Assembly: GCA_023957475.1 (NCBI GenBank)
Contig: JAMLHA010000009.1
Span: 1-64,000, forward strand
DNA length: 64,000 nt
Origin: Crocinitomicaceae bacterium
GTDB taxonomy: Bacteria > Bacteroidota > Bacteroidia > Flavobacteriales_D > Crocinitomicaceae
Direction of reading: 5' to 3'
Shown: in pieces, positions 1-64,000 of the stretch
Layout: every line of letters starts with the position of its first letter
How positions within the stretch are numbered: the stretch's first letter is position 1
Position numbers and translations under genes: made by a program
Notes under the pieces: model-generated
The model's database searches: none
Told to the model about the DNA's origin: nothing
Seen by the model: only the letters and a program-made list of their open reading frames with translations

Positions 1-15
1 CCCCCCCCCCCCCCC
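1..15. repeat. Poly-C homopolymer tract at the window edge
   Basis: Fifteen consecutive C residues open the window, in a genome that is otherwise strongly AT-rich. The tract lies about 180 bp upstream of the first exported-protein operon and may continue beyond the window. It could be a slippage-prone tract or an artefact at a contig end; the sequence alone cannot decide. The rest of the leader (16-198) holds no gene and only a weak hairpin (ACCTC at 51-55, GAGGT at 68-72). Confidence 0.6.
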
Positions 16-198
16 AAACCCCTCCTCGATAACTTAACTACCTAATTGTCACCTCGAACACATGTGAGAGGTCTTGATTTTATCTGTTTAAATATTTTTA
101 TCGGACAATAGTGATTTTTATTTGAGACAAAATTTTATTTTTTGTCAATGCAACTAAATTTTGATTATTTTCGTCTTTGTTATAGAAACCAAAATACT

Positions 199-1512
199 AT
201 GAAAAGACTACGCAATAGACTACTGTTTTGCACTCTTATGGTGCATTTGCATTATTTTTCCTATGCTCAAATAATGACTTTAAACGGAAGTGTTTTCTAT
301 GTGAATGGTGGCACTGTTTTTTGCAATGGTGGTATTACCATTGAAAATGGATCAAGTTTGACCAATAATGGGTTGGTGGTAACCACTAAAAACTCTACTT
401 TTAACTCTCCTGGAAACTTTGAAATAGCTTCTTATTCTACGGTTTCTGGAAATGGAGGATATACAGTGGAACAAGATTGGATAAATGATGCTACATTTAA
501 TGGAGACAATGGAGAGGTGGTGTTAAATGGAAATTTGGAGCAATTCATAACCTCTAATAACGGAACGATTACTAACTTTAATCATTTACAATTAACAGGG
601 AATGGTACAGGCATTAATTGCCGAAAAACATTGGTTGGAGTTGATGCAACAACAAGTGCAAATGGTTATTTGGTGTTAAACAATAGAGAATTACACACCG
701 GAACAAATACATTTACAGTTAACAACGAAAACCCGATAGCTATATCAAATTCTATTGTATTGAATGATGAAGGATTTGTTAGCAGTTTGCCAAATGGATT
801 GTTGGTTCGCAAAACAAATCAACAAGCAGATTATATTTTTCCTGTGGGTTCAAGCGATGGAATAAGAAGATATCGACCGGTTGCTATTGAACCAAATGCA
901 GCAACAGCAACGGCTTATGCAGCAAGGTTTAACAACTATCAAGCTGATAATGATAACTTTAATATTGCGCAACACGATGAATCAATAGAATTTTCAAACA
1001 AATTATTTTATCATACGATTAAAAATTTATCTGGAAACGTTGCTGCAGATGTGAGTATTCATTACATCGCTCAAGATGATGAAGAATGGGATGGAATTGG
1101 GCATTGGTATGTCAATGATTCAAAATGGAAAGATGTTGTTGGTTCAACAGCAAGTGCCCAATCAAGTTTTAGCATTTTAACAAAATCTGCATGGAACTTT
1201 CCTTCTTCTGGAGATGCTTATATTTTAACAAAAACAGCTAATCCATTTAGTATTCCAAATGTGTTTACTCCCAATGAAGATGGAATTAATGACCTCTTTT
1301 TTATCACAGCTGTAAATTTAAAAGACTACAATCTTGTAATTGTGAACAGATGGGGAGAAATCGTTTTTAAATCAGATGACCCTAATCAAGGTTGGGACGG
1401 CACATCAGGTGGGAAAAAATGTACAGATGGTGTCTATTTCTATACTTTAAAGGCAAAACAAGGTGATAATGAAATCACCAAACAAGGAAATATAACTTTA
1501 GTTGGTAAATAA
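199..1512 (+). CDS. Exported protein with gliding-type (type B) T9SS C-terminal domain
   Basis: This is a 437-residue exported protein of unknown specific function. The chosen ATG gives a signal peptide ([10 protein letters not shown] then a hydrophobic stretch ending FSYAQ); an in-frame ATG at 142 would bury it. The middle is rich in N, G, T and S and suggests a repetitive beta-sheet surface domain. The last 85 residues match the gliding-motility C-terminal family that directs T9SS export: [12 protein letters not shown], then [15 protein letters not shown] and [10 protein letters not shown]. It leads a three-gene operon, with 7 nt to the collagen-like gene. Export by T9SS and display on or release from the outer membrane are inferred from this C-terminal domain; the ligand is unknown. 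Confidence 0.85.
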
Positions 1513-1519
1513 TGAATCT

Positions 1520-2422
1520 ATGAAAAAAGTAAAACTATTAATTGGAACAGTTTTGATTGGAATGACCTCATTGGTAGGGTTTTCACAAAACAATGTAGGC
1601 ATCGGAACAACAACTCCAAGTCCTGATGCAGCACTCGATATTCAATCCACAACACAAGGTTTGTTGGTTCCACGTATGACAACTGTTCAGCGAACAGCCA
1701 TAGCATCTCCAACCAATGGTTTATTGGTTTATGATACAAATGTTGGTTGTTTTTTCTTTTATGATGGCTCAGGAGCTATTTGGCAGAACTTATGTTCCGC
1801 AGGCCCTCAAGGCCCTGCCGGACCACAAGGCCCTGCCGGTCCACAAGGTCCCGCTGGGGCAACAGGCGCAACTGGTCCTCAAGGCCCGGCTGGAGCAACT
1901 GGTGCTACAGGAGCAACAGGTCCAGCAGGTCCAGCAGGAACAAACGGAACAAATGGAGCTACTGGCCCTCAAGGCCCTCAAGGAGCTGATGGAGTTGTTC
2001 AAAAATACCATGTTGTTGGTACTGCAGGGAGAACGAATGTTGCAAATAATACACATACTGTTCAACCAGGAATGTCACAAACATTTACATTAACGGCTAC
2101 AAAAACAGTAGTTGTGTGGGCCACAATTGGTGGAAGGACAACAACAACAACATCGGGTCAGTATGCAACTGTGGATATGATTGTATATGTTGATGGAAGT
2201 TTCTTACCTGTAGGAGGATGGAATAGATTTAATGTGGTTAATCCTTCCAATACCAATTCCTTTAACATAGGAACAATAAATACAATGTTTACACTCCCTG
2301 CTGGTACGCACACCATTGATTTGAGAACTTCAAGACTGAATGGTAATTCAAGTGTAGATATTGGCGGGAATGGATCGATAGACACAAACCCAGGGGAAAT
2401 GACAATTATGATTTTAAATTAA
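1520..2422 (+). CDS. Exported collagen-like repeat protein
   Basis: A 300-residue protein with a signal peptide ([10 protein letters not shown] to LVGFSQ). The ATG at 1520 is preferred over an upstream in-frame start at 1502 because it puts the signal peptide first. Residues about 25-90 carry the [17 protein letters not shown] and GLLVPRMTT signature common in Bacteroidota surface and fibre proteins. Residues 95-157 are 21 uninterrupted Gly-X-Y triplets ([12 protein letters not shown]), which predicts a trimeric collagen-like stalk. The last 140 residues look like a beta-sandwich head. No T9SS sorting domain is visible at the C terminus. The gene sits 7 nt after a type-B T9SS substrate, so the two may form one surface structure; that is inference. 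Confidence 0.85.
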
Positions 2423-2428
2423 TCAATC

Positions 2429-2677
2429 ATGAAAACAAGTTTTACAATCATTTTTATTTGTTGTTTGTCTCATTTTTCATATTGCCAAGTGCAATCTTCT
2501 TCTAAAACACCTGTTTTGGAGAATGAAAACAAGACACAGCAAAATGTTGTTAACGAGAATACTGAAACAATAGTGTCTTCTCATAAAAATGCAAAGATTG
2601 AAACAAAAGTTATAGAAAGTAGAGAACAAAAAGTTTCATCTAAAGAAGAACAATCTCAATCAACAAAGAAAAGATAA
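2429..2677 (+). CDS. Small exported polar protein, unknown function
   Basis: An 82-residue protein with a clear signal peptide (MKTSFTIIFICCLSHFSYCQ). The mature part of about 62 residues is almost entirely E, K, N, Q, S and T with no hydrophobic core, so it is probably disordered. It starts 6 nt after the collagen-like gene and is the last gene of the operon. I do not recognise a family. Its placement suggests a role beside the two surface proteins upstream, but nothing in its sequence shows what that would be. Confidence 0.65.
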   Translation: MKTSFTIIFICCLSHFSYCQVQSSSKTPVLENENKTQQNVVNENTETIVSSHKNAKIETKVIESREQKVSSKEEQSQSTKKR

Positions 2678-2711
2678 TCAATTGTCCTGTTTATTGATAA
2701 AATGAGCAGGA

Positions 2712-4814
2712 CTATTCCAGTCCTACATTCCACGTTGAATCAAGGATTAATTTTCCAGATTTTTGTTCATTCGTACCTGGCACTATAAATCCTTTTATTT
2801 GTCCAGTTTTGCCTTTGGTGATTAGTTGAATTAATTGGGTTTCTGTTAACTTTTTACCCATTAATTCAAAAGGAATTTTAAATCCACATGATTTGAAGTT
2901 ACTACAACCAACAGCTGTTTTTCCTTTCATTAATTTTGCTGTTTTGCATTTTGGACAATCCAGCGATTCAATCGAGATTTTTTCGACAACTTTTCGCTCT
3001 TTTTTCTCAGGTTTTTTTTCTTCGGTTGAGGTTGGAATGACAAAATTGTGCGAATAGGTATTAAAAATCACTTCATCGGTCAATTCACGCACCATTTGAT
3101 ACAATTCTTGCTTAAATACATCCAATTGGTATTCGCCTTTTTCGATTAAACGCAATTTTTTCTCCCACAAACCAGTCAATTCAGCACTTTTTAAAAGCTC
3201 GTTTTGTATGGTATCAATGAGAGCAATACCTGTTGGCGTTGCAACAATGTTTTTTTTCTTTTTTTCAATATATTTTCTTCTAAAAAGTGTTTCAATGATA
3301 TTGGCACGAGTTGATGGACGACCAATTCCGTTGTCTTTCATCAATTCACGCATTTCTTCATCTTCTACTTGTTTGCCTGCTGTTTCCATTGCTCGAAGCA
3401 AAGTTGCTTCTGTATAATATTTGGGTGGCGTTGTCTTCCCTTGGTGAATAAACGGTTCGTGTGGACCTTTTTCTCCTTCGGTAAACTCAGGCATGATTTT
3501 ATCTTCTTCGCTTTCTTTTTTGGATGTTAAATCCGTATAAACTTCTCGCCAACCTTGTTCAATGATTTGTTTACCAGTTGCTTTGAATTCAAGCGTTTCA
3601 ACTTTGCCTAAAACAACCGTGTTGGAAACTTTACATTCAGGATAAAAAACGGCAATAAACCTACGAGCAACCAAATCATAAATTTTTTGCTCGTCTGGTG
3701 AAATACCAGAAGGAACAACTCCTGTTGGGATAATGGCGTGGTGATCGGTAACTTTTTTGTCGTCGAATACTGTTTTTGTTTTTGGAATCGGTTGTGAAAG
3801 CAATTTTTCGGTAAAACGAGAATAGTACTTCATTTGGTTCAAGATTCCTGCAACCTTTGGGTGTAAATCCTCTGACAAATAAGTGGTATCTACACGAGGA
3901 TATGTTACTATTTTCTTTTCGTACAAACTTTGAATGAGCCGCAATGTTTCGTCAGCAGAATAGGCGTACTTTTTATTGGCCTCTACTTGCAAAGAAGTTA
4001 AGTCGTACAAACGAGGGTTTCCTTCTTTTCCTTCCTTTTGCTCAAAAGATGTTATTTCAAACTCTTTGTCTTTGAGAAATTCCAACCCTTTTTCGGCCTT
4101 CTCAGCTGTTTTTAAACGTTCTATTTGACAAAGAAATTCAGTATCACGGTACTTGGTTTTTAGTTCCCAATAATCCTCGCCCTTAAACGCATCAATTTCT
4201 TTTTGCCGTTGCACAATTAATGCAAGGGTAGGTGTTTGTACACGTCCAATGGAAAGCGTAGATTGTTTGCGACCAAATTTTACGGTAAATAAACGTGTTG
4301 CGTTGATGCCCAACATCCAATCGCCAATTGCTCGGGCACTTCCGGCAGCATATAGATTGTCGTATTGTTTGGATTCGCGCAATTTTTCAAAACCTTCACG
4401 AATAGCTTCTTCCGTTAATGAAGAAATCCATAAGCGTTTGATAGGTGCTTTGCATTTGGCTTTGAGCAATACCCAACGTTGAATCAACTCTCCCTCTTGT
4501 CCGGCATCCCCGCAGTTGATGACTTCATCGCATTGTGCCACTAAGTTTTCAATTGTCGAAAATTGTTTTTGAACGCCGGTATCATTGATGACTTTGATGC
4601 CAAAATTTGGTGGAATGATGGGCAAATCTTCTAAACGCCAATATTTCCACGATTCTTTATAATCATGAGGTTCTTTGAGCGTACACAAGTGACCAAATGT
4701 CCAAGTTACTTGGTACCCATTTCCTTCATAATAACCGTCTTTTCTTACTTTTGCACCAATTATTTCGGCAATATCTTTTGCAACAGAAGGTTTTTCGGCT
4801 ATACAAAGTTTCAT
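2712..4814 (-). CDS. topB: DNA topoisomerase III (type IA)
   Basis: A 700-residue type IA topoisomerase, which cuts and passes single DNA strands and acts in decatenation and recombination intermediates. The TOPRIM domain spans about residues 1-135 (start MKLCIAEKPS; acidic motif DAGQEGEL at 103-110). The active-site tyrosine is Y305 in the motif TYPRVD. GIGRPSTRA, a further conserved type IA motif, lies around residue 495. Near residue 617 a zinc-ribbon motif begins (CPKC, followed by two more Cys), smaller than the multi-finger tails of topoisomerase I. It follows the biotin carrier gene on the same strand, 23 nt away, and may be co-transcribed with it, although no functional link is known. 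Confidence 0.93.
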   Translation of the reverse strand: MKLCIAEKPSVAKDIAEIIGAKVRKDGYYEGNGYQVTWTFGHLCTLKEPHDYKESWKYWRLEDLPIIPPNFGIKVINDTGVQKQFSTIENLVAQCDEVINCGDAGQEGELIQRWVLLKAKCKAPIKRLWISSLTEEAIREGFEKLRESKQYDNLYAAGSARAIGDWMLGINATRLFTVKFGRKQSTLSIGRVQTPTLALIVQRQKEIDAFKGEDYWELKTKYRDTEFLCQIERLKTAEKAEKGLEFLKDKEFEITSFEQKEGKEGNPRLYDLTSLQVEANKKYAYSADETLRLIQSLYEKKIVTYPRVDTTYLSEDLHPKVAGILNQMKYYSRFTEKLLSQPIPKTKTVFDDKKVTDHHAIIPTGVVPSGISPDEQKIYDLVARRFIAVFYPECKVSNTVVLGKVETLEFKATGKQIIEQGWREVYTDLTSKKESEEDKIMPEFTEGEKGPHEPFIHQGKTTPPKYYTEATLLRAMETAGKQVEDEEMRELMKDNGIGRPSTRANIIETLFRRKYIEKKKKNIVATPTGIALIDTIQNELLKSAELTGLWEKKLRLIEKGEYQLDVFKQELYQMVRELTDEVIFNTYSHNFVIPTSTEEKKPEKKERKVVEKISIESLDCPKCKTAKLMKGKTAVGCSNFKSCGFKIPFELMGKKLTETQLIQLITKGKTGQIKGFIVPGTNEQKSGKLILDSTWNVGLE

Positions 4815-4837
4815 TGATAGTTACTATGATTTGCTAA

Positions 4838-5305
4838 TTATTCGAATTCGATAATGACTTGTCCTTTTTCTACTACTTGTTCTGGTTTTGCAAATATTTC
4901 TTTTACAACACCTGTTCCTTCAGCTTTTAAAACATTTTCCATTTTCATGGCTTCAAGAGAAAGAATTTCGTCGCCAACATTGACTTCTTGACCAACAGAA
5001 ACGGCAATGCTAACAATACGACCAGGCATTGGAGCTTGTAACTCTTTCAGTTTTTTCACTTTTGGAACATCCATTCCCAATGATGAAATCAATTCATCAA
5101 GAGGACCTTTTTTGCTAACAGAAAATTCACGGTGATTGATTTTTAAACGCAACAAATTATTTTCTGTGTTTTCTTCCAATACTTCACCAAAAAAAGTATT
5201 TCCGTTATAGGTTATTGAAAAGAAAGTATCATCGTCCCACTTTACAACTGCGCCTTCACTTGCAATTGTCTCTTGTCCATCAAAGTTCCATTTTACGTGA
5301 TTCAT
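4838..5305 (-). CDS. Biotin carboxyl carrier protein subunit (biotin/lipoyl attachment)
   Basis: A 155-residue carrier protein. The C-terminal 75 residues form a biotinyl domain with the biotin-accepting lysine in AMKM, preceded by APMPGRIV. The N-terminal half resembles the short extension of Bacteroidota acyl-CoA carboxylase carrier subunits, which move carboxybiotin from a biotin carboxylase to a carboxyltransferase. The ATG at 5305 (MNHVKWNFDG) is preferred to the longer reading from 5365, whose extra 20 residues look like non-coding sequence. No carboxylase or transferase gene is present nearby; downstream is topB and upstream is a palindromic repeat. The partner enzyme (acetyl- or propionyl-CoA carboxylase) is therefore not identifiable here. 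Confidence 0.88.
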   Translation of the reverse strand: MNHVKWNFDGQETIASEGAVVKWDDDTFFSITYNGNTFFGEVLEENTENNLLRLKINHREFSVSKKGPLDELISSLGMDVPKVKKLKELQAPMPGRIVSIAVSVGQEVNVGDEILSLEAMKMENVLKAEGTGVVKEIFAKPEQVVEKGQVIIEFE

Positions 5306-5472
5306 CTGTGCTCTAATTTTTTTCAAAGATATTAAAAGTTGAATCGAATTGCAATTTCGACACAATGATATTTAAATATCTTTCATAGCATCCTAAAGTT
5401 TTTTCTGATTTTAAAGATATTCTTTTGTTATTTAATGAATGTTTCAATTGGAAAACTAATTTTCATATAGGA

Positions 5473-5673
5473 GGATTTCTCTCTTCATTTCGGCTCTGCC
5501 CAATGGAACCGTTCGAAATGACAAGTTAAATTTGAAATATAAGATAATGAAGCTGGCTTTGCCAGCTCCATTATCACCTAATATATAACGGTTTGCCAGT
5601 CATTTCGAACAAAGTGAGAAATCCTAGGCATTTCCTTTTTGTGTTTCATTTTAAAAAGTTTCGGATAGTTGTG
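5473..5673. repeat. Palindromic intergenic element, family A, copy 1
   Basis: The 5306-5718 gap between divergent genes has no coding sequence but holds this element. An outer inverted repeat starts with GGATTTCTC at 5473 and ends with GAGAAATCC at 5624; a second pair (GTTCGAAATGAC, GTCATTTCGAAC) extends it. The centre has a second hairpin built on AGCTGGC and GCCAGCT. A tail, TTTTAAAAAGTTTCGGATAG, follows and is identical in copy 2 at 16179-16356. No transposase gene is present. It looks like a small non-autonomous (MITE- or REP-like) element. Confidence 0.8.
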
Positions 5674-5718
5674 AATATCTTTATATTTTTATGCGTTCAA
5701 TAGCGTTATTAACTTCGG

Positions 5719-6843
5719 ATGAAAAAGCCAAAAGTAATTGTTTCTGTCATCAATGATTTATACACCGATCAACGGGTTGATAAAGTGTGTAATTTTTTGG
5801 TGGATCAAGGATACGATGTGCTTTTGGTTGGTCGCCAACTTAAAAAAAGTCTTCCACTTCCACCAAGAAGGTACAAAACGCACCGCATGAAACTGTTTTT
5901 TGAAAAAGGAGCGTTGTTTTATGCAACCTACAACATCCGTCTTTTTTTATTTTTAATATTTCGTAGAGCAACAATTCTTTTATCCAACGATTTAGATACG
6001 CTGTTGGCAAATTATTTAGCACATCGGTTGAAATTCAATACACGACTGGTTTACGATTCTCACGAGTTCTTCACAGAAGTGCCTGAATTACAAGGTCGGT
6101 ATGCAAAAAAAGTTTGGGAAAACATTGAAGGATGGATCTTTCCAAAACTAACAACGATTTATACGGTTAATGCTTCCATTGCAGATTTGTATCAAAAAAA
6201 ATACAACAAAGAGTTACGCATTGTTCGCAATGTTTCTCCACTTTGGAGCGCCACCAATCTTTTGAGCAAAGAAGAATTGAATTTGCCTGAAGATAAACCC
6301 ATTATCATCCTTCAAGGAGCAGGAATAAACGTTGACAGAGGGGCAGAAGAGGCCATTGAGGCAATGAATTGGGTAGAAAATGCCTATTTGATTATTGTTG
6401 GCGATGGAGATGTTGTGTCTCAATTAAAAGAATACGTGAAACAATCCAATCTTTCCCCAAAAGTGTTGTTCTATGGTAAACAACCATATTTGAAAATGAT
6501 GAATTATACTTTTTATGCATCTATTGGTTTAACCTTAGACAAAGACACCAATATCAATTACCGGTATTCGTTGCCCAACAAAGTTTTTGATTACATTCAC
6601 ACCAATACAGCCATTGTTTGCACTCCGTTGGTTGAGGTAAAACGAATTATTGAATCGCATGAAGTGGGTGTTGTTTTGGAAAAATTAACGCCCCAAAACT
6701 TAGCAGACACGTTAAACTCGCTATTGGAAAACGCCGAAAAATTAAAGCAGTTACAACACAATTGCGATCAAGCAAAACAAGTGTTAAATTGGCAGCAAGA
6801 ATCGGAAGTATTAAAACAAATTTACCCTAAAATTGAGCAATAA
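5719..6843 (+). CDS. Glycosyltransferase, GT4-like
   Basis: A 374-residue GT-B fold glycosyltransferase that probably transfers a sugar from a nucleotide-sugar donor in surface glycan synthesis. The N-terminal acceptor half starts VIVSVINDLYTDQRVDK. The C-terminal donor half has IILQGAGINVDRGAEEAIEA, then LIIVGDGDVV, and a final region NKVFDYIHTNTAIVCTPL that corresponds to the donor-binding part of the family. No membrane segment or signal peptide is evident. It overlaps the next glycosyltransferase by 11 nt, so the two are probably translated together. Donor and acceptor sugars cannot be read from the sequence. Confidence 0.85.
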   Translation: MKKPKVIVSVINDLYTDQRVDKVCNFLVDQGYDVLLVGRQLKKSLPLPPRRYKTHRMKLFFEKGALFYATYNIRLFLFLIFRRATILLSNDLDTLLANYLAHRLKFNTRLVYDSHEFFTEVPELQGRYAKKVWENIEGWIFPKLTTIYTVNASIADLYQKKYNKELRIVRNVSPLWSATNLLSKEELNLPEDKPIIILQGAGINVDRGAEEAIEAMNWVENAYLIIVGDGDVVSQLKEYVKQSNLSPKVLFYGKQPYLKMMNYTFYASIGLTLDKDTNINYRYSLPNKVFDYIHTNTAIVCTPLVEVKRIIESHEVGVVLEKLTPQNLADTLNSLLENAEKLKQLQHNCDQAKQVLNWQQESEVLKQIYPKIEQ

Positions 6844-7963
6844 AACGATACATATTATCTCTTTGGATGTTCCTTTTCCGCCAGATTATGGCGCAATGAT
6901 TGATACATTTTATCGGATTAAAATTTTGCATGAATTGGGTTATTCCATTATTTTTCATTGTTTTACCTATGGTAGAGGAAAGCCAGAAGAACTTAAAAAA
7001 TACTGCAAAGAAGTGTATTATTACGATCGAAAAAAGCGGTTGATTGACTTTTTTGCACTACGTCCATTTATTGTTCAAACAAGAAGATCAAAATTATTGC
7101 TTAGCCGTCTTTTAAAAGATGATTACCCTATTTTTATAGAAGGTGTTCATTGTTGCTGGTTTTTGGAACAACCGGCTATTCAAAAGCGATTAACGATTGT
7201 GAGAGCGCACAATATTGAAGCTGAATATTACGATGAAATGAAAAAGAACGCTTCGGGTTTAAAGCGTATCTTTTTTTGGGCGGAAGCAAAAAAGCTGGCT
7301 CTTTATGAAAATCCGATTATATCAAAAGCAACAGTTGTTTTAACGGTTAAAGCAAATGAAAATGATTTCTTTCAAAAATACAATGCCAATACGTTATTGA
7401 TGCCTTCGTCTATACCTGAAATTCATTTTGAAGGAGTTGGCACGTTGAAAGATTATTGCTTGTTTCACGGTAATTTATCTGTTTCAGAAAACGATTTGTC
7501 AGCTAAATGGTTGATAGAACAAGTTGTTCCTTCTTTAGGTGGTATTCCTTTTGTTGTTGCAGGAAAAAATCCTTCACCATCCTTGATAAAATTGTGTCAA
7601 GAAAACAAGGTGCAATTAATTGCCAATCCCGATCAAGAGGCAATGCAACAATTGATAGCAGAAGCCAAAATACATGTATTGATTTCAACAAATAGTGCTG
7701 GATTAAAGCTTAAATTGTTTGCTGTTTTACAAACATTGGGTACTATTATCGTTAATTCAAACATGATAAAAGGCAATGGATTGGATAAATATTGTAAGGT
7801 TGCAAACACCTCTAAAGAGTTTGTTCAATTGATATCGGAAGAATTTAAAAAAGATGTTCCTCTCGAAGAAAGACTCGCAAGAATAGAAGCTTTTAAACAA
7901 GAAACTGACACAAAAAAGCTCATCACAGAAACATTCGATAAAATTTTTTCTACTGAAAATTAA
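6833..7963 (+). CDS. Glycosyltransferase family protein
   Basis: A 376-residue protein with GT-B type organisation: a first Rossmann half (TIHIISLDVPFPPDYGAMID) and a second half with LFHGNLSVSEN, FVVAGKNPSPSL and a late segment AEAKIHVLISTNSAGLKLKL that matches the donor-binding region of group 1 transferases. The start codon is TTG at 6833, inside the end of the upstream gene; no ATG lies between it and the first beta strand. It is shorter in recognisable motifs than its neighbour, so donor specificity is open. Probably a surface-glycan enzyme working with the upstream transferase. Confidence 0.78.
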   Translation: MSNKTIHIISLDVPFPPDYGAMIDTFYRIKILHELGYSIIFHCFTYGRGKPEELKKYCKEVYYYDRKKRLIDFFALRPFIVQTRRSKLLLSRLLKDDYPIFIEGVHCCWFLEQPAIQKRLTIVRAHNIEAEYYDEMKKNASGLKRIFFWAEAKKLALYENPIISKATVVLTVKANENDFFQKYNANTLLMPSSIPEIHFEGVGTLKDYCLFHGNLSVSENDLSAKWLIEQVVPSLGGIPFVVAGKNPSPSLIKLCQENKVQLIANPDQEAMQQLIAEAKIHVLISTNSAGLKLKLFAVLQTLGTIIVNSNMIKGNGLDKYCKVANTSKEFVQLISEEFKKDVPLEERLARIEAFKQETDTKKLITETFDKIFSTEN

Positions 7964-8026
7964 TTTTGCTAAACAAGTTTACTATATGATTTAGTACTAA
8001 TTGCACAAAAAAATAAATAAAAAAAT

Positions 8027-8059
8027 ACTAAATCGTTTTACTAAATCGTTTTAGTTTTG
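8027..8059 (+). promoter_or_regulatory. Tandem 13-bp repeat next to a -7 element
   Basis: ACTAAATCGTTTT occurs twice head to tail, at 8027-8039 and 8040-8052. The second copy runs into TAGTTTTG (8052-8059), a match to the Bacteroidota -7 consensus TAnnTTTG, 27 nt before the ATG of the lectin-like gene. An inverted copy of its core (GATTTAGT) lies at 7988-7995. No clear TTG -33 element is seen, so a bound activator or repressor is plausible but inferred. Confidence 0.5.
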
Positions 8060-8086
8060 TGTGTTTGCAGAAATCATTTAATTTAA

Positions 8087-9910
8087 ATGAATATGAAAAC
8101 ACACTATTTTATTAACTTCTTGGTACTCATTTTGAGTTATTTTGCATCTCTATCTGATTTGTTTGCTCAGAATATTCTATTAGACGCTTCAACTAATGGA
8201 ACTACTGTAACCACATGTTCTGGATATTTTTATGATAGTGGAGGGAGTGATGGTAACTATAGCGACAATGAAAATTATACGATAACTTTTCAAAGCTCCA
8301 ATCCTTGTTTGCCAATAGCTCTTGATTTTACAGCTTTAAACATTGAGAATAGTTGGGATTATTTATATATCTATGATGGACCAGATACAGGCTCACCATT
8401 AATTAGAACATTAACAGGAAATACTGCACCAGGTTTAATTATTTCTTCAGGAACTTCATTAACAATAAGGTTTACATCCGATGGTTCAGTTAATTATAGT
8501 GGTTGGACAGCAACAATTCTTACTTGTGGCCCTTTAGCTTATATTGCTAGATGCGCTAGTGCAAAACCAATAACAACCATTAGTGGAGTTAATTTTTCAT
8601 TTTCAACACCACCGAGTGATGGAGCGATAATTAATCCATCAACAGGAGTTATTACAAACGGCACAATGGGTGCAAACTATCAAGTATATGATGCTTGTTC
8701 AAACAGAAGTGCAACGGTTAATATGCAAGCAACAGAACCATGTTATGCTCTTTTTGATGATGCAGTTCCAATTACTGTAAACGGTAATACATGTATTCAG
8801 TTAACACCAGAGCAAAGTTCAAAAACTGGTTGTGCTTGGAGTGAACAAACAGTTGATTTCAATTCTAATTTTTCATTATCCTTAGATTATTATTTTGGTG
8901 ACAACGTGAATGGAGCTGATGGTACTACATTTACATTTCAACCTAATCCAAATGCTGAATGTGGTGAAGATGGAAGTCAATTGGGTGCAGGAGGAATTCC
9001 AAATGCTTTGGTGGTAGAGTTTGATACAGATGACAATGACGACAATTATCAGGACAATGACCCAAGTTACGATCATATTGCTGTTGAGATTGATGGCGAG
9101 CTTGTTAGAGATGATTGGGACACAGACCCACCACTTTGTGGTCCTGTTGCAGCAATTAATGGCGGTGGTTCAATTGAAGATGGAAATACTCATCATATTG
9201 AGATTAAATGGAATGCAGCAACACAGACTTTAGAGGTTTATTTTGATAACAACTTGAGACTGTCTTGTAATCATGATTTTGTGAACACAGTTTTTGCTGG
9301 TCAAAACGTAATGTATTGGGGAGCAACAGGCGAAACAGGAGGTTTAATAAACCATCAATATTTTTGCCCAGAAACAGTTGTGATTTTAGGTGCCACAGTT
9401 CAATCATTTGATGTGAAGTGTCAAAACAATGAATTAATAGCTAATTGGCAAACAAAAAATGAACGAACTGTTGAAAGGTATGAAATTCAATATACGCATG
9501 ATGGATACATATATCAAACCTATGCAAGTGTATTGCCTGCGGGAAACAATATGGATGATCAATATTATAATTTCTCAATTCAAGGTTTAGATCCTCAAAA
9601 CACGTATTTTAGAATAAAAATTGTAGATAAAGATGAATCCATTTTATTGTCAGAAACAGTTGTTGCACAAAATTGTGAAATAGCCGAAGAAATTATCACC
9701 AAGTACAAAGATGATCAACTGAGTATGGTGTCAAAAACTAAGCAAGAGTTTAATTACAAAATTATAGACACAAACGGTAAATTGATTTCCTATGGAACTT
9801 CAATAGACGGAATGGCTATTCAACCGATTTCATTGTTAGGTGGTGTTTATTTTACTATGATTCAATATGAAAATGGTAGTCAAATAAATCAAAAATTAGT
9901 AATTCATTAG
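8087..9910 (+). CDS. T9SS substrate with CUB and L-type lectin-like domains
   Basis: A 607-residue exported protein. A signal peptide ends near SLSDLFAQ. Residues about 29-150 form a CUB-like domain (YSDNENYTITF, WDYLYIYDG, SGWTATI), an extracellular adhesion fold. Residues about 218-430 resemble the legume-lectin fold used for sugar binding (FSLSLDYYFG, NALVVEFDTDDND, HHIEIKWN, LEVYFDN). A fibronectin-like stretch follows (ERYEIQYTHDGYIYQ). The C terminus (GGVYFTMIQYENG, then KLVIH) matches type-A T9SS sorting domains. It probably binds glycans or cells outside the outer membrane; the ligand is unknown. An ATG two codons downstream is equally possible. Confidence 0.85.
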   Translation: MNMKTHYFINFLVLILSYFASLSDLFAQNILLDASTNGTTVTTCSGYFYDSGGSDGNYSDNENYTITFQSSNPCLPIALDFTALNIENSWDYLYIYDGPDTGSPLIRTLTGNTAPGLIISSGTSLTIRFTSDGSVNYSGWTATILTCGPLAYIARCASAKPITTISGVNFSFSTPPSDGAIINPSTGVITNGTMGANYQVYDACSNRSATVNMQATEPCYALFDDAVPITVNGNTCIQLTPEQSSKTGCAWSEQTVDFNSNFSLSLDYYFGDNVNGADGTTFTFQPNPNAECGEDGSQLGAGGIPNALVVEFDTDDNDDNYQDNDPSYDHIAVEIDGELVRDDWDTDPPLCGPVAAINGGGSIEDGNTHHIEIKWNAATQTLEVYFDNNLRLSCNHDFVNTVFAGQNVMYWGATGETGGLINHQYFCPETVVILGATVQSFDVKCQNNELIANWQTKNERTVERYEIQYTHDGYIYQTYASVLPAGNNMDDQYYNFSIQGLDPQNTYFRIKIVDKDESILLSETVVAQNCEIAEEIITKYKDDQLSMVSKTKQEFNYKIIDTNGKLISYGTSIDGMAIQPISLLGGVYFTMIQYENGSQINQKLVIH

Positions 9911-9961
9911 TATATATAGTAGTAATAGGTTAGGTAGTAGTAATAGTAAATTTAGGTAAGT

Positions 9962-9993
9962 AAAAAGTGAGGTATTCTGTATCTCACTTTTTT
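9962..9993 (+). terminator. Intrinsic terminator after the lectin-like gene
   Basis: The stem GTGAGGTA (9967-9974) pairs with TATCTCAC (9980-9987) around the loop TTCTG, with one G-U pair, and is followed by six T residues. It lies about 50 nt after the stop codon. Just upstream, TAGTAGTAATAG occurs twice at an 18-nt spacing (9917 and 9935). Confidence 0.75.
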
Positions 9994-10058
9994 CATTAAC
10001 ACCAGCTCCTTTCAAACAATCATTATTTTCATTAATTTTATAGCCAAAATCATTTCAA

Positions 10059-11744
10059 ATGTCAGACGATAAAAAGATAATATTTTCAATGGTAGGTGTT
10101 TCAAAAGCGACACCACAAGGAAAACAGATAATAAAAGATATTTACCTATCATTTTATTATGGTGCCAAAATTGGTATCATTGGTTTGAACGGCTCGGGGA
10201 AGTCCACCATCATGAAAATCATTGCTGGTATCGAGCAATCGTATCAAGGTGATGTTGTGTTTTCTCCTGGATATACTGTTGGCTACTTGCCGCAAGAGCC
10301 AGAGCTTGACCCTAAGAAAACGGTAAAAGAAGTGGTGATGGAAGGAGCACAAGAAATTGTAGATGTGTTGAAAGAATACGAAGAAATTAACAATGCATTT
10401 ATGGACGAGGAAGTGTTAAACGATCCAGATAAAATGGACAAACTTATTACCCGTCAAGCTACTGTTCAAGATAAAATTGATGCATTAGATGCTTGGGAAT
10501 TGGATTCCAAATTGGACATCGCCATGGATGCACTTCGTTGTCCGCCCGATGATCAATTAATAGAAACATTGTCTGGTGGTGAAAAACGTCGTGTTGCTTT
10601 GTGTCGATTGTTACTTCAAACACCCGACATTTTATTACTCGACGAGCCTACCAACCACTTGGATGCCGAATCAATTGAATGGTTAGAACAGCATTTGCAA
10701 CAGTACAAAGGAACCGTAATTGCTGTAACCCACGACCGTTATTTCTTAGACAATGCTGCTGGTTGGATTTTGGAATTGGATAGAGGAGAAGGTATTCCAT
10801 GGAAAGGAAACTATACATCTTGGTTGGAACAAAAAGGAAAACGTTTAGCCGAAGAGGAAAAAACAGAATCTAAACGTCAAAAAGTATTGGCAAGGGAGTT
10901 GGAATGGGTGCGTATGAATCCAAAAGGACGTCACGCCAAAAACAAAGCTCGTATTGCCAACTACGATAAAATGCTTTCCGAAGATGTGAAAGATAAAGAA
11001 GCTAAATTAGAAATTCCAATTCCAAATGGACCTCGTTTGGGAAATAATGTGATTGATGCTGTGAATGTATCTAAAGCATTTGGAGATAAATTGCTGTATG
11101 ATGATTTAAACTTTAAACTTCCTCCAGCAGGAATTGTAGGTATCATCGGACCAAACGGTGCTGGTAAAACAACCATTTTCAAAATGATTATGGGTGAATT
11201 ACAACCAGATGGAGGGTCTTTTGAAGTGGGTGATACCGTTAAAATTGGTTATGTTGATCAAACGCACAAAGACATTCATCCCGATAAAACAGTATATGAT
11301 GTTGTTTCTAACGGCACAGAATTGATTGAAATTGGAAATCAAAAGGTGAATGCTCGTGCTTATTTGTCAAAATTCAACTTCAATGGTTCGGATCAAAACA
11401 AAAAAGTTGGAACATTGTCTGGTGGTGAACGTAATCGTTTGCACTTGGCAATGACCTTAAAAACGGAGGCCAACGTATTGTTACTCGATGAGCCAACAAA
11501 TGATATTGACGTAAACACGTTGCGTGCGTTGGAAGAAGGTATCGAAAACTTTGCTGGTTGTGCCGTTGTAATTTCTCACGACAGATGGTTCTTGGATAGA
11601 ATTTGTACACACATTCTTGCTTTTGAAGGTGATTCACAAGTTTATTGGTTCGAAGGCTCGTATTCAGAATACGAAGAAAACAAGAAGAAACGAGTAGGTG
11701 ACACTGGGCCAAAACGATTGAGATATAGAAAGTTAATTAAATAA
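10059..11744 (+). CDS. ettA: Energy-dependent translational throttle protein EttA (ABC-F)
   Basis: A 561-residue soluble ABC-F protein with two ATPase domains and no membrane segments. Domain 1 has Walker A GLNGSGKST, signature LSGGEKRR and Walker B LLLDEPTNHLD. Domain 2 has GPNGAGKTT, LSGGERNR and LLLDEPTNDID. Between them is the charged linker (KGRHAKNKARI) typical of EttA. Proteins of this family bind the ribosomal E site and gate entry into elongation according to the ATP/ADP ratio. The length fits EttA closely. The next gene, mutY, starts 25 nt downstream on the same strand. Confidence 0.93.
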   Translation: MSDDKKIIFSMVGVSKATPQGKQIIKDIYLSFYYGAKIGIIGLNGSGKSTIMKIIAGIEQSYQGDVVFSPGYTVGYLPQEPELDPKKTVKEVVMEGAQEIVDVLKEYEEINNAFMDEEVLNDPDKMDKLITRQATVQDKIDALDAWELDSKLDIAMDALRCPPDDQLIETLSGGEKRRVALCRLLLQTPDILLLDEPTNHLDAESIEWLEQHLQQYKGTVIAVTHDRYFLDNAAGWILELDRGEGIPWKGNYTSWLEQKGKRLAEEEKTESKRQKVLARELEWVRMNPKGRHAKNKARIANYDKMLSEDVKDKEAKLEIPIPNGPRLGNNVIDAVNVSKAFGDKLLYDDLNFKLPPAGIVGIIGPNGAGKTTIFKMIMGELQPDGGSFEVGDTVKIGYVDQTHKDIHPDKTVYDVVSNGTELIEIGNQKVNARAYLSKFNFNGSDQNKKVGTLSGGERNRLHLAMTLKTEANVLLLDEPTNDIDVNTLRALEEGIENFAGCAVVISHDRWFLDRICTHILAFEGDSQVYWFEGSYSEYEENKKKRVGDTGPKRLRYRKLIK

Positions 11745-11769
11745 TTGACGTTTTATTTCCAACAAACTC

Positions 11770-12822
11770 ATGTTTTCTCAACAAATTATTGACTGGTACA
11801 AATTGCACAAGCGTGATTTGCCGTGGCGTAATAGTACAGACCCGTATAAAATATGGTTGTCAGAAATCATGTTGCAACAAACACGTGTTGACCAGGGATT
11901 GGGTTATTACTTAAAATTCATCGATCATTATTCGACTGTGCATGATTTGGCTGGAGCAACAGAGCAACAAGTATTGAATGACTGGCAAGGATTGGGTTAT
12001 TACAGTCGTGCAAGAAATTTACATGCAACTGCAAAACACATTTCGGAGCAATTAAACGGTGTTTTTCCATCAACCTATAATGAGTTATTGAAATTAAAAG
12101 GCGTTGGACCATACACAGCCGCTGCCATTGCTAGTTTTGCATTCAATGAGCCAAAAGCATTGGTTGACGGCAATGTGTACCGTGTATTGGCACGTTATTT
12201 TAATATTGCTTTACCCATTGATTCTACCCAAGGAAAAAAAGAATTTCAAGAATTAGCTGATTCATTGATTGATAGTAAAAATCCTGCAACATACAACCAA
12301 GCAATTATGGAGTTTGGTGCTTTGCAATGTGTTCCCGCCAATCCCGATTGTGAAAACTGTGTGTTAAGAGACAATTGCCAAGCATATTCCAACAAAACAG
12401 TTGCTTCACGACCAGTGAAAGAGAAGAAAACAAAGGTAAGAACACGTTATTTCTATTATTTCATAGCACAAGAAGGGGAGTTTATCTGTCTAAAAACACG
12501 CACAGAATCGGATATTTGGCAACATTTATTTGAATTCCCACTTGTTGAAAAAGACAATCAATTATCAGACAGCGAATTGATTCATTATTGCAAACAGCAG
12601 TTTCAACAAACACCTGTTTTGATTTCACCAGAACAGAAGCACCTACTTTCCCATCAACGCATCATGGCACGATTCATTCATTTATCCAAAATACCACAAG
12701 AGTGGCAATCATTAAAAATAAAGATGGATGCTATTGAAAACCACCCACTCCCACGCTTGATAGAAAGGTATTATTTAAAGATAATAGAACGCAAGCAACT
12801 GATATTTTTTGAAATGGATTAG
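11770..12822 (+). CDS. mutY: A/G-specific adenine glycosylase MutY
   Basis: A 350-residue base-excision repair enzyme that removes adenine mispaired with 8-oxoguanine. The N-terminal catalytic domain has E32 in SEIMLQQTRVD, a helix-hairpin-helix (LLKLKGVGPYTAAAI) and the catalytic aspartate in VDGNVYRVLARY. Four cysteines in the spacing Cx6Cx2Cx5C (CVPANPDCENCVLRDNC) ligate a 4Fe-4S cluster. The C-terminal third is the NUDIX-like domain that recognises 8-oxoguanine. In many Bacteroidota mutY precedes ssb and gldE, as here. Confidence 0.95.
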   Translation: MFSQQIIDWYKLHKRDLPWRNSTDPYKIWLSEIMLQQTRVDQGLGYYLKFIDHYSTVHDLAGATEQQVLNDWQGLGYYSRARNLHATAKHISEQLNGVFPSTYNELLKLKGVGPYTAAAIASFAFNEPKALVDGNVYRVLARYFNIALPIDSTQGKKEFQELADSLIDSKNPATYNQAIMEFGALQCVPANPDCENCVLRDNCQAYSNKTVASRPVKEKKTKVRTRYFYYFIAQEGEFICLKTRTESDIWQHLFEFPLVEKDNQLSDSELIHYCKQQFQQTPVLISPEQKHLLSHQRIMARFIHLSKIPQEWQSLKIKMDAIENHPLPRLIERYYLKIIERKQLIFFEMD

Positions 12823-12851
12823 TGGAAGTTAAGTTTAGAAGTGCTTTCACA

Positions 12852-13013
12852 TTCGACCACCTATGGTGTCGAGGGATGGTCGGATCACACCTCTTGTTAT
12901 AGACATGTCACCCATATTGGATGAATCTTCAATTGTTCTGGAGCTCACCCAGTATGGGTGATATATTTATAATAACCAATCCACACACTCTCTCGGCCCC
13001 GTTGGTGGTCGAA
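12852..13013. repeat. Palindromic intergenic element, family B
   Basis: The 12823-13194 gap has no gene. This 162-bp segment is bounded by perfect 10-bp inverted repeats, TTCGACCACC (12852-12861) and GGTGGTCGAA (13004-13013). Inside is a second inverted pair, TCACCCATATTGG (12908-12920) and CCAGTATGGGTGA (12949-12961), with a single mismatch. The base composition is more GC-rich than the surroundings. It looks like a non-autonomous mobile or REP-like element; only one copy was seen in this window. Confidence 0.65.
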
Positions 13014-13145
13014 CAAAAGAATTAAGAGCAAATGTTTGTTTTCTTATTAAAGCTTTACAATTTTATAGTTGAACTGTAAATCTGTATGAAGTCAATTAAT
13101 TTTTATGATGTAAAAAATATTTTTTATTTAAATAAATAATTTTCA

Positions 13146-13153
13146 TATATTTG
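13146..13153 (+). promoter_or_regulatory. Putative -7 promoter element for ssb
   Basis: TATATTTG matches the Bacteroidota -7 consensus TAnnTTTG and lies 41 nt before the ssb start. No TTG is found at the usual 19-21 nt spacing upstream, so the promoter would be of the weaker half-site kind. Confidence 0.45.
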
Positions 13154-13194
13154 CTTTATAACAACGATTAAATCAAATAAAATAAACAAGTAAT

Positions 13195-13668
13195 TTGGCG
13201 TCAGGAGTAAACAAAGTAATACTAATAGGGAATCTAGGAAAAGATCCAGAAGTAAGAAGATTAGAAAACGGAGGAATTGTTGCAAATTTTTCTTTGGCAA
13301 CCACAGAGACCTATTTTGATAAAACAACAAACGAGAAAAAAGACATTACCGATTGGCACAATATCGTTGTATGGAGAGGTTTGGCCGAAGTGGTTGAAAA
13401 ATATGTGCGAAAAGGCTCTAAACTTTACCTTGAAGGAAAGCTAAAAACACGTTCTTGGACAGATAAAGATGGTAACAATCGTTACACAACAGAAGTGTAT
13501 GCCGATAACTTAATCATGCTGAACAGAGCAGAACAAGCACCTCAAAATAATCAGCCCAATTATTCAAACGCAGGAACACCTCCAACACCTTCACCAATGG
13601 AAGGAATGAGTGAACCACCTAGATTTTCTTCTGCTGTGGATGAAGGAGACGATGATTTACCATTTTAA
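13195..13668 (+). CDS. ssb: Single-stranded DNA-binding protein SSB
   Basis: A 157-residue SSB that coats single-stranded DNA in replication, repair and recombination. Residues 1-110 are the OB fold (VNKVILIGNLGKDPEVR, DWHNIVVWRGLAE, YVRKGSKLYLEGKLKTR). A P-, N- and S-rich linker leads to the acidic tip DDDLPF, which recruits partner proteins. The start codon is TTG at 13195; the conserved N terminus begins immediately after it and no nearby ATG is in frame, so the TTG start is well supported. It lies between mutY and gldE, the usual Bacteroidota arrangement, with a repeat element inserted upstream. Confidence 0.95.
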   Translation: MASGVNKVILIGNLGKDPEVRRLENGGIVANFSLATTETYFDKTTNEKKDITDWHNIVVWRGLAEVVEKYVRKGSKLYLEGKLKTRSWTDKDGNNRYTTEVYADNLIMLNRAEQAPQNNQPNYSNAGTPPTPSPMEGMSEPPRFSSAVDEGDDDLPF

Positions 13669-13686
13669 AAAATTCAAATAAATTCT

Positions 13687-15018
13687 ATGACTCAAACAGA
13701 TCCTTTACCCGACCCTCTGGCCAGTATTGCACTCTCAGCATTTAACGCTGACGATGTGCTATTAATAGGGATTGTTCTATTACTACTCATTGCATCTGCA
13801 CTTTTTGCAGGCGCAGAAGTTGCTTTCTTTTCATTGAGCGAATTAGAAAAAGAAAAGATTAAAAAAACGGAAAAAAGAAAAGCAAGAATTGCCCAAAAAT
13901 TATTGGAAAAACCCAAACATTTATTGGCAACCATTTTAATTGGGAAAAATTTCCTCAATGTTGCATTTGTTATCGTTACGTTTATAGCCTTAACAAAAAT
14001 AAACACCCATTTTCATGTAAACTGGGGGTTAAATGTGCTCATAAATACGTTTTTGATTGCTTTATTTTTAGTTTTTGTTGGCGAATCGTATCCAAAAACC
14101 ATTGCCTATCGAAACAAAGCGCCTTATGTGTGCTTCATGTCGCTGCCAATTTTAATTCTTCAGTATTTACCTCCGTTTTCATTTTTGATAAAACCGTTAT
14201 CGAAAGGAACAAAAACGTTGGAAAAACGCGCAAAAAGAAAAGGAATTGAGATTTCTCCTACAGCTCTTGAAACGGTACTATCACTTTCACAAGATCCAGA
14301 AGAAAATAAAAATGAATTAAACATCTTGCAAGGAGTGCTAAAATTTGGAAATACCGATGTGAAACAAATCATGTGTCCTCGTATGGACGTTGTTGGTATT
14401 GATGAAGGAAGTACTTTAGAAGAAGTGATGAAGGTAGTGGTAGAGGCTGGCTACTCCCGCTTACCTGTTTACAAAGAAAATTTTGATGAGGTAGTAGGTG
14501 TCATTTTTGTGAAAGATTTGCTGCATTCTTCTGTCAAAAAGAAAGATTTTGATTGGAAAAAACTCATTCGAAAACCATTGTATGTGCCAGAAAACAAGAA
14601 AATTGATGATTTATTGCGTGAGTTTCAATTGAAAAAAATACACATTGCGATTGTGATTGATGAATATGGTGGTCCAACAGGTATTGTTACTCTTGAAGAT
14701 GTATTAGAAGAAATCGTTGGAGATATAACCGATGAATACGATGGCGATGATGATAGTTATGCTCAAATTAATGACAACACATTTATTTTTGAGGGACAAA
14801 CATCGTTAACGGATTTCTACAAAGCATTGGAAATTGATGGCAATGATTTTGAAGAGAAAAAAGAAGATGCCGAATCCATTGGAGGGTTTATTATAGAAAT
14901 GCACGGAAGAATTCCAAAAAACAATGAAACGTTTACCGTTGGAAATATCAAATTGATTGTTGAGTCTTCGGATAAAAAACGTGTACGTAAAGTACGTGTG
15001 ATTATTGAAAATAATTAA
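13687..15018 (+). CDS. gldE: Gliding motility-associated protein GldE (CNNM/CBS-domain membrane protein)
   Basis: A 443-residue membrane protein. Hydrophobic segments lie at about residues 20-45, 80-100, 112-130 and 145-165, forming a DUF21 (CNNM-like) membrane domain. Two CBS motifs follow (KQIMCPRMDVVGIDEG; IHIAIVIDEYGGPTGIVTLED), then a CorC_HlyC-type C-terminal domain. The family resembles magnesium/cobalt efflux proteins; in Flavobacterium, GldE assists GldD and is tied to gliding and the T9SS. Position after ssb supports the gldE call. No gldD follows: the next gene is convergent and overlaps the end by 4 nt. Confidence 0.88.
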   Translation: MTQTDPLPDPLASIALSAFNADDVLLIGIVLLLLIASALFAGAEVAFFSLSELEKEKIKKTEKRKARIAQKLLEKPKHLLATILIGKNFLNVAFVIVTFIALTKINTHFHVNWGLNVLINTFLIALFLVFVGESYPKTIAYRNKAPYVCFMSLPILILQYLPPFSFLIKPLSKGTKTLEKRAKRKGIEISPTALETVLSLSQDPEENKNELNILQGVLKFGNTDVKQIMCPRMDVVGIDEGSTLEEVMKVVVEAGYSRLPVYKENFDEVVGVIFVKDLLHSSVKKKDFDWKKLIRKPLYVPENKKIDDLLREFQLKKIHIAIVIDEYGGPTGIVTLEDVLEEIVGDITDEYDGDDDSYAQINDNTFIFEGQTSLTDFYKALEIDGNDFEEKKEDAESIGGFIIEMHGRIPKNNETFTVGNIKLIVESSDKKRVRKVRVIIENN

Positions 15019-15572
15019 TTCAACACAATTGTAATTTCACCTTCTTGTAGAAAATCGAAGAGGTACGTTTCATTTTCGAATTGAACGCTCACTTGGTTGG
15101 TTTCTCTATTGATATTGGTGATGGTGATATCATTCTTGGAATCGGCTATTTTCCCTTCTTTCCATTTATAAAACGCTTCTTTTGCACCCCAAACAATGTG
15201 TAAATCTTGAATTGTATCGATGAATTGTTCCTCGTCTTTATTGATGTAATAAGTTACCCCATACATGATTCGTGGGTTTTCAAATTCGATGTCAATTCCT
15301 ATTGGTTTGTCAGAAATATAAACTGCAATCCATCCTTTTGAGTGCGAAATCGAAAGATGTAGGTCGGGAAAGTTTTCTAAGTAAGGCTGACCTGTCTTTT
15401 TGTAGTTAATTGGCGATTCAAACCCCAATTGTGCTACCGAAACTAGTGCTTCTTCTTTTTCAATATCCCGTTTTTTTTCTTCGTTTCGCAATCGAATGCG
15501 GTAGTTTTCAATTTCACGAATCAACAAGTGTTTGCGATTGTCTGTAATTTGATTCAAAGTTGTTAATTGCAT
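15015..15572 (-). CDS. 4'-phosphopantetheinyl transferase superfamily protein
   Basis: A 185-residue Sfp/AcpS-superfamily enzyme that would move phosphopantetheine from CoA to a carrier-protein serine. It shows the two family motifs: IGIDIEFENPRI with the metal-binding acidic residues, and WGAKEAFYKWKEG. The ATG at 15572 is chosen because it falls 1 nt past the stop of the upstream DoxX gene and removes 16 unlikely residues of the longer reading from 15620. The carrier protein it modifies (fatty-acid ACP or another) is not in the window. Confidence 0.85.
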   Translation of the reverse strand: MQLTTLNQITDNRKHLLIREIENYRIRLRNEEKKRDIEKEEALVSVAQLGFESPINYKKTGQPYLENFPDLHLSISHSKGWIAVYISDKPIGIDIEFENPRIMYGVTYYINKDEEQFIDTIQDLHIVWGAKEAFYKWKEGKIADSKNDITITNINRETNQVSVQFENETYLFDFLQEGEITIVLN

Positions 15573-15573
15573 G

Positions 15574-15969
15574 TTAGAACAAATTAGAAAGACTGAACAA
15601 ACCTTCACCAAATACGACAATAACGGCGCTTAATACAAACATTAACACATCGTATTCCCATCCGCCTTTTTGTGCCCAATACGGACTTTTCCATTTTGCG
15701 ATACACAACCAAGTTGTTCCCATCATTAATAACATGATGCCCAACCCTGCCAACTGAGTTAAAAATCCAATGGTCATAGATATAGCGGCTAACAATTCTG
15801 CAACCGCTACAAATCCAGCCATCGGAACAGACATTGCGTGACTTGTGGCAAATTTTTTAACATCCTTTAATTTAATCTGAGCTTCACGATAAAAGGCAAT
15901 CGCAATGGTGATGCGCACAAAAAACAATACGATGTCTTTGGCTATTTCTGGAGCTTCAATTGAAAACAT
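15574..15969 (-). CDS. DoxX family membrane protein
   Basis: A 131-residue integral membrane protein with four predicted hydrophobic helices (near residues 10-25, 47-70, 75-92 and 103-122 by eye). The motif AELLAAISMTIGFLTQLAG followed by a LLMMGTTW helix fits the DoxX/DoxD-like family. Family members often take part in redox or quinone-linked functions, but no precise role can be assigned. The start at 15969 (MFSIEAPEIAKD) is preferred over the longer reading from 16053. It is the upstream partner of the PPTase gene. Confidence 0.75.
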   Translation of the reverse strand: MFSIEAPEIAKDIVLFFVRITIAIAFYREAQIKLKDVKKFATSHAMSVPMAGFVAVAELLAAISMTIGFLTQLAGLGIMLLMMGTTWLCIAKWKSPYWAQKGGWEYDVLMFVLSAVIVVFGEGLFSLSNLF

Positions 15970-16178
15970 AATCGACACAATTAATGATTTTTGTAAATGT
16001 AATAATTTGAAGTGATTTTCACAATTATTAGAAAGTTTTTCAAATTTTGACAATATTCATCTATATCCCTTTGTTTTTTGATGGTTATTTTTACAAAAAA
16101 GTCTCGTTTATAGAATAAATCGAACTGTTTAGAAAGTGTTTTTCTGTTTTTAATTGACAGGTAAACTCTTATGTAGGT

Positions 16179-16356
16179 GGATTTCTCACTTCGTTCGGAA
16201 TGACCGAAAAACCGTCATATATGAGGGTAAAATGGGGCTGGCGAAGCCAGCCCCATTTTACCCAATTTCAAGCCAAGCTGGTCGTTTCGAACGAAGTGAG
16301 AAATCCTATACATTTTCATTTTTTTATTTCATTTTAAAAAGTTTCGGATAGTTGTG
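16179..16356. repeat. Palindromic intergenic element, family A, copy 2
   Basis: The 15970-16436 gap between divergent genes contains no gene. Outer inverted repeats of about 26 bp start with GGATTTCTCACTTCGTTCG at 16179 and end with CGAACGAAGTGAGAAATCC at 16306. The centre is a strong hairpin (TGGGGCTGGC at 16233, GCCAGCCCCA). The tail TTTTAAAAAGTTTCGGATAG, then TTGTG, is identical to copy 1 (5473-5673). This copy is more symmetrical than copy 1, so it may be the younger insertion. Confidence 0.85.
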
Positions 16357-16436
16357 GTGTTTTTTCAAAAAAAGAACAAGAAAATTTGGTTTTATTTCAA
16401 CTATTTTCGTAAATTCAGTCAACCTATCTTTTAATT

Positions 16437-17612
16437 ATGAACGAAACCTATTTACATTTTATTTGGAAATTTAAGCGACTTCCTTTCCACCAACTGTTGA
16501 CAACAGAAGGAAAAACCATTCAAATTCTTAAAAATGGCACCCATAATTTTTCTGAATCAGGTCCAGATTTTTACAATGCCAGAATGATCTACGACAATAT
16601 GGAATGGGCTGGCCAAATTGAAATGCACTTAAAAAGCTCGGATTGGTACAAACATCACCACCACCTTGATGATGCATACAACAATGTTATGTTACACGTT
16701 GTTTACGAACACGATAAAGAAGTTTTTTTAAACAATGTCCAACTACCCACTATTGAGCTTAAGCCTTATATTGATGAAAAACATTACGAAAACTGGGAGC
16801 AATTTGCTCGTTCAGTAAAAGACATTGCTTGCGAAGACTCTATAAGCACCATTGATTCTGTTTATGTTGCATCTATGTTGCACCGCACAGCAATCGAACG
16901 AATGAATCGACGGGTGAAACAGCTGACTTACATGTATTCAGGAACAGACAATCCAACACTGTTGTATCAACTGATTGCTAAAGCGTTTGGCACAAAAGTG
17001 AACGTTGTTCCGTTTGAATGCTTAACCAATCAACTACCCATTTCTCTTTTGAAAAAATGGAATAAAAACAAACAAAAACAAGTGGTATTGCAAACAAGTG
17101 GTTTGTTTATGGATGAACAAAACAACCTAGAAATTGCACCGCTCAATCCATCAATGTGGAAGCGAAAGGGGTTAAGACCTCCAGCCTTCCCCGAAAAACG
17201 ATTGGTGCTTTTTGCCTCATTCATTGCCCGATGTGATTTTGAATTACTAAGCAATCTCCTTTCGCCCAAAGAAGCTATTGATTATACCTATCAACTGATT
17301 GAAAAACTAAATCAAGAAGAACAACTCCATTTTTCAAAAACACTCGTCAACCAGCTGTTTATAAATGCTTTTTTGCCTTATTTTTGGTACAAATCCATTC
17401 AAACGTTGGACGACAATTTGCAAGAATTTATTATCGATTTCTTAGAAAAGCTACCACCAGATGAGAATTACATAATTCAAAAATGGAAAAACAGCGGTAT
17501 AAAACCCAAAAATGCGTATGAAAGTCAGGCACTTATTGAGTTGTTCAATGAATATTGCACGTATAAAAAATGTTTGAATTGTCAGATAGGAGTAAAAATC
17601 ATGAGGGGATAG
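16437..17612 (+). CDS. DUF2851 family protein
   Basis: A 391-residue soluble protein matching the DUF2851 family, which is widespread in Bacteroidota and has no known function. Conserved-looking stretches are YLHFIWKFKRLPF, SGPDFYNARM, GQIEMHLKSSDWYKH and NNVMLHVVYEHD near the N terminus, which suggest a nuclease-like alpha/beta core, although that is only an impression. No signal peptide or membrane segment. A PspC-domain gene follows 33 nt downstream, a pairing seen in related genomes. Confidence 0.8.
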   Translation: MNETYLHFIWKFKRLPFHQLLTTEGKTIQILKNGTHNFSESGPDFYNARMIYDNMEWAGQIEMHLKSSDWYKHHHHLDDAYNNVMLHVVYEHDKEVFLNNVQLPTIELKPYIDEKHYENWEQFARSVKDIACEDSISTIDSVYVASMLHRTAIERMNRRVKQLTYMYSGTDNPTLLYQLIAKAFGTKVNVVPFECLTNQLPISLLKKWNKNKQKQVVLQTSGLFMDEQNNLEIAPLNPSMWKRKGLRPPAFPEKRLVLFASFIARCDFELLSNLLSPKEAIDYTYQLIEKLNQEEQLHFSKTLVNQLFINAFLPYFWYKSIQTLDDNLQEFIIDFLEKLPPDENYIIQKWKNSGIKPKNAYESQALIELFNEYCTYKKCLNCQIGVKIMRG

Positions 17613-17645
17613 TAAAAATGATTAAATTTGTTACAAACTTTTTTA

Positions 17646-17885
17646 ATGCGTCTGATAAAAAAAATAGTTTTCTTCTTCGAAATGCGCTCGTTCGGTGTAA
17701 GTGAATGGTGGGCAAGAAAATTGGGTATTCAGACCGATAAAGTTCGCGTGGGGTTTATTTATGCTTCCTTCTTTACTTTCGGCTCTCCATTGATTATTTA
17801 TTTGATTATGGCTTGGATATTGGAACATAAACATTATTTCAAATTGCAGCGAGAGAAACCAAAAACATCCATTTGGGATTTATAA
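17646..17885 (+). CDS. PspC domain-containing small membrane protein
   Basis: A 79-residue protein fitting the PspC family: an N-terminal region with FGVSEWWARKLGI, then KVRVGFIYASFFTFGSPLIIYLIMAWIL cannot be read as soluble (one long hydrophobic stretch). PspC proteins sit in the inner membrane and respond to envelope stress in phage-shock systems; in Bacteroidota the role of the single-domain form is unclear. The ATG at 17646 is preferred over a TTG at 17628. No pspA or pspB gene is present nearby. Confidence 0.75.
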   Translation: MRLIKKIVFFFEMRSFGVSEWWARKLGIQTDKVRVGFIYASFFTFGSPLIIYLIMAWILEHKHYFKLQREKPKTSIWDL

Positions 17886-17910
17886 GTTAAATTTTTTAAG
17901 ATTATTTCCA

Positions 17911-18306
17911 ATGAAAAACTATGTATTTATAATCTTTGTACTTTCAATCACAGCTGCTTTTTCTCAAACAAACGAAGAAAAATATAGCAAATTCATTCAA
18001 CTTGCTGATAGTTGTTTTGCAATAAAAAATTACGCAAAAGCAAAGTTAAACTATGAAACAGCTTTACAGTATAAACCAGAAGAGGTTTATCCCAAACATA
18101 AGATAGCGGAGATTGCTGCATACCAAGAATATGATAAGAAAGTTGAGCATTTTTATTACAAAGCCGATAGCTGTTTTATTGCAAAAGATTTTGCTCAAGC
18201 AAAGCAAAATTATATCAATGTGCTACTGATTAAAGTAGGCGAAACAAAAGCTCAGCAGAGAATTGCAGAAATAGATGAAATACTGTATAATCAAAATAAA
18301 AAATGA
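17911..18306 (+). CDS. Exported TPR-like repeat protein
   Basis: A 131-residue protein with a signal peptide (MKNYVFIIFVLSITAAFSQ) and two copies of a helical repeat of about 50 residues. Copy 1 reads ADSCFAIKNYAKAKLNYETA, copy 2 ADSCFIAKDFAQAKQNYINV. Both continue with an AEI segment, so the protein is probably a two-unit tetratricopeptide-like solenoid in the periplasm or on the envelope. Its stop overlaps the start of the next gene (ATGA). Function unknown; such repeats usually mediate protein contacts. Confidence 0.7.
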   Translation: MKNYVFIIFVLSITAAFSQTNEEKYSKFIQLADSCFAIKNYAKAKLNYETALQYKPEEVYPKHKIAEIAAYQEYDKKVEHFYYKADSCFIAKDFAQAKQNYINVLLIKVGETKAQQRIAEIDEILYNQNKK

Positions 18307-19184
18307 AACTACTCATCACGGGATCGAACGGACTTTTGGGGCAAAAGATTGTCAAACAACTTATAAAAAATAAGGTTGATTTTTTAGCAACTTCAAGTGG
18401 AGAGAATAGAAATCCAGATTGTTCACAACAGCACTATCAAGCAATGGATATTTGCAACAAAGAACAGGTAGAAAAAGTGATTGCTAACTATAACCCCACC
18501 CACATTATCCATACAGCTGCAATGACAAACGTGGATGCTTGTGAATTGAACCCCGAAGAATGCACAAAGGTTAATGTGGACGGCACAAAACATGTGTTTG
18601 AAATAGCCCAAAAATTAAATGCTCATTTTCAACTACTTTCTACCGATTTTGTATTTGACGGACAAAAAGGAAATTACCGAGAAGAAGATGCGGTTGGACC
18701 ATTGAGTGTTTACGCACAATCAAAAGTTGATGCCGAAAACTTGTTGCTAAAAGGAAACAATCAAAATTACTCTATTGCACGTACCATTATTGTGTATGGA
18801 ACAGCCAATAATCTTTCACGTTCCAACCTATTCTTGTGGGCCAAAAGTGCATTGCCAAAAGGCGAAGAAATGAATGTGGTGGATGACCAATTTAGAGCAC
18901 CAACTTGGGCAGATGATTTAGCTTGGGGATGTATTCGCATTTGTGAATTGAACCAAACTGGAATTTTTCATTTGAGTGGGCCAGAAACCTATTCTATTTA
19001 TGAAATAGTGAAGAAAATTGCCAACTATTATGGATACAACACCCATCTTTTGAAAAAAATATCCAGTTCAACGCTTAATCAACCAGCAAAAAGACCGGCA
19101 AAAACAGGGTTTGATTTATCAAAAGCAAGAAAAATTTTGGGTTATACTCCAAAAACAATAGAAGAAACTTTAGATTTGTTTTAA
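18303..19184 (+). CDS. SDR family sugar-nucleotide reductase, RmlD-like
   Basis: A 293-residue NAD(P)-dependent extended SDR protein. The cofactor motif TGSNGLLGQKIV is at residues 5-16, the catalytic YxxxK in VYAQSKVDAEN, and the substrate-side region includes DFVFDGQKGNY and DDQFRAPTWADDLA, all typical of dTDP-4-dehydrorhamnose reductase. The reaction may be the last step of dTDP-rhamnose synthesis, but no rmlA, rmlB or rmlC gene is nearby, so a related reductase activity is possible. Start codon overlaps the upstream stop by 4 nt. Confidence 0.8.
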   Translation: MKLLITGSNGLLGQKIVKQLIKNKVDFLATSSGENRNPDCSQQHYQAMDICNKEQVEKVIANYNPTHIIHTAAMTNVDACELNPEECTKVNVDGTKHVFEIAQKLNAHFQLLSTDFVFDGQKGNYREEDAVGPLSVYAQSKVDAENLLLKGNNQNYSIARTIIVYGTANNLSRSNLFLWAKSALPKGEEMNVVDDQFRAPTWADDLAWGCIRICELNQTGIFHLSGPETYSIYEIVKKIANYYGYNTHLLKKISSSTLNQPAKRPAKTGFDLSKARKILGYTPKTIEETLDLF

Positions 19185-19199
19185 GCAAAACGAGTTAAA

Positions 19200-20063
19200 T
19201 TGAACAAACCAAAAAAGATATCCAATCGCAAAGCAAGAGGAGTGTATTTACTGCTTTTAATCATTGCAATAGTTATTTTAACTCCAAGAATTTATTATGA
19301 TTTACAACCAAATTCACAATTGTTACTAAGTTTTAAAGAAATAGACAATGGAATTTCAAAAATGGAAATGAAGCAATATTTGTCTGTTTCCAAATACAAA
19401 AAGAAAAGCAAAAAATACCACGCTCCACCTGCCAAGTTTGACCCCAATAAATACAGTCTTGAGGAATGGATGGCGTTAGGACTTTCAGAAAAACAAGCAA
19501 ACGTAGTTGTAAATTTTGCAAAGAGAGGTATTAAAAACAATGAACAATTGCACCAAATATTTGTTATAGATGAGGTTTTGTATGGATTGATTAGAGATTC
19601 TACGGTTTATCCTGAAAAATACAACCGTTTTGAAAGAAATTATTCAAAAAAGAAAGACGAACTACAAGTAGAATTAAACAAAGCAACAGTAGAAGATTTG
19701 GATAAGTTGCCAGGCATTGGAACATACTTTGCCAATAAAATCATAGCTTATAGAGAAAAACTTGGAGGTTTCTACGACAAAAGCCAATTGCTTGAAATAC
19801 AAAGATTTGATGAGCAAAAACTAAACCTTATCAGCAAGAACATAACGATTGATTATAGTTATGTTAAGTTGATAAACATTAACACGTGTACCGTTGCAGA
19901 ATTGAAAAAACATCCCTATTTGGATTGGAATGTTGCAAATTCTATTGTAAAAATGCGTGCTAAATTCAAAAAATATACTAATTTCGACCAACTTTTGGAA
20001 TCTGAATTGATTTCTATTGAGCTTTTTAACAAGATTACTCCCTATCTTACGATAGAAGATTAG
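19200..20063 (+). CDS. Membrane-anchored helix-hairpin-helix protein (ComEA-like)
   Basis: A 287-residue protein with one N-terminal membrane helix (YLLLLIIAIVILTP) and at least two HhH units of the kind that bind DNA backbone: LNKATVEDLDKLPGIGTYFA and ININTCTVAELKKHPYLDW. The arrangement resembles ComEA-type proteins, which bind DNA outside the inner membrane during uptake, but this type is common in Bacteroidota without known competence. The start is TTG at 19200; the next in-frame ATG would remove the membrane helix. Located between the RmlD-like gene and apt. Confidence 0.75.
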   Translation: MNKPKKISNRKARGVYLLLLIIAIVILTPRIYYDLQPNSQLLLSFKEIDNGISKMEMKQYLSVSKYKKKSKKYHAPPAKFDPNKYSLEEWMALGLSEKQANVVVNFAKRGIKNNEQLHQIFVIDEVLYGLIRDSTVYPEKYNRFERNYSKKKDELQVELNKATVEDLDKLPGIGTYFANKIIAYREKLGGFYDKSQLLEIQRFDEQKLNLISKNITIDYSYVKLININTCTVAELKKHPYLDWNVANSIVKMRAKFKKYTNFDQLLESELISIELFNKITPYLTIED

Positions 20064-20072
20064 AATTTGAAT

Positions 20073-20603
20073 ATGGCAATTGAAGAGGTATTAAAATCAG
20101 TTATTCGCGATATCCCCGACTTTCCGCAACCGAGTGTTGTTTTTAAGGACATAACGCCTATTATGCTTAATCCTGCGATTTCTGAACAAGTGTTGAATCA
20201 CCTTGTTGAGTTGTATAAAAACCAACAAATTGATGTGGTTGCAGGGATTGAAAGTAGAGGGTTTTTGTTTGGTTTTCCATTGGCAATTAAATTGGGAGTT
20301 CCTTTTGTGCTGATCCGAAAAAAAGGAAAGTTACCTTACAAAAAGATCAGCCACGATTACCAATTAGAATATGGCACTTCTACGATAGAAATGCATACAG
20401 ATGCTATTCAAAAAGGACAAAAAGTACTGATACATGATGATTTGTTGGCAACAGGTGGTTCTGCCGAAGCCGCTGCGCACTTAATTCAGAAGTGTGGTGG
20501 TGAAGTGGCTGGGTTTAACTTCCTTGTTGGACTTGATTTTTTGAATGGTCAAGCAAAATTAAATATTATCTCACACAATATAATTAGCTTAGCGACGTAT
20601 TAA
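20073..20603 (+). CDS. apt: Adenine phosphoribosyltransferase
   Basis: A 176-residue purine-salvage enzyme that makes AMP from adenine and PRPP. The N-terminal motif RDIPDFPQPSVVFKDITP is typical of Apt, VVAGIESRGFLFG binds the pyrophosphate region, and the PRPP loop is VLIHDDLLATGGSA. The ATG at 20073 (MAIEEVLKS) is preferred to the TTG at 20067. It starts 9 nt after the HhH gene and could be co-transcribed with it. Confidence 0.95.
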   Translation: MAIEEVLKSVIRDIPDFPQPSVVFKDITPIMLNPAISEQVLNHLVELYKNQQIDVVAGIESRGFLFGFPLAIKLGVPFVLIRKKGKLPYKKISHDYQLEYGTSTIEMHTDAIQKGQKVLIHDDLLATGGSAEAAAHLIQKCGGEVAGFNFLVGLDFLNGQAKLNIISHNIISLATY

Positions 20604-20657
20604 GGCGTGAGAATTATTAAATATATAGATTAGGAATTAAAAATTAAAACGTTAGAA

Positions 20658-21797
20658 ATGGACTTTGATTTAAATGAAAATCAAAAAATGATTGCGCAAA
20701 TGGTGCGTGATTTTTCAGAAAAAGAAGTAAGACCTTACTTAAACAAATGGGATGAAGAAGAATATTTTCCAGTTGAAACAATGAAAAAATTGGGAGAACT
20801 AGGACTTCTTGGAATATACATCCCAGAAGAATATGGAGGTAGTGGTTTTTCTTATAATGAATATGTTACTGCACTTATTGAATTAGGTAAAGTTTGTGGT
20901 GGATTAGGATTGAGTGTTGCTGCTCACAATTCACTATGTACTGGACACATCTACTACCACGGAAGTGAAGAACAAAAAAGAAAATTTTTACCCAAATTAG
21001 CTTCTGGTGAATTTATCGGAGCATGGGGATTGACAGAACCAAATACAGGCTCTGACGCAATGCGTATGAAAACAACTGCCGTTAAAGACGGTAACGACTG
21101 GATTATCAACGGTGCAAAAAACTGGATTACACACGGTTTATCAGGAGATGTAGCTGTTGTATTGGTTCGTACTGGTGAATTACTTGATAGCCGCGGAATT
21201 ACAGCGTTTATCATCGAAAAAGGGATGCCAGGTTTTTCTGCTGTAAAAATCAAAGGAAAATTAGGTGTTCGTGCATCAGAAACTGCTGAACTAATTTTTG
21301 ACAATGTACGTGTTCCACAAGAAAACGTAATTGGTGAAGTTGGTATGGGCTTTATTCAAGCAATGCAAGTATTGGATGGTGGTAGAATCTCTATCGCAGC
21401 ATTAAGTTGTGGAATTGCTAGAGGAGCTTATGAAGCTTCTGTAAAATATGCAAAAGAAAGAGAACAATTTGGAAAACCAATTGCTGCTTTCCAAGCGATT
21501 GCATTTAAATTGGCAGATATGGCAACAGAAGTAGAAGCTGCTGAGTTGTTGACTTTCCAAGCGGCATATTTAAAAAACACCAAACAGCCGTTGACTCGTC
21601 AAGGAGCTTATGCGAAGTACTATGCATCTGAAGTTGCAGTAAGATGTGGTAACGAAGCTGTTCAAATTATGGGTGGATATGGTTATACAAAAGAATACCC
21701 GGCTGAGAAGTTTTTACGTGATGCGAAGCTATTAACAATAGGTGAAGGAACGTCTGAAATACAAAAATTAGTTATTTCTAGAGATATTTTGAAATAA
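20658..21797 (+). CDS. Acyl-CoA dehydrogenase
   Basis: A 379-residue FAD-dependent acyl-CoA dehydrogenase, acting in fatty-acid or branched-chain amino-acid breakdown. Family signatures are GAWGLTEPNTGSDA in the middle domain, REQFGKPIAAFQA in the C-terminal helical domain, and GGYGYTKEYPAEKFLRDAK followed by IGEGTSEIQKLV, where the glutamate corresponds to the catalytic base of the short-chain type. The length matches the family. Substrate chain length cannot be read; the short- or branched-chain class is the best guess. Confidence 0.92.
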   Translation: MDFDLNENQKMIAQMVRDFSEKEVRPYLNKWDEEEYFPVETMKKLGELGLLGIYIPEEYGGSGFSYNEYVTALIELGKVCGGLGLSVAAHNSLCTGHIYYHGSEEQKRKFLPKLASGEFIGAWGLTEPNTGSDAMRMKTTAVKDGNDWIINGAKNWITHGLSGDVAVVLVRTGELLDSRGITAFIIEKGMPGFSAVKIKGKLGVRASETAELIFDNVRVPQENVIGEVGMGFIQAMQVLDGGRISIAALSCGIARGAYEASVKYAKEREQFGKPIAAFQAIAFKLADMATEVEAAELLTFQAAYLKNTKQPLTRQGAYAKYYASEVAVRCGNEAVQIMGGYGYTKEYPAEKFLRDAKLLTIGEGTSEIQKLVISRDILK

Positions 21798-21801
21798 ATA
21801 G

Positions 21802-21831
21802 TTGGTTGTTGAAAAAAAAGTTATATCTTTG
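21802..21831 (+). promoter_or_regulatory. Canonical Bacteroidota promoter for rpsU
   Basis: TTG (-33) at 21802-21804 and TATCTTTG (-7) at 21824-21831 are separated by 19 nt, an exact match to the sigma-ABfr promoter of Bacteroidota. It lies 45 nt before the rpsU ATG. Confidence 0.8.
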
Positions 21832-21875
21832 CCGTCCGATTTAGAATTTGATAAGATTATAAAAATTTAATAAAT

Positions 21876-22067
21876 ATGTTAATAGTACCAGTAAAAGAAG
21901 GAGAAAGCATCGAAAGAGCTTTGAAGAAGTATAAGAAAAAATACGACAGAACAAATGTTGTTAGACAATTGCGTGATCGTAGAGAGTTTACAAAACCTTC
22001 AATCACTAAGCGTCAATCGATGATTAAGGCGATTTACAAGCAAAAAATGCAATCGCAAGAAGCATAA
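21876..22067 (+). CDS. rpsU: 30S ribosomal protein S21
   Basis: A 63-residue ribosomal protein of the small-subunit platform. MLIVPVKEGESIERALKKYKKKY is the family's N terminus and the rest is strongly basic (RQLRDRREFTKP). It has a strong promoter upstream and its own terminator downstream, so it is expressed mainly alone, with possible read-through to the recombinase gene. In Bacteroidota S21 is linked with sensing of the Shine-Dalgarno-free translation of these species. Confidence 0.95.
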   Translation: MLIVPVKEGESIERALKKYKKKYDRTNVVRQLRDRREFTKPSITKRQSMIKAIYKQKMQSQEA

Positions 22068-22096
22068 TTTGTAACATATTTTGAAAAAATACGTAT

Positions 22097-22121
22097 AAGG
22101 AGTCTATATGACTCCTTTTTT
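22097..22121 (+). terminator. rpsU intrinsic terminator overlapping the next start codon
   Basis: AAGGAGTC (22097-22104) pairs perfectly with GACTCCTT (22110-22117) around the loop TATAT, followed by T residues to 22121. The ATG of the recombinase gene (22108-22110) lies in the loop and the first stem base, so the structure would both end rpsU transcripts and mask that start codon. Confidence 0.8.
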
Positions 22122-22986
22122 ATTTTCCATAGAATTTGAATTGTACATCCAATCGGAAAAAAGATTTTCTGACCACACAATTATTGCTTATCAATTGGAT
22201 TTGACTCAATTTTATGATTTTATTGGAGTTCAATCTGTTAACGATTTAAAAGAAGTAACATCAAAAGTAATTCGCGGCTGGTTGGTAAGCCTTGTTGATG
22301 ATGGTTATACAAATAAAAGTGTCAATAGAAAACTATCATCGTTAAAAGCCTATTTTAGATTCTTAAAACGCAATGGTTTTGTAGATGTAAATCCAACCAC
22401 TGGTTTAACTGGCCCTAAAATCGAAAAACGACTCCCACAGTTCGCCAAAGAGGCCGAATTAAGCAATCAACAACTAAATACAACTTTAAGCGTTAGAGAC
22501 GCGCTTATTATTGAGATTCTATATCAAACAGGAATGCGGTTAAGCGAATTGGTAGGATTAACAACAGCAAGTGTTTATGATAACAAGATAAAGGTAAAAG
22601 GAAAAAGAAATAAAGAACGAATTATTCCAATTTCTCCAGAGCTATACAATCAAATTAAAAGCTATAGAGAAGAATGTGCGAAAAATGGATTTACTAATTT
22701 TTCACTAATTTTAACAGACAAAGGCGAAAAATTGTATCCAAAATTTGTTTATCGTAAAATAAATGCTTACCTTGCTACTGCAACGGAATTACAAAAGTGT
22801 AGTCCTCACGTTCTTCGACATACTTTTGCAACTCACATGTTGAACAATGGAGCTGGAATAGAAACCATTAAAGAACTGTTGGGACATGCAAATTTGGCGG
22901 CAACGCAGGTTTACACACATAATTCATTTGCACAATTAAATAATATTTATTCACAAGCTCACCCACGTGGGCATAAAACAGATTAG
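22108..22986 (+). CDS. Tyrosine recombinase XerC/XerD-like
   Basis: A 292-residue site-specific recombinase of the type that resolves chromosome dimers at dif. The N-terminal SAM-like domain covers residues 1-105. The catalytic set is complete: R144 (TGMRLSELVGL), H234 and R237 (SPHVLRHTFATHM), H260 (ELLGHANLAAT) and the nucleophile Y269 (VYTHNS). Length and the position between rpsU and hpf are those of the housekeeping Xer gene of Bacteroidota rather than a mobile integrase. The ATG at 22108 gives the normal N-terminal length; an in-frame TTG at 22141 would cut into the domain. Confidence 0.9.
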   Translation: MTPFLFSIEFELYIQSEKRFSDHTIIAYQLDLTQFYDFIGVQSVNDLKEVTSKVIRGWLVSLVDDGYTNKSVNRKLSSLKAYFRFLKRNGFVDVNPTTGLTGPKIEKRLPQFAKEAELSNQQLNTTLSVRDALIIEILYQTGMRLSELVGLTTASVYDNKIKVKGKRNKERIIPISPELYNQIKSYREECAKNGFTNFSLILTDKGEKLYPKFVYRKINAYLATATELQKCSPHVLRHTFATHMLNNGAGIETIKELLGHANLAATQVYTHNSFAQLNNIYSQAHPRGHKTD

Positions 22987-22988
22987 CT

Positions 22989-23279
22989 ATGGACATCAAA
23001 GTGAATTCAGTAAATTTTACAGCAGACAAAAAATTAGTGTCATTTGTAAACGAAAAAGTAAAGAAGCTACAACTGTTTTTTGATAACATCACAGCAAGTG
23101 AAGTTTTCTTGAAATTGGATAAAGATCAAGAAAAAGAGAACAAACAAGCAGTTATTAAAATTTTATTACCCGGAAAAGAATTGTTAGCTAAAAAACAATG
23201 CAAATCATTTGAGGAAGCAATCGATTTAGCTGTAGAAGCACTTAGAAAACAAGTGAAAAAACATAAAGAAACACTTTAA
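22989..23279 (+). CDS. hpf: Ribosome hibernation-promoting factor, short form
   Basis: A 96-residue HPF/RaiA-family protein that binds the 30S decoding region and stabilises inactive ribosomes in slow growth. MDIKVNSVNFTADKKLVSFV matches the family's first strand and helix, and KQVKKHKETL is its basic C-terminal tail. It lacks the dimerisation domain of the long form. It starts 2 nt after the recombinase stop, so the two are translated together. The tRNA and tuf genes that often follow in relatives are absent here. Confidence 0.9.
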   Translation: MDIKVNSVNFTADKKLVSFVNEKVKKLQLFFDNITASEVFLKLDKDQEKENKQAVIKILLPGKELLAKKQCKSFEEAIDLAVEALRKQVKKHKETL

Positions 23280-23303
23280 TAAATAAGGTTTTGTTTATAT
23301 TGA

Positions 23304-23333
23304 AGAGAGGATAGAATTTTCCTCTCTTTTTTT
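23304..23333 (+). terminator. Intrinsic terminator after hpf
   Basis: AGAGAGGA (23304-23311) pairs with TCCTCTCT (23320-23327) around an 8-nt loop and is followed by a run of T residues. It lies 24 nt after the hpf stop. A weaker hairpin (AACCTGAA 23346-23353, TTCAGGTT 23371-23378) follows without a T run. Confidence 0.85.
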
Positions 23334-23414
23334 GTTGCTTATTGCAACCTGAACTCGATATAAAATCCCATTCAGGTTATTGCTCCTTATTGTACCCATA
23401 AGTTTACGACATAA

Positions 23415-23444
23415 AAAAAAGAGGTTGCATGCAACCTCTTTTTT
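23415..23444. terminator. Perfectly palindromic bidirectional terminator
   Basis: Thirty bases form an exact palindrome centred on GCATGC: A-rich arm, GAGGTTGC, GCAACCTC, then a T-rich arm. Each strand reads as a GC stem followed by a T run, so it should end transcripts of hpf on one side and of the convergent T9SS gene on the other. Confidence 0.85.
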
Positions 23445-23465
23445 CTCAATAGATTATTTAACGAT

Positions 23466-25265
23466 TTACTTTTTAACTACATTGAATGTAGATTTAGCTC
23501 CGTTTTCGTATGTTACATTGAAAACATATACTCCTGGTTGTAAATCTGCTACAGATACAGATGTGTGTTGGCTTACGAAATTAACTGCATGAGAAGAAAC
23601 AACTCTACCAGTTAAATCGTTTACGTTTACAGTCGCTTTACCATCCAAAGGCAATGCTATTGTAACAACATCGTTTGCAGGGTTTGGATAAACAGAAGCT
23701 GTCATGCTTTGAATTTCATCTACTTTAGCAATTGCTTGATCTACTGCATAAATAGCAACAGCAGGCGTTAAATCTGGACCAAAACCATTCAAGAACCAGT
23801 TTTGATTTGATTGTCCTGGTTCAATAAACAACGGATTGATTGCTTGTTCATAAATTTGTGATGTTGCATTGAAGTCAACTTCTCTGTCATAGCCAATTAA
23901 AAATGGTTCACCATAATTAATCAAACAAAATAAATACTTTTGATTGTCCTCTAAATACAATGTGCTTGTAAACGGCATGTAGATGTCTTCTGTTACCACA
24001 TCGTTTTCAAAGTTGTATTCAGAACTTGCAACTGTTTCTAAGTTGTCGAATGTTGGTGTGCTATAAGTATTCGCATCATTCCATTTAAATACTTCAGCAA
24101 ACAATGTTCTTCCAGATAAAAACTCAACATTTGCTTTAGATGTATCAATTGAAATGCTCGTGTATAAACCTTTTGCAGCAACTCTACTTGCGTTTGCATC
24201 CTCGAAGTAAACACAGTATTTAATTTCTGAATAAGGTGTCGTTTGTTCAGCTGGACTTGTGTATGACGTTGCAATTGGTTTTAATGTTGTAGCATCCAAT
24301 CTTGCTTTCGAAATCATTTGATTGTTCACTACAAATGGAATAGAGTAATGATTGTCATTTGGAAAATTATCTGCACTTCCATCACCTGTCAATAATTTAT
24401 ATTCCAATGTATATTGACCAACAGGATAACTACTTAAACTAAATACCTGGAATTCTAAAGCTTCATTAGGGAAAATATCAACGCTGTCAACAGCTAATCC
24501 AGTAACACCGTTTAATGAGAATGTTACAGTGTCAGTAAATACGATAGAACCAGCTGGTCCAGTGATATTTGCTACAGCTTTTGCATTTGTTTCATTTGAA
24601 GTACCGTAGTTATATACTCGCATTCCCAATTGAACGTTAAATTCACTTCCGTCTTGTGCTAATAAGGAATGAACACCATTGTATAAAGGAGTTAAGATCA
24701 ACTCTTCTGTAAAAGCCAAGTCGTTTGCTGATAAACCAGCTTTGTTTCCAATAAACATTACAACTGGTCCGTTTGCCATTTCGCTTGTTAACAATTGTCC
24801 ATCAATGCTTGATAGCATTACGACTGGAATAGTCACATTTGGCCCGTCAGTACCACCACCCATTGCAATAACTTCGTTGTCTCTGTTTAAAATGATTACA
24901 GCGATAGCTCCAGCATCTTGAGCTTTTTTGGCTTTTGCACCAAATTCACAAGTGTTTCTATAAACAACTGCGATTTTTCCATTTACGGAAGCAGCGTTTG
25001 TTAATGTAGAACAACCTTCTTGAGAAATAGGCTTACCTTGAGCGTTGGTACCAGGAGTGCCGTCCTCTACCATTACCAATTCTCCTTGAACGTAAGTTCC
25101 AGGAACGGAGAAATCCATAGTTAATCCCCACCCACTTGTTGTTTCACAAACTGTGAAGTTGTAGTTTCCCTGAACACTTGCAGGAGAAACACCGGTAACT
25201 GCAACTTGTCCGTAAGTGAATACAACAGCACAGATACCTAAAAAAGAAAGTATAATTTTTTTCAT
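23466..25265 (-). CDS. T9SS substrate with protease-associated (PA) domain
   Basis: A 599-residue exported protein. The signal peptide is MKKIILSFLG to VFTYGQ. Residues about 60-170 form a PA domain (ACQ-type motif AVVYRNTCEFGAKAKKAQ, AGAIAVIILNRD, IPVVMLSSIDGQLL), a fold usually attached to secreted proteases or receptors; no protease motif is visible in the rest. The middle is beta-rich and unrecognised. The C terminus (VYPNPANDVVTIALP, LTGRVV, PGVYVFNVTYENG) is a clear type-A T9SS sorting domain. It is probably displayed at the cell surface or secreted. A -7-like element (TAAATTTG, 25295-25288) lies upstream. Confidence 0.88.
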   Translation of the reverse strand: MKKIILSFLGICAVVFTYGQVAVTGVSPASVQGNYNFTVCETTSGWGLTMDFSVPGTYVQGELVMVEDGTPGTNAQGKPISQEGCSTLTNAASVNGKIAVVYRNTCEFGAKAKKAQDAGAIAVIILNRDNEVIAMGGGTDGPNVTIPVVMLSSIDGQLLTSEMANGPVVMFIGNKAGLSANDLAFTEELILTPLYNGVHSLLAQDGSEFNVQLGMRVYNYGTSNETNAKAVANITGPAGSIVFTDTVTFSLNGVTGLAVDSVDIFPNEALEFQVFSLSSYPVGQYTLEYKLLTGDGSADNFPNDNHYSIPFVVNNQMISKARLDATTLKPIATSYTSPAEQTTPYSEIKYCVYFEDANASRVAAKGLYTSISIDTSKANVEFLSGRTLFAEVFKWNDANTYSTPTFDNLETVASSEYNFENDVVTEDIYMPFTSTLYLEDNQKYLFCLINYGEPFLIGYDREVDFNATSQIYEQAINPLFIEPGQSNQNWFLNGFGPDLTPAVAIYAVDQAIAKVDEIQSMTASVYPNPANDVVTIALPLDGKATVNVNDLTGRVVSSHAVNFVSQHTSVSVADLQPGVYVFNVTYENGAKSTFNVVKK

Positions 25266-25287
25266 AAAAATAAGTTTTTAACTAAAA

Positions 25288-25295
25288 CAAATTTA
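25288..25295 (-). promoter_or_regulatory. Putative -7 element for the PA-domain gene
   Basis: On the minus strand TAAATTTG matches TAnnTTTG and lies 22 nt before the start codon. No TTG at the expected -33 spacing is seen, so confidence is limited. Confidence 0.4.
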
Positions 25296-25315
25296 GTAAA
25301 AAATAAAATAGAATT

Positions 25316-25345
25316 AAAAAAAAAGAGCGCAACTAGCACTCTTTT
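25316..25345 (-). terminator. Intrinsic terminator after sdhB
   Basis: Read on the minus strand, AAAAGAGTGC pairs with GCGCTCTTTT (one G-U pair) around the loop TAGTT and is followed by a run of T. It begins about 25 nt after the sdhB stop and separates the sdh operon from the PA-domain gene. Confidence 0.7.
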
Positions 25346-25370
25346 AACATAATAACAAGTTTTATTGTAA

Positions 25371-26126
25371 TTATTTATCAGATGTAATAGATGCATCTAA
25401 AAATTCTCTATTCAATCGAGCGATGTTTTCTAATGAAATTCCTTTTGGACATTCAACTTCACAAGCACCTGTGTTTGAACAGTTTCCAAACCCTTCTTTA
25501 TCCATTTGTTCAACCATTGCCAACACCCTTTCTTTAGCCTCAACTTTACCTTGTGGTAATAAAGCCAATTGGGAAACTTTAGCAGAGATAAACAACATTG
25601 CTGAAGAGTTCTTACATGTTGCAACACATGCTCCACAACCGATACAAGTAGCTGCATCAAATGCTTTGTCAGCATCATCCTTCGGAATTGGTGTTGCATT
25701 CGCATCTATTGTGTTACCAGATGTGTTTATAGAAATATAACCACCTGCTTGTTGGATTCTATCAAAAGCAGAACGGTCAACGATCAAGTCTTTAATTACA
25801 GGGAAACCTCTTGAACGGAATGGTTCGATATAAATCGTGTCTCCATCATTGAAAGAACGCATGTGCAATTGACAAGTAGTGATGCCTTTTCCTGGTCCGT
25901 GTGGTTCTCCGTTGATAAACATTGAACACATACCACAAATACCTTCACGACAATCGTGGTCAAAAGCAACAGGTTCTTTTCCTTCTGCAATTAATTGCTC
26001 GTTTAACACATCCATCATTTCCAAGAATGACATGTGCTCGCTTATATTATCGACGTTATAGGTTTCGATTTTACCTTTATCGTCACTATTTTTTTGTCTC
26101 CAAACTTTTAATGTTAACTTCATCAT
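25371..26126 (-). CDS. sdhB: Succinate dehydrogenase/fumarate reductase iron-sulfur subunit
   Basis: A 251-residue electron-transfer subunit of complex II. The N-terminal plant-type ferredoxin domain binds 2Fe-2S ([15 protein letters not shown]). The C-terminal domain has [15 protein letters not shown], then [14 protein letters not shown], which ligate the remaining iron-sulfur clusters. It passes electrons between the flavoprotein and the membrane cytochrome b subunit. It is the last gene of the sdhC-sdhA-sdhB operon, read on the minus strand. Another ATG one codon inside the start is equally possible. Confidence 0.95.
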
Positions 26127-26174
26127 ATTTAGATTTATGATGTTGCCAGGTACGCCATCATACCCGAAAGCATC

Positions 26175-28181
26175 TTATTTATAACTTCTTTGTTTTAATT
26201 CAATACCTTTAAATTCTAACTTTTCTTTGTGTAACACAGCTTCTCCAGGGTTTCCTGTCCATTCCCATGCTGCAACGTAAGCAAAGTTTTTATCATCTCT
26301 CAATGCTTCACCTTCTTCTGTTTGTGACTCTTCACGGAAGTGACCACCACATGATTCAGTTCTGTGCAATGCGTCAACAGCAAATAATTCTGCTAACTCC
26401 ATGAAATCTGCAACACGAGTTGCTTTTTCCAATTCAGGATTCATTTCATTCATTTCACCTGGCACAAAAACATCTTTGTAGAATTCTTCACGGATACGCT
26501 TGATTTCAACAATTGCTTCTTTCAAACCAGCCTCGTTACGAGCCATTCCTACATTGTCCCACATAATTTTTCCTAAAAGGCGGTGGAAATGATCTACTGA
26601 TTTTGTTCCTTTATTATTGATGAAGAATTCCAAACGCTCTTTTACGTTCTTTTCTGCTTCATCAAATTCTGGTGTTTCGGTAGATATTTTACCAGTACGA
26701 ATTTCATGCTGTAAATAATCTCCAATTGTGTATGGCAATACAAAATAACCATCGGCCAAACCTTGCATTAAGGCAGAAGCTCCTAGTCTGTTTGCTCCAT
26801 GGTCAGAGAAGTTTGCTTCCCCAATACAGTAACAACCATCAATTGTTGTCATTAAGTTATAGTCAACCCATAAACCACCCATTGTATAGTGTACCGCAGG
26901 ATAAATCATCATTGGTGTTTTATATGGATTTTGGTCAACAATCTTTTCATACATTTGGAAAAGGTTACCGTATTTAGCTTCAACAATTTTTTCACCCAAC
27001 TCTCTGATTCTATCATCAGATGCATCGTATTCGTGGTGTAAGTTTGCTTGTTCCTTACCATAACGCATAATTGCAGAGCTAAAATCTAAGTAAACTGCTT
27101 CACCTGTTTTGTTAACTCCGTAACCAGCATCACATCTTTCTTTAGCAGCACGTGAAGCAACGTCACGAGGCACTAAGTTTCCAAATGCAGGGTATCTTCT
27201 TTCCAAGTAATAATCTCTATCTTCTGGTTTTATATCCGTTGGTTTCAAACGTCCTTCGCGAATTGCAACCGCATCTTCCATGTTTTTTGGCACCCAAATA
27301 CGACCATCATTACGCAAAGATTCTGACATCAATGTTAATTTTGATTGATAATCACCAGAACGAGGAATACAAGTAGGGTGAATTTGCGTGTAACAAGGGT
27401 TTGCAAAATAGGCTCCTTTTTTGTGTGCTCTCCAAGCTGCAGATGCGTTTGACCCCATTGCATTTGTAGATAAGAAGAATACGTTACCATAACCACCTGT
27501 TCCAAGTACCACAGCATGTGCAGAATGGCGTTCTAATTTACCAGTAACCAAGTTGCGAGCAATAATCCCTCTTGCTTTTCCGTCAACAACAACTAATTCA
27601 AGCATTTCGTGACGGTTATACATCGTGATTTTTCCTTTTGCAATTTGTCTGTTCATGGCAGAATAAGCTCCCAACAACAATTGCTGTCCTGTTTGCCCTT
27701 TCGCATAGAACGTACGAGAAACTTGCACTCCACCAAAAGAACGGTTATCCAACAAACCTCCATATTCACGAGCAAAAGGCACGCCTTGTGCCACACATTG
27801 GTCGATGATGTTTGCAGAAACTTCTGCTAAACGATACGTATTTTCTTCTCTTGAACGGTAGTCACCACCTTTTTCTGTATCATAAAACAAACGGTAAACA
27901 GAGTCACCGTCATTTTGATAATTTTTTGCAGCGTTTATACCTCCTTGAGCAGCAATTGAGTGCGCTCTACGTGGAGAATCTTGAAAACAAAATGCTTTTA
28001 CATTATAGCCCATTTCTGCCAATGATGCAGAAGCAGAACCTCCAGCAAGCCCAGTTCCAACAACAATGATGTCAATATTTCTTCTATTGGCTGGGTTTAC
28101 TAAACCAATGTGGTCTTTATGCGCAGTCCATAAATCTTTTAACTGACCAGTAGGTACTTTTGAATTTAATTCTTTTGACAT
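26175..28181 (-). CDS. sdhA: Succinate dehydrogenase/fumarate reductase flavoprotein subunit
   Basis: A 668-residue FAD-binding subunit that oxidises succinate (or reduces fumarate). The FAD motif is [20 protein letters not shown] near residue 40; [15 protein letters not shown] contains the histidine that carries covalent FAD in the family. Further signatures are [14 protein letters not shown] and [17 protein letters not shown]. The length fits the Bacteroidota/epsilon type paired with a single long cytochrome b. It sits 14 nt after sdhC and 48 nt before sdhB. Confidence 0.95.
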
Positions 28182-28195
28182 AATTTCTTATTTTA

Positions 28196-29122
28196 TTATC
28201 TCGTTAAATAAATAACTATTGGAATAATCGCGAATAAAGTAGGAACGATAATTGCAAATGCTTTTCCTACCACCTTAATTAATTTATTGTATTTTCTGTG
28301 ATTGATTCCCAATGATTGGAATGCAGAAGAAAAACCATGCATTAAGTGAAATCCTAAAACCATCATGGACAATACATAAATGATTACAGCTACCAAAGCA
28401 TTGCTGTTTGCTGCAATACCTGCTTCTTTCATTTTGTCTTGTCCAAAGAATGCACATACCAAAGAATGTAAATCTTTGTAACCTTCACCGATTTTCATCT
28501 CTGTACCAGAAGCTTTGTAGTTTTCATCGTATTTTTGATAGTTCACATAAAACTCAGGTTTTTTATTGCTATAATCAACTTTTACCTCGTCTGCAGGAAC
28601 ATAATCACCTTTTGTTGTATAGTAATAACTAACAAGTGTGTCTTGAATGCCACCATAAGGACTCATTTGCGGTTTTGCAATGAATTCTTTATGTACCGGC
28701 ATTGGTATAGATGAATGTTTCATTTTCCACCAGAAATGCGACATGTGCAATACAATGAAAATTAAAATCAACGAACCCAAAACAGCCATGCTACGTGAGT
28801 ACCAAGGAATGTTGTTGTGTGGATTCTTGTACACATACTTAACTGGACGAGATTTTTTGTTGTGAATTGTGATTAACACCCCGTCAATTGCATGAAATAG
28901 CACTGATATATATGTTAAATAAGAAAGAATTTTAACAAGCGGGTTTGTTGTCATAAAATGCGCATACTCGTTAAAAGCTCGTTTCCCTTCAACTCCAGGA
29001 ATTGCTATTAATTGAAGATTTCCAAGTAAGTGCCCTACTAGGAATAAACATAAAAATAATCCGGTCAAAGCCATCCACCATTTTTTGGCGACCGAAGAGG
29101 ATAAAATTGCTGATTTGCTCAT
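28196..29122 (-). CDS. sdhC: Succinate dehydrogenase cytochrome b subunit, with inserted loop
   Basis: A 308-residue membrane anchor of complex II (type B, five helices, two hemes) that exchanges electrons with menaquinone. Hydrophobic helices lie near residues 17-40, 64-88, 111-131, 241-262 and 286-306. Histidines suited to heme ligation are H31, H77, H126 and H260/H262. Residues about 137-217 form an extra polar loop between helices 3 and 4, rich in Y, K and D, so the protein is roughly 80 residues longer than the usual family length of about 220-230. The gene starts the sdhCAB operon. Confidence 0.9.
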   Translation of the reverse strand: MSKSAILSSSVAKKWWMALTGLFLCLFLVGHLLGNLQLIAIPGVEGKRAFNEYAHFMTTNPLVKILSYLTYISVLFHAIDGVLITIHNKKSRPVKYVYKNPHNNIPWYSRSMAVLGSLILIFIVLHMSHFWWKMKHSSIPMPVHKEFIAKPQMSPYGGIQDTLVSYYYTTKGDYVPADEVKVDYSNKKPEFYVNYQKYDENYKASGTEMKIGEGYKDLHSLVCAFFGQDKMKEAGIAANSNALVAVIIYVLSMMVLGFHLMHGFSSAFQSLGINHRKYNKLIKVVGKAFAIIVPTLFAIIPIVIYLTR

Positions 29123-29165
29123 AAATAATGATCTGAAATAATTAACTAAATCTTTACTATTTTGA

Positions 29166-29173
29166 CAAATTTA
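29166..29173 (-). promoter_or_regulatory. Putative -7 element for sdhCAB
   Basis: On the minus strand TAAATTTG matches TAnnTTTG, 43 nt before the sdhC start. A TTG at -33 spacing is not seen. The rest of the 29123-29416 gap is AT-rich, with a -7-like TAATTTTG on the plus strand (29377-29384) that could serve the lipoprotein gene; nothing else was recognised. Confidence 0.4.
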
Positions 29174-29416
29174 ATGGTTATGTGTATTTGTTGTCCTGTT
29201 AATATCTAATTTAGACTGAGTTTAAATTAACTTTAAGAAACGAAACAACAACAAACAATTTGATTATCAGTAAAATAAGTTAATAAACAACCAATGATTT
29301 TTATTTTCAAAATTTAATAAATGGAGATAAATTATCTTTTTAACATTTTTTTAATCTATTTACAGCCTTTATTTCATAATTTTGGATTAAATTTATTCTT
29401 TTATTGAACTGTTTTT

Positions 29417-29944
29417 ATGCGAACAATACATAAAATCATATTGGTTGGCTTTTCTGCTGTTCTACTTGGTGGATGTTCATCATCCACTACAAATCAGGTA
29501 GAAAATTCGGAACAATCGGTTTCCGAAAAGATTGCTGTTATCCCCAACAAAATGCTTTCTGTAGAAATTGAAGGTATGACTTGTGAAATGGGTTGTGGTT
29601 CTGAAATTCGTAAAGAATTAACCGCAACAGGTGCTGTAGAACGAGTGAAGTTTGATTTTAAAATGGGTAGAGATGTCAATACTGCCTTTATCTCTTTTGA
29701 TGATTCAAAGATTTCTAAACAAAAAATTGAAGAAATCATTGCTACAATGAATAAAAAGCAATTTACTGTAGGAAGTGCATCTGTTGAAGATTATAAAGCA
29801 GATAATTCTACCAAATCGGCTAATGCTTCTTCTACAACTTCAAAAGTTCAAGTGGATTTTCCAGATATTGAACCAACAGAAGCATTCACGATTAACATTC
29901 CAAATTTTATTGATTTATTACTTGGTGTTTTAATCAGAAAATAA
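29417..29944 (+). CDS. Lipoprotein with heavy-metal-associated-like domain (CxxxC)
   Basis: A 175-residue lipoprotein: the lipobox LLGGC puts the lipid on C20. Residues about 46-120 resemble the HMA (copper-chaperone) fold: MLSVEIEGMTCEMGCGSEI, then an RVKFDF strand and a FISFDDSKISKQKIEEII segment. The two cysteines, C56 and C60, are spaced CxxxC, not the CxxC of copper chaperones and ATPases. The C-terminal 50 residues are S- and T-rich and end in a hydrophobic helix. It may bind a metal in the periplasm or at the outer membrane; no metal transporter gene lies nearby. Confidence 0.75.
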   Translation: MRTIHKIILVGFSAVLLGGCSSSTTNQVENSEQSVSEKIAVIPNKMLSVEIEGMTCEMGCGSEIRKELTATGAVERVKFDFKMGRDVNTAFISFDDSKISKQKIEEIIATMNKKQFTVGSASVEDYKADNSTKSANASSTTSKVQVDFPDIEPTEAFTINIPNFIDLLLGVLIRK

Positions 29945-29995
29945 AAAATGATGTGAATGATCGAGTTGTACCATTCACTTCATCAATTACTCTTT

Positions 29996-30652
29996 TTACA
30001 TTTTAAATGTTACCCCACCATTGAATAATGATTTGCCGTATCCTACCTCAGCATGGATACCAATTTTTTCTGTTGGGAAATACCTGAATCCAACGTGTGG
30101 ACCCACAACAAGCATGACACCGATATCATTACTGTAACTAGCAGTATAAGCGCTTTTAACCAACACAAACAATGGACCTGCTCCTAGTGATAAACCACCA
30201 TAAACATCCATTTTATCCGCAAATGATTTCCCTGTTTTATCTGCAATTAGCTGTAAAAAATGGAAATTTCCAACAAAACTGATTGGAATACCAACACCTC
30301 TGTAAATAGATCCCAATGTTGGTCCATAATACCCTCCCCAATAATTGACACCGTAGTATCCACTACCACCATACAAACCTCCTAGATTCTCTGCAAAACT
30401 GATACCTGCATCAAAACCGATTCCAACATATTTGTGCACACCAAATTCTCCTTGAACAGAAAATACTCCCGAGAAAGGGCTAAAACGACCATAAATACCT
30501 TTGCTGTTTTTTGCAAACCACGAATTGTAATTTGCGATACCCATACTAATTGAAATGTTTTTACTTCCTTTTCCAGCAAAAGCTTGCGCAGTTGCTGTGT
30601 GTGCATTGACCATTAAAATCGATAAAATGGCTCCTACTAAAATTTTTTTCAT
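29996..30652 (-). CDS. Outer-membrane beta-barrel-like exported protein
   Basis: A 218-residue protein with a signal peptide (MKKILVGAIL to TATAQ). The mature part alternates hydrophobic and polar residues, is rich in G, Y and F, and ends with a strand and a terminal aromatic-poor sequence GGVTFKM. This pattern fits a small outer-membrane barrel, although no named family is recognised. It is convergent with the lipoprotein gene; the short gap between them holds a weak hairpin (GTGAATG 29953-29959, CATTCAC 29972-29978). Confidence 0.6.
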   Translation of the reverse strand: MKKILVGAILSILMVNAHTATAQAFAGKGSKNISISMGIANYNSWFAKNSKGIYGRFSPFSGVFSVQGEFGVHKYVGIGFDAGISFAENLGGLYGGSGYYGVNYWGGYYGPTLGSIYRGVGIPISFVGNFHFLQLIADKTGKSFADKMDVYGGLSLGAGPLFVLVKSAYTASYSNDIGVMLVVGPHVGFRYFPTEKIGIHAEVGYGKSLFNGGVTFKM

Positions 30653-30821
30653 GATTGTTGTTTTTATTTTTAATGACTATACAAACGTTCTATTTTTAAA
30701 GATAGTATAAATAGTGTGAAATTTTTATCGAAATCGTGTTGTTAAATGTACATGATGAGTTATTAACACTTCTATTGCTATAATTTTTTAAAAATGCTTT
30801 ATAAAAGGACGATAATAACTG

Positions 30822-30829
30822 TATTTTTG
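30822..30829 (+). promoter_or_regulatory. Putative -7 element before the acidic protein gene
   Basis: TATTTTTG matches the TAnnTTTG consensus and ends 28 nt before the start codon. No TTG with suitable spacing is seen upstream. Confidence 0.4.
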
Positions 30830-30857
30830 AAACACAAACAATATAATATATAGGGGT

Positions 30858-31649
30858 ATGTATCTTTCTCAAAAGGAATTATTAAAGAAAATAGAAGAGA
30901 ATCTAACAAAATTAGAAGCAGCTGAATTGAATTTAACTGAAATTGAAAATCATTTACAGTTGGTTAGAGAATTGTATGATCGCACTATTGTGTTGAGATA
31001 CAAAGCCTTTGAAATTCACTCGTCTGTTGAGGTTAAGCACCCTGTTGTGGAAGAAGTTGCTCCATTTATTGAAGCACAAGAGCCTGCTGTGGAAGATGTT
31101 GTCATTCACGAAGAGGAGATGGAAGAAGACGTGCACTTCAACGAACCAGAAGAGGAGGAAGAAGAAGTTAAAATTGATTTTGATATTTTTGATATTCCAT
31201 CAGAGGAACCTGCTATTGAAGAGGATTTTGCTGACATGACTCAAGAGGAAGCTATTGACGAAGAATCAGAAGATTTCCAAGTGGAAGAACCTGTTTTTGA
31301 GCAAGAACCAGTTGCTATAGCTCCTATAGAAGCTAGTGTTGAAAAAAGTGGCGCGGATTTTGCTACTATTGTTTTTGAAATTAATAGAAATGTAAAAAAT
31401 CAAGTTGGATTTACTCCGCTTTCGTCACTTGTTGGTTCGTTTGGATTGAATGAACGATTGATGTTTATTAATGAGTTGTTTGATGGCTCTAGTGAGTCAT
31501 TTTCGGATGCTGTTAAGTTTTTAGATTCGCGTTCAAGTTTGTCAGAAAGTGCGCAACACATTGATGAATTGGGTCGTCAATTCAATTGGGAACCAGAAAA
31601 TGAAGCTTTGGCAGAGTTTATTCAAAAATTATGTCGCCGATTTGATTAA
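30858..31649 (+). CDS. Acidic conserved hypothetical protein
   Basis: A 263-residue cytosolic protein of unknown function. Residues 1-55 predict a coiled coil or helical hairpin (LLKKIEENLTKLEAAELNLT, LQLVRELYDRTIVLRYKAFE). Residues about 60-175 are a low-complexity acidic linker of E, D, V and P. Residues about 180-263 are a folded helical domain (FEINRNVKNQVGFTPLSSLV, GLNERLMFINELFDG, QFNWEPENEALAEF). The domain order resembles hypothetical proteins of Bacteroidota. The M28 peptidase gene overlaps its end by 8 nt, so translation is probably coupled. Confidence 0.7.
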   Translation: MYLSQKELLKKIEENLTKLEAAELNLTEIENHLQLVRELYDRTIVLRYKAFEIHSSVEVKHPVVEEVAPFIEAQEPAVEDVVIHEEEMEEDVHFNEPEEEEEEVKIDFDIFDIPSEEPAIEEDFADMTQEEAIDEESEDFQVEEPVFEQEPVAIAPIEASVEKSGADFATIVFEINRNVKNQVGFTPLSSLVGSFGLNERLMFINELFDGSSESFSDAVKFLDSRSSLSESAQHIDELGRQFNWEPENEALAEFIQKLCRRFD

Positions 31650-32940
31650 AAATAAATACATAGTAGTCATTGTTGCGCTTTTTTGTACTTCCTTTTCTTT
31701 CTCACAAGTAGATGAAGTTAAAAAAATGGTGCAGCAGCTTTGCTCTCCTTCTTTTCATGGTAGAGGATATGTCAATGGTGGGGATTCTATTGCCGCTGCT
31801 TTTATTGCAAATGCGTTTCAAACGAAAGGATTACAAAAGGTTGGAGCTTCGTACTATCAGCGTTTTTCATTTCCAGTAAATACATTTCCCGACAAAGCGT
31901 CTTTTGTGGTTAAAAAAACAGATAATAGTGAAGAAGCGCTGATTGTTGGTAGGGATGTTTTAGTAAAAGAAAATTCACCTTCTTATCATGGTACGTTGAT
32001 TTATAGAATCGTTCCAACGAAATTGTTGTTTGTTGAGGATAGTATTCAGCAAATTGTTAGAAAAGCAATGGAAGGTAATTCATACAACTCGATAGCTATA
32101 GATTTGAGAGGTGTGGGTAGTGATACCTTGAAAATATTGAAAGGTGTTGAGAAACAGTTTGCGCAATTTGCCCCTGTTGTAGTGATTACAGAAGGTAAAT
32201 TTACTTGGTCGGTGGCTGGTGAGCAGCTCAACAACCCGATTTTTGAATTGCAAGCCAATAAAGCAGATGGTTCACCTATTAAAATTCAGTTGGATGCTAA
32301 ATTGCAGCCAAACCATTCCACTCAAAATGTGGTTGGATTTATACCAGCTAAGAAAAAAACAAAATCAACCATCGTTTTTACTGCTCACTATGATCATTTG
32401 GGAAGATTGGGACAAGAAACGTACTTTCCTGGTGGTAATGACAATGCTAGTGGCACTGCTATGTTGATTGCTTTGGCAGATTATTTTAGCAAAAACCCTA
32501 TGAATTACAACGTGCTTTTTATTGCCTTTGCTGGTGAAGAAATTGGTTTGCTGGGGTCAAAATATTACACAGAAAACCCACTGATGCCGTTAAAAGATAT
32601 TCGATTTTTGATCAACTTAGATATTTTTGGTAGTGGAGAAGATGGAATAACTGTTGTAAATGGCGCTATTTTTCAAGATTATTTTGATTTGCTGACAGCA
32701 ATTAATGATGAAAAACAATTACTGACACAGATTAAAGCCCGTGGTTATGCTGCCAATTCAGACCATTATTGGTTTACCGAAAAAGGAGTGCCTTCTTTCT
32801 TTATTTACACAATGGGTCCCAACAGAAATTACCACGATATTGACGATACTTACGAAAACCTATCTTTTGCCGAAGTAAACGATTTACATACGTTGCTACT
32901 CTCTTTTATTGAGAAAATAGACACACTGAAAAAGAAATAG
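31642..32940 (+). CDS. Secreted M28 family metallopeptidase
   Basis: A 432-residue exported zinc aminopeptidase-like protein. The best start is TTG at 31642: it gives a signal peptide directly (IKNKYIVVIVALFCTSFSFSQ is too long to be anything else) and overlaps the upstream stop by 8 nt; an ATG at 31600 would add a charged tail before it. Metal-binding signatures of M28 are all present: TAHYDHLG, GGNDNASGTA, FAGEEIGLLGS, INLDIFGSG and NYHDIDDTYEN. It probably removes N-terminal residues from peptides in the periplasm or outside the cell. No T9SS sorting domain is visible. Confidence 0.85.
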   Translation: MIKNKYIVVIVALFCTSFSFSQVDEVKKMVQQLCSPSFHGRGYVNGGDSIAAAFIANAFQTKGLQKVGASYYQRFSFPVNTFPDKASFVVKKTDNSEEALIVGRDVLVKENSPSYHGTLIYRIVPTKLLFVEDSIQQIVRKAMEGNSYNSIAIDLRGVGSDTLKILKGVEKQFAQFAPVVVITEGKFTWSVAGEQLNNPIFELQANKADGSPIKIQLDAKLQPNHSTQNVVGFIPAKKKTKSTIVFTAHYDHLGRLGQETYFPGGNDNASGTAMLIALADYFSKNPMNYNVLFIAFAGEEIGLLGSKYYTENPLMPLKDIRFLINLDIFGSGEDGITVVNGAIFQDYFDLLTAINDEKQLLTQIKARGYAANSDHYWFTEKGVPSFFIYTMGPNRNYHDIDDTYENLSFAEVNDLHTLLLSFIEKIDTLKKK

Positions 32941-33093
32941 TTAATTATTTTTACTTACCCTTATTTAGAAAGAATCTAAACAACTATTGTTTAAAACGCT
33001 GATTTTCAATTGGTTGATTACTTTTAAATGATTTGAATATTTCGATAAATAGAAAATCTCTATTGGTCATAGAAAAAATATAGTGACTTAACT

Positions 33094-33124
33094 TTGTTCA
33101 TCTACCACAAAAAAGGTATTTTTG
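33094..33124 (+). promoter_or_regulatory. Promoter for the suf operon
   Basis: TTG at 33094-33096 and TATTTTTG at 33117-33124 are 20 nt apart and match the Bacteroidota -33/-7 pattern. The leader to sufB is about 115 nt long. The remaining part of the 32941-33239 gap is AT-rich and shows no gene or other signal. Confidence 0.65.
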
Positions 33125-33239
33125 CCATACGATTTTATTTTTATTTATACTTAATCTAAATAAGAAAGGGTGTAATAATTGAATAAAAGAATGGTAATAG
33201 GTTTATTAACAACCTGTTGAATAAATTTTAGAAATTTTT

Positions 33240-34685
33240 ATGGGATATACAGAAGAAGAATTAGCGGAAGATCTCAAAAACCAAGAATACAAATATGGTT
33301 TCACTACGGATATTGAGTCCGATGATGCGCCAAAAGGGTTAAATGAAGACATTATTCGCCTAATTTCAAAGAAAAAGGAAGAACCTGAGTGGATGTTGGA
33401 ATACCGATTGAATGCGTATAGAATTTGGTTAACAATGGAAGAACCTATTTGGGCACATGTTTCTTTTGAAAAACCAAATTACCAGGATATTATATTTTAT
33501 TCTGCTCCAAAACAAAATCAAAAAGCAAAGACGTGGGAAGATGTTGATCCAGAATTGAAAGAAACCATGAATAAATTAGGCATCTCTTTGGAAGAGCAAA
33601 AGCGTTTGCAAGGAGTTGCGGTTGACTTTGTTATGGATTCTGTATCTGTTGCCACTTCATTTAAAGAAAAATTAAAAGAATTGGGTATTATCTTCTGCTC
33701 ATTTTCGGATGCAGTGAAAGAACACCCAGATTTGATTCAAAAATACATGAGTTCTGTTGTGCCTGTTACGGACAACTATTATGCAGCACTGAACTCAGCT
33801 GTTTTCTCAGATGGAACGTTTTGTTACATTCCAAAAGGTGTTCGTTGCCCGATGGAACTTTCTACGTACTTTCGAATGAATAAGTCAGGAACAGGTCAGT
33901 TTGAACGTACATTGGTTGTTGCCGATGAAGGTGCTTATTGTTCTTACCTAGAAGGTTGTACAGCACCGCAAAGAGATGAAAATCAGCTACATGCAGCTGT
34001 GGTAGAATTGATTGCTATGGATAATGCAGAAATCAAGTATTCTACGGTACAAAACTGGTATCCAGGTGATAAAAATGGAAAAGGAGGTGTCTATAACTTG
34101 GTAACCAAAAGAGGTTTGTGTGAAAAAGGAGCTAAAATTTCTTGGACACAAGTAGAAACAGGTTCTGCTGTTACTTGGAAATACCCTTCTTGTATTTTAA
34201 AAGGTGATAATTCGGTTGGTGAGTTTTACTCTGTAGCTGTTACCAACAACTTCCAGCAAGCGGACACAGGAACTAAAATGGTGCACATTGGTAAAAACAC
34301 AAAAAGTACGATTATTTCAAAAGGTATTTCAGCAGGCAAATCGCAAAATTCCTATAGAGGGTTGGTACAAATTCATAAAAATGCGGATAATGCTCGTAAC
34401 TTTTCTCAATGTGACTCACTATTGATGACTGACGAGTGTGGAGCGCATACTTTCCCTTATATAGAATGCAAAAACAGTACCGCAAAAATTGAACACGAGG
34501 CAACGACCTCTAAAATTGGTGAAGATCAGATTTTCTACTGTTTGCAACGTGGTATTTCTGAAGAAAAAGCAATTGGTTTAATTGTCAATGGATATTGCAA
34601 AGAAGTTTTAAATAAGTTACCTATGGAGTTTGCTGCTGAAGCACAAAAACTATTGGCAGTTAGTTTAGAAAACTCAGTAGGATAA
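33240..34685 (+). CDS. sufB: Fe-S cluster assembly protein SufB
   Basis: A 481-residue scaffold protein of the SUF iron-sulfur assembly system. SufB forms a complex with SufC and SufD and holds the nascent cluster. Typical stretches are [37 protein letters not shown] and the C-terminal [20 protein letters not shown]. Length fits the family. It is the first gene of sufBCD, with 26 nt to sufC. Confidence 0.95.
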
Positions 34686-34711
34686 TTGAATAGATAATAA
34701 AAGATACAAAA

Positions 34712-35449
34712 ATGATTAAGATAACAAATTTACATGCCTCTATCAATGGCAAAGAGATATTAAAAGGATTGGATTTAGAGGTGAAAGCCGGTGAAGTTCA
34801 TGCAATCATGGGACCTAATGGCGCTGGAAAATCAACATTGGCTTCTATTTTGGCAGGAAGAGAGGATTATGAGGTGACAGAGGGCTCGGTTGATTTTGAT
34901 GGAGTAGATTTATTAGCATTAAACACGGAAGATAGAGCAAGAGAAGGTTTGTTTTTGGCGTTTCAATATCCAGTTGAAATACCAGGTGTTTCAAATGTGA
35001 ATTTTTTGCGTACAGCCTTAAATGAAATACGTGAATACAGAGGGCAGGAGCAAATTCCAGCTAAAGATTTCTTAGCAATGGTGAAAGAAAAATCTAAATT
35101 GGTGGAATTGGATGCTGGATTGGCAAGTCGTGCGGTGAATGAAGGATTTTCTGGAGGCGAAAAGAAACGTAATGAGATTTTTCAAATGGCAATGTTGGAA
35201 CCAAAATTGGCAATCTTAGATGAAACAGACTCTGGCTTGGATATTGATGCTTTGAGAATTGTATCAAATGGTGTAAATGCATTGAAATCGGACAATAACG
35301 CTACAATTGTAATCACTCACTACCAACGTTTGTTGGATTATATCGTTCCTGACTTTGTGCATGTGTTGCACGATGGTAAAATTGTGAAAACTGGTCCAAA
35401 AGAATTGGCGCTAGAATTGGAAGAAAAAGGTTACGATTGGTTAAAGTAA
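34712..35449 (+). CDS. sufC: Fe-S cluster assembly ATPase SufC
   Basis: A 245-residue ABC ATPase that powers SufBCD. Walker A is GPNGAGKST, the signature FSGGEKKRNE and Walker B LAILDETDSGLDID. The sequence FSGGEKKR and the ETDSGLD box are characteristic of SufC and distinguish it from transport ATPases. It lies between sufB and sufD, with only 7 nt to the latter. Confidence 0.95.
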   Translation: MIKITNLHASINGKEILKGLDLEVKAGEVHAIMGPNGAGKSTLASILAGREDYEVTEGSVDFDGVDLLALNTEDRAREGLFLAFQYPVEIPGVSNVNFLRTALNEIREYRGQEQIPAKDFLAMVKEKSKLVELDAGLASRAVNEGFSGGEKKRNEIFQMAMLEPKLAILDETDSGLDIDALRIVSNGVNALKSDNNATIVITHYQRLLDYIVPDFVHVLHDGKIVKTGPKELALELEEKGYDWLK

Positions 35450-35456
35450 AAAAACA

Positions 35457-36707
35457 ATGGAAGTTTTAGACAATAAAATCACGAAGTTTAGAGAAGGTTT
35501 GGCAAAAACAAATCTATCTTTTCGTGAAGAATCATTAAAATACGCTGAGGATACATTAACGGAATTGGATTTTCCTACCACTCGTGTAGAACGATGGAAA
35601 TACACCCGTGTTGCTAAAATTGCAAACACCCAATTTTCGTCCAGAAAAGACGTGGTGAAACAGTTGAATTTACCTATTCAAGATGCCTATACTGTTGTTT
35701 TGGTAAACGGTTATTTCGACAAAGAATTGTCTTCAAAAAATTTACCCGAAGGCGTAGAGATATCAGCTACTTCACAATCAGCAAACAATTTATTGGGCAA
35801 GGTGGCTACGATCAAAAACGAAGTGTTTACTGCTTTAAATACGTTGTATGCAACAGACGGTGTTTCACTGCGTATCAAAGCCAAAACTATTGTTGACAAG
35901 CCCATCCAATTGGTGCATGTCATTACAGGTGAAAACACGATTGCAACTGTTAGAAATGTACTTGTAAGCGAACGTTTTTCAGAAGCAGAAGTGGTACAAG
36001 TGTTTTTATCAGAAAACGCCAATGCATCATTTACCAATAATGTTTCAGAAATCATTGTTGAAGAAGGAGCTAAATTGGTGTTAGATAAATTGCAAAATGA
36101 ATCAGAATCCAATTTTCATTATTCCAACGAATGTGTTCAACAAGCGTCAAATTCCAATTTTAAAATCAATACAATTACGTTGAATGGTGGTTTGGTAAGA
36201 AATGATTTAACCATTGATGTAGATGGAGAAAATTGCGAAACACATTTGAATGGTGCTTACATTTTAAAAGGCAAACAACATGTTGATAACCATACAGTTG
36301 TTAATCATTTAAAACCCAATTGTCATTCCAACGAAATGTACAAAGGTGTGATGGATGATCAATCTACAGGAGTGTTCAACGGACGTATATTGGTAAGTAA
36401 AGATTCACAAAAAATTGAGGCATATCAATCAAATGGAAACGTATTGTTATCTGATAGTGCTTCCATCAATTCTAAACCAGAATTGGAAATTTATGCAGAC
36501 AATGTAAAATGTTCACACGGATCAACAACAGGGCAATTAGACGACGAAGCCATTTATTATTTACGCACCAGAGGTATTTCTGAAAAATCTGCAAAAGCAT
36601 TGATGGTCACAGCATTTATTAGCGATGTTACCAAAAGAATGGATAACGACAAGGTTGTAGAATACGTTCACAATCAGTTGCACGATCGCTTTGGTTGGGA
36701 TTTTTAA
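35457..36707 (+). CDS. sufD: Fe-S cluster assembly protein SufD
   Basis: A 416-residue partner of SufB in the SufBCD complex. Shared SufB/SufD features are the right-handed beta-helix core and the C-terminal CSHGSTTGQLDDEAIYYLRT followed by a helical end, all visible here. SufD helps iron entry into the scaffold. The cysteine desulfurase sufS and sufE, which often follow sufD, are not present downstream within the window. Confidence 0.94.
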   Translation: MEVLDNKITKFREGLAKTNLSFREESLKYAEDTLTELDFPTTRVERWKYTRVAKIANTQFSSRKDVVKQLNLPIQDAYTVVLVNGYFDKELSSKNLPEGVEISATSQSANNLLGKVATIKNEVFTALNTLYATDGVSLRIKAKTIVDKPIQLVHVITGENTIATVRNVLVSERFSEAEVVQVFLSENANASFTNNVSEIIVEEGAKLVLDKLQNESESNFHYSNECVQQASNSNFKINTITLNGGLVRNDLTIDVDGENCETHLNGAYILKGKQHVDNHTVVNHLKPNCHSNEMYKGVMDDQSTGVFNGRILVSKDSQKIEAYQSNGNVLLSDSASINSKPELEIYADNVKCSHGSTTGQLDDEAIYYLRTRGISEKSAKALMVTAFISDVTKRMDNDKVVEYVHNQLHDRFGWDF

Positions 36708-36723
36708 GTTTTTTATTAAATAA

Positions 36724-36771
36724 CTGGGGCTTCGGCTACGCTCAGCCCCCAGATTGAGCAGATCGAAGTAC
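36724..36771. repeat. GC-rich stem-loop with nested inverted repeat after sufD
   Basis: CTGGGGCT (36724-36731) pairs with AGCCCCCAG around a 12-nt loop, directly after sufD. The loop sequence CTTCGGCTACGCTCA has a degenerate inverted copy, TGAGCAGATCGAAG, about 8 nt downstream. It lacks a proper T run. It may act as a terminator, but its composition and nested symmetry look like a third small intergenic repeat family. Confidence 0.5.
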
Positions 36772-36881
36772 CTGCGTTCTATTTTTTGATTGAATTTTTA
36801 TTACTCTTTTAAGTGTTTTTCATGAAATATAGCACTTTAAAGACCTGATTAAAATGAGGATATTCGTTTTCACACTTAATT

Positions 36882-37484
36882 TCAATCAACTTTATGATAA
36901 CATTCATTGATATAAGGAACCAATAGATTAAAAACAGCTTCACTGTGAAATTGAATATCTTTTTTAGTTGGTTTTTTATTGTTTACTAATACATAATAGC
37001 GTATCCATGAATCTGAAACAATATATAATGTGTTAAAAACAAGTTCTTGTTGCTTCTTACTAAAACTAAGTTTAAAATAACCATTCATAATTAATAATTC
37101 AAAAAAATTTAAAAACAATGCTTTTCTGTTTACAGTAAGTTCTTGATAAGCCTTTGCAAATTTTGGATATTGATGTATCGTTTTGGGAGATTCTAACATG
37201 ATGAATCTGTATTTTACTAATATAGCAAACCCTTCTGCAAATTTGTTTTTAATGATTTTATTTAAATGCTGGACGTCATTAAAACTATCTTCAGATATAA
37301 TGGATAACATGTCTTTGTCTAACTGCTCAAAAATAGTTGTAAGTAACAATTCTTTTGTTTTAAAATAATAACGAACATGTCCATCGCTAATATTTAAAGC
37401 GTCGGCAATGTCTCTAAAACTGGTTTGATTGATACCATTTTTATTGAACAATTTTATAGAACAAACAAGAATTTTATGTTTCAT
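36882..37484 (-). CDS. TetR/AcrR family transcriptional regulator
   Basis: A 200-residue regulator. Residues 1-50 form the TetR helix-turn-helix (IKLFNKNGINQTSFRDIADA, then LNISDGHVRYYFKTKELLL); the rest is the helical ligand-binding and dimer domain with no recognised ligand motif. It is divergent from two small membrane-protein genes. Its -7-like element TATCTTTG (37497-37490, minus strand) lies only 5 nt before its ATG, so the mRNA may be leaderless, and a perfect palindrome lies between the two genes. Autoregulation is likely but inferred. Confidence 0.85.
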   Translation of the reverse strand: MKHKILVCSIKLFNKNGINQTSFRDIADALNISDGHVRYYFKTKELLLTTIFEQLDKDMLSIISEDSFNDVQHLNKIIKNKFAEGFAILVKYRFIMLESPKTIHQYPKFAKAYQELTVNRKALFLNFFELLIMNGYFKLSFSKKQQELVFNTLYIVSDSWIRYYVLVNNKKPTKKDIQFHSEAVFNLLVPYINECYHKVD

Positions 37485-37508
37485 TACAACAAAGATATAA
37501 TTTTTTTA

Positions 37509-37534
37509 TACTTTTGTCTAGCTCAATTGAGCTA
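37509..37534 (+). promoter_or_regulatory. Promoter and probable TetR operator palindrome
   Basis: TACTTTTG (37509-37516) matches the -7 consensus on the plus strand. Directly after it, TAGCTCAATTGAGCTA (37519-37534) is a perfect 16-bp palindrome covering the expected transcription start of the zinc-ribbon gene. On the minus strand the same palindrome falls near the -33 region of the TetR gene. This is the expected layout for one operator controlling both genes. Confidence 0.7.
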
Positions 37535-37549
37535 ATTTATTTTTTTCTT

Positions 37550-37843
37550 ATGTCAGTTGAACGAAAATGCCCAAGTTGTAAGCAATGGAATAAGGATGAG
37601 GATTATTGTGTTGCCTGTGGAACAATATTGTCTCCACAAATTATAGAAGAAAACAGAGAAAAGGAACGAGAATTAACACGAACAGTTTGGAAAAAAACGA
37701 AAGTTGATATTTTCTTTGAAAAATGGAAAAACACCCGGTTTTTACCGTTGAAAATTATTTATTACATTTTCTATTCTGCTTGGATGATTGTGATGGGAGT
37801 TGCATTTTTGTTTGCTTATCTTACAGTGGGTGTGAATGGATAA
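37550..37843 (+). CDS. Zinc-ribbon membrane protein, unknown function
   Basis: A 97-residue protein. The N terminus has a zinc-ribbon of two CxxC knuckles (KCPSCKQWNKDEDYCVACG). A charged helical linker follows and a single membrane helix lies near residues 66-92 (IIYYIFYSAWMIVMGVAFLF). The ATG at 37550 (MSVERKCPSC) is preferred over the start at 37514, whose extra residues would lie in the operator. Probably anchored in the inner membrane with the ribbon in the cytosol. Divergent from the TetR gene; overlaps the next gene by 8 nt. Confidence 0.7.
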   Translation: MSVERKCPSCKQWNKDEDYCVACGTILSPQIIEENREKERELTRTVWKKTKVDIFFEKWKNTRFLPLKIIYYIFYSAWMIVMGVAFLFAYLTVGVNG

Positions 37844-38219
37844 AAAAGCAGTAAAAAAAACATTGATTACTATTGCTATTATAGCTGTATTGTATTTAGT
37901 AAGTAAAATTATTAAAGCAAATGTAACTATTGCGTTCTTGAAATACCATTTTACGGATTTACTTTTTATACCATTACAACTCACAATCTGTTTGTTGATG
38001 CTACGAATAATAAAAAGAGATTCAACCTTAATTGTTCCAGTTGGGTTAGTTGCAACAATTACTTGCTGTATGGCAGTTCTTTTTGAGTGGTATTTACCGA
38101 TAGTTAAAAAAAATCCCAACCATACTACTGATTTATTTGATGTAGTCATGTACGGAATTGGTGCTTTGTTATTTATTGTATTGCAAAAAAAGAGTTTTAG
38201 TAATCGAGCAAGGTGCTAA
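37836..38219 (+). CDS. Four-helix integral membrane protein
   Basis: A 127-residue hydrophobic protein with about four membrane helices (near residues 9-26, 41-58, 66-84 and 104-120). Proteins like this in Bacteroidota are sometimes labelled magnesium citrate secondary transporter, but no transport motif is visible and I do not trust that name. The basic N terminus (MDKKAVKKT) suggests the N terminus is cytosolic. It overlaps the zinc-ribbon gene, so both form a TetR-divergent operon. Its stop overlaps that of the convergent 101-residue gene. Confidence 0.65.
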   Translation: MDKKAVKKTLITIAIIAVLYLVSKIIKANVTIAFLKYHFTDLLFIPLQLTICLLMLRIIKRDSTLIVPVGLVATITCCMAVLFEWYLPIVKKNPNHTTDLFDVVMYGIGALLFIVLQKKSFSNRARC

Positions 38220-38521
38220 ATCTCTCCTCTCTTATACTTTTCGCGCCATTCTTGCTTTTGAATTTCTCGATTGATGATTAAATCAGCAATAATTTCACCA
38301 GCACCTTTGTTTTGTGGTGCATTTGCTAAAGCTAATCTGACTTTTTGTTCAGAAACATCGATCCGATAAAGAATGGAAACCAATTGATTGAAATCGGTGT
38401 CGATCAAATGGTTGAGGTACTCGCACAACTCGACATACAACTTTGCATTATCGCTCGTTTCACTTGCTTTTGCAGGGAGACCAACCAATTCAGCTACAGC
38501 CTTTAAAGCATTGTCGTTCAT
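38216..38521 (-). CDS. Conserved hypothetical protein next to the LETM1-like gene
   Basis: A 101-residue soluble, mostly helical protein without recognised motif. Repeated acidic and basic helices (LVELCEYLNHLIDTDFN-like segment, then FNQLVSILYRIDVSEQKVRL and a basic end IQKQEWREKYKRGEI) suggest a small helical bundle. It starts 2 nt after the stop of the LETM1/TerB-like gene, and the pair occurs together in relatives as far as I recall, so a joint role is likely but unknown. Confidence 0.65.
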   Translation of the reverse strand: MNDNALKAVAELVGLPAKASETSDNAKLYVELCEYLNHLIDTDFNQLVSILYRIDVSEQKVRLALANAPQNKGAGEIIADLIINREIQKQEWREKYKRGEI

Positions 38522-38523
38522 GA

Positions 38524-39786
38524 TTAATTGATTTCATTGTCACGAAACGAAGAAGGAATCAAATCTGGGATGATTTTTAAGATTAAGGGCAATAAAATAA
38601 CACCTCCGGGCAACATAAAAATAGCTAAGGCGGGAACAGATTTCACCACATCAAAAAACTGAGTTTTTACCTTTTCCTTTTCTTCTTGTGTTAGCTCTTG
38701 ACTTGCAGATTTTTTTACAAGACTAATTAATTCCTTGCTTTCAGATAATTCATGTGCCAATTTATCTTTGTTACGCAATACAATTTTTGTCCATCTTGAT
38801 GACACCTTGTCATAAATCTTTTCATAGGTGTTTTTATTGCTCAAAAAATTTTCTTCTACATCACTGTTTAAAATAAAATGTTCCACAGTGGCAAGTGCTT
38901 CATCTGTGTGGTAGTCTTCAAAACCAGTTTTATTGAGTAGTTGTTTGATGTAATCAATTTCAGACGGTTCAACATCTTGATTGCCATAAATCGTTAATAA
39001 GGAAATATCCAATAAAAAGCGACCAAACAAGCGATTGGTTTGAATTAAATCTGTAAAATGATCAAAATCTACATCACACGACAAACACAAAGAAGCTTTT
39101 TCTTTGTATTCACCTTCTAAATTAGCAGCAGATAAAAACGCATTAAAAATTTGCTTTTCTTTATCGTCAATTTCTCCATCAGATTTGGCAGCCAAGATAA
39201 TAGCAACCAATACATTGTAGGCATATTCCGAATAGCTTTTTAGCACTCTGTTGTCTTCGTTGTTAATGAATCTGTCAAACAGAATAACATCTAAATAGAT
39301 GAGTATGTTGTTCATTGAACTAAACCAACGGCGACTATCAAAGAAACCCGAAGAAGCTTCAATTCTTTTCGTTAAAATGGATTCAATTTGTGAGTTTTTA
39401 TCGTCTTTCACCCAAAAAAGGAGGTGATCTTGGATGTTTTTTGTGTTATAATGTGCATAATAAGTAATGAGTTTTTCGGTGAAATCTTCTTTTAGATGAT
39501 TGGTTACGCCATGTTTTTGAATGTAAACAAGTAACAATGACTCAAACAATAACAACTTTAGTTTCTCGGCATCTGTCCATTTTGCAACATCTTCTTTGTT
39601 GAAAAAGATAAAATGAATGGGGTAGCCAAAAATAATCCCCGATTTACAACTTAAAATATGGAGGTGTTCTTGTGCGGAAACAGCTGTCAATACCTCATAA
39701 GAAAGTTTTATTTCACCTTGTTCTACAAGAGAAAAATACTTATTTATCCAACCTTTGGAACCAGGTAATAAAGAGGGTAATAACAT
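38524..39786 (-). CDS. LETM1-related, TerB-like domain protein
   Basis: A 420-residue protein. Residues about 180-290 resemble the TerB fold, with acidic patches (KSDGEIDDKEKQIF, NQDVEPSEIDYIKQLL) that in TerB proteins bind metal or membranes. The last 45 residues contain PALAIFMLPGGVILLPLI, like the membrane segment of LETM1 cation-exchange proteins, so the C terminus is probably in the inner membrane. Proteins of this kind in Flavobacteria are called LETM1-related biofilm-associated proteins. The ATG at 39786 (MLLPSLLPGSKGW) is preferred over a TTG at 39801. Confidence 0.7.
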   Translation of the reverse strand: MLLPSLLPGSKGWINKYFSLVEQGEIKLSYEVLTAVSAQEHLHILSCKSGIIFGYPIHFIFFNKEDVAKWTDAEKLKLLLFESLLLVYIQKHGVTNHLKEDFTEKLITYYAHYNTKNIQDHLLFWVKDDKNSQIESILTKRIEASSGFFDSRRWFSSMNNILIYLDVILFDRFINNEDNRVLKSYSEYAYNVLVAIILAAKSDGEIDDKEKQIFNAFLSAANLEGEYKEKASLCLSCDVDFDHFTDLIQTNRLFGRFLLDISLLTIYGNQDVEPSEIDYIKQLLNKTGFEDYHTDEALATVEHFILNSDVEENFLSNKNTYEKIYDKVSSRWTKIVLRNKDKLAHELSESKELISLVKKSASQELTQEEKEKVKTQFFDVVKSVPALAIFMLPGGVILLPLILKIIPDLIPSSFRDNEIN

Positions 39787-39834
39787 TACTTTCAATTTCA
39801 ACTACAAAATTAAAATTTAGTAAGAAATATAGCT

Positions 39835-40488
39835 TTAAATCTCATCATTTTTTTGAGGTAAATCAATTAAATTGTCTTTAAAATAAGTGTCGATGACTTC
39901 TAAAATAGATTCATACGTATTTAACCGAATTTTATCGAGTTTTGATTTTTTCACCCACTTAGCCTTCGATATCCCTTCCTCTTTTTGAGGTTTTAAATCC
40001 TTATCACCATCGTAGCTTAGTTCATACCAATATGTTTTTTTGAGCACCAATTTGTTTTTTCCTTTATAGGTATCAAGGTAGGTGTGATACGTGTAGCAAA
40101 TTAGAGATTCGATGACAGGTTTTTTGATACCGCATTCTTCTTCAATCTCACGAATAGCTCCCAATTTGGGATCTTCATTTTTTTCCAATTTTCCTTTAGG
40201 AATATCCCATTTCCCAAATCGCTTAATAAATAGGTATTTATTTTTTCTTCGTACAATACCTCCTGCAGCTTCAATTTGTTTGTAATCAACAAAAAGTCGG
40301 TTAAAATCAGCAAAAGAATTATCCGAAAGCAGTATGATAGGTATTTTAAACGGCTGATCAATAAACATCGGGAAAATATCTTCTTTGATAGATTTTACTT
40401 GATTTGCGAACAATGTTTTACAATCAAAATTCAATTGATTTTTTTCGCAAATAATAATTGGTCTATTTTCAACAAAAACTTTGTACAT
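39835..40488 (-). CDS. NUDIX hydrolase
   Basis: A 217-residue NUDIX-superfamily hydrolase that cleaves a nucleoside diphosphate linked to another moiety. The NUDIX box at residues 99-121 is complete (G, then E after five residues, REIEEECGI). Before it the N-terminal 70 residues form an extra domain starting MYKVFVENRPIII, common in Bacteroidota homologues beside pyrE, which supports the start at 40488. Substrate unknown. Its ATG lies inside the -7-like element of the divergent pyrE gene. Confidence 0.85.
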   Translation of the reverse strand: MYKVFVENRPIIICEKNQLNFDCKTLFANQVKSIKEDIFPMFIDQPFKIPIILLSDNSFADFNRLFVDYKQIEAAGGIVRRKNKYLFIKRFGKWDIPKGKLEKNEDPKLGAIREIEEECGIKKPVIESLICYTYHTYLDTYKGKNKLVLKKTYWYELSYDGDKDLKPQKEEGISKAKWVKKSKLDKIRLNTYESILEVIDTYFKDNLIDLPQKNDEI

Positions 40489-40491
40489 TTG
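40484..40491 (+). promoter_or_regulatory. -7 element for pyrE overlapping the NUDIX start codon
   Basis: TACATTTG matches TAnnTTTG and ends 5 nt before the pyrE ATG (40497), which would give a leaderless mRNA. The CAT at 40486-40488 within it is the NUDIX start codon on the minus strand. The nearest TTG upstream (40458-40460) is 23 nt away, slightly long. Confidence 0.5.
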
Positions 40492-40496
40492 TGCCC

Positions 40497-41138
40497 ATGA
40501 TTTTAAATAACGATAGAGCTGTAAAAGTAGCAGAATTTTTGTTACAAATCAAGGCGGTAAAATTACAGCCCCAAAAACCTTTTACTTGGGCTTCTGGTTG
40601 GAAGTCGCCAATTTATTGTGATAACAGAGTTACGTTGTCGTATCCGAACATCCGAACATTTATTCGTCAGAATTTTAGTGCCGCTATTTTGGAGCACTAT
40701 GGAAAACCTGATGTGATTGCAGGAGTTGCAACGGGAGGAATTGCTCAAGGAGCTTTGGTTGCCGAAGAACTAGGATTGCCATTTATTTACGTGAGAAGCT
40801 CAAAAAAAGATCACGGAATGGGAAATCAAATAGAAGGATACTTCGAAGAAGGGCAAAAAGTGATTGTTATTGAAGACTTGATTTCTACAGGAGGAAGTAG
40901 TTTAAAAGCGGTTGAAGCATTGCGTGAAGCGAAATTAAACGTAAAAGGATTGGTAGCAATCTTTACCTATGGTTTTGATGTAGCAGAAAAGAATTTTCAA
41001 AATGCAAAATGTCCATTTGTGACATTAACCAATTACGATATCTTATTGAAAAAAGCATTGGATGATAAATTTATTAATAAAGAAGATGTTCAATCATTAA
41101 AAGAATGGAAGGTAAACCCTTCGGAATGGAACCAATAA
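40497..41138 (+). CDS. pyrE: Orotate phosphoribosyltransferase
   Basis: A 213-residue pyrimidine-synthesis enzyme that forms orotidine 5'-phosphate from orotate and PRPP. Signatures are PFTWASGWKSPIYCDNR, DVIAGVATGGIAQGALVAEE and the PRPP loop VIVIEDLISTGGSSLKAVEA. The ATG at 40497 (MILNNDRAVKVAEFLL) is preferred; the upstream reading from 40458 would run through the divergent gene. An SRPBCC gene follows after 1 nt. Confidence 0.95.
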   Translation: MILNNDRAVKVAEFLLQIKAVKLQPQKPFTWASGWKSPIYCDNRVTLSYPNIRTFIRQNFSAAILEHYGKPDVIAGVATGGIAQGALVAEELGLPFIYVRSSKKDHGMGNQIEGYFEEGQKVIVIEDLISTGGSSLKAVEALREAKLNVKGLVAIFTYGFDVAEKNFQNAKCPFVTLTNYDILLKKALDDKFINKEDVQSLKEWKVNPSEWNQ

Positions 41139-41139
41139 T

Positions 41140-41538
41140 ATGATTATAGAAAGCACAAAAGTTGATGTGAGTACAACTCCATCAACGATATACAATTTTT
41201 TAAAGGATGCCAACAATTTGATTCATTTGTTGCCCAAAGACAACGTTTCAGATTTTAAAGCTACCGAATCAGAATGCTCGTTTAAAGTGCAAGGTGGTGT
41301 TACCATCACATTGGTTCAAAACGGAGGAGAAGAGCCGAATAAATTATTTTTAAAATCTGGCGAAAAATCACCTTTTCCATTTACTTTAACCATTCACATT
41401 GTGGAAACTGGCGAAAAATCAACTGGTTTTATTGTTTTTGACGGAGAAGTAAACGCCTTTTTAAAGATGATGGTAGAAAAACCACTGACAAATTTATTCA
41501 ATTACATGTCAAATAAGTTGCAAGCTTATTTTGAGTGA
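41140..41538 (+). CDS. SRPBCC (START-like) family protein
   Basis: A 132-residue soluble protein that fits the SRPBCC helix-grip fold: an initial beta strand and helix (IESTKVDVSTTPSTIYNFLK), a central beta-sheet and a long C-terminal helix (FLKMMVEKPLTNLFNYMSNK). Such proteins bind small hydrophobic ligands. It follows pyrE directly, as in other Bacteroidota, but no ligand or role can be inferred. Confidence 0.75.
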   Translation: MIIESTKVDVSTTPSTIYNFLKDANNLIHLLPKDNVSDFKATESECSFKVQGGVTITLVQNGGEEPNKLFLKSGEKSPFPFTLTIHIVETGEKSTGFIVFDGEVNAFLKMMVEKPLTNLFNYMSNKLQAYFE

Positions 41539-41617
41539 TTTAAAATATTAAAACACGACATTTTAAGCTGTTTTCACATCTTTTCACATTTTTTTTTGCT
41601 CTTGTAAAAGAATTTTC

Positions 41618-41647
41618 TTGTTTATACGTTTTAGTATATTAACTTTG
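41618..41647 (+). promoter_or_regulatory. Canonical promoter before the coiled-coil/zapA/rny group
   Basis: TTG (41618-41620) and TAACTTTG (41640-41647) are separated by exactly 19 nt, a full match to the Bacteroidota promoter pattern. It lies 14 nt before the coiled-coil gene start and probably also drives zapA. Confidence 0.75.
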
Positions 41648-41661
41648 TATTGTCAGAATTC

Positions 41662-42015
41662 ATGAACGAGAAGATTCAACATATTATTCAAGAGATACGC
41701 AACAAGAAAGATGCGCTTAAGTTAGAATTGGAAAAACAATCGGCTAAAGCGGGTTCATTTGAACGCGAAATGGAGCAATTGAAGTCAGAAAAAGAGTTGA
41801 CAAACAATCAACTAATTAGTTTGCAAGAAACACATGCTCAACTTCAATTACAAAAAGAGCTACTTGAAAAGGATAATGCTGAATTAAAATCGCTTTTGGA
41901 GGAAGCAAAAAAGCAAGTAGTCAATACGGAAGTTGTTAATGAAAAAACCATTGATAACCAACAAATTGATGAATTGGTGAGGGAAATTGAATACTGCATT
42001 GGTCAGTTAAAATAG
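41662..42015 (+). CDS. Small coiled-coil protein next to zapA
   Basis: A 117-residue protein that is almost one continuous coiled coil (KDALKLELEKQSAKAGSF, LKSEKELTNNQLISLQETHA, LLEKDNAELKSLLEEAKKQV). It has no membrane segment. The ATG at 41662 is preferred over a TTG at 41650. Position 5 nt before zapA suggests a function in division or in the ZapA ring; it may be a ZapB-like partner, which is inference from context and coiled-coil character only. Confidence 0.7.
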   Translation: MNEKIQHIIQEIRNKKDALKLELEKQSAKAGSFEREMEQLKSEKELTNNQLISLQETHAQLQLQKELLEKDNAELKSLLEEAKKQVVNTEVVNEKTIDNQQIDELVREIEYCIGQLK

Positions 42016-42020
42016 ATTGT

Positions 42021-42314
42021 ATGAGTGATAAATTGTCAATAAAAGTTGTGGTTGCTGGACGTTCGTACCCGCTTTCTGTTCGTCATGATGAACAGGAGAA
42101 GGTGTTGAAGGCTGCAGAAGACATCAATAAGGCAATTAAGACACTTCAAGATAATTATGCTGTAAAAGACATGCAAGATTTGCTTGCGATGACGGCTTTG
42201 CAATTAGCCACAAAATCAACAGCAAAAATTGAAAAAGTTGAAGTACCAGCAGCAGATTATAGTACAATCGAAAAAGCACTTGAACAGTTGTCGAGTGAGT
42301 TTGACGAACAATAG
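42021..42314 (+). CDS. zapA: Cell division protein ZapA
   Basis: A 97-residue protein that bundles FtsZ filaments. It has the family pattern: an N-terminal strand pair (LSIKVVVAGRSYPLSV), an E- and K-rich helix (EQEKVLKAAEDINKAIKTLQ), then ALQLATKSTAKIE. The C-terminal coiled coil is short. It is preceded by the coiled-coil gene and followed by a terminator and rny. Confidence 0.88.
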   Translation: MSDKLSIKVVVAGRSYPLSVRHDEQEKVLKAAEDINKAIKTLQDNYAVKDMQDLLAMTALQLATKSTAKIEKVEVPAADYSTIEKALEQLSSEFDEQ

Positions 42315-42335
42315 TCAGTATTCAAATAGAGATTC

Positions 42336-42378
42336 CCCACTGGGTTTGCTTAACAAAAAGTAAATCAGTGGGTTTTTT
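42336..42378 (+). terminator. Hairpin with T run between zapA and rny
   Basis: CCCACTG (42336-42342) pairs with CAGTGGG (42366-42372), a 23-nt loop between them, followed by six T. It would stop most zapA transcripts. The intergenic distance is too short to support a 6S RNA here. Confidence 0.65.
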
Positions 42379-42398
42379 ATTTTAAAAATATAGAAAAA

Positions 42399-43931
42399 AT
42401 GAGTTTAATTATTGGGTTATTATTAGGAATTATTGGCGGTGGAGCAGGTGCTTTTGTTTTTTTGGGAACTGTTCAGAAAGCTAAAAGAGAACAATTGCTG
42501 AAAGAAGCAGAAAATGAAGCAGAATCAATCAAGAAAGAAAAAATTCTTCAAGCAAAAGAGAAGTTTTTGAAATTGAAAGAAGAACACGAAGAAGCTATTA
42601 AACAGCGTGAACGCAAATTGCAATCAACTGAAGATAGAGTGCGCAATCAAGAAAAACAATTGTCACAAAAAATTGAAGAAGCCAATCGTAAGGAAAAGCA
42701 AGCAGAAAAAGAGTTGAAAGAATTTGAAACAAAGAGAGAAGCACTTGAAACTCGTCAACAAGAATTGGATAAAATTCATCAAAAACAAGTAGCAGAATTA
42801 TCAAAAATATCTGGTATGAGCCCTGAAGATGCTAAAAACAACTTGGTTGAAGCATTAAAAGACGAAGCAAGAACTGCTGCGATGGCACATATCAAAGAAA
42901 TTGCTGAAGAAGCAAAATTGAATGCCAACAAGGAAGCAAAGAAAATTGTTATTCAAACCATTCAACGTGTTGCAACGGAACAAGTAGTTGAAAACGCTGT
43001 AACGGTATTCAACATCGATTCGGATGAGGTAAAAGGTCGAATCATTGGTCGTGAAGGACGTAATATTCGTGCCATTGAAGCTGCAACAGGTGTAGAAATC
43101 ATTGTGGATGACACGCCAGAAGCAATCATTTTATCTTGTTTTGACCCTGTTAGAAGAGAAATTGCACGATTGGCATTGCACCAATTGGTTTCTGATGGAC
43201 GTATCCACCCTGCTCGTATCGAAGAAGTAGTAGCAAAAACACGTAAACAATTGGATGAGGAAATTGCAGAAACAGGTAGAAGAACATGTATCGATTTAGG
43301 TATTCATGGATTGCATCCTGAGTTAACCAGAATGGTCGGACGTATGAAGTATCGCTCTTCTTATGGACAAAACTTGTTGCAACACTCTCGTGAAGTTGCT
43401 AATATGTGTGCCATCATGGCTTCTGAACTTGGATTAAATGTGAAGATTGCTAAAAGAGCCGGTCTATTGCACGATATTGGTAAAGTTCCAGATGAAGAAC
43501 CAGAATTGCCACACGCTATTTTGGGTATGAAAATGGCAGAAAAATATGGTGAAAAACCAGATGTATTGAATGCCATTGGTGCTCACCACGATGAAATTGA
43601 AATGACTACATTGATTGCTCCAATCGTGCAAGTATGTGATGCTATTTCTGGTGCGCGCCCAGGTGCTCGACGTGAAATCATCGAATCGTATATTAAACGT
43701 ATTAAGGACTTAGAATCATTGGCTTTGTCTTATGAAGGTGTATCAAGTGCTTATGCTATTCAAGCAGGTAGAGAGTTGCGTGTAATGGTAGAAAGCGAAA
43801 AAGTATCCGATCAAATGGTAGATGAACTATCGTTTAATATTTCACATAAAATACAAACCGAAATGACCTATCCTGGACAAGTGAAGGTAACTGTAATTCG
43901 TGAAAAAAGATCGGTAAATTACGCTAAATAA
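42399..43931 (+). CDS. rny: Ribonuclease Y
   Basis: A 510-residue endoribonuclease anchored in the membrane that starts mRNA decay. An N-terminal membrane helix ([19 protein letters not shown]) is followed by a long coiled coil (residues about 25-150), a KH RNA-binding domain ([19 protein letters not shown]) and the HD catalytic domain with [21 protein letters not shown] and GAHHDEIE. All key motifs are present. The next gene, the first of a polysaccharide locus, overlaps its stop by 1 nt. Confidence 0.95.
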
Positions 43932-44899
43932 TGAATTTGGTTAAAGATAAACTATTTTTGGTAACAGGTGGAGCTGGATTTATCGGCTCCAACCTTGTTG
44001 AAACACTTTTAGACTTAGGAGCAAAAGTAAGGGTGTTGGATAACTTGGAAACTGGGCACAAAAAAAATATTGCACCTTTTTTAAATCACCCTAATTTCAC
44101 TTTTATTGAAGGAAGTATCACTGATTTTGAAACCTGCTTAAATGCCGTTGATGGGGTTGATGGGGTTTCTCATCAAGCGGCTTTGGGTTCTGTGCCACGC
44201 TCAATTGCTTTTCCACACAATACGCATGCAGCAAACGCAACAGGCTTTTTAAACATGCTTCATGCTGCTAAGGAGAAAGGAGTAAAACGTTTTGTTTATG
44301 CCAGTTCAAGTTCTGTTTATGGAGATTCAAAAGCATCGCCAAAAACAATTGGTTCGGAAGGAAATTTATTGAGCCCGTATGCCGTTACCAAAGCGTTGAA
44401 TGAAGAATATGCAAGTGTTTACCACAAGTTGCACCAAACAGAAACAGTTGGTTTGCGTTATTTCAACGTGTTTGGACCAAAGCAAGATCCAAATGGTGTC
44501 TATGCAGCAGCCATTCCAAAATTCATTGATAAATTGATAAAAGGAGAAGAATTGGTTATCAATGGTGATGGTGAACAAACGCGTGATTTTACTTTTGTTA
44601 AAAATGCAGTGAATGCAAATATTTTAGCACTCACAACGACTAATGAAACAGCTTTTGGAAGGGCATTCAATGTGGCTTGTAGTCACTTTCAATCATTGAA
44701 TGAGGTTGTTTCTGTATTGAAAGAAAATTTGCGAGCTAAAAATTTATTATCACCAAAAGCGACCGTTGTAAATGGACCAGATAGGGCAGGAGATATTAGA
44801 GATTCTTTAGCAGATATTAGTGAAACACAAAAACTATTGGGTTATACAGAGATTATTCATTTCAATGAAGGAATAAAACGACTAATAGACAGTATATAA
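43931..44899 (+). CDS. NAD-dependent sugar-nucleotide epimerase (UDP-GlcNAc C4-epimerase-like)
   Basis: A 322-residue extended SDR epimerase. The NAD motif TGGAGFIGSNLVETLLD, the serine region YASSSSVYGDSKAS and the active-site YAVTK (YxxxK) are complete. The sequence most resembles WbpP/VipB-type UDP-N-acetylglucosamine 4-epimerases. It would make a sugar precursor for the polysaccharide locus that it starts. Its ATG overlaps the rny stop by 1 nt (TAATG), an unusual housekeeping-to-capsule junction. Confidence 0.88.
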   Translation: MNLVKDKLFLVTGGAGFIGSNLVETLLDLGAKVRVLDNLETGHKKNIAPFLNHPNFTFIEGSITDFETCLNAVDGVDGVSHQAALGSVPRSIAFPHNTHAANATGFLNMLHAAKEKGVKRFVYASSSSVYGDSKASPKTIGSEGNLLSPYAVTKALNEEYASVYHKLHQTETVGLRYFNVFGPKQDPNGVYAAAIPKFIDKLIKGEELVINGDGEQTRDFTFVKNAVNANILALTTTNETAFGRAFNVACSHFQSLNEVVSVLKENLRAKNLLSPKATVVNGPDRAGDIRDSLADISETQKLLGYTEIIHFNEGIKRLIDSI

Positions 44900-44913
44900 C
44901 ACTACAGCTATAA

Positions 44914-46203
44914 ATGAAATTAATAAAAAATTTAACTAGTAACAACTTCGTTAAATCTGTAGCCGTTTTAATGACAGGAACGGTTATTTCTCAAGTAATT
45001 TCATTTTTAATCACACCGATTTTAACACGTATCTATCCACCAGAGGTGATGAGTGATTTGAATTTATACACTCGATTGGTTGGTTTTTTAGCAGCATTGG
45101 CCACTGCTAGGTATGAGCTTTCTTTGCCTTTACCAAAACGTGATGAACACTCTTATTTGCTCTATAAGCTGTCATTGCGAATAGCTTCTTATATCCTACT
45201 GGGTGTAGGAATTTTAATTTGCCTCTATTTTCTATTAACAGGCTTTGATATTCAATTTTTAGTATTTGCCTCTCTAACGTTATCTAGCGCCTTTTTCTTG
45301 ACGTTTACCAACCTTGGTATCAATTGGGCTATTAGAAAGAAGGAATTTAAACGTATTTCTTTTTCAAAAATCCTTTTATCATCGATTACAAGTGGTTTTA
45401 AGTGGTTGTTTGGTGTGTTTGGCTGGGGAAGCAATGGTTTGTTATTGGCCTCGCTTATAGGATTCTTTATTTCATCGATTACATTTATAAAAGAGTGGTT
45501 TTCTATAGATAAAAAATTAGCACCAGTAAGATCTCGACAAAAGACAAAAGCATTAGCCGCGCTTTATAGGGAGTTTCCATCAATAAATCTGCCGCATGCT
45601 ATGGTTGATTTAGGAAAAGATTTGTTATTGGCATTTTTTATGATATTCTATTTCAGCAAAGAAGTATTTGGTTGGTATAGCTTGTCGTATTCGGTATTGC
45701 AAATGCCTATTTCTATTATTGGATTGGCTATTGGACAAGTGTTTTTTAGTAGAAGTGCCGAATTGACTAGTAACGGACAATCAACCTTGCCACTTTTGAA
45801 AAAAACAGTTTTATCACTTTTTCTTCTTTCACTTGGACCATTTATGATTTTGTTCTTCTTTGGCGAATCGCTCTTTGGTTTTGTTTTTGGTGCAAATTGG
45901 GCTACAGCAGGTAGTTATTCACAAATTATGACCATTTGGTTCATCATGGGATTTTTAAATTCTGTTGTTTCAACCTTACCATCTGTTTTGCATCGACAAA
46001 AAGAATTTTTCTATTTAGGCATCATAAGTGCAGTGATTCAAATTACAGGTTTTGGGCTTTTACCGTTGATTATTGGTACTGGAAACGAAGAATTTCCAAC
46101 AATTTTATGGATTGTTTCAATTGCACAAAGTATCTTCTTTTGTTATGTGCTTTATGCAATTATTCAGTTTGCAAAAAAGGGGGTGAAGAAGGAAAAATTG
46201 TAG
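44914..46203 (+). CDS. Polysaccharide flippase, Wzx-like (MATE/MOP superfamily)
   Basis: A 429-residue integral membrane protein with roughly 12 to 14 hydrophobic helices and the N-terminal sequence SVAVLMTGTVISQVISFLIT typical of Wzx and other MOP flippases. It would flip the lipid-linked repeat unit made by the glycosyltransferases across the inner membrane. The middle carries an ARYELSLPLPKRDEH motif often seen in this family. It is the second gene of the polysaccharide locus. Confidence 0.88.
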   Translation: MKLIKNLTSNNFVKSVAVLMTGTVISQVISFLITPILTRIYPPEVMSDLNLYTRLVGFLAALATARYELSLPLPKRDEHSYLLYKLSLRIASYILLGVGILICLYFLLTGFDIQFLVFASLTLSSAFFLTFTNLGINWAIRKKEFKRISFSKILLSSITSGFKWLFGVFGWGSNGLLLASLIGFFISSITFIKEWFSIDKKLAPVRSRQKTKALAALYREFPSINLPHAMVDLGKDLLLAFFMIFYFSKEVFGWYSLSYSVLQMPISIIGLAIGQVFFSRSAELTSNGQSTLPLLKKTVLSLFLLSLGPFMILFFFGESLFGFVFGANWATAGSYSQIMTIWFIMGFLNSVVSTLPSVLHRQKEFFYLGIISAVIQITGFGLLPLIIGTGNEEFPTILWIVSIAQSIFFCYVLYAIIQFAKKGVKKEKL

Positions 46204-46262
46204 AAAAAAGGTGTTAATTTGCTAAAATCAGTATCTTTCGGAAGATTTCAGTTATTTTTTAA

Positions 46263-46847
46263 ATGAAAATTTTAAATTACTTTGTCAATAAATGTGAGCT
46301 TTTTCTTCTAAAAAAAGTGAAGCCAAGAATGCTTTATTCCATTTTTGTGAACGGAAAACACGTTCCTAATTCGCGAATTGGTAGCACAACAACTATTGAA
46401 GGGGAGAAGCATTTTAAATTAGCTGAAAATGTGTTTATTGGTCAGTATAACTTTATAGAAGCTTCCAATGGAATTGAAGTAGGAGAAGGATGTCAAATAA
46501 CGAATTATATTTCAATTTTAAGCCATAGTTCGCATAATTCAATTAGATTTTACGGAAAACACTACAGAAAATATGCAGCTGACTTAAAAGGATACATAAA
46601 GGGGTCTGTAAAAATTGGAAACTATTGTTTTATTGGTCCTCATTCAACCATCATGCCGAATACGGTTATTGGAAAAGGAAGTATTGTTGCTGCTTATAGC
46701 TTTGTGAAGGGGGATTTCCCTGATTATAGTATCATTGCTGGAAATCCTGCAAAAGTTGTTGGAAACACACAAGATAAAGATTTAAAATTCATTGAAGAAC
46801 ATCCTGAATTAATTGAATTCTATAATGAGTGGACAAAAGAAAGTTAA
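46263..46847 (+). CDS. Hexapeptide-repeat acyltransferase
   Basis: A 194-residue left-handed beta-helix transferase, probably an O-acetyltransferase that decorates the polysaccharide. The repeat pattern is visible in IEVGEGCQITNYISIL, VKIGNYCFIGPHSTIMPN and VIGKGSIVAAYSFVKGD, ending with the usual YSIIAGNPAKVVG. The catalytic histidine pocket is likely near SHSSHNS. It is located just after the flippase; the end overlaps the next gene by 23 nt. Confidence 0.82.
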   Translation: MKILNYFVNKCELFLLKKVKPRMLYSIFVNGKHVPNSRIGSTTTIEGEKHFKLAENVFIGQYNFIEASNGIEVGEGCQITNYISILSHSSHNSIRFYGKHYRKYAADLKGYIKGSVKIGNYCFIGPHSTIMPNTVIGKGSIVAAYSFVKGDFPDYSIIAGNPAKVVGNTQDKDLKFIEEHPELIEFYNEWTKES

Positions 46848-47730
46848 GGTTTTAATTGTTGGCTTGCCTTTATTTGCTCAACAGTTAAAAAAGGATTTAG
46901 AAGCCTTTGATCGGGTAAATAAATACTATTGCTTAGACACTTACTACAATAGAAAGGATAGAATAAAAGCCTTTTTTAGATTGCCTTTTGTGGATGTTGT
47001 TTACTCCATAAATGGAAGTTTAAGTAAAAGTAAAGTGTTTGATATTGCTTTTTTGTTGAAAAAAAGAGTGATGATGACTTGGGTAGGTACGGATGTTACA
47101 AAAGCTAAAAAAGAATCCAATAAGAATCAACAATATCTTGAGTATTCTGAACACTACTGTGAAGTTGAATGGATTCAGCAGGAGTTGAAAGAATTAAAAA
47201 TCAATGCGAAAATTCAAAATTTTTTTAATTTTAAATCAACCATTGAAGCCCCAATAGTGACAAAACCAACACTGACTATTCTGACTTACATAAGTAAAAA
47301 TAGGGAAGAATATTATGGTTGGAATGAGCTCTGTTTTGTTGCCGAACAACACCCAGATGTTTCCTTTACAGTTGTTGGTACAGATGGTGTTGGAAAATAT
47401 CCTTCTAATGTTCATTGTTTGGGATGGCAAAAAGACATGAATCAACATTTCAATAATGCACAATGTACCATGCGTTTTGTGGAGCACGATGGTTTGTCAG
47501 GCTTTGTTTTAGAATCTCTTTTGAGAGGAAAACAAGTAATATATAGTGAACCTTTGATTCATTGTATTCATGTTAATTCTAAGGAAGCAATCAATCAGCA
47601 GGTTGGACAATTAAAACAGCGAATACAGAATGGAGAAACTATTTTTAATCAGGAGGGAAGGGACTATGTGTTAGCTAATTTTAACACACAAACCGTTTTG
47701 ACTAACTTAGTAACAAACTTCACTAAATGA
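46825..47730 (+). CDS. Glycosyltransferase family protein
   Basis: A 301-residue GT-B-like transferase, weakly conserved. The N-terminal half has VKVLIVGLPLFAQQLKKDLE and MMTWVGTDVTKAKK; the C-terminal half has VSFTVVGTDGVGKYPSNV and MRFVEHDGLSGFVLESLLRG, the last resembling the donor-binding E-x7-E region of GT4 enzymes. The ATG at 46825 (MSGQKKVKVLIVG) lies in the end of the acyltransferase gene. Its ATGA stop/start overlap leads to the next transferase. Donor unknown. Confidence 0.75.
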   Translation: MSGQKKVKVLIVGLPLFAQQLKKDLEAFDRVNKYYCLDTYYNRKDRIKAFFRLPFVDVVYSINGSLSKSKVFDIAFLLKKRVMMTWVGTDVTKAKKESNKNQQYLEYSEHYCEVEWIQQELKELKINAKIQNFFNFKSTIEAPIVTKPTLTILTYISKNREEYYGWNELCFVAEQHPDVSFTVVGTDGVGKYPSNVHCLGWQKDMNQHFNNAQCTMRFVEHDGLSGFVLESLLRGKQVIYSEPLIHCIHVNSKEAINQQVGQLKQRIQNGETIFNQEGRDYVLANFNTQTVLTNLVTNFTK

Positions 47731-48794
47731 AAGGATTATTAATAGCATACTCCTATTCTCCAAATAAGACAGTTGGAGCACTTCGTCCAACATATTGGGC
47801 TGAAGAGATTGCTAACCATTCTTCTATTTCATTGGATGTGATTACCGCCACTCCCAATGATCAACCAAATGTTTTTGTTGTGCCTCATAAGTCAACTTCT
47901 AGTTATAATAAAATTATTAAAGACGAAGGAATAAGTTGGCGATTGGATGTGAAGCAATTCTTAACCAATTTCTCGTTAACGGAATATTCTTTTGTAATTC
48001 TTACAGGCGGACCCTTTTTTCACTTTTATTCTTTGTCTAAATTTTTTAAAAAACAAGGATTAAAAGTAATCTTAGATTTTAGAGATCCATTTTCGTATAA
48101 TCCACGTTTTAACGAAAAAGGGTTGAAGAAATTTATTAAAAAAACCTACGAAAAATGGGCTATAAGTAAAGCCGATCTTGTTGTTTCTGTCAACCAAGAA
48201 TGCCATCAATACATTGCGCCAAGCATTCATTGCAAACGAGCAATTATACCCAATGGATTCGATGAACGTAGTTTGCCAAAAATGACAGAAATGAGTAAAT
48301 CAAACTCTTTGTTTTATGCAGGAAGGCTTTATTGGAATCCTGCAACATTCTTTGAAACATTGAGCAATAATGAGTGGGATTTGTATCACGCGGGGCAATC
48401 ATCTGATTTTGATCACCCATACATTCATTCTGAACACTACCATTATTTGGGAATGTTAAATCAAAAAGAGATGTACAAAGAATTACAAAAACACGATATT
48501 GGCGTTGTGTTTACAATAAACGTACCGTTTGAATCAACCACAAAAATATACGATTACATAGGATTGAATAAAAAGATTCTTATCGTTACACAAGGCAAAC
48601 CAGGAGAAGGTGCTTTGATGCGAGAAATGCAAAATTATCCTTATTATCGTTGGGTAGAGAATAAAGACACTGCAATAAAAACAGCCATCGAAGAATTGAA
48701 TCAACTAGAGGTTCAACCTTTTGATGCTAGTCCATATAGCAGAAAACATACATTGGAATTATTAATAGAAGAACTAAAAGCAATTTTAAATTGA
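47727..48794 (+). CDS. Glycosyltransferase family protein
   Basis: A 355-residue GT-B-fold transferase with a typical N terminus for Bacteroidota polysaccharide enzymes (LLIAYSYSPNKTVGALRP), a FRDPFSYNPRF segment, VVSVNQECHQYI, and a C-terminal half with LFYAGRLYWNP and HDIGVVFTINVPFESTTK, then YDYIGLNKKILIV. It starts in an ATGA overlap and ends in a TTGA overlap with the next gene. Sugar specificity cannot be predicted. Confidence 0.78.
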   Translation: MKGLLIAYSYSPNKTVGALRPTYWAEEIANHSSISLDVITATPNDQPNVFVVPHKSTSSYNKIIKDEGISWRLDVKQFLTNFSLTEYSFVILTGGPFFHFYSLSKFFKKQGLKVILDFRDPFSYNPRFNEKGLKKFIKKTYEKWAISKADLVVSVNQECHQYIAPSIHCKRAIIPNGFDERSLPKMTEMSKSNSLFYAGRLYWNPATFFETLSNNEWDLYHAGQSSDFDHPYIHSEHYHYLGMLNQKEMYKELQKHDIGVVFTINVPFESTTKIYDYIGLNKKILIVTQGKPGEGALMREMQNYPYYRWVENKDTAIKTAIEELNQLEVQPFDASPYSRKHTLELLIEELKAILN

Positions 48795-49939
48795 TAAACA
48801 ACATTAAAACAGGAGTTTTGCTCATTTACTTGGCACTTGTTATAGTGGTAGATTTGCTATTGCCTAAACTTGGGTTCATTTCTTTATCCAATCTTCTTTT
48901 TCCGATAGTTTTAATCGTATTGGGACATACTTATTTTAAGGATAAAACCTTTTTACTAATTGGTTCTTTGGTTATCCTTTATTGTCTTTTTGAAGTTTTT
49001 GTCAATTTTTACAATGCACCATTGACTACGAATGAAATTTCTTATGTATTGCGACCTTTAAAGTTATTTGCAATAGGCTATTCAACTTATTTTTTGATGC
49101 AAAAATATGCTCCACAAATAAAGAACCTTTTACTGTTTTCATTTATTGGGGTAGCAGTTATTGTTGCATTGCAACTATTGGGGATTTCATCAATTATTGA
49201 TTGGTATGTACCACAAAAAGAGATTGCAGATTCACTCAAATTTTCATTGTTTGATGCACGTGTTATCGGTGTGTTCATTAACCCTAATAATTTAGGTCTA
49301 TTTGCTTTACTTAGCTTTGTATTTGTTTACAAAAATGATATGAACTACAAGAAAGAGTTGTTATTGCTATTATTTCTACTAATGTTATTTTCACAATCAA
49401 GAACAGTAATAATAGCTTTTATAGTGATAATTTTACTAGAGTTCATTCGCTTTAAAAAAGTAAAGATTAACTATTGGTATTTATTGGCATTTTTTGCTCT
49501 AATTATTGGTATTGGTCTATCATTACCAAATACAAGAAGTTTATTTACAGGTGATGCTTTTCATTCTAATTCATTTTTAAAACGCTTTTTCGTTATCGAT
49601 AACGTGTTACAAGTAAATAAAGAATCTTTTGTACTAGGGAAAGGACATATTAACGATATCATTTCTTTGGTAGGAGGCTCAATTGATAATGAGTATGCTT
49701 ATATTTACTTGGAGTATGGAATTATAGGGTTGATTTTAACACTTCTAGGTTTTGCAGGATTATTTATCGGATTATATAGAAAATCTGCTAACTATATCAC
49801 TATTTATCTGTTTGTAATACTATTGATTGCAGGATTTACAAATCTTAGTTTTTCTAATTATGAAATACTTCCATTTATGATTGTTTTCTGCGTTTTATCA
49901 TTAGTTTCGCAAAGGAAAGAAGCAGAAAAACTAAAATAA
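48791..49939 (+). CDS. O-antigen polymerase/ligase-like membrane protein (Wzy-type)
   Basis: A 382-residue membrane protein with about ten hydrophobic helices and one larger outer loop. FINPNNLGLFALLSF, FSQSRTVIIAFIV and DNEYAYIYLEYGIIGL match conserved parts of the O-antigen polymerase/ligase superfamily. It should polymerise repeat units in the periplasm. The start is TTG at 48791, overlapping the previous stop by 4 nt. Its last 65 nt overlap the end of a minus-strand gene. Confidence 0.82.
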   Translation: MINNIKTGVLLIYLALVIVVDLLLPKLGFISLSNLLFPIVLIVLGHTYFKDKTFLLIGSLVILYCLFEVFVNFYNAPLTTNEISYVLRPLKLFAIGYSTYFLMQKYAPQIKNLLLFSFIGVAVIVALQLLGISSIIDWYVPQKEIADSLKFSLFDARVIGVFINPNNLGLFALLSFVFVYKNDMNYKKELLLLLFLLMLFSQSRTVIIAFIVIILLEFIRFKKVKINYWYLLAFFALIIGIGLSLPNTRSLFTGDAFHSNSFLKRFFVIDNVLQVNKESFVLGKGHINDIISLVGGSIDNEYAYIYLEYGIIGLILTLLGFAGLFIGLYRKSANYITIYLFVILLIAGFTNLSFSNYEILPFMIVFCVLSLVSQRKEAEKLK

Positions 49940-50348
49940 AAACACCAATTGTCTTATTCCAAGGACGTTCGTTTTGTCGAATATTTATTCGTACTTGAGA
50001 AAAGTTTTTATTAGGTTTAAAATGCTGATCTTCGATATACTTTTGTGCTATTTTTTCCAAAGAATTGGCATTGTTTGTTTTGATTGCTAATTCAATATGC
50101 TTGGATGAGGTGTCATCAGTATTGTAATAAGAGTTGGTGTAAGTTAGAATATAAGCTTTATAATCGATTGTATTTTGGTATTGTGGTTGCCAAGCAGTAT
50201 CGATTGCTTCGATATCATCTTCTGCTACAGCATATACGATTCGTGCATCGCATGTTGGTTCAACAGCTATAAAGTGAAACAATAAAGAGCTAATAAGAGT
50301 AGCTCCAAGTATTAGAAAAAAACTATTTTTGTTATTTAATAGCTGCAT
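49875..50348 (-). CDS. Two-helix membrane protein, possibly Wzz-like chain-length regulator
   Basis: A 157-residue protein with a membrane helix at residues 11-29 (FFLILGATLISSLLFHFIA) and one near residues 133-149 (TIGVFILVFLLLSFA), and a periplasmic part of about 100 residues between them. This topology fits short Wzz/chain-length proteins, but no conserved proline-rich Wzz motif is seen, so the call is tentative. It is the only minus-strand gene in the locus and ends inside the Wzy-like gene. Confidence 0.55.
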   Translation of the reverse strand: MQLLNNKNSFFLILGATLISSLLFHFIAVEPTCDARIVYAVAEDDIEAIDTAWQPQYQNTIDYKAYILTYTNSYYNTDDTSSKHIELAIKTNNANSLEKIAQKYIEDQHFKPNKNFSQVRINIRQNERPWNKTIGVFILVFLLLSFAKLMIKRRKQS

Positions 50349-50394
50349 TGATTAAATTTATCATGCAAAATAAGTAAAATTTAATGATTTCTCT

Positions 50395-51450
50395 ATGAAA
50401 GTGCTAATTCTTGCTGATATCAACTCTTCGCATACTAAGAAATGGGTGGAGGGAATTTGCACTTCAGGAATTGAGGTTGGAGTATTTTCTTTGCGAACAC
50501 CAACTAACGATTGGGTAAATCAATATGATAATTTAACGATTTTCCCAATGAAACCTGAATCTGGTATTTTGGGTAAGTTAGGTTATCTAAGTCAAATAAA
50601 AACAGTAAAAGAAATTGTAGCAACTTTTCAACCAGATATTGTACACGCACATTATGCCACCTCTTACGGATTACTAGGCGTTAAATCCAATGCAAAACGA
50701 TTGTTTATATCAGTTTGGGGTTCAGATGTGTTGGAGTTCCCAAAAAAAACATTCTTGCATAAGCGAATATTGAAGTATATTTTGTCAAAAGCGGATCAAT
50801 TGTTCTCTACAAGTAGAATCTTGACCGAGGAAACAAAAAAATATACAGACAAATCGATTGAAATAATACCTTTCGGGATAGACATAGACCAATTTAGAAC
50901 ATTACCGAAGGCAAATAATGAAAAATTTATTATTGGTACCATAAAGAAGTTAGAACATACTTACGGCATTGATCGATTGATTGAAGTTGTAGTGCGATTA
51001 AAGCCAAAATACCCGCAAATAGAATGTCATATATACGGTTACGGAGATTTGCAACAACAATACGAAGAAATGATTCAAAAAAATAATGCAACCGACTATA
51101 TTCAACTAAAAGGTTATATCCCTCATAACGAAGTAGTGAATGCATTAAATGAAATTTCCATTTTTTGTAATCTTTCAAGAAGAGAAAGTTTTGGTGTAGC
51201 TGTACTAGAAGCTTTAGCATGTGAAACGCCAGTAGTAGTCACAAAAGTTGGTGGCTTGGTTGAAGTTGTTGACGATAAAAAAAATGGCTTCATTTGTGAA
51301 GAGTCAATTGATGCTATTGCTTCAAAAGTGGAGCAATTAATTATTGATGATCAATTACGCATAGCTATGGGTAAAAATGGTAGAGAATGGGTTGTGAAAC
51401 AGTATAATTGGAAAGAAAATTTAGCAAAGATGCTCTCATTTTATCATTAA
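50395..51450 (+). CDS. Glycosyltransferase, GT4 family
   Basis: A 351-residue GT4 enzyme. The N-terminal part has KVLILADINSSHTKKW and PDIVHAHYATSYGLLG; the C-terminal part has FIIGTIKKLEHTYGIDRLIE, then HIYGYGDLQQQYE and SRRESFGVAVLEALACETPV, in which the two glutamates are the E-x7-E donor motif. This is the clearest retaining transferase of the locus. The start is preceded by the antisense gene; the next gene starts in the TAATG overlap. Confidence 0.9.
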   Translation: MKVLILADINSSHTKKWVEGICTSGIEVGVFSLRTPTNDWVNQYDNLTIFPMKPESGILGKLGYLSQIKTVKEIVATFQPDIVHAHYATSYGLLGVKSNAKRLFISVWGSDVLEFPKKTFLHKRILKYILSKADQLFSTSRILTEETKKYTDKSIEIIPFGIDIDQFRTLPKANNEKFIIGTIKKLEHTYGIDRLIEVVVRLKPKYPQIECHIYGYGDLQQQYEEMIQKNNATDYIQLKGYIPHNEVVNALNEISIFCNLSRRESFGVAVLEALACETPVVVTKVGGLVEVVDDKKNGFICEESIDAIASKVEQLIIDDQLRIAMGKNGREWVVKQYNWKENLAKMLSFYH

Positions 51451-52712
51451 TGGAAAACAAGTTAACAACTACATATAAAACAATTTATAATAGCGCAATA
51501 GCATTGGTATTGTTGACTTTGGGAGCACCTAAATTTAATTCATTGTCAATTATCATTTTTGCAATTGTCATCATAGTTGGTATTATTAAAAAATACATTC
51601 GTTTCCAACTAAATTGGATATTTACAATGCTGATAGCCTTTTACTTAATGTATGTTATAGGTTTCTTTTTCACAGATAATCAACATGTTGGAAGTAAATA
51701 TTTAGAATACAAAATGGCATTAGCCATCTTACCAGTATTGTTTTCGTTTTCCACAAAAAACCTTTTTAATCTTAAGATTATATTTTCTGGTTTACTTGGC
51801 TGTATTGTATTGTTTGGTGGTATTGGTTTCGTAAACGCCTATAAATGTTATAACGAGACACATTTATCATCGTGTTTTACAAGTTCTGATTTGTCAACAG
51901 CAATCCATCCTTCCTATTTAGCTGCTTTTGTTGGAGTTTTAATGATAGCTCTTTATTATGGCTATAAGGAAAAATGGTGGTTGCAAAGAAAATGGATTCT
52001 CTATATAGCTACAATTGGCTTAGTTGTTTATAGCTTGTTTTTGTTGAGCTTAGCTGGAATGTTATTTCTTTTGATACTATTTACATTATTGGTTGTTATT
52101 TATTTTTATAAAAAATTTCATTGGAAGGGTGTATCAATTGCTTTTCTTATATTGCTTGTTACAGGTATATTTGTTGTTAAGTTTACCCCAATAACAATAA
52201 AAAGTGAATTCATTGGTCCCATTGTTATAGTAGAAGAGGCACTAACACATCCTAAAGATTATATTGAGTCGAGAAAATACCCAATATCTGGTTCTGAGAC
52301 ACGACTAATGATGTGGATGATGTCAACAGAGTTACTGAAAGAATACCCGTTTGGTGTTGGGTTGGGAGATTTAGACGATACTTTTGAATACCGATTTAAA
52401 AAACAAAACCAGTTAGAATTTGCAATCCAACATTATAATCCACACAATCAATTCTTACAGATTGCTTTAGAATTGGGAATTCCAGCATTAATTTTTTTCT
52501 TGATTATTTTATTTTTGATTATTAAGAAATCAATAAGAGACCGTAATTGGTTGTTGTTATTAGTTGTTTCAAGTCTTATTTTTAATTGCTTGTTTGAATC
52601 TATGTTGCAACGTCAATATGGTTTAATATTTTATGTTTTATTAATTTGTATTTTATACGAACGTCCAAAAGAAATTATAAATAATGAAACTATCAGTAGT
52701 CATACCATGTAG
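51450..52712 (+). CDS. O-antigen ligase family membrane protein (WaaL/Wzy-type)
   Basis: A 420-residue membrane protein with about eleven hydrophobic helices. The late region YNPHNQFLQIALELGIPAL contains the conserved histidine of WaaL-type ligases and Wzy polymerases, and FGVGLGDLDD precedes it. It is the second polymerase/ligase-like protein in the locus; one may polymerise, the other attach the glycan to an acceptor. The ATG at 51450 overlaps the upstream stop by 1 nt and is preferred over 51408. It overlaps the next gene by 29 nt. Confidence 0.82.
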   Translation: MENKLTTTYKTIYNSAIALVLLTLGAPKFNSLSIIIFAIVIIVGIIKKYIRFQLNWIFTMLIAFYLMYVIGFFFTDNQHVGSKYLEYKMALAILPVLFSFSTKNLFNLKIIFSGLLGCIVLFGGIGFVNAYKCYNETHLSSCFTSSDLSTAIHPSYLAAFVGVLMIALYYGYKEKWWLQRKWILYIATIGLVVYSLFLLSLAGMLFLLILFTLLVVIYFYKKFHWKGVSIAFLILLVTGIFVVKFTPITIKSEFIGPIVIVEEALTHPKDYIESRKYPISGSETRLMMWMMSTELLKEYPFGVGLGDLDDTFEYRFKKQNQLEFAIQHYNPHNQFLQIALELGIPALIFFLIILFLIIKKSIRDRNWLLLLVVSSLIFNCLFESMLQRQYGLIFYVLLICILYERPKEIINNETISSHTM

Positions 52713-53703
52713 AAATGAAGCTTTGTACATCGAGGAATGTATTGAGGCAATTTATGTGGCGAGTTTGCCAGATGAAGTTGTTCTTTCTGTTTATGTTGTA
52801 GATGGAATGAGTGATGATGGAACAAGAGAAATTATTCATCAACTAAAAGACAGTTATCCCTCTTTAGAATTGATTGACAATGTAAAACAATTAACACCTT
52901 ATGCTTTTAATCTTGGTATTTACGCCAAACCGTGTGATTATGTACAGATTATAGGTGCACGACATATTATTTCTTCCAATTATCTTTTAAACAATCTTAA
53001 AACGTTACAAAACGACTCGTCTATTTGGTGTGTTGGAGGAAAAATCGAGAATGAATATGTCAACGAAACCGGAAAAGTGATTGCTCTGGCAATGGGAACA
53101 CAATTGGGAATGGGAATAGGAAATTTCCGCACTCTTGATCAGTCAGGTTTTACAGATACCGTCACCAGTCCAATGTATCCATATTGGGTTTTTGAGAAGA
53201 TTGGTTTCTTTGACGAAGAATTGATTCGCAATCAAGACGATGATTTTAATTATCGGGTAACAAAAGCTGGTGGGAAAATCTTTTTTGATGCAACCATTTC
53301 ACTTAAATACTATGTGAGAGGAAATTTTGAGCAGTTAAAACGTCAATTTTTTCAATATGGTTATTGGAAAGTTTATGTAAACAAGAAACATCAGGCTGTT
53401 ACGACTATACGTCAATTAGTGCCACCTTTATTTGTTGCCTATTTATTTTTATTTGTCATAAGTTTTCTATTTGGAATATACATTATTGGTGTTGGCTCTC
53501 TTCCATTTGTAATCTATTTAGCTTTGGTATTCTATGTGTCAACTGAATTGCAAAAGAACAATAAAGAGTTAAAGTTGTGGGATATTTTTAAAACATTCCC
53601 TATTCTTCATGTTTCTTATGGATTGGGTTATCTGAATGGAATATGGGATTTTCTCGTTATGAAAAAACAACCATCAGATAAAAATAAAGTGATGTCAAGA
53701 TAG
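52684..53703 (+). CDS. Glycosyltransferase, GT2 family
   Basis: A 339-residue inverting-type transferase. The N terminus is a clear GT-A start (LSVVIPCRNEALYIEECIEA), the nucleotide-binding acidic residues lie in VVDGMSDDGTREII, and FFDEELIRNQDDDFNYRV corresponds to the metal and acceptor region. Two to three membrane helices lie at residues about 240-290. It is the last gene of the polysaccharide locus in this strand and is followed by a lipoprotein gene. Confidence 0.9.
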   Translation: MKLSVVIPCRNEALYIEECIEAIYVASLPDEVVLSVYVVDGMSDDGTREIIHQLKDSYPSLELIDNVKQLTPYAFNLGIYAKPCDYVQIIGARHIISSNYLLNNLKTLQNDSSIWCVGGKIENEYVNETGKVIALAMGTQLGMGIGNFRTLDQSGFTDTVTSPMYPYWVFEKIGFFDEELIRNQDDDFNYRVTKAGGKIFFDATISLKYYVRGNFEQLKRQFFQYGYWKVYVNKKHQAVTTIRQLVPPLFVAYLFLFVISFLFGIYIIGVGSLPFVIYLALVFYVSTELQKNNKELKLWDIFKTFPILHVSYGLGYLNGIWDFLVMKKQPSDKNKVMSR

Positions 53704-53743
53704 TTTTAAAAAAAAATTGTAAATTCACATAAAATTACAGACT

Positions 53744-54160
53744 ATGAAAAAGGTTAATCTTTTATTATTTGTTGCTTTTCTTTTTGTTTTAGGCGCTTGT
53801 ACTAAATATGAAGAAGGCCCTAAAGTATCGTTGTTAACAGCTAAAACGCGTTTGGTCCGCCATTGGGTGATTGAAACGTATGAAATTGATGGTGTCAATC
53901 AAGCAATTAATCAAAATACCAGCTTAGAAATGGATTTCTATAAAGACAATACGTTTAAAAGAACGTGGGTTATTTTTGGTTTCCAAGCACCAGAAGAAGG
54001 CACATGGGCATTTATGGATGGTAAAAAGAAAATATTACTGACTAAAAAGGATGGCGGAATGGAACTTTACACTGTTGTGATGCTCACAAAAAATGAGTTG
54101 AAAGCGAAATTTACCGATGAAAATAATAAAACACACGCTTATTATTTTAAAAGTAAGTAA
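53744..54160 (+). CDS. Lipocalin-like lipoprotein
   Basis: A 138-residue lipoprotein: the lipobox LFVLGAC sets the lipidated cysteine at residue 19. The rest is a short beta-barrel of the lipocalin-like type found in Bacteroidota (LVRHWVIETYEIDGV, TSLEMDFYKDNTFKRTW, EEGTWAFMDGKKKILLTK, LKAKFTDENNKTHAYYF). It could bind a small hydrophobic ligand or act in the envelope; no partner can be identified. It is convergent with the response-regulator gene and they share a terminator. Confidence 0.75.
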   Translation: MKKVNLLLFVAFLFVLGACTKYEEGPKVSLLTAKTRLVRHWVIETYEIDGVNQAINQNTSLEMDFYKDNTFKRTWVIFGFQAPEEGTWAFMDGKKKILLTKKDGGMELYTVVMLTKNELKAKFTDENNKTHAYYFKSK

Positions 54161-54192
54161 AATCGAATTTTAGATTGGAAATTTATCATAAA

Positions 54193-54228
54193 AAAAATAC
54201 GGAGTGTTTTTAAACACTCCGTATTTTT
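54193..54228. terminator. Bidirectional terminator between the lipoprotein and response-regulator genes
   Basis: The arms AAATACGGAGTGTTT and AAACACTCCGTATTT pair almost completely around a 2-nt centre, with A and T runs outside. Both convergent genes end on either side of it (54160 and 54243). Confidence 0.85.
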
Positions 54229-54242
54229 GTTCAATCAAGTTG

Positions 54243-54935
54243 TTACTCTTTAACCAACAACTTAAAACCTTTACCGTGTACATTCATTATTTCAATGTTT
54301 TCATCTTCTTTTAAGAGTTTTCGCAGTTTTGCAATGTAAACATCCATGCTTCTTCCATTGAAATAATTATCGTCGCCCCAAACAGCTCTTAAAGTAGCTT
54401 GTCTGTCCAATACTTCATTTTTATTTTTAACCAATAAATTCAACAATTGATTTTCTTTGGTAGTTAACTTTTTCACTTCTCCGTCTGTATAGATTAGTCG
54501 CAATTCAGGTTCGTATTTTATTTTTCCGATGAATAATTCAGTTTGATCGTTGTTTTCATCCCCCATTGTTCTTCTAACAATTGCACCAATACGTGCAATC
54601 AATTCTTCCATAGAAAAAGGTTTGGTTAAGTAATCATCTGCACCTACGTCAAACCCTTTTAACTTATCCTCTTTCATGTCTTTGGCTGTAAGAAACAAAA
54701 TTGGAATTTTTTTATCCAATTCACGAATCTCTTTTGCTAATGTAAATCCATCCATTTTTGGCATCATTACATCAAAAATGCAGAAATCAAACTTCGTAGC
54801 ATTAAATTCATCTAGTGCTTCTTGTCCATCTCTTCTTAGGGTAACTTTAAAACCTTTAGAAGATAAGTAAGTAGAAAGTAGTGTACCTAAATTTTCATCA
54901 TCTTCTGCTAGTAAAATAGCTAATTTTTTTTCCAT
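54243..54935 (-). CDS. Response regulator, OmpR/PhoB family (RprY-like)
   Basis: A 230-residue DNA-binding response regulator. The receiver domain has the acidic pair E11/D12, phosphorylation site D55 (FCIFDVMMPKMDGF), and K105 (DYLTKPF). The C-terminal winged-helix domain follows (residues about 130-228; GRSMDVYIAKLRKLL). The gene lies 2 nt after the histidine kinase stop, so the pair is co-transcribed. Similar pairs in Bacteroidota are called RprX/RprY. Target genes are not evident. Confidence 0.92.
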   Translation of the reverse strand: MEKKLAILLAEDDENLGTLLSTYLSSKGFKVTLRRDGQEALDEFNATKFDFCIFDVMMPKMDGFTLAKEIRELDKKIPILFLTAKDMKEDKLKGFDVGADDYLTKPFSMEELIARIGAIVRRTMGDENNDQTELFIGKIKYEPELRLIYTDGEVKKLTTKENQLLNLLVKNKNEVLDRQATLRAVWGDDNYFNGRSMDVYIAKLRKLLKEDENIEIMNVHGKGFKLLVKE

Positions 54936-54937
54936 AA

Positions 54938-56542
54938 TTATTGTTTTATTTCAATTGTAAAAGTTGAGCCCTCTCCGTATTTGCTAATTACACTGATTTT
55001 CCAACCGTGCATGTCACAAATCCCTTTCACATAACTCAACCCCAATCCAAAACCTTTCACATTGTGAACGTTTCCAGTAGGAATACGATATAATTTGTCA
55101 AATATTTTATTTAGGTGTTCTTTTTTTATTCCAATTCCTTGGTCGGAGACCGAAATTGTTAGTAAATTATCCTTTGAATCCATTGATATGACTACATTTG
55201 GAGCATCTTCAGAGTATTTTATTGCGTTGTCAACCAAATTGGATATGGTGTTGGTAAAATGCAATTTGTCTGCTTCAATATAAATCAATTCAATTCCGAT
55301 ATTAATCTCTATTTTACCTCCTGTACTTTGCAAACGCAATTGTGCTCTATGAACAACGTCATAAATTACTTCATTTACTAAAACTTTCTCTTTTTTAAGG
55401 TGAATATCTCCTTTTTCAAGTGTAGCACTTTGCAAAATACTGTCAACAAGCACACTCAATCGCTGATTTTCATTGTCAATCATGCGAATAAATGGTTGCA
55501 CATTGGTATCGACTAAGTTGACAACATCATCATCGTTCATCGCTTGACATGCCAATGAAATAGTAGAAATAGGGGTTCGAAATTCATGCGTCATATTGGA
55601 AATGAAATCGTTTTTCATTTCAGATAGTTTCTTTTGTGTCAATATGGTTTTAAACATAAACATCAACGCCCAAAATATTAAGAGTACTAACGATAGATTG
55701 ACCAAAAGAGGCAGCCACATTTCTTTGAGCAAGAAGCTGTTTTTTAATGTAAAATCAACGTATAGTGTTAATTTTTCATCAAATAAATTGCTAGGAAATA
55801 GATAGGTGGAAAACGCTTCCGAACGATCCAATTGGGCATTGTATTGCTTTATATCCGTTTTGCAAGTTATAGAGTTTCCAGCTTCATTTACAACTACAAA
55901 CTGATATTTTGACGGCAATTTATCATCTTTTAATTCGGTGCGAATGACAGAGTCTAAAAACGCTACATCAAAGGCATTTTCTGGCCCATCGTAAAGATTT
56001 TCTCGAAAAGCCTGCAACATCATATCGTTCACAAAACGAGCTTTTTGAAACATCTTCTTTACAATGTCTCTATTCAAATGGATGGCAACTCCTACAGAAT
56101 CACTGGTGTTTTTTCCTTTGTAAAAGTCACGTAGTTGACGCACGTCTTTAGCCAATACACGTTGTTCGGCTTTTAACCCAATGAGTGAATCAAAACTCTG
56201 ACCTTGCACCAAGATATAGTTTTCTTGATTACCATTTTCCCAAATGATTGTGTCTTTCACAATAATGGTTTCTTTTGGAGCAAGTAATTGCTGAAACTCT
56301 TCTTTAAGAATGTCTTTGTAATGCCCGCTGAAATTGGTGTTGGCAATATCAAAAAAACGTCGAATGTCCTCCGCTTTTTCATGTCGAACAGCAATTCGCT
56401 CCAAAGTTGTCTGCACTTTCTCGGTAAATTGATGCGATTTTTTATCAAACATCTGCTTTGTTTGATAGGCTTGAATGAGCATCAATGAGATAACTGCAAC
56501 AACAACAAAAACAATAACTATGTTAACACGTATTTTTCCCAC
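54938..56542 (-). CDS. Sensor histidine kinase (RprX-like)
   Basis: A 534-residue membrane kinase. Membrane helices at residues about 7-27 and 277-299 enclose a periplasmic sensor of about 250 residues without recognised fold. The dimer/phosphoacceptor motif is THEFRTPIS with H319. The ATPase has NLVDNAIKYSE (N box), VSDQGIGIKKEHL (G1) and GFGLGLSYVKGI (G2). The start codon is GTG at 56542, since the first membrane helix begins only six residues later. It is transcribed before the response regulator. Confidence 0.9.
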   Translation of the reverse strand: MGKIRVNIVIVFVVVAVISLMLIQAYQTKQMFDKKSHQFTEKVQTTLERIAVRHEKAEDIRRFFDIANTNFSGHYKDILKEEFQQLLAPKETIIVKDTIIWENGNQENYILVQGQSFDSLIGLKAEQRVLAKDVRQLRDFYKGKNTSDSVGVAIHLNRDIVKKMFQKARFVNDMMLQAFRENLYDGPENAFDVAFLDSVIRTELKDDKLPSKYQFVVVNEAGNSITCKTDIKQYNAQLDRSEAFSTYLFPSNLFDEKLTLYVDFTLKNSFLLKEMWLPLLVNLSLVLLIFWALMFMFKTILTQKKLSEMKNDFISNMTHEFRTPISTISLACQAMNDDDVVNLVDTNVQPFIRMIDNENQRLSVLVDSILQSATLEKGDIHLKKEKVLVNEVIYDVVHRAQLRLQSTGGKIEINIGIELIYIEADKLHFTNTISNLVDNAIKYSEDAPNVVISMDSKDNLLTISVSDQGIGIKKEHLNKIFDKLYRIPTGNVHNVKGFGLGLSYVKGICDMHGWKISVISKYGEGSTFTIEIKQ

Positions 56543-56728
56543 CTCTTAATTTTAAACGAAGTTACGGCATACCACCAGAGTTTATAGCATAGTTAACGTT
56601 TTTTAACACACAACACAAAGCAATTCAATGAACAAAAACACACAATTTATATGTTGCGTATTTGGTTAGGATTTAATTCATCGTATAAAGATGTTTCATA
56701 AGATTCTTCAAAAACCTATGGGTTTTTA

Positions 56729-56736
56729 TATCTTTG
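56729..56736 (+). promoter_or_regulatory. -7 promoter element for gltX
   Basis: TATCTTTG matches TAnnTTTG and lies 18 nt before the gltX ATG; the expected upstream TTG is absent. Its position supports the ATG at 56755 over an upstream start at 56734, which would begin inside this element. Confidence 0.55.
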
Positions 56737-56754
56737 CAAAAAATAATAAATAAA

Positions 56755-58278
56755 ATGTCAGAAAAGCCGGTTAGAGTTCGTTTTGCACCTTCACCAACAG
56801 GACCACTGCATATTGGTGGAGTTAGAACAGCATTGTACAATTATCTATTTGCAAAAAAAAATAACGGAACATTTATCATTCGTATTGAAGACACTGATCA
56901 AACTCGTTTTGTTTCAGGTGCGCAAGATTACATAATGGATGCCTTAAATTGGTGTGGTATAATACCAACAGAAGGCCCAGGAATTGGAGGAGAATATGGC
57001 CCTTATGTGCAGTCGGAACGCAAAGATATGTACAGACCTTATGCAGAACAGTTGGTTGCAAACGATAAGGCTTATTATGCTTTTGACACACCAGAAGAAT
57101 TGGATGAAATGCGTGATAGAGCGAAGGCAATGAATATGCCGAATTGGCAATACAATAGCGTTACACGTACTTCGATGAAAAATTCATTGTCGCTACCAGC
57201 TGATGAAGTAAAAAGAAGATTGGAAAATGGCGATCCTTACGTTATTCGTATTAAAATGCCTCGCAATTTTGATGTTCGATTTGAAGATTTAATTCGTGGT
57301 TGGGTTACGGTAAATACCAACAACTTGGATGATAAAGTATTGTTCAAAAGTGATGGAATGCCTACTTATCACTTGGCAAATATCGTTGACGACCATACAA
57401 TGGCAATATCTCACGTAATTAGAGGCGAAGAATGGTTGCCTTCTGCGCCAATGCACATCATGTTGTATGAAGCATTTGGATGGGAAGCACCTCGTTTTGC
57501 CCACTTACCATTGTTGCTAAGACCTGATGGAAACGGTAAATTATCAAAGAGAGATGGTGACCGTTTAGGTTTTCCTGTATTCCCTTGCGATTGGCATACA
57601 GCAGAAGGTGAATTGTATTCTGGATACCGTGAAAAAGGATATTTGCCAGAAGCATTTATCAATATGTTGGCATTTTTAGGGTGGAACCCAGGCACAACAC
57701 AAGAAATTTTCTCAATGAAGGAATTGGAAGAAGTGTTTACATTGGAAAGAGTTTCTAAAGGTGGTGCTAAGTTTGATCCAGAAAAAACAAAATGGTTCCA
57801 ACAACAACATTTAAAAGCTGTTTCTGATGATCAACTTGCAGATTTATTGATCAACCAATATGGTGCCAAGGTAGATAAGACTTCTTTGACTAAAATTGTC
57901 CATCTAATGAAAGAAAGAGCTATTTTCCCTCAGGATATTTTGACGGAAGGAGTTTATTTGTTAGAGCGACCAACTGAAATAGATGCTTCAAGTATTGAGA
58001 AAAAGTGGAAAGATGATTCGGCCTCATTGTTGAATGGCTGGTTAGAAAAATTAGCATCCATTTCCGAATTTTCGGCACATTCAATAGAAGAAGTGTTTAA
58101 AGCTTATATTGCAGAAAGAAACGTTGGAATTGGTGCTGTAATGTTCTTATTCCGATTATTGGTGACAGGACATGGTGCTGGTCCAAGTATGTTTGAAATT
58201 TCTGAATTCTTAGGCAAACAAGAAGTTATTGAACGCTTAAAATGGGGTTTGACAACAGTTGAATCAATGAAAAAATAA
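56755..58278 (+). CDS. gltX: Glutamate-tRNA ligase
   Basis: A 507-residue class I aminoacyl-tRNA synthetase. The HIGH motif is LHIGG in APSPTGPLHIGGVRTALY, and the KMSKS-type loop is KLSKRDGD. EDTDQTRF and the C-terminal helical anticodon domain fit GltX. The ATG at 56755 (MSEKPVRVRFAPS) matches the conserved N terminus. folB starts 3 nt later, so the two are co-transcribed. Confidence 0.95.
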   Translation: MSEKPVRVRFAPSPTGPLHIGGVRTALYNYLFAKKNNGTFIIRIEDTDQTRFVSGAQDYIMDALNWCGIIPTEGPGIGGEYGPYVQSERKDMYRPYAEQLVANDKAYYAFDTPEELDEMRDRAKAMNMPNWQYNSVTRTSMKNSLSLPADEVKRRLENGDPYVIRIKMPRNFDVRFEDLIRGWVTVNTNNLDDKVLFKSDGMPTYHLANIVDDHTMAISHVIRGEEWLPSAPMHIMLYEAFGWEAPRFAHLPLLLRPDGNGKLSKRDGDRLGFPVFPCDWHTAEGELYSGYREKGYLPEAFINMLAFLGWNPGTTQEIFSMKELEEVFTLERVSKGGAKFDPEKTKWFQQQHLKAVSDDQLADLLINQYGAKVDKTSLTKIVHLMKERAIFPQDILTEGVYLLERPTEIDASSIEKKWKDDSASLLNGWLEKLASISEFSAHSIEEVFKAYIAERNVGIGAVMFLFRLLVTGHGAGPSMFEISEFLGKQEVIERLKWGLTTVESMKK

Positions 58279-58281
58279 TTC

Positions 58282-58635
58282 ATGAAACACCGTATTGAAG
58301 TAAATGGGATAAAATGCTATGCACATCATGGATGTTTAGAAGAGGAGGCAAAAATTGGTGGGCATTACATCGTTGATGTGTCACTTACCACAGATTTCTC
58401 TTTAGCGATGCAAACCGATGATTTGTCACAAACAGTTTGTTACGTTGATATCAATACCATTGTAAAAGAAGAAATGGCCATACGTTCAAAATTAATAGAA
58501 CATGTTGGTGGAAGAATTTTTAACCGCATCAAAAATGAATTGGAAAACATTCATCAATTATCTGTAAAAATTGTAAAAATTTGCCCACCGATTAATGGTG
58601 ATGTAGATGATTGTTCCATCATTATAGAAGATTAA
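58282..58635 (+). CDS. folB: Dihydroneopterin aldolase
   Basis: A 117-residue folate-synthesis enzyme that splits dihydroneopterin into hydroxymethyl-dihydropterin and glycolaldehyde. The family motifs are CYAHHGCLEEEAKIGGHYIV, the conserved YVDINTIV segment and LIEHVGGRIF. The length matches FolB. It lies directly after gltX. No other folate genes are nearby. Confidence 0.92.
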   Translation: MKHRIEVNGIKCYAHHGCLEEEAKIGGHYIVDVSLTTDFSLAMQTDDLSQTVCYVDINTIVKEEMAIRSKLIEHVGGRIFNRIKNELENIHQLSVKIVKICPPINGDVDDCSIIIED

Positions 58636-58650
58636 TGAAAAAATTAAAAA

Positions 58651-58676
58651 AAAAGAGGGTTATTAACCCTCTTTTT
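58651..58676. terminator. Bidirectional terminator between folB and the adhesin gene
   Basis: GAGGGTT (58655-58661) pairs with AACCCTC (58665-58671) around a 3-nt loop, with A residues before and T residues after. It serves as a terminator on both strands: for folB, and for the convergent adhesin gene that ends at 58678. Confidence 0.8.
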
Positions 58677-58677
58677 T

Positions 58678-61600
58678 TTATCGAATGATATTGACGTGTC
58701 CAACAAACTGCTTAAACTCGTCGTAATCTTTAATTTTTACTACAATTTTCCAAGTATAAGTGCCGTCTTGCACCATTTTCCCGTTGTAGGTTCCATCCCA
58801 ACCAACTTCTGTATTGTGTGTTTCAAATACAATTTCTCCCCATCTGTCAAAAATGAGCATCTCGTAGTTGTAGATGTCATAACCAGAAGTAAATATTGGG
58901 AAGAATGTATTGTTGAATTGATCTCCATCAGGTGTAAAAGTATTTGGAACATAGAAAATCAACGGCTCAAGAACTTTAACAGCGTAATAAGCTGTATCCA
59001 CACAACCAATATCGTTGGAAGCAATCAACATAATTGGATAGCCACCAGAAACATCTTCTGGATATTGGTGAGAAGGTTCAAACTCATTGTTTGGTGCAGA
59101 TCCATCTCCAAAATACCAAGTATAATTTGTAGCATTTGACGAATTATTGTGCATTTGAGTTTCCCATGGATAGTCAGAAATCACATAAGGTGTTGCATAA
59201 AAACTAGCTACTGGAGAAGGTGTAACACACACATAATCATTAATTGTTTGTGAACTTGTACAACCAAATGATGAGGTGACAATCAACGTTACGTCATAAC
59301 AACCATCTTTGGTAAATGTTGGTGAAATAGAACAGCCATTGTATGTTCTACCATCGCCTAAAATCCATTGACAATTATCTGCTCCACTAGCCAACGTATT
59401 TGTTAGTGTTGGCACAACAGGTGCACATCCAGTTAAATTAATTCCTTCAATGTTTACACCTGGAACTGGAGTTACAGTTACAGTTACATCATCAGAATTT
59501 ATACAGCCATTTATATCTGTTCCTACAACCGTATAAGTAGTTGTTGAAATAGGAGAAACTGTTTTTGAGCTACCAGCGCCTAATCCATTGTCCCAAGCAT
59601 AGGAAACGCCACCAGATGCGGTTATTGTGGTCGATGCATTGGCGCATATTGACGCATTTACACCAGCATCTATTATTGGTAATGGGTTAACCGTAACTTG
59701 TACTTGAGCTGTAGAAATACACCCATTTAATGTTGCTGTAACAGTAAAGATAGCACTTCCTGACGGTTGAAATATAACGCCATCTTGTACACCACCACTC
59801 CATGAAATAATTGCATTGTCAGGGTTTGATGCGGTTAATGTAATACTATCTCCCATACACACACTAATGTCATTTGGAGCCATTACTACAGGTGCATTGG
59901 GTTCAACCAATTGAACAACATTTGGATTTGTATATGAACAACCAGTACTAGCAACGCTAACGGTAAAATTAGAATAAGAGCCAGCACCCAAATTATTTAA
60001 TTCTATTTGCCCAGCACCGTTTAATCCAGTATTAGTAGGGCCAACAAGCGCGCCATTTTGATCTGTATATGAAATAGTATAGGAAGTAGCTGTTAACCCA
60101 CTCAAAATAATTGATCCATCACTTGTTCCACAAGTAGGATTGTTTGATGAAAGTGTAAAAATCGGGTTAGGGTTTACAGTTATTAGTTGCGTTGAAGAAC
60201 CTGGACATGTACCACCTGTACTGTATTCAACTGTATAAGTAGTACCACCAACTCCATTACTAATAGCACCCGTTGAAGCGTTGATTGTTGCACCGTCACT
60301 AACCATAGGATTAAAACTAAATACACCGCCCGTAGGTGAAATAGCGGTTGCTGCATTGGTTGCACCTTCACAGAAATCTGTTAAAGTGAAACTTGGTGTA
60401 ACACCTGTTGTATTTGTTAATGTTTCTGAACTAGAAGTTGAACAACCATTTGCATCATCAATTACAATTGTGTATGCACCATCAGTTAAATTTGTGAAAG
60501 AACCATTTGATTGCGTTGTTCCATTAACTGTATAATTGTATGGAGCAGTACCTGTTGTTACTGTAATACTAATTGCACCATCTGGGTTTCCACAAGAAGG
60601 ATTTGTTAATGATGTAGTGTATATAGGATTTGGATTAACGGTTACTTGTTGCGTTGAAGAAGTTGGACAAGCACCGCTTAAACTATATTTAACAGTATAA
60701 GTTGTTCCACCAACCCCATTGCTAATTGTTCCAGTTGTTGGGTCAATTGTTGCACCATCACTTACAGCTGGGTCAAAGCTAAAAACACCTCCTGGAGTTG
60801 CAATTCCAGAAGCACTATTAGCAGCACCTTCGCAATAATTTGTAAGTGAAAATGAAGGATCATCACCCGATGAATTCATCAATGTTTCAGAACCTGTAAC
60901 CGAACAACCATTATTATCTGTAATCGTAAAGTTATATGTCCCATCAGTGAGATTTGAAATTGTTCCATTTGTGTATGTAGCGCCATTAACAACATAACTA
61001 TATGGAGCTCCTCCTCCCGAAGGAGTAAGTACCAATTGTCCATCACTATTCCCACATGATGGCTCTACAGAGGTAGAAGTATAAGTTGGATTTTGGTTGA
61101 CCACTACGTTGATGGTAACTGGGTTTGCACACTGACCTCCAGTAGGGGTAAATGTATAGGATCCGCTTGCAGTGTTGCTAACTGTCGATGGGTTCCATGT
61201 TCCATTAATGCCATTTGTTGAAGTGGTTGGTAGAGTTGGAGCAGTTGTGCCACTACACAATGGTCCGATTGGGTCAAATGTAGCATTGTCTTGAGGAACA
61301 GTAATAGTTACCTGATCAGTTGCTGTACATCCTGTAGCATTATCTGTTACAGTCACAGTATATGTCGTTGTCTGAGTTGGCGTAGCCGTTGGATTTGGAA
61401 TTGTTGTATCATCCAATCCTTCAGGCGGAGACCATCCGAAGGATAAATCACCTCCACCACTTGGGTTGCCATTTCCACAATTGACGTGTACTGAATATTC
61501 TTCAATTTCATCACTCATATAATTGTATCCAGAACCACTACCTGTGTAACCACCATAAGGAGCAACTGTCCCATTAGGATTACCGTAAGTACATGAATTA

Positions 61601-63549
61601 TCAGATGCTACAAAAGGTGAATTATCCTTGAAACGAATACGCATTCTAAAACCACCATACGCTTGACCAGCTGGCACTTGGATTGGTACGTTTGTTAAGT
61701 TTATTGGACTTGAAGTTAACAATGGACTCGTATAAACAACTTCAGATGCGTCAAAAGCACCATCATTGTTCCAATCAATCCAAATTCTACATTGATAAGG
61801 TGGGTTATTGTACAAAGAAATAGCGTTGATATTGATATAAAATGTTTGTCCAGCACAAACTTCAACAAATTGGTTTGTGAAATCACTGTACCAAAGTGTA
61901 CTCCATGCATTTGGACCCAGCGGATCTATGTGTCCAACATCTACTAATGTATTGGTATTGTTAATATTGACTGTTCCTCCAGTTGTTGTAACACCATTGT
62001 TGTAAATTCCACCCCCTTGTGTTAAAGAACCACTCATATAACGCCCGGGGTGAGTACAAGCCGGTGCTGTTAATGTGTAGTCTGGGTTGGTTGGTGTTGT
62101 TGTTATCTCCTCACCAATATTTGCGCTACCGCCACAAGGAATGTTGGCATCACTACCAGCATTCACTGTTGGAGCAGGTGTCACTGTAACAGTTACTTGA
62201 GCAGTTCCGGTACAACCATTAGCAGCTGTTCCTGTTACTGTATAGGTTGTTGTTGCAGATGGACTTGCCGAAACTGTTGCTCCAGTTGTAGGTGTTAATC
62301 CAGTGGTTGGACTCCATGTATAGGTTGATGCGCCACTTGCAGTTAGCGTTACGGCATCGTTTTCACAAACAGATAAATCAGGTGTAACCGTTACCGTAGG
62401 AGGTGCTAATTTAGGATTATTGCTAAACGAAGAACTTGCTGATGATTCACAAGCACCAGATGCTGTTGCTGTAACTGTATAACTTGTTCCAGTAGTCATC
62501 CCACTTATAGCGCCACCAGTTCCAACCGTTGGACCAGTAGGTGTAAATGTATAAGTTGTACCAGCTACATAATTTGAAATTTGACTTGTTCCTGCAGCAG
62601 AACATGTAGCAGGTGTTGAAGAAATAGTTGGAGTAGGGGTAGGAGTTCCCGAAGTTGTGTATTCAATAATTACAGCACCATCTGCACCGCTTCCTCCAGC
62701 AGCCTTAGCCACGTTGTAAGGGTCGATATGTGCTATAGCACCACCACCACCACCACCGTAGGCAAGTCCGTTATTTCCTGGTTTTTCTTGCTTCCCTGGT
62801 TGGTTGTTGTATCTACCAGCAGCACCATTTCCACCAGGAGCCTGACCAGCCCCTCCTGGAGGGTTCACCACAGCACTAAATGGCGGAAGATTAGAGCCAC
62901 CATTTCCACCAGGACCTGCAGCGCCACCACCTGGCCCACTAAAGTCGTTGCTAAAATTACCAGCAATGTATCCACCACCACCGTTACCACCAGTATAGTT
63001 TGCTGTACCACCAGTACCGACTCCGCCAGTTCCACCAGTACCAACTGTATTTAAATCTGTTGCAGAAGTTGTTGTGTTGTAACCACTTGCACCACCACCA
63101 CCAGTACCACCAGTAGCATTAAGGTTTTGTCCGTTTCCAGTAAATGAGCTTGTTCCACCTGTACCACCGTTTCCTGCTGGAGTAGTGATACCACCATTCC
63201 AAGACCCTGCACCAGCAATTCCTGCTGTACCACCAGCGCCAACAACGATTGTGTAAGTTTGCCCAGGAGTAACAGGGAATGTTTTCATTGTAAAACCACC
63301 GCCACCGCCACCAGCAGCACCAGAGCAAGTTTCACCGCCAGAACCAGAGTTTCTCATGATGGCTAGGGCACCACCACCACCGCCGCCGCCGCCCCAAACT
63401 TTAACGGTAATTTCGTTAACGCAAGGCGGAACAGTCCAAGTATAAGTACCTGGTGTTGTATATGTTTCTTGAGAGAAACCAAATAAGGAAAAGCTAAAAA
63501 TAAAGAGTGTAGCTTGTAGTTTTTTTATTTTTTTTATTACCTTTTTCAT
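58678..63549 (-). CDS. Large type-B T9SS surface adhesin with Gly-rich, GEVED, Ig/PKD and tandem repeats
   Basis: A 1623-residue exported protein. The signal peptide (LFIFSFSLFGFSQ) is followed by a glycine-rich domain (residues about 28-290), Ig-like repeats, a GEVED-type domain (about 520-690; IWIDWNNDGAFDASE, DEIEEYSVHV) and two-and-a-half SprB-like units of 154 residues (about 820-1150), e.g. PSCGNSDGQLVLTPSG and PSCGNPDGAISITVT. More Ig-like modules and a PKD domain (TWYFGDGSAP) follow. The C terminus (NTFTPDGDQFNN, DRWGEIVFETHN, GWDGTYNGKMV) is the gliding-type sorting domain. The start at 63549 removes three unlikely residues. SprB itself is the gliding adhesin of Flavobacterium, but this protein is much smaller; a role in adhesion is inferred. 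Confidence 0.9.
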   Translation of the reverse strand: MKKVIKKIKKLQATLFIFSFSLFGFSQETYTTPGTYTWTVPPCVNEITVKVWGGGGGGGGALAIMRNSGSGGETCSGAAGGGGGGFTMKTFPVTPGQTYTIVVGAGGTAGIAGAGSWNGGITTPAGNGGTGGTSSFTGNGQNLNATGGTGGGGASGYNTTTSATDLNTVGTGGTGGVGTGGTANYTGGNGGGGYIAGNFSNDFSGPGGGAAGPGGNGGSNLPPFSAVVNPPGGAGQAPGGNGAAGRYNNQPGKQEKPGNNGLAYGGGGGGAIAHIDPYNVAKAAGGSGADGAVIIEYTTSGTPTPTPTISSTPATCSAAGTSQISNYVAGTTYTFTPTGPTVGTGGAISGMTTGTSYTVTATASGACESSASSSFSNNPKLAPPTVTVTPDLSVCENDAVTLTASGASTYTWSPTTGLTPTTGATVSASPSATTTYTVTGTAANGCTGTAQVTVTVTPAPTVNAGSDANIPCGGSANIGEEITTTPTNPDYTLTAPACTHPGRYMSGSLTQGGGIYNNGVTTTGGTVNINNTNTLVDVGHIDPLGPNAWSTLWYSDFTNQFVEVCAGQTFYININAISLYNNPPYQCRIWIDWNNDGAFDASEVVYTSPLLTSSPINLTNVPIQVPAGQAYGGFRMRIRFKDNSPFVASDNSCTYGNPNGTVAPYGGYTGSGSGYNYMSDEIEEYSVHVNCGNGNPSGGGDLSFGWSPPEGLDDTTIPNPTATPTQTTTYTVTVTDNATGCTATDQVTITVPQDNATFDPIGPLCSGTTAPTLPTTSTNGINGTWNPSTVSNTASGSYTFTPTGGQCANPVTINVVVNQNPTYTSTSVEPSCGNSDGQLVLTPSGGGAPYSYVVNGATYTNGTISNLTDGTYNFTITDNNGCSVTGSETLMNSSGDDPSFSLTNYCEGAANSASGIATPGGVFSFDPAVSDGATIDPTTGTISNGVGGTTYTVKYSLSGACPTSSTQQVTVNPNPIYTTSLTNPSCGNPDGAISITVTTGTAPYNYTVNGTTQSNGSFTNLTDGAYTIVIDDANGCSTSSSETLTNTTGVTPSFTLTDFCEGATNAATAISPTGGVFSFNPMVSDGATINASTGAISNGVGGTTYTVEYSTGGTCPGSSTQLITVNPNPIFTLSSNNPTCGTSDGSIILSGLTATSYTISYTDQNGALVGPTNTGLNGAGQIELNNLGAGSYSNFTVSVASTGCSYTNPNVVQLVEPNAPVVMAPNDISVCMGDSITLTASNPDNAIISWSGGVQDGVIFQPSGSAIFTVTATLNGCISTAQVQVTVNPLPIIDAGVNASICANASTTITASGGVSYAWDNGLGAGSSKTVSPISTTTYTVVGTDINGCINSDDVTVTVTPVPGVNIEGINLTGCAPVVPTLTNTLASGADNCQWILGDGRTYNGCSISPTFTKDGCYDVTLIVTSSFGCTSSQTINDYVCVTPSPVASFYATPYVISDYPWETQMHNNSSNATNYTWYFGDGSAPNNEFEPSHQYPEDVSGGYPIMLIASNDIGCVDTAYYAVKVLEPLIFYVPNTFTPDGDQFNNTFFPIFTSGYDIYNYEMLIFDRWGEIVFETHNTEVGWDGTYNGKMVQDGTYTWKIVVKIKDYDEFKQFVGHVNIIR
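60178..61101 (-). repeat. Imperfect tandem repeats, period 462 bp, in the adhesin gene
   Basis: The motif GCGTTGAAGAA recurs at 60189 and 60651 with exact 462-bp spacing, which equals 154 codons; a third, diverged unit continues downstream of 60178. At protein level each unit contains a NPSCG-like start, a SNLTDG(T/A)Y segment, CEGA and a GGTTYTV segment. This may allow unit number to change by recombination. Confidence 0.8.
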
Positions 63550-63840
63550 TCTAATCAATTAAGGTATCTATTTATACGTTAGTTTCTTAAAAAAGTTGCT
63601 TTTATTATATGCTTATTAACGGATGATTAGAATAAGAATTCTAAAAATCACGAGAATAAATAGTGTAAATAAATAAAAAACAGTTCTTCTTGATACCGAA
63701 AATAAGAAATATAAATGGAATTTCATACTAACTGTTAAATTTTATAACCATTGTTGTTTAAAACAGTAATTTATAACAAGTGAAGAATCAAATTATATAC
63801 AGAAAACGAATAAAAAGCTACTTACATTGCGTGAATACTT

Positions 63841-63848
63841 TATCTTTG
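63841..63848 (+). promoter_or_regulatory. Putative -7 element for the PfkB gene
   Basis: TATCTTTG matches TAnnTTTG and lies 19 nt before the ATG at 63868. No TTG with the normal spacing is seen. The rest of 63550-63840 is AT-rich and carries no recognisable gene or signal. Confidence 0.5.
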
Positions 63849-63867
63849 TATTTTAAAAATTAAAAAC

Positions 63868-64000
63868 ATGAGTTTATTAACTGTAGGTAGTGTTGCATTT
63901 GATGCTATTGAAACACCTTTTGGAAAGACAGATAAAATTATTGGAGGAGCTGGTACTTATATAGCTTTGGCGGCTTCTTTTTATGAAAATAATCAAAAAA
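63868..64000 (+). CDS. PfkB-family carbohydrate kinase, 5' part
   Basis: The first 44 residues of a kinase are visible before the window ends: MSLLTVGSVAFDAIETPFG, followed by IIGGAGTYIALAASFY. The initial strand with GSVAFD and the GGAGTY region correspond to the N-terminal substrate-binding part of ribokinase/PfkB-family sugar kinases. The ATP-binding and catalytic motifs lie beyond the window, so the substrate cannot be named. The reading frame is open to the edge. Confidence 0.8.
   Translation, partial: MSLLTVGSVAFDAIETPFGKTDKIIGGAGTYIALAASFYENNQK

Follow-up and report, generated by a model that had tools for sequence, protein, structure and literature searches.

The 65-bp gap between a tetR gene and a pair of small membrane-protein genes most likely carries a dedicated local TetR-type switch on that pair, with autoregulation of the repressor. 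We give this reading a probability of roughly 0.8. It concerns a 64-kb stretch of Crocinitomicaceae DNA (hereafter the window), in which a TetR dimer would bind a single palindrome between the divergent genes. When bound, the dimer would sit over the start of transcription of the zinc-ribbon/four-helix operon and also reach the upstream edge of the tetR promoter. Because of this position, TetR would keep both its own gene and the operon repressed, until its release by a small ligand turns the operon on. The identity of the operator is strongly supported by sequence comparison, and repression is suggested by the position of the site; more generally, we infer binding, repression, autoregulation and induction from sequence. 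The term signal-responsive, used in the initial annotation, is plausible for such a switch. That the ligand is likely hydrophobic is speculative.

Switches of this type are familiar, and the pair itself appears in a survey of the Lipocone superfamily (PMC12419801). What is new is the recurring TetR control of a Lipocone pair, together with a correspondence between operator and recognition helix, neither of which was found in the literature searched. The pair is widespread in Bacteroidota and known from computational surveys alone, and TetR gives a handle on it: the inducer of a TetR guarding the pair should show what the pair responds to. Moreover, the operator class and two helix residues would permit target prediction for many uncharacterised TetRs of Bacteroidota.

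A conserved probable operator between divergent genes

The tetR gene (36882-37484, minus strand) encodes a protein of 200 aa with a TetR_N domain (PF00440, E=1.4e-9) and a PF13972 C-terminal domain (E=8.8e-14). Both domains score above their curated cut-offs, with 38 bits (cut-off 24) and 51.9 bits (cut-off 25), respectively. The gap (37485-37549) extends from the tetR start codon (ATG at 37484, minus strand) to that of the zinc-ribbon gene (ATG at 37550, plus strand). It contains the putative operator TAGCTCAATTGAGCTA, a perfect 16-bp palindrome at 37519-37534 that lies within an 18-bp class site, CTAGCTCAATTGAGCTAA, at 37518-37535. This confirms the palindrome described by the initial annotation, whose gene descriptions (TetR, zinc ribbon with one transmembrane helix, and four transmembrane helices) hold as well. 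The palindrome is the sole match to TAGCTCAATTGAGCTA at up to 3 mismatches in the window, and its sole exact match in the genome of 3.14 Mb.

A palindrome of such length is by itself only moderately improbable. Shuffling of the gap produced a perfect palindrome of at least 16 bp in 65 of 20000 shuffles (0.3%). The window contains 3 such palindromes versus a mean of 1.0 in shuffled sequences, and hence length alone is weak evidence. It might even be held against the operator that a bare palindrome is nothing rare in AT-rich DNA such as this genome. The decisive evidence is conservation, not length. As a separate observation, the window also contains a 30-bp perfect palindrome at 23415-23444, with runs of A and T at its ends, which is probably a bidirectional terminator.

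A divergent TetR occurs at only 8 of the 90 pair loci examined across Bacteroidota. All eight have the class operator TTAG-NN-MA-NN-TK-NN-CTAA in the gap, with 11-12 of the 12 fixed positions and 7-9 of the 9 symmetric pairs; the window site has 11/12 and 8/9. The class criterion, defined in this analysis, was at least 11/12 fixed positions plus near-perfect symmetry beside tetR. None of the 82 pair loci without TetR passed on both counts, the best reaching 11/12 with 4/9 symmetric pairs.

A search for the zinc ribbon in 200 genomes of the family gave a match in 49, and the pair was nearly always intact at the loci examined. A divergent TetR was present only in the window genome (G000) and in G002, G020 and G111. 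The pattern TAGCTMAnnTKAGCTA lies upstream of the pair at these four loci and at 0 of 26 others. The operators of G002, G020 and G111 read TAGCTAAnnTTAGCTA and thus show the same one-base difference from the window in each half-site.

Four further loci, all outside the order, were found after the class motif had been defined and confirm it independently, each with 12/12 fixed positions. Two of them, L148 and L155, came from a phylum-wide search for the TetRs most closely related to that of the window. They belong to other families, and in both a homolog of the four-helix protein is encoded divergently from tetR; the operators read TTAGAACAAATGATCTAA/TTAGTACATTTGTTCTAA and TTAGAACAATTGTTCTAA. 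The other two, L186 and L195, were added by a class-wide search with a four-helix profile, which matched 68 of 395 genomes.

The palindrome is therefore almost certainly the binding site of the divergent TetR, as judged from comparative genomics (8/8 loci with TetR, 0/82 without). Genomes that keep the pair but lack the palindrome, regarded by the initial annotation as a sign against the operator, do exist among the relatives. However, TetR is absent there too, so they do not speak against it. Since most pair-bearing genomes have no TetR, TetR control of the pair is an optional add-on.

An alternative explanation might be that TetR acts as an activator or a global regulator, with the palindrome as one of many sites. 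Some members of the TetR family do govern many genes, as does MtrR (PMC8053128). Yet, none of the eight module-carrying genomes has an exact class site anywhere else: the exact site is found once per genome, at the pair locus, in G000, G002, G020 and G111, and the class site nowhere else in G1002, G1074, G514 and G672. In addition, the placement over the start of transcription in the window fits repression. We therefore regard this alternative as extremely improbable.

Placement of the probable operator relative to the promoters

Both TAnnTTTG boxes are where the initial annotation had put them. In Flavobacterium, this Bacteroidota box was measured to span positions -12 to -5 (PMC9723704), which we used to set the promoter coordinates of the gap. 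The -7 element of the zinc-ribbon/four-helix operon, TACTTTTG (37509-37516, plus strand), ends 2 nt before the palindrome and predicts a +1 at ~37521. The -7 element of the tetR promoter, TATCTTTG (37490-37497, minus strand), ends 5 nt before the tetR ATG and predicts a +1 at ~37485, so that the tetR mRNA would be almost leaderless. By this measure, the palindrome lies at about -2 to +14 of the plus-strand promoter and at -34 to -49 of the tetR promoter. The placement fits the earlier proposal that one operator could repress in both directions, which comparative genomics also supports.

Possibly, the palindrome is instead an RNA hairpin, an intrinsic terminator or attenuator of the plus-strand transcript, rather than a protein site. 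A terminator scan does flag it, with a 6-bp stem and an AATT loop followed by ATTTATTTTT (7 T in 8), and a copy with 2 mismatches elsewhere in the genome, after rpmA, looks terminator-like. However, the palindrome begins ~2 nt ahead of the predicted +1, where a terminator makes little sense. Furthermore, the seven other loci keep the inverted repeat but have a shorter T tract or none (1-5 T in 8), and the palindrome tracks the presence of TetR (8/8 versus 0/82). We reject the terminator reading as very unlikely.

The site might also serve autoregulation of TetR only, with the pair expressed independently. This would agree with the 82 of 90 pair loci where no TetR adjoins and the pair is expressed without one, and with the many related TetRs that have operators near their own start. 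In the window, however, the operator lies over the predicted +1 of the pair promoter, whereas at the tetR promoter it touches the outer edge only. At all eight TetR-bearing pair loci it overlaps the plus-strand TAnnTTTG box or lies within ~16 bp of it, and TetR and the pair have stayed adjacent in four families. This makes a purely autoregulatory site unlikely, and a switch acting on both the pair and tetR remains the preferred reading.

Operator class and recognition helix

The recognition helix of the window TetR reads I-S-D-G-H-V-R-Y-Y. The nearest relative of this TetR in the tree is the TetR of L186, with 32% identity (support 100/99). The closest pair-linked relatives, in another family, share the S-D-G-x-x-R helix (ISDGHLRYYFKTKE in L186 and MSDGNLRYHFRTK in L195, versus ISDGHVRYYFKTKE in the window), and their operators are TTAGCGCATTTGCGCTAA and TTAGCTCATTTGAGCTAA, respectively. 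The half-sites of these two loci are TTAGCGCA and TTAGCTCA, and those of the window CTAGCTCA and TTAGCTCA. Identity to the TetR of the sister species G002 is only 21-26%, and the idea that the two are plain orthologs is weakened by the trees. Since the TetRs beside this pair differ strongly between sister species, it is possible that the sensor was replaced while the operator frame was retained. A scan of the genome contigs with TetR alone gave no match.

The operator class extends beyond the pair. For 40 of 48 related tetR genes, the class operator TTAGNNMANNTKNNCTAA of PF13972-type TetRs was present with at least 11/12 positions within 200 bp upstream, a level reached by 0.86% of shuffled sequences. 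The 48 include the four pair-linked genes of the same family, and the others have different neighbours. Each type of recognition helix goes with nearly constant NN bases: GT for Q..N helices, GA for S..N, TA for V..Q, and C plus T or G for L..H and D..R. In a set of 29 representatives with less than 55% identity, half-site bases 5-6 are strongly associated with residue 34 of the helix (mutual information 2.22 bits; permutation p=2e-4, with kinship ignored). In an ungapped alignment, residues 34 and 38 of the window TetR align with R44 and Y48 of MtrR, two residues for which crystal structures show base contacts (PMC8053128).

Compared to MtrR of Neisseria (PMC8053128), the class thus has a homologous helix with the base-contacting positions equal to R44/Y48, but it has D/R or L/H here instead of R/Y. 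MtrR also differs in its operator, MCRTRCRN4YGYAYGK, and in its global regulon. The class resembles local divergent TetR repressors in its TetR_N helix-turn-helix, the PF13972 domain, the divergent neighbour, a palindrome over the core promoter and one operator locus per genome. Unlike those repressors, its target here is not an efflux pump. The literature searched contained no description of the class TTAG-N2-MA-N2-TK-N2-CTAA or of its correspondence with residues 34/38.

We tentatively suggest that residues 34 and 38 may set the variable operator bases in a large class of Bacteroidota TetRs, and that this class may have been attached repeatedly, possibly via two TetR lineages, to the Lipocone pair as a sensor switch, although the odds are somewhat against this combined proposal. 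If it is true, operators would be predictable from the TetR sequence, and the Lipocone pair would be chemically inducible. Likewise, a true correspondence implies that changing D34/R38 of TetR to L/H would favour TAGCTAAnnTTAGCTA over TAGCTCAnnTGAGCTA.

Some related tetR genes showed other features. Upstream of many at L043-L068 and L128-L147, two operators stand in tandem at a distance of ~22-31 bp; their half-sites are asymmetric, TTAGGTC on one side and TTAGTA on the other, though a homodimer is expected. At L043, L044, L048, L051, L056, L062-L064, L066 and L147, the related tetR is divergent from or near a gene that by eye resembles an FAD-dependent monooxygenase (N-terminus xIxGxGIxGLTTAIAL). 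At L153 and L154, a related TetR lies beside another small membrane-protein-like gene (ITHLSQLLDLxTVIGGFxxPLIIWxxKKD), with a palindrome of a different class, TAGGCTAAAAAGCCTA, upstream.

The probably regulated pair

The first gene of the pair (37550-37843, plus strand) encodes a 97-aa zinc-ribbon protein with one transmembrane helix. It is conserved across the order, with an invariant CxxC...CxxC motif in an alignment of 22 sequences. A longer open reading frame with a TTG start at 37514 has no homolog support as the start of this gene. The second gene (37836-38219, plus strand) overlaps the first by 8 bp and encodes a VanZ/Skillet-like membrane protein of 127 aa with four helices. Its residues D41, E84, D99 and D102 are invariant and would lie at helix ends on the periplasmic side, according to the positive-inside rule. 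The structure model shows a short helix at 33-37 between H1 and H2 (pLDDT 89).

The four-helix protein has no curated match in Pfam; VanZ (PF04892) scores 13.9 bits, below its cut-off of 30.1. Its profile matches VanZ with P=1.8e-4 (reversed control 0.13) and DUF2809 with P=3.2e-4 (reversed control 0.62). Both alignments are in register over the E...D..D motif, while the reversed controls are not. This suggests a distant kinship to VanZ. Fold searches of the PDB with the model yielded no meaningful match, which does not point to a new fold, and PADLOC found no defence match. The label 'magnesium citrate secondary transporter', an annotation used for such proteins, was absent from the literature searched and was not adopted.

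The initial annotation considered the pair undescribed and without assigned function. It matches, however, a system in the 2025 Lipocone survey (PMC12419801), whose function there is a prediction: the VanZ-like Skillet-2 Lipocone, with predicted lipid head-group chemistry, coupled to an upstream zinc-ribbon protein with a single transmembrane helix. As in that description, the single-helix zinc-ribbon gene lies upstream and the four-helix VanZ-like gene downstream, and the two are adjacent or overlapping in most loci. The pattern of an Asp in H2, a Glu in H3 and two Asp three apart in H4 is shared as well (D41, E84, D99 and D102), and the modelled helix 33-37 would correspond to the helical 'handle' in the H1-H2 linker.

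The ExxQ motif of H3 differs, since the invariant E84 is followed by xxL and then P; the survey describes ExxQ as only 'largely' shared by Skillet families. Another difference is that in some TetR-linked loci (L148, L155 and L195) the partner lacks the zinc ribbon, while its single hydrophobic helix is kept. Gene order, topology, Asp residues and linker helix thus agree with the published description and ExxQ does not, so that membership in Skillet-2 is likely but not settled. A Skillet-2-type Lipocone and its zinc-ribbon partner would probably act jointly on lipid or lipid-linked head groups at the cytoplasmic membrane, although such lipid chemistry is speculative for this pair. TetR control of a Skillet-2 pair does not appear in the accessible text of PMC12419801, where the sole 'tetr' word is apparently 'tetratricopeptide'.

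Genomic neighbourhood

The convergent neighbour of the pair (38216-38521, minus strand) encodes an uncharacterised protein of 101 aa, with a homolog in G002, and is probably outside the module. This gene lies beside a LETM1-related gene in G000 and G001. In G002 it lies right behind tetR, which it overlaps (L010:459-782), and together with the LETM1-related gene it flanks the module, one on each side. In G001 (L127), of the same genus, the LETM1-related/101-aa locus is present and the whole TetR/pair module is absent. The distribution of the module in the genus is patchy.

Elsewhere, the pair has other neighbours. In three genomes from two other families of the order (L113, L114 and L120), it directly follows a LysR-type regulator that looks OxyR-like by eye. 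At L026, L031, L034 and L037, it lies near a gene that by eye resembles LpxH, a phosphoesterase of the lipid A pathway.
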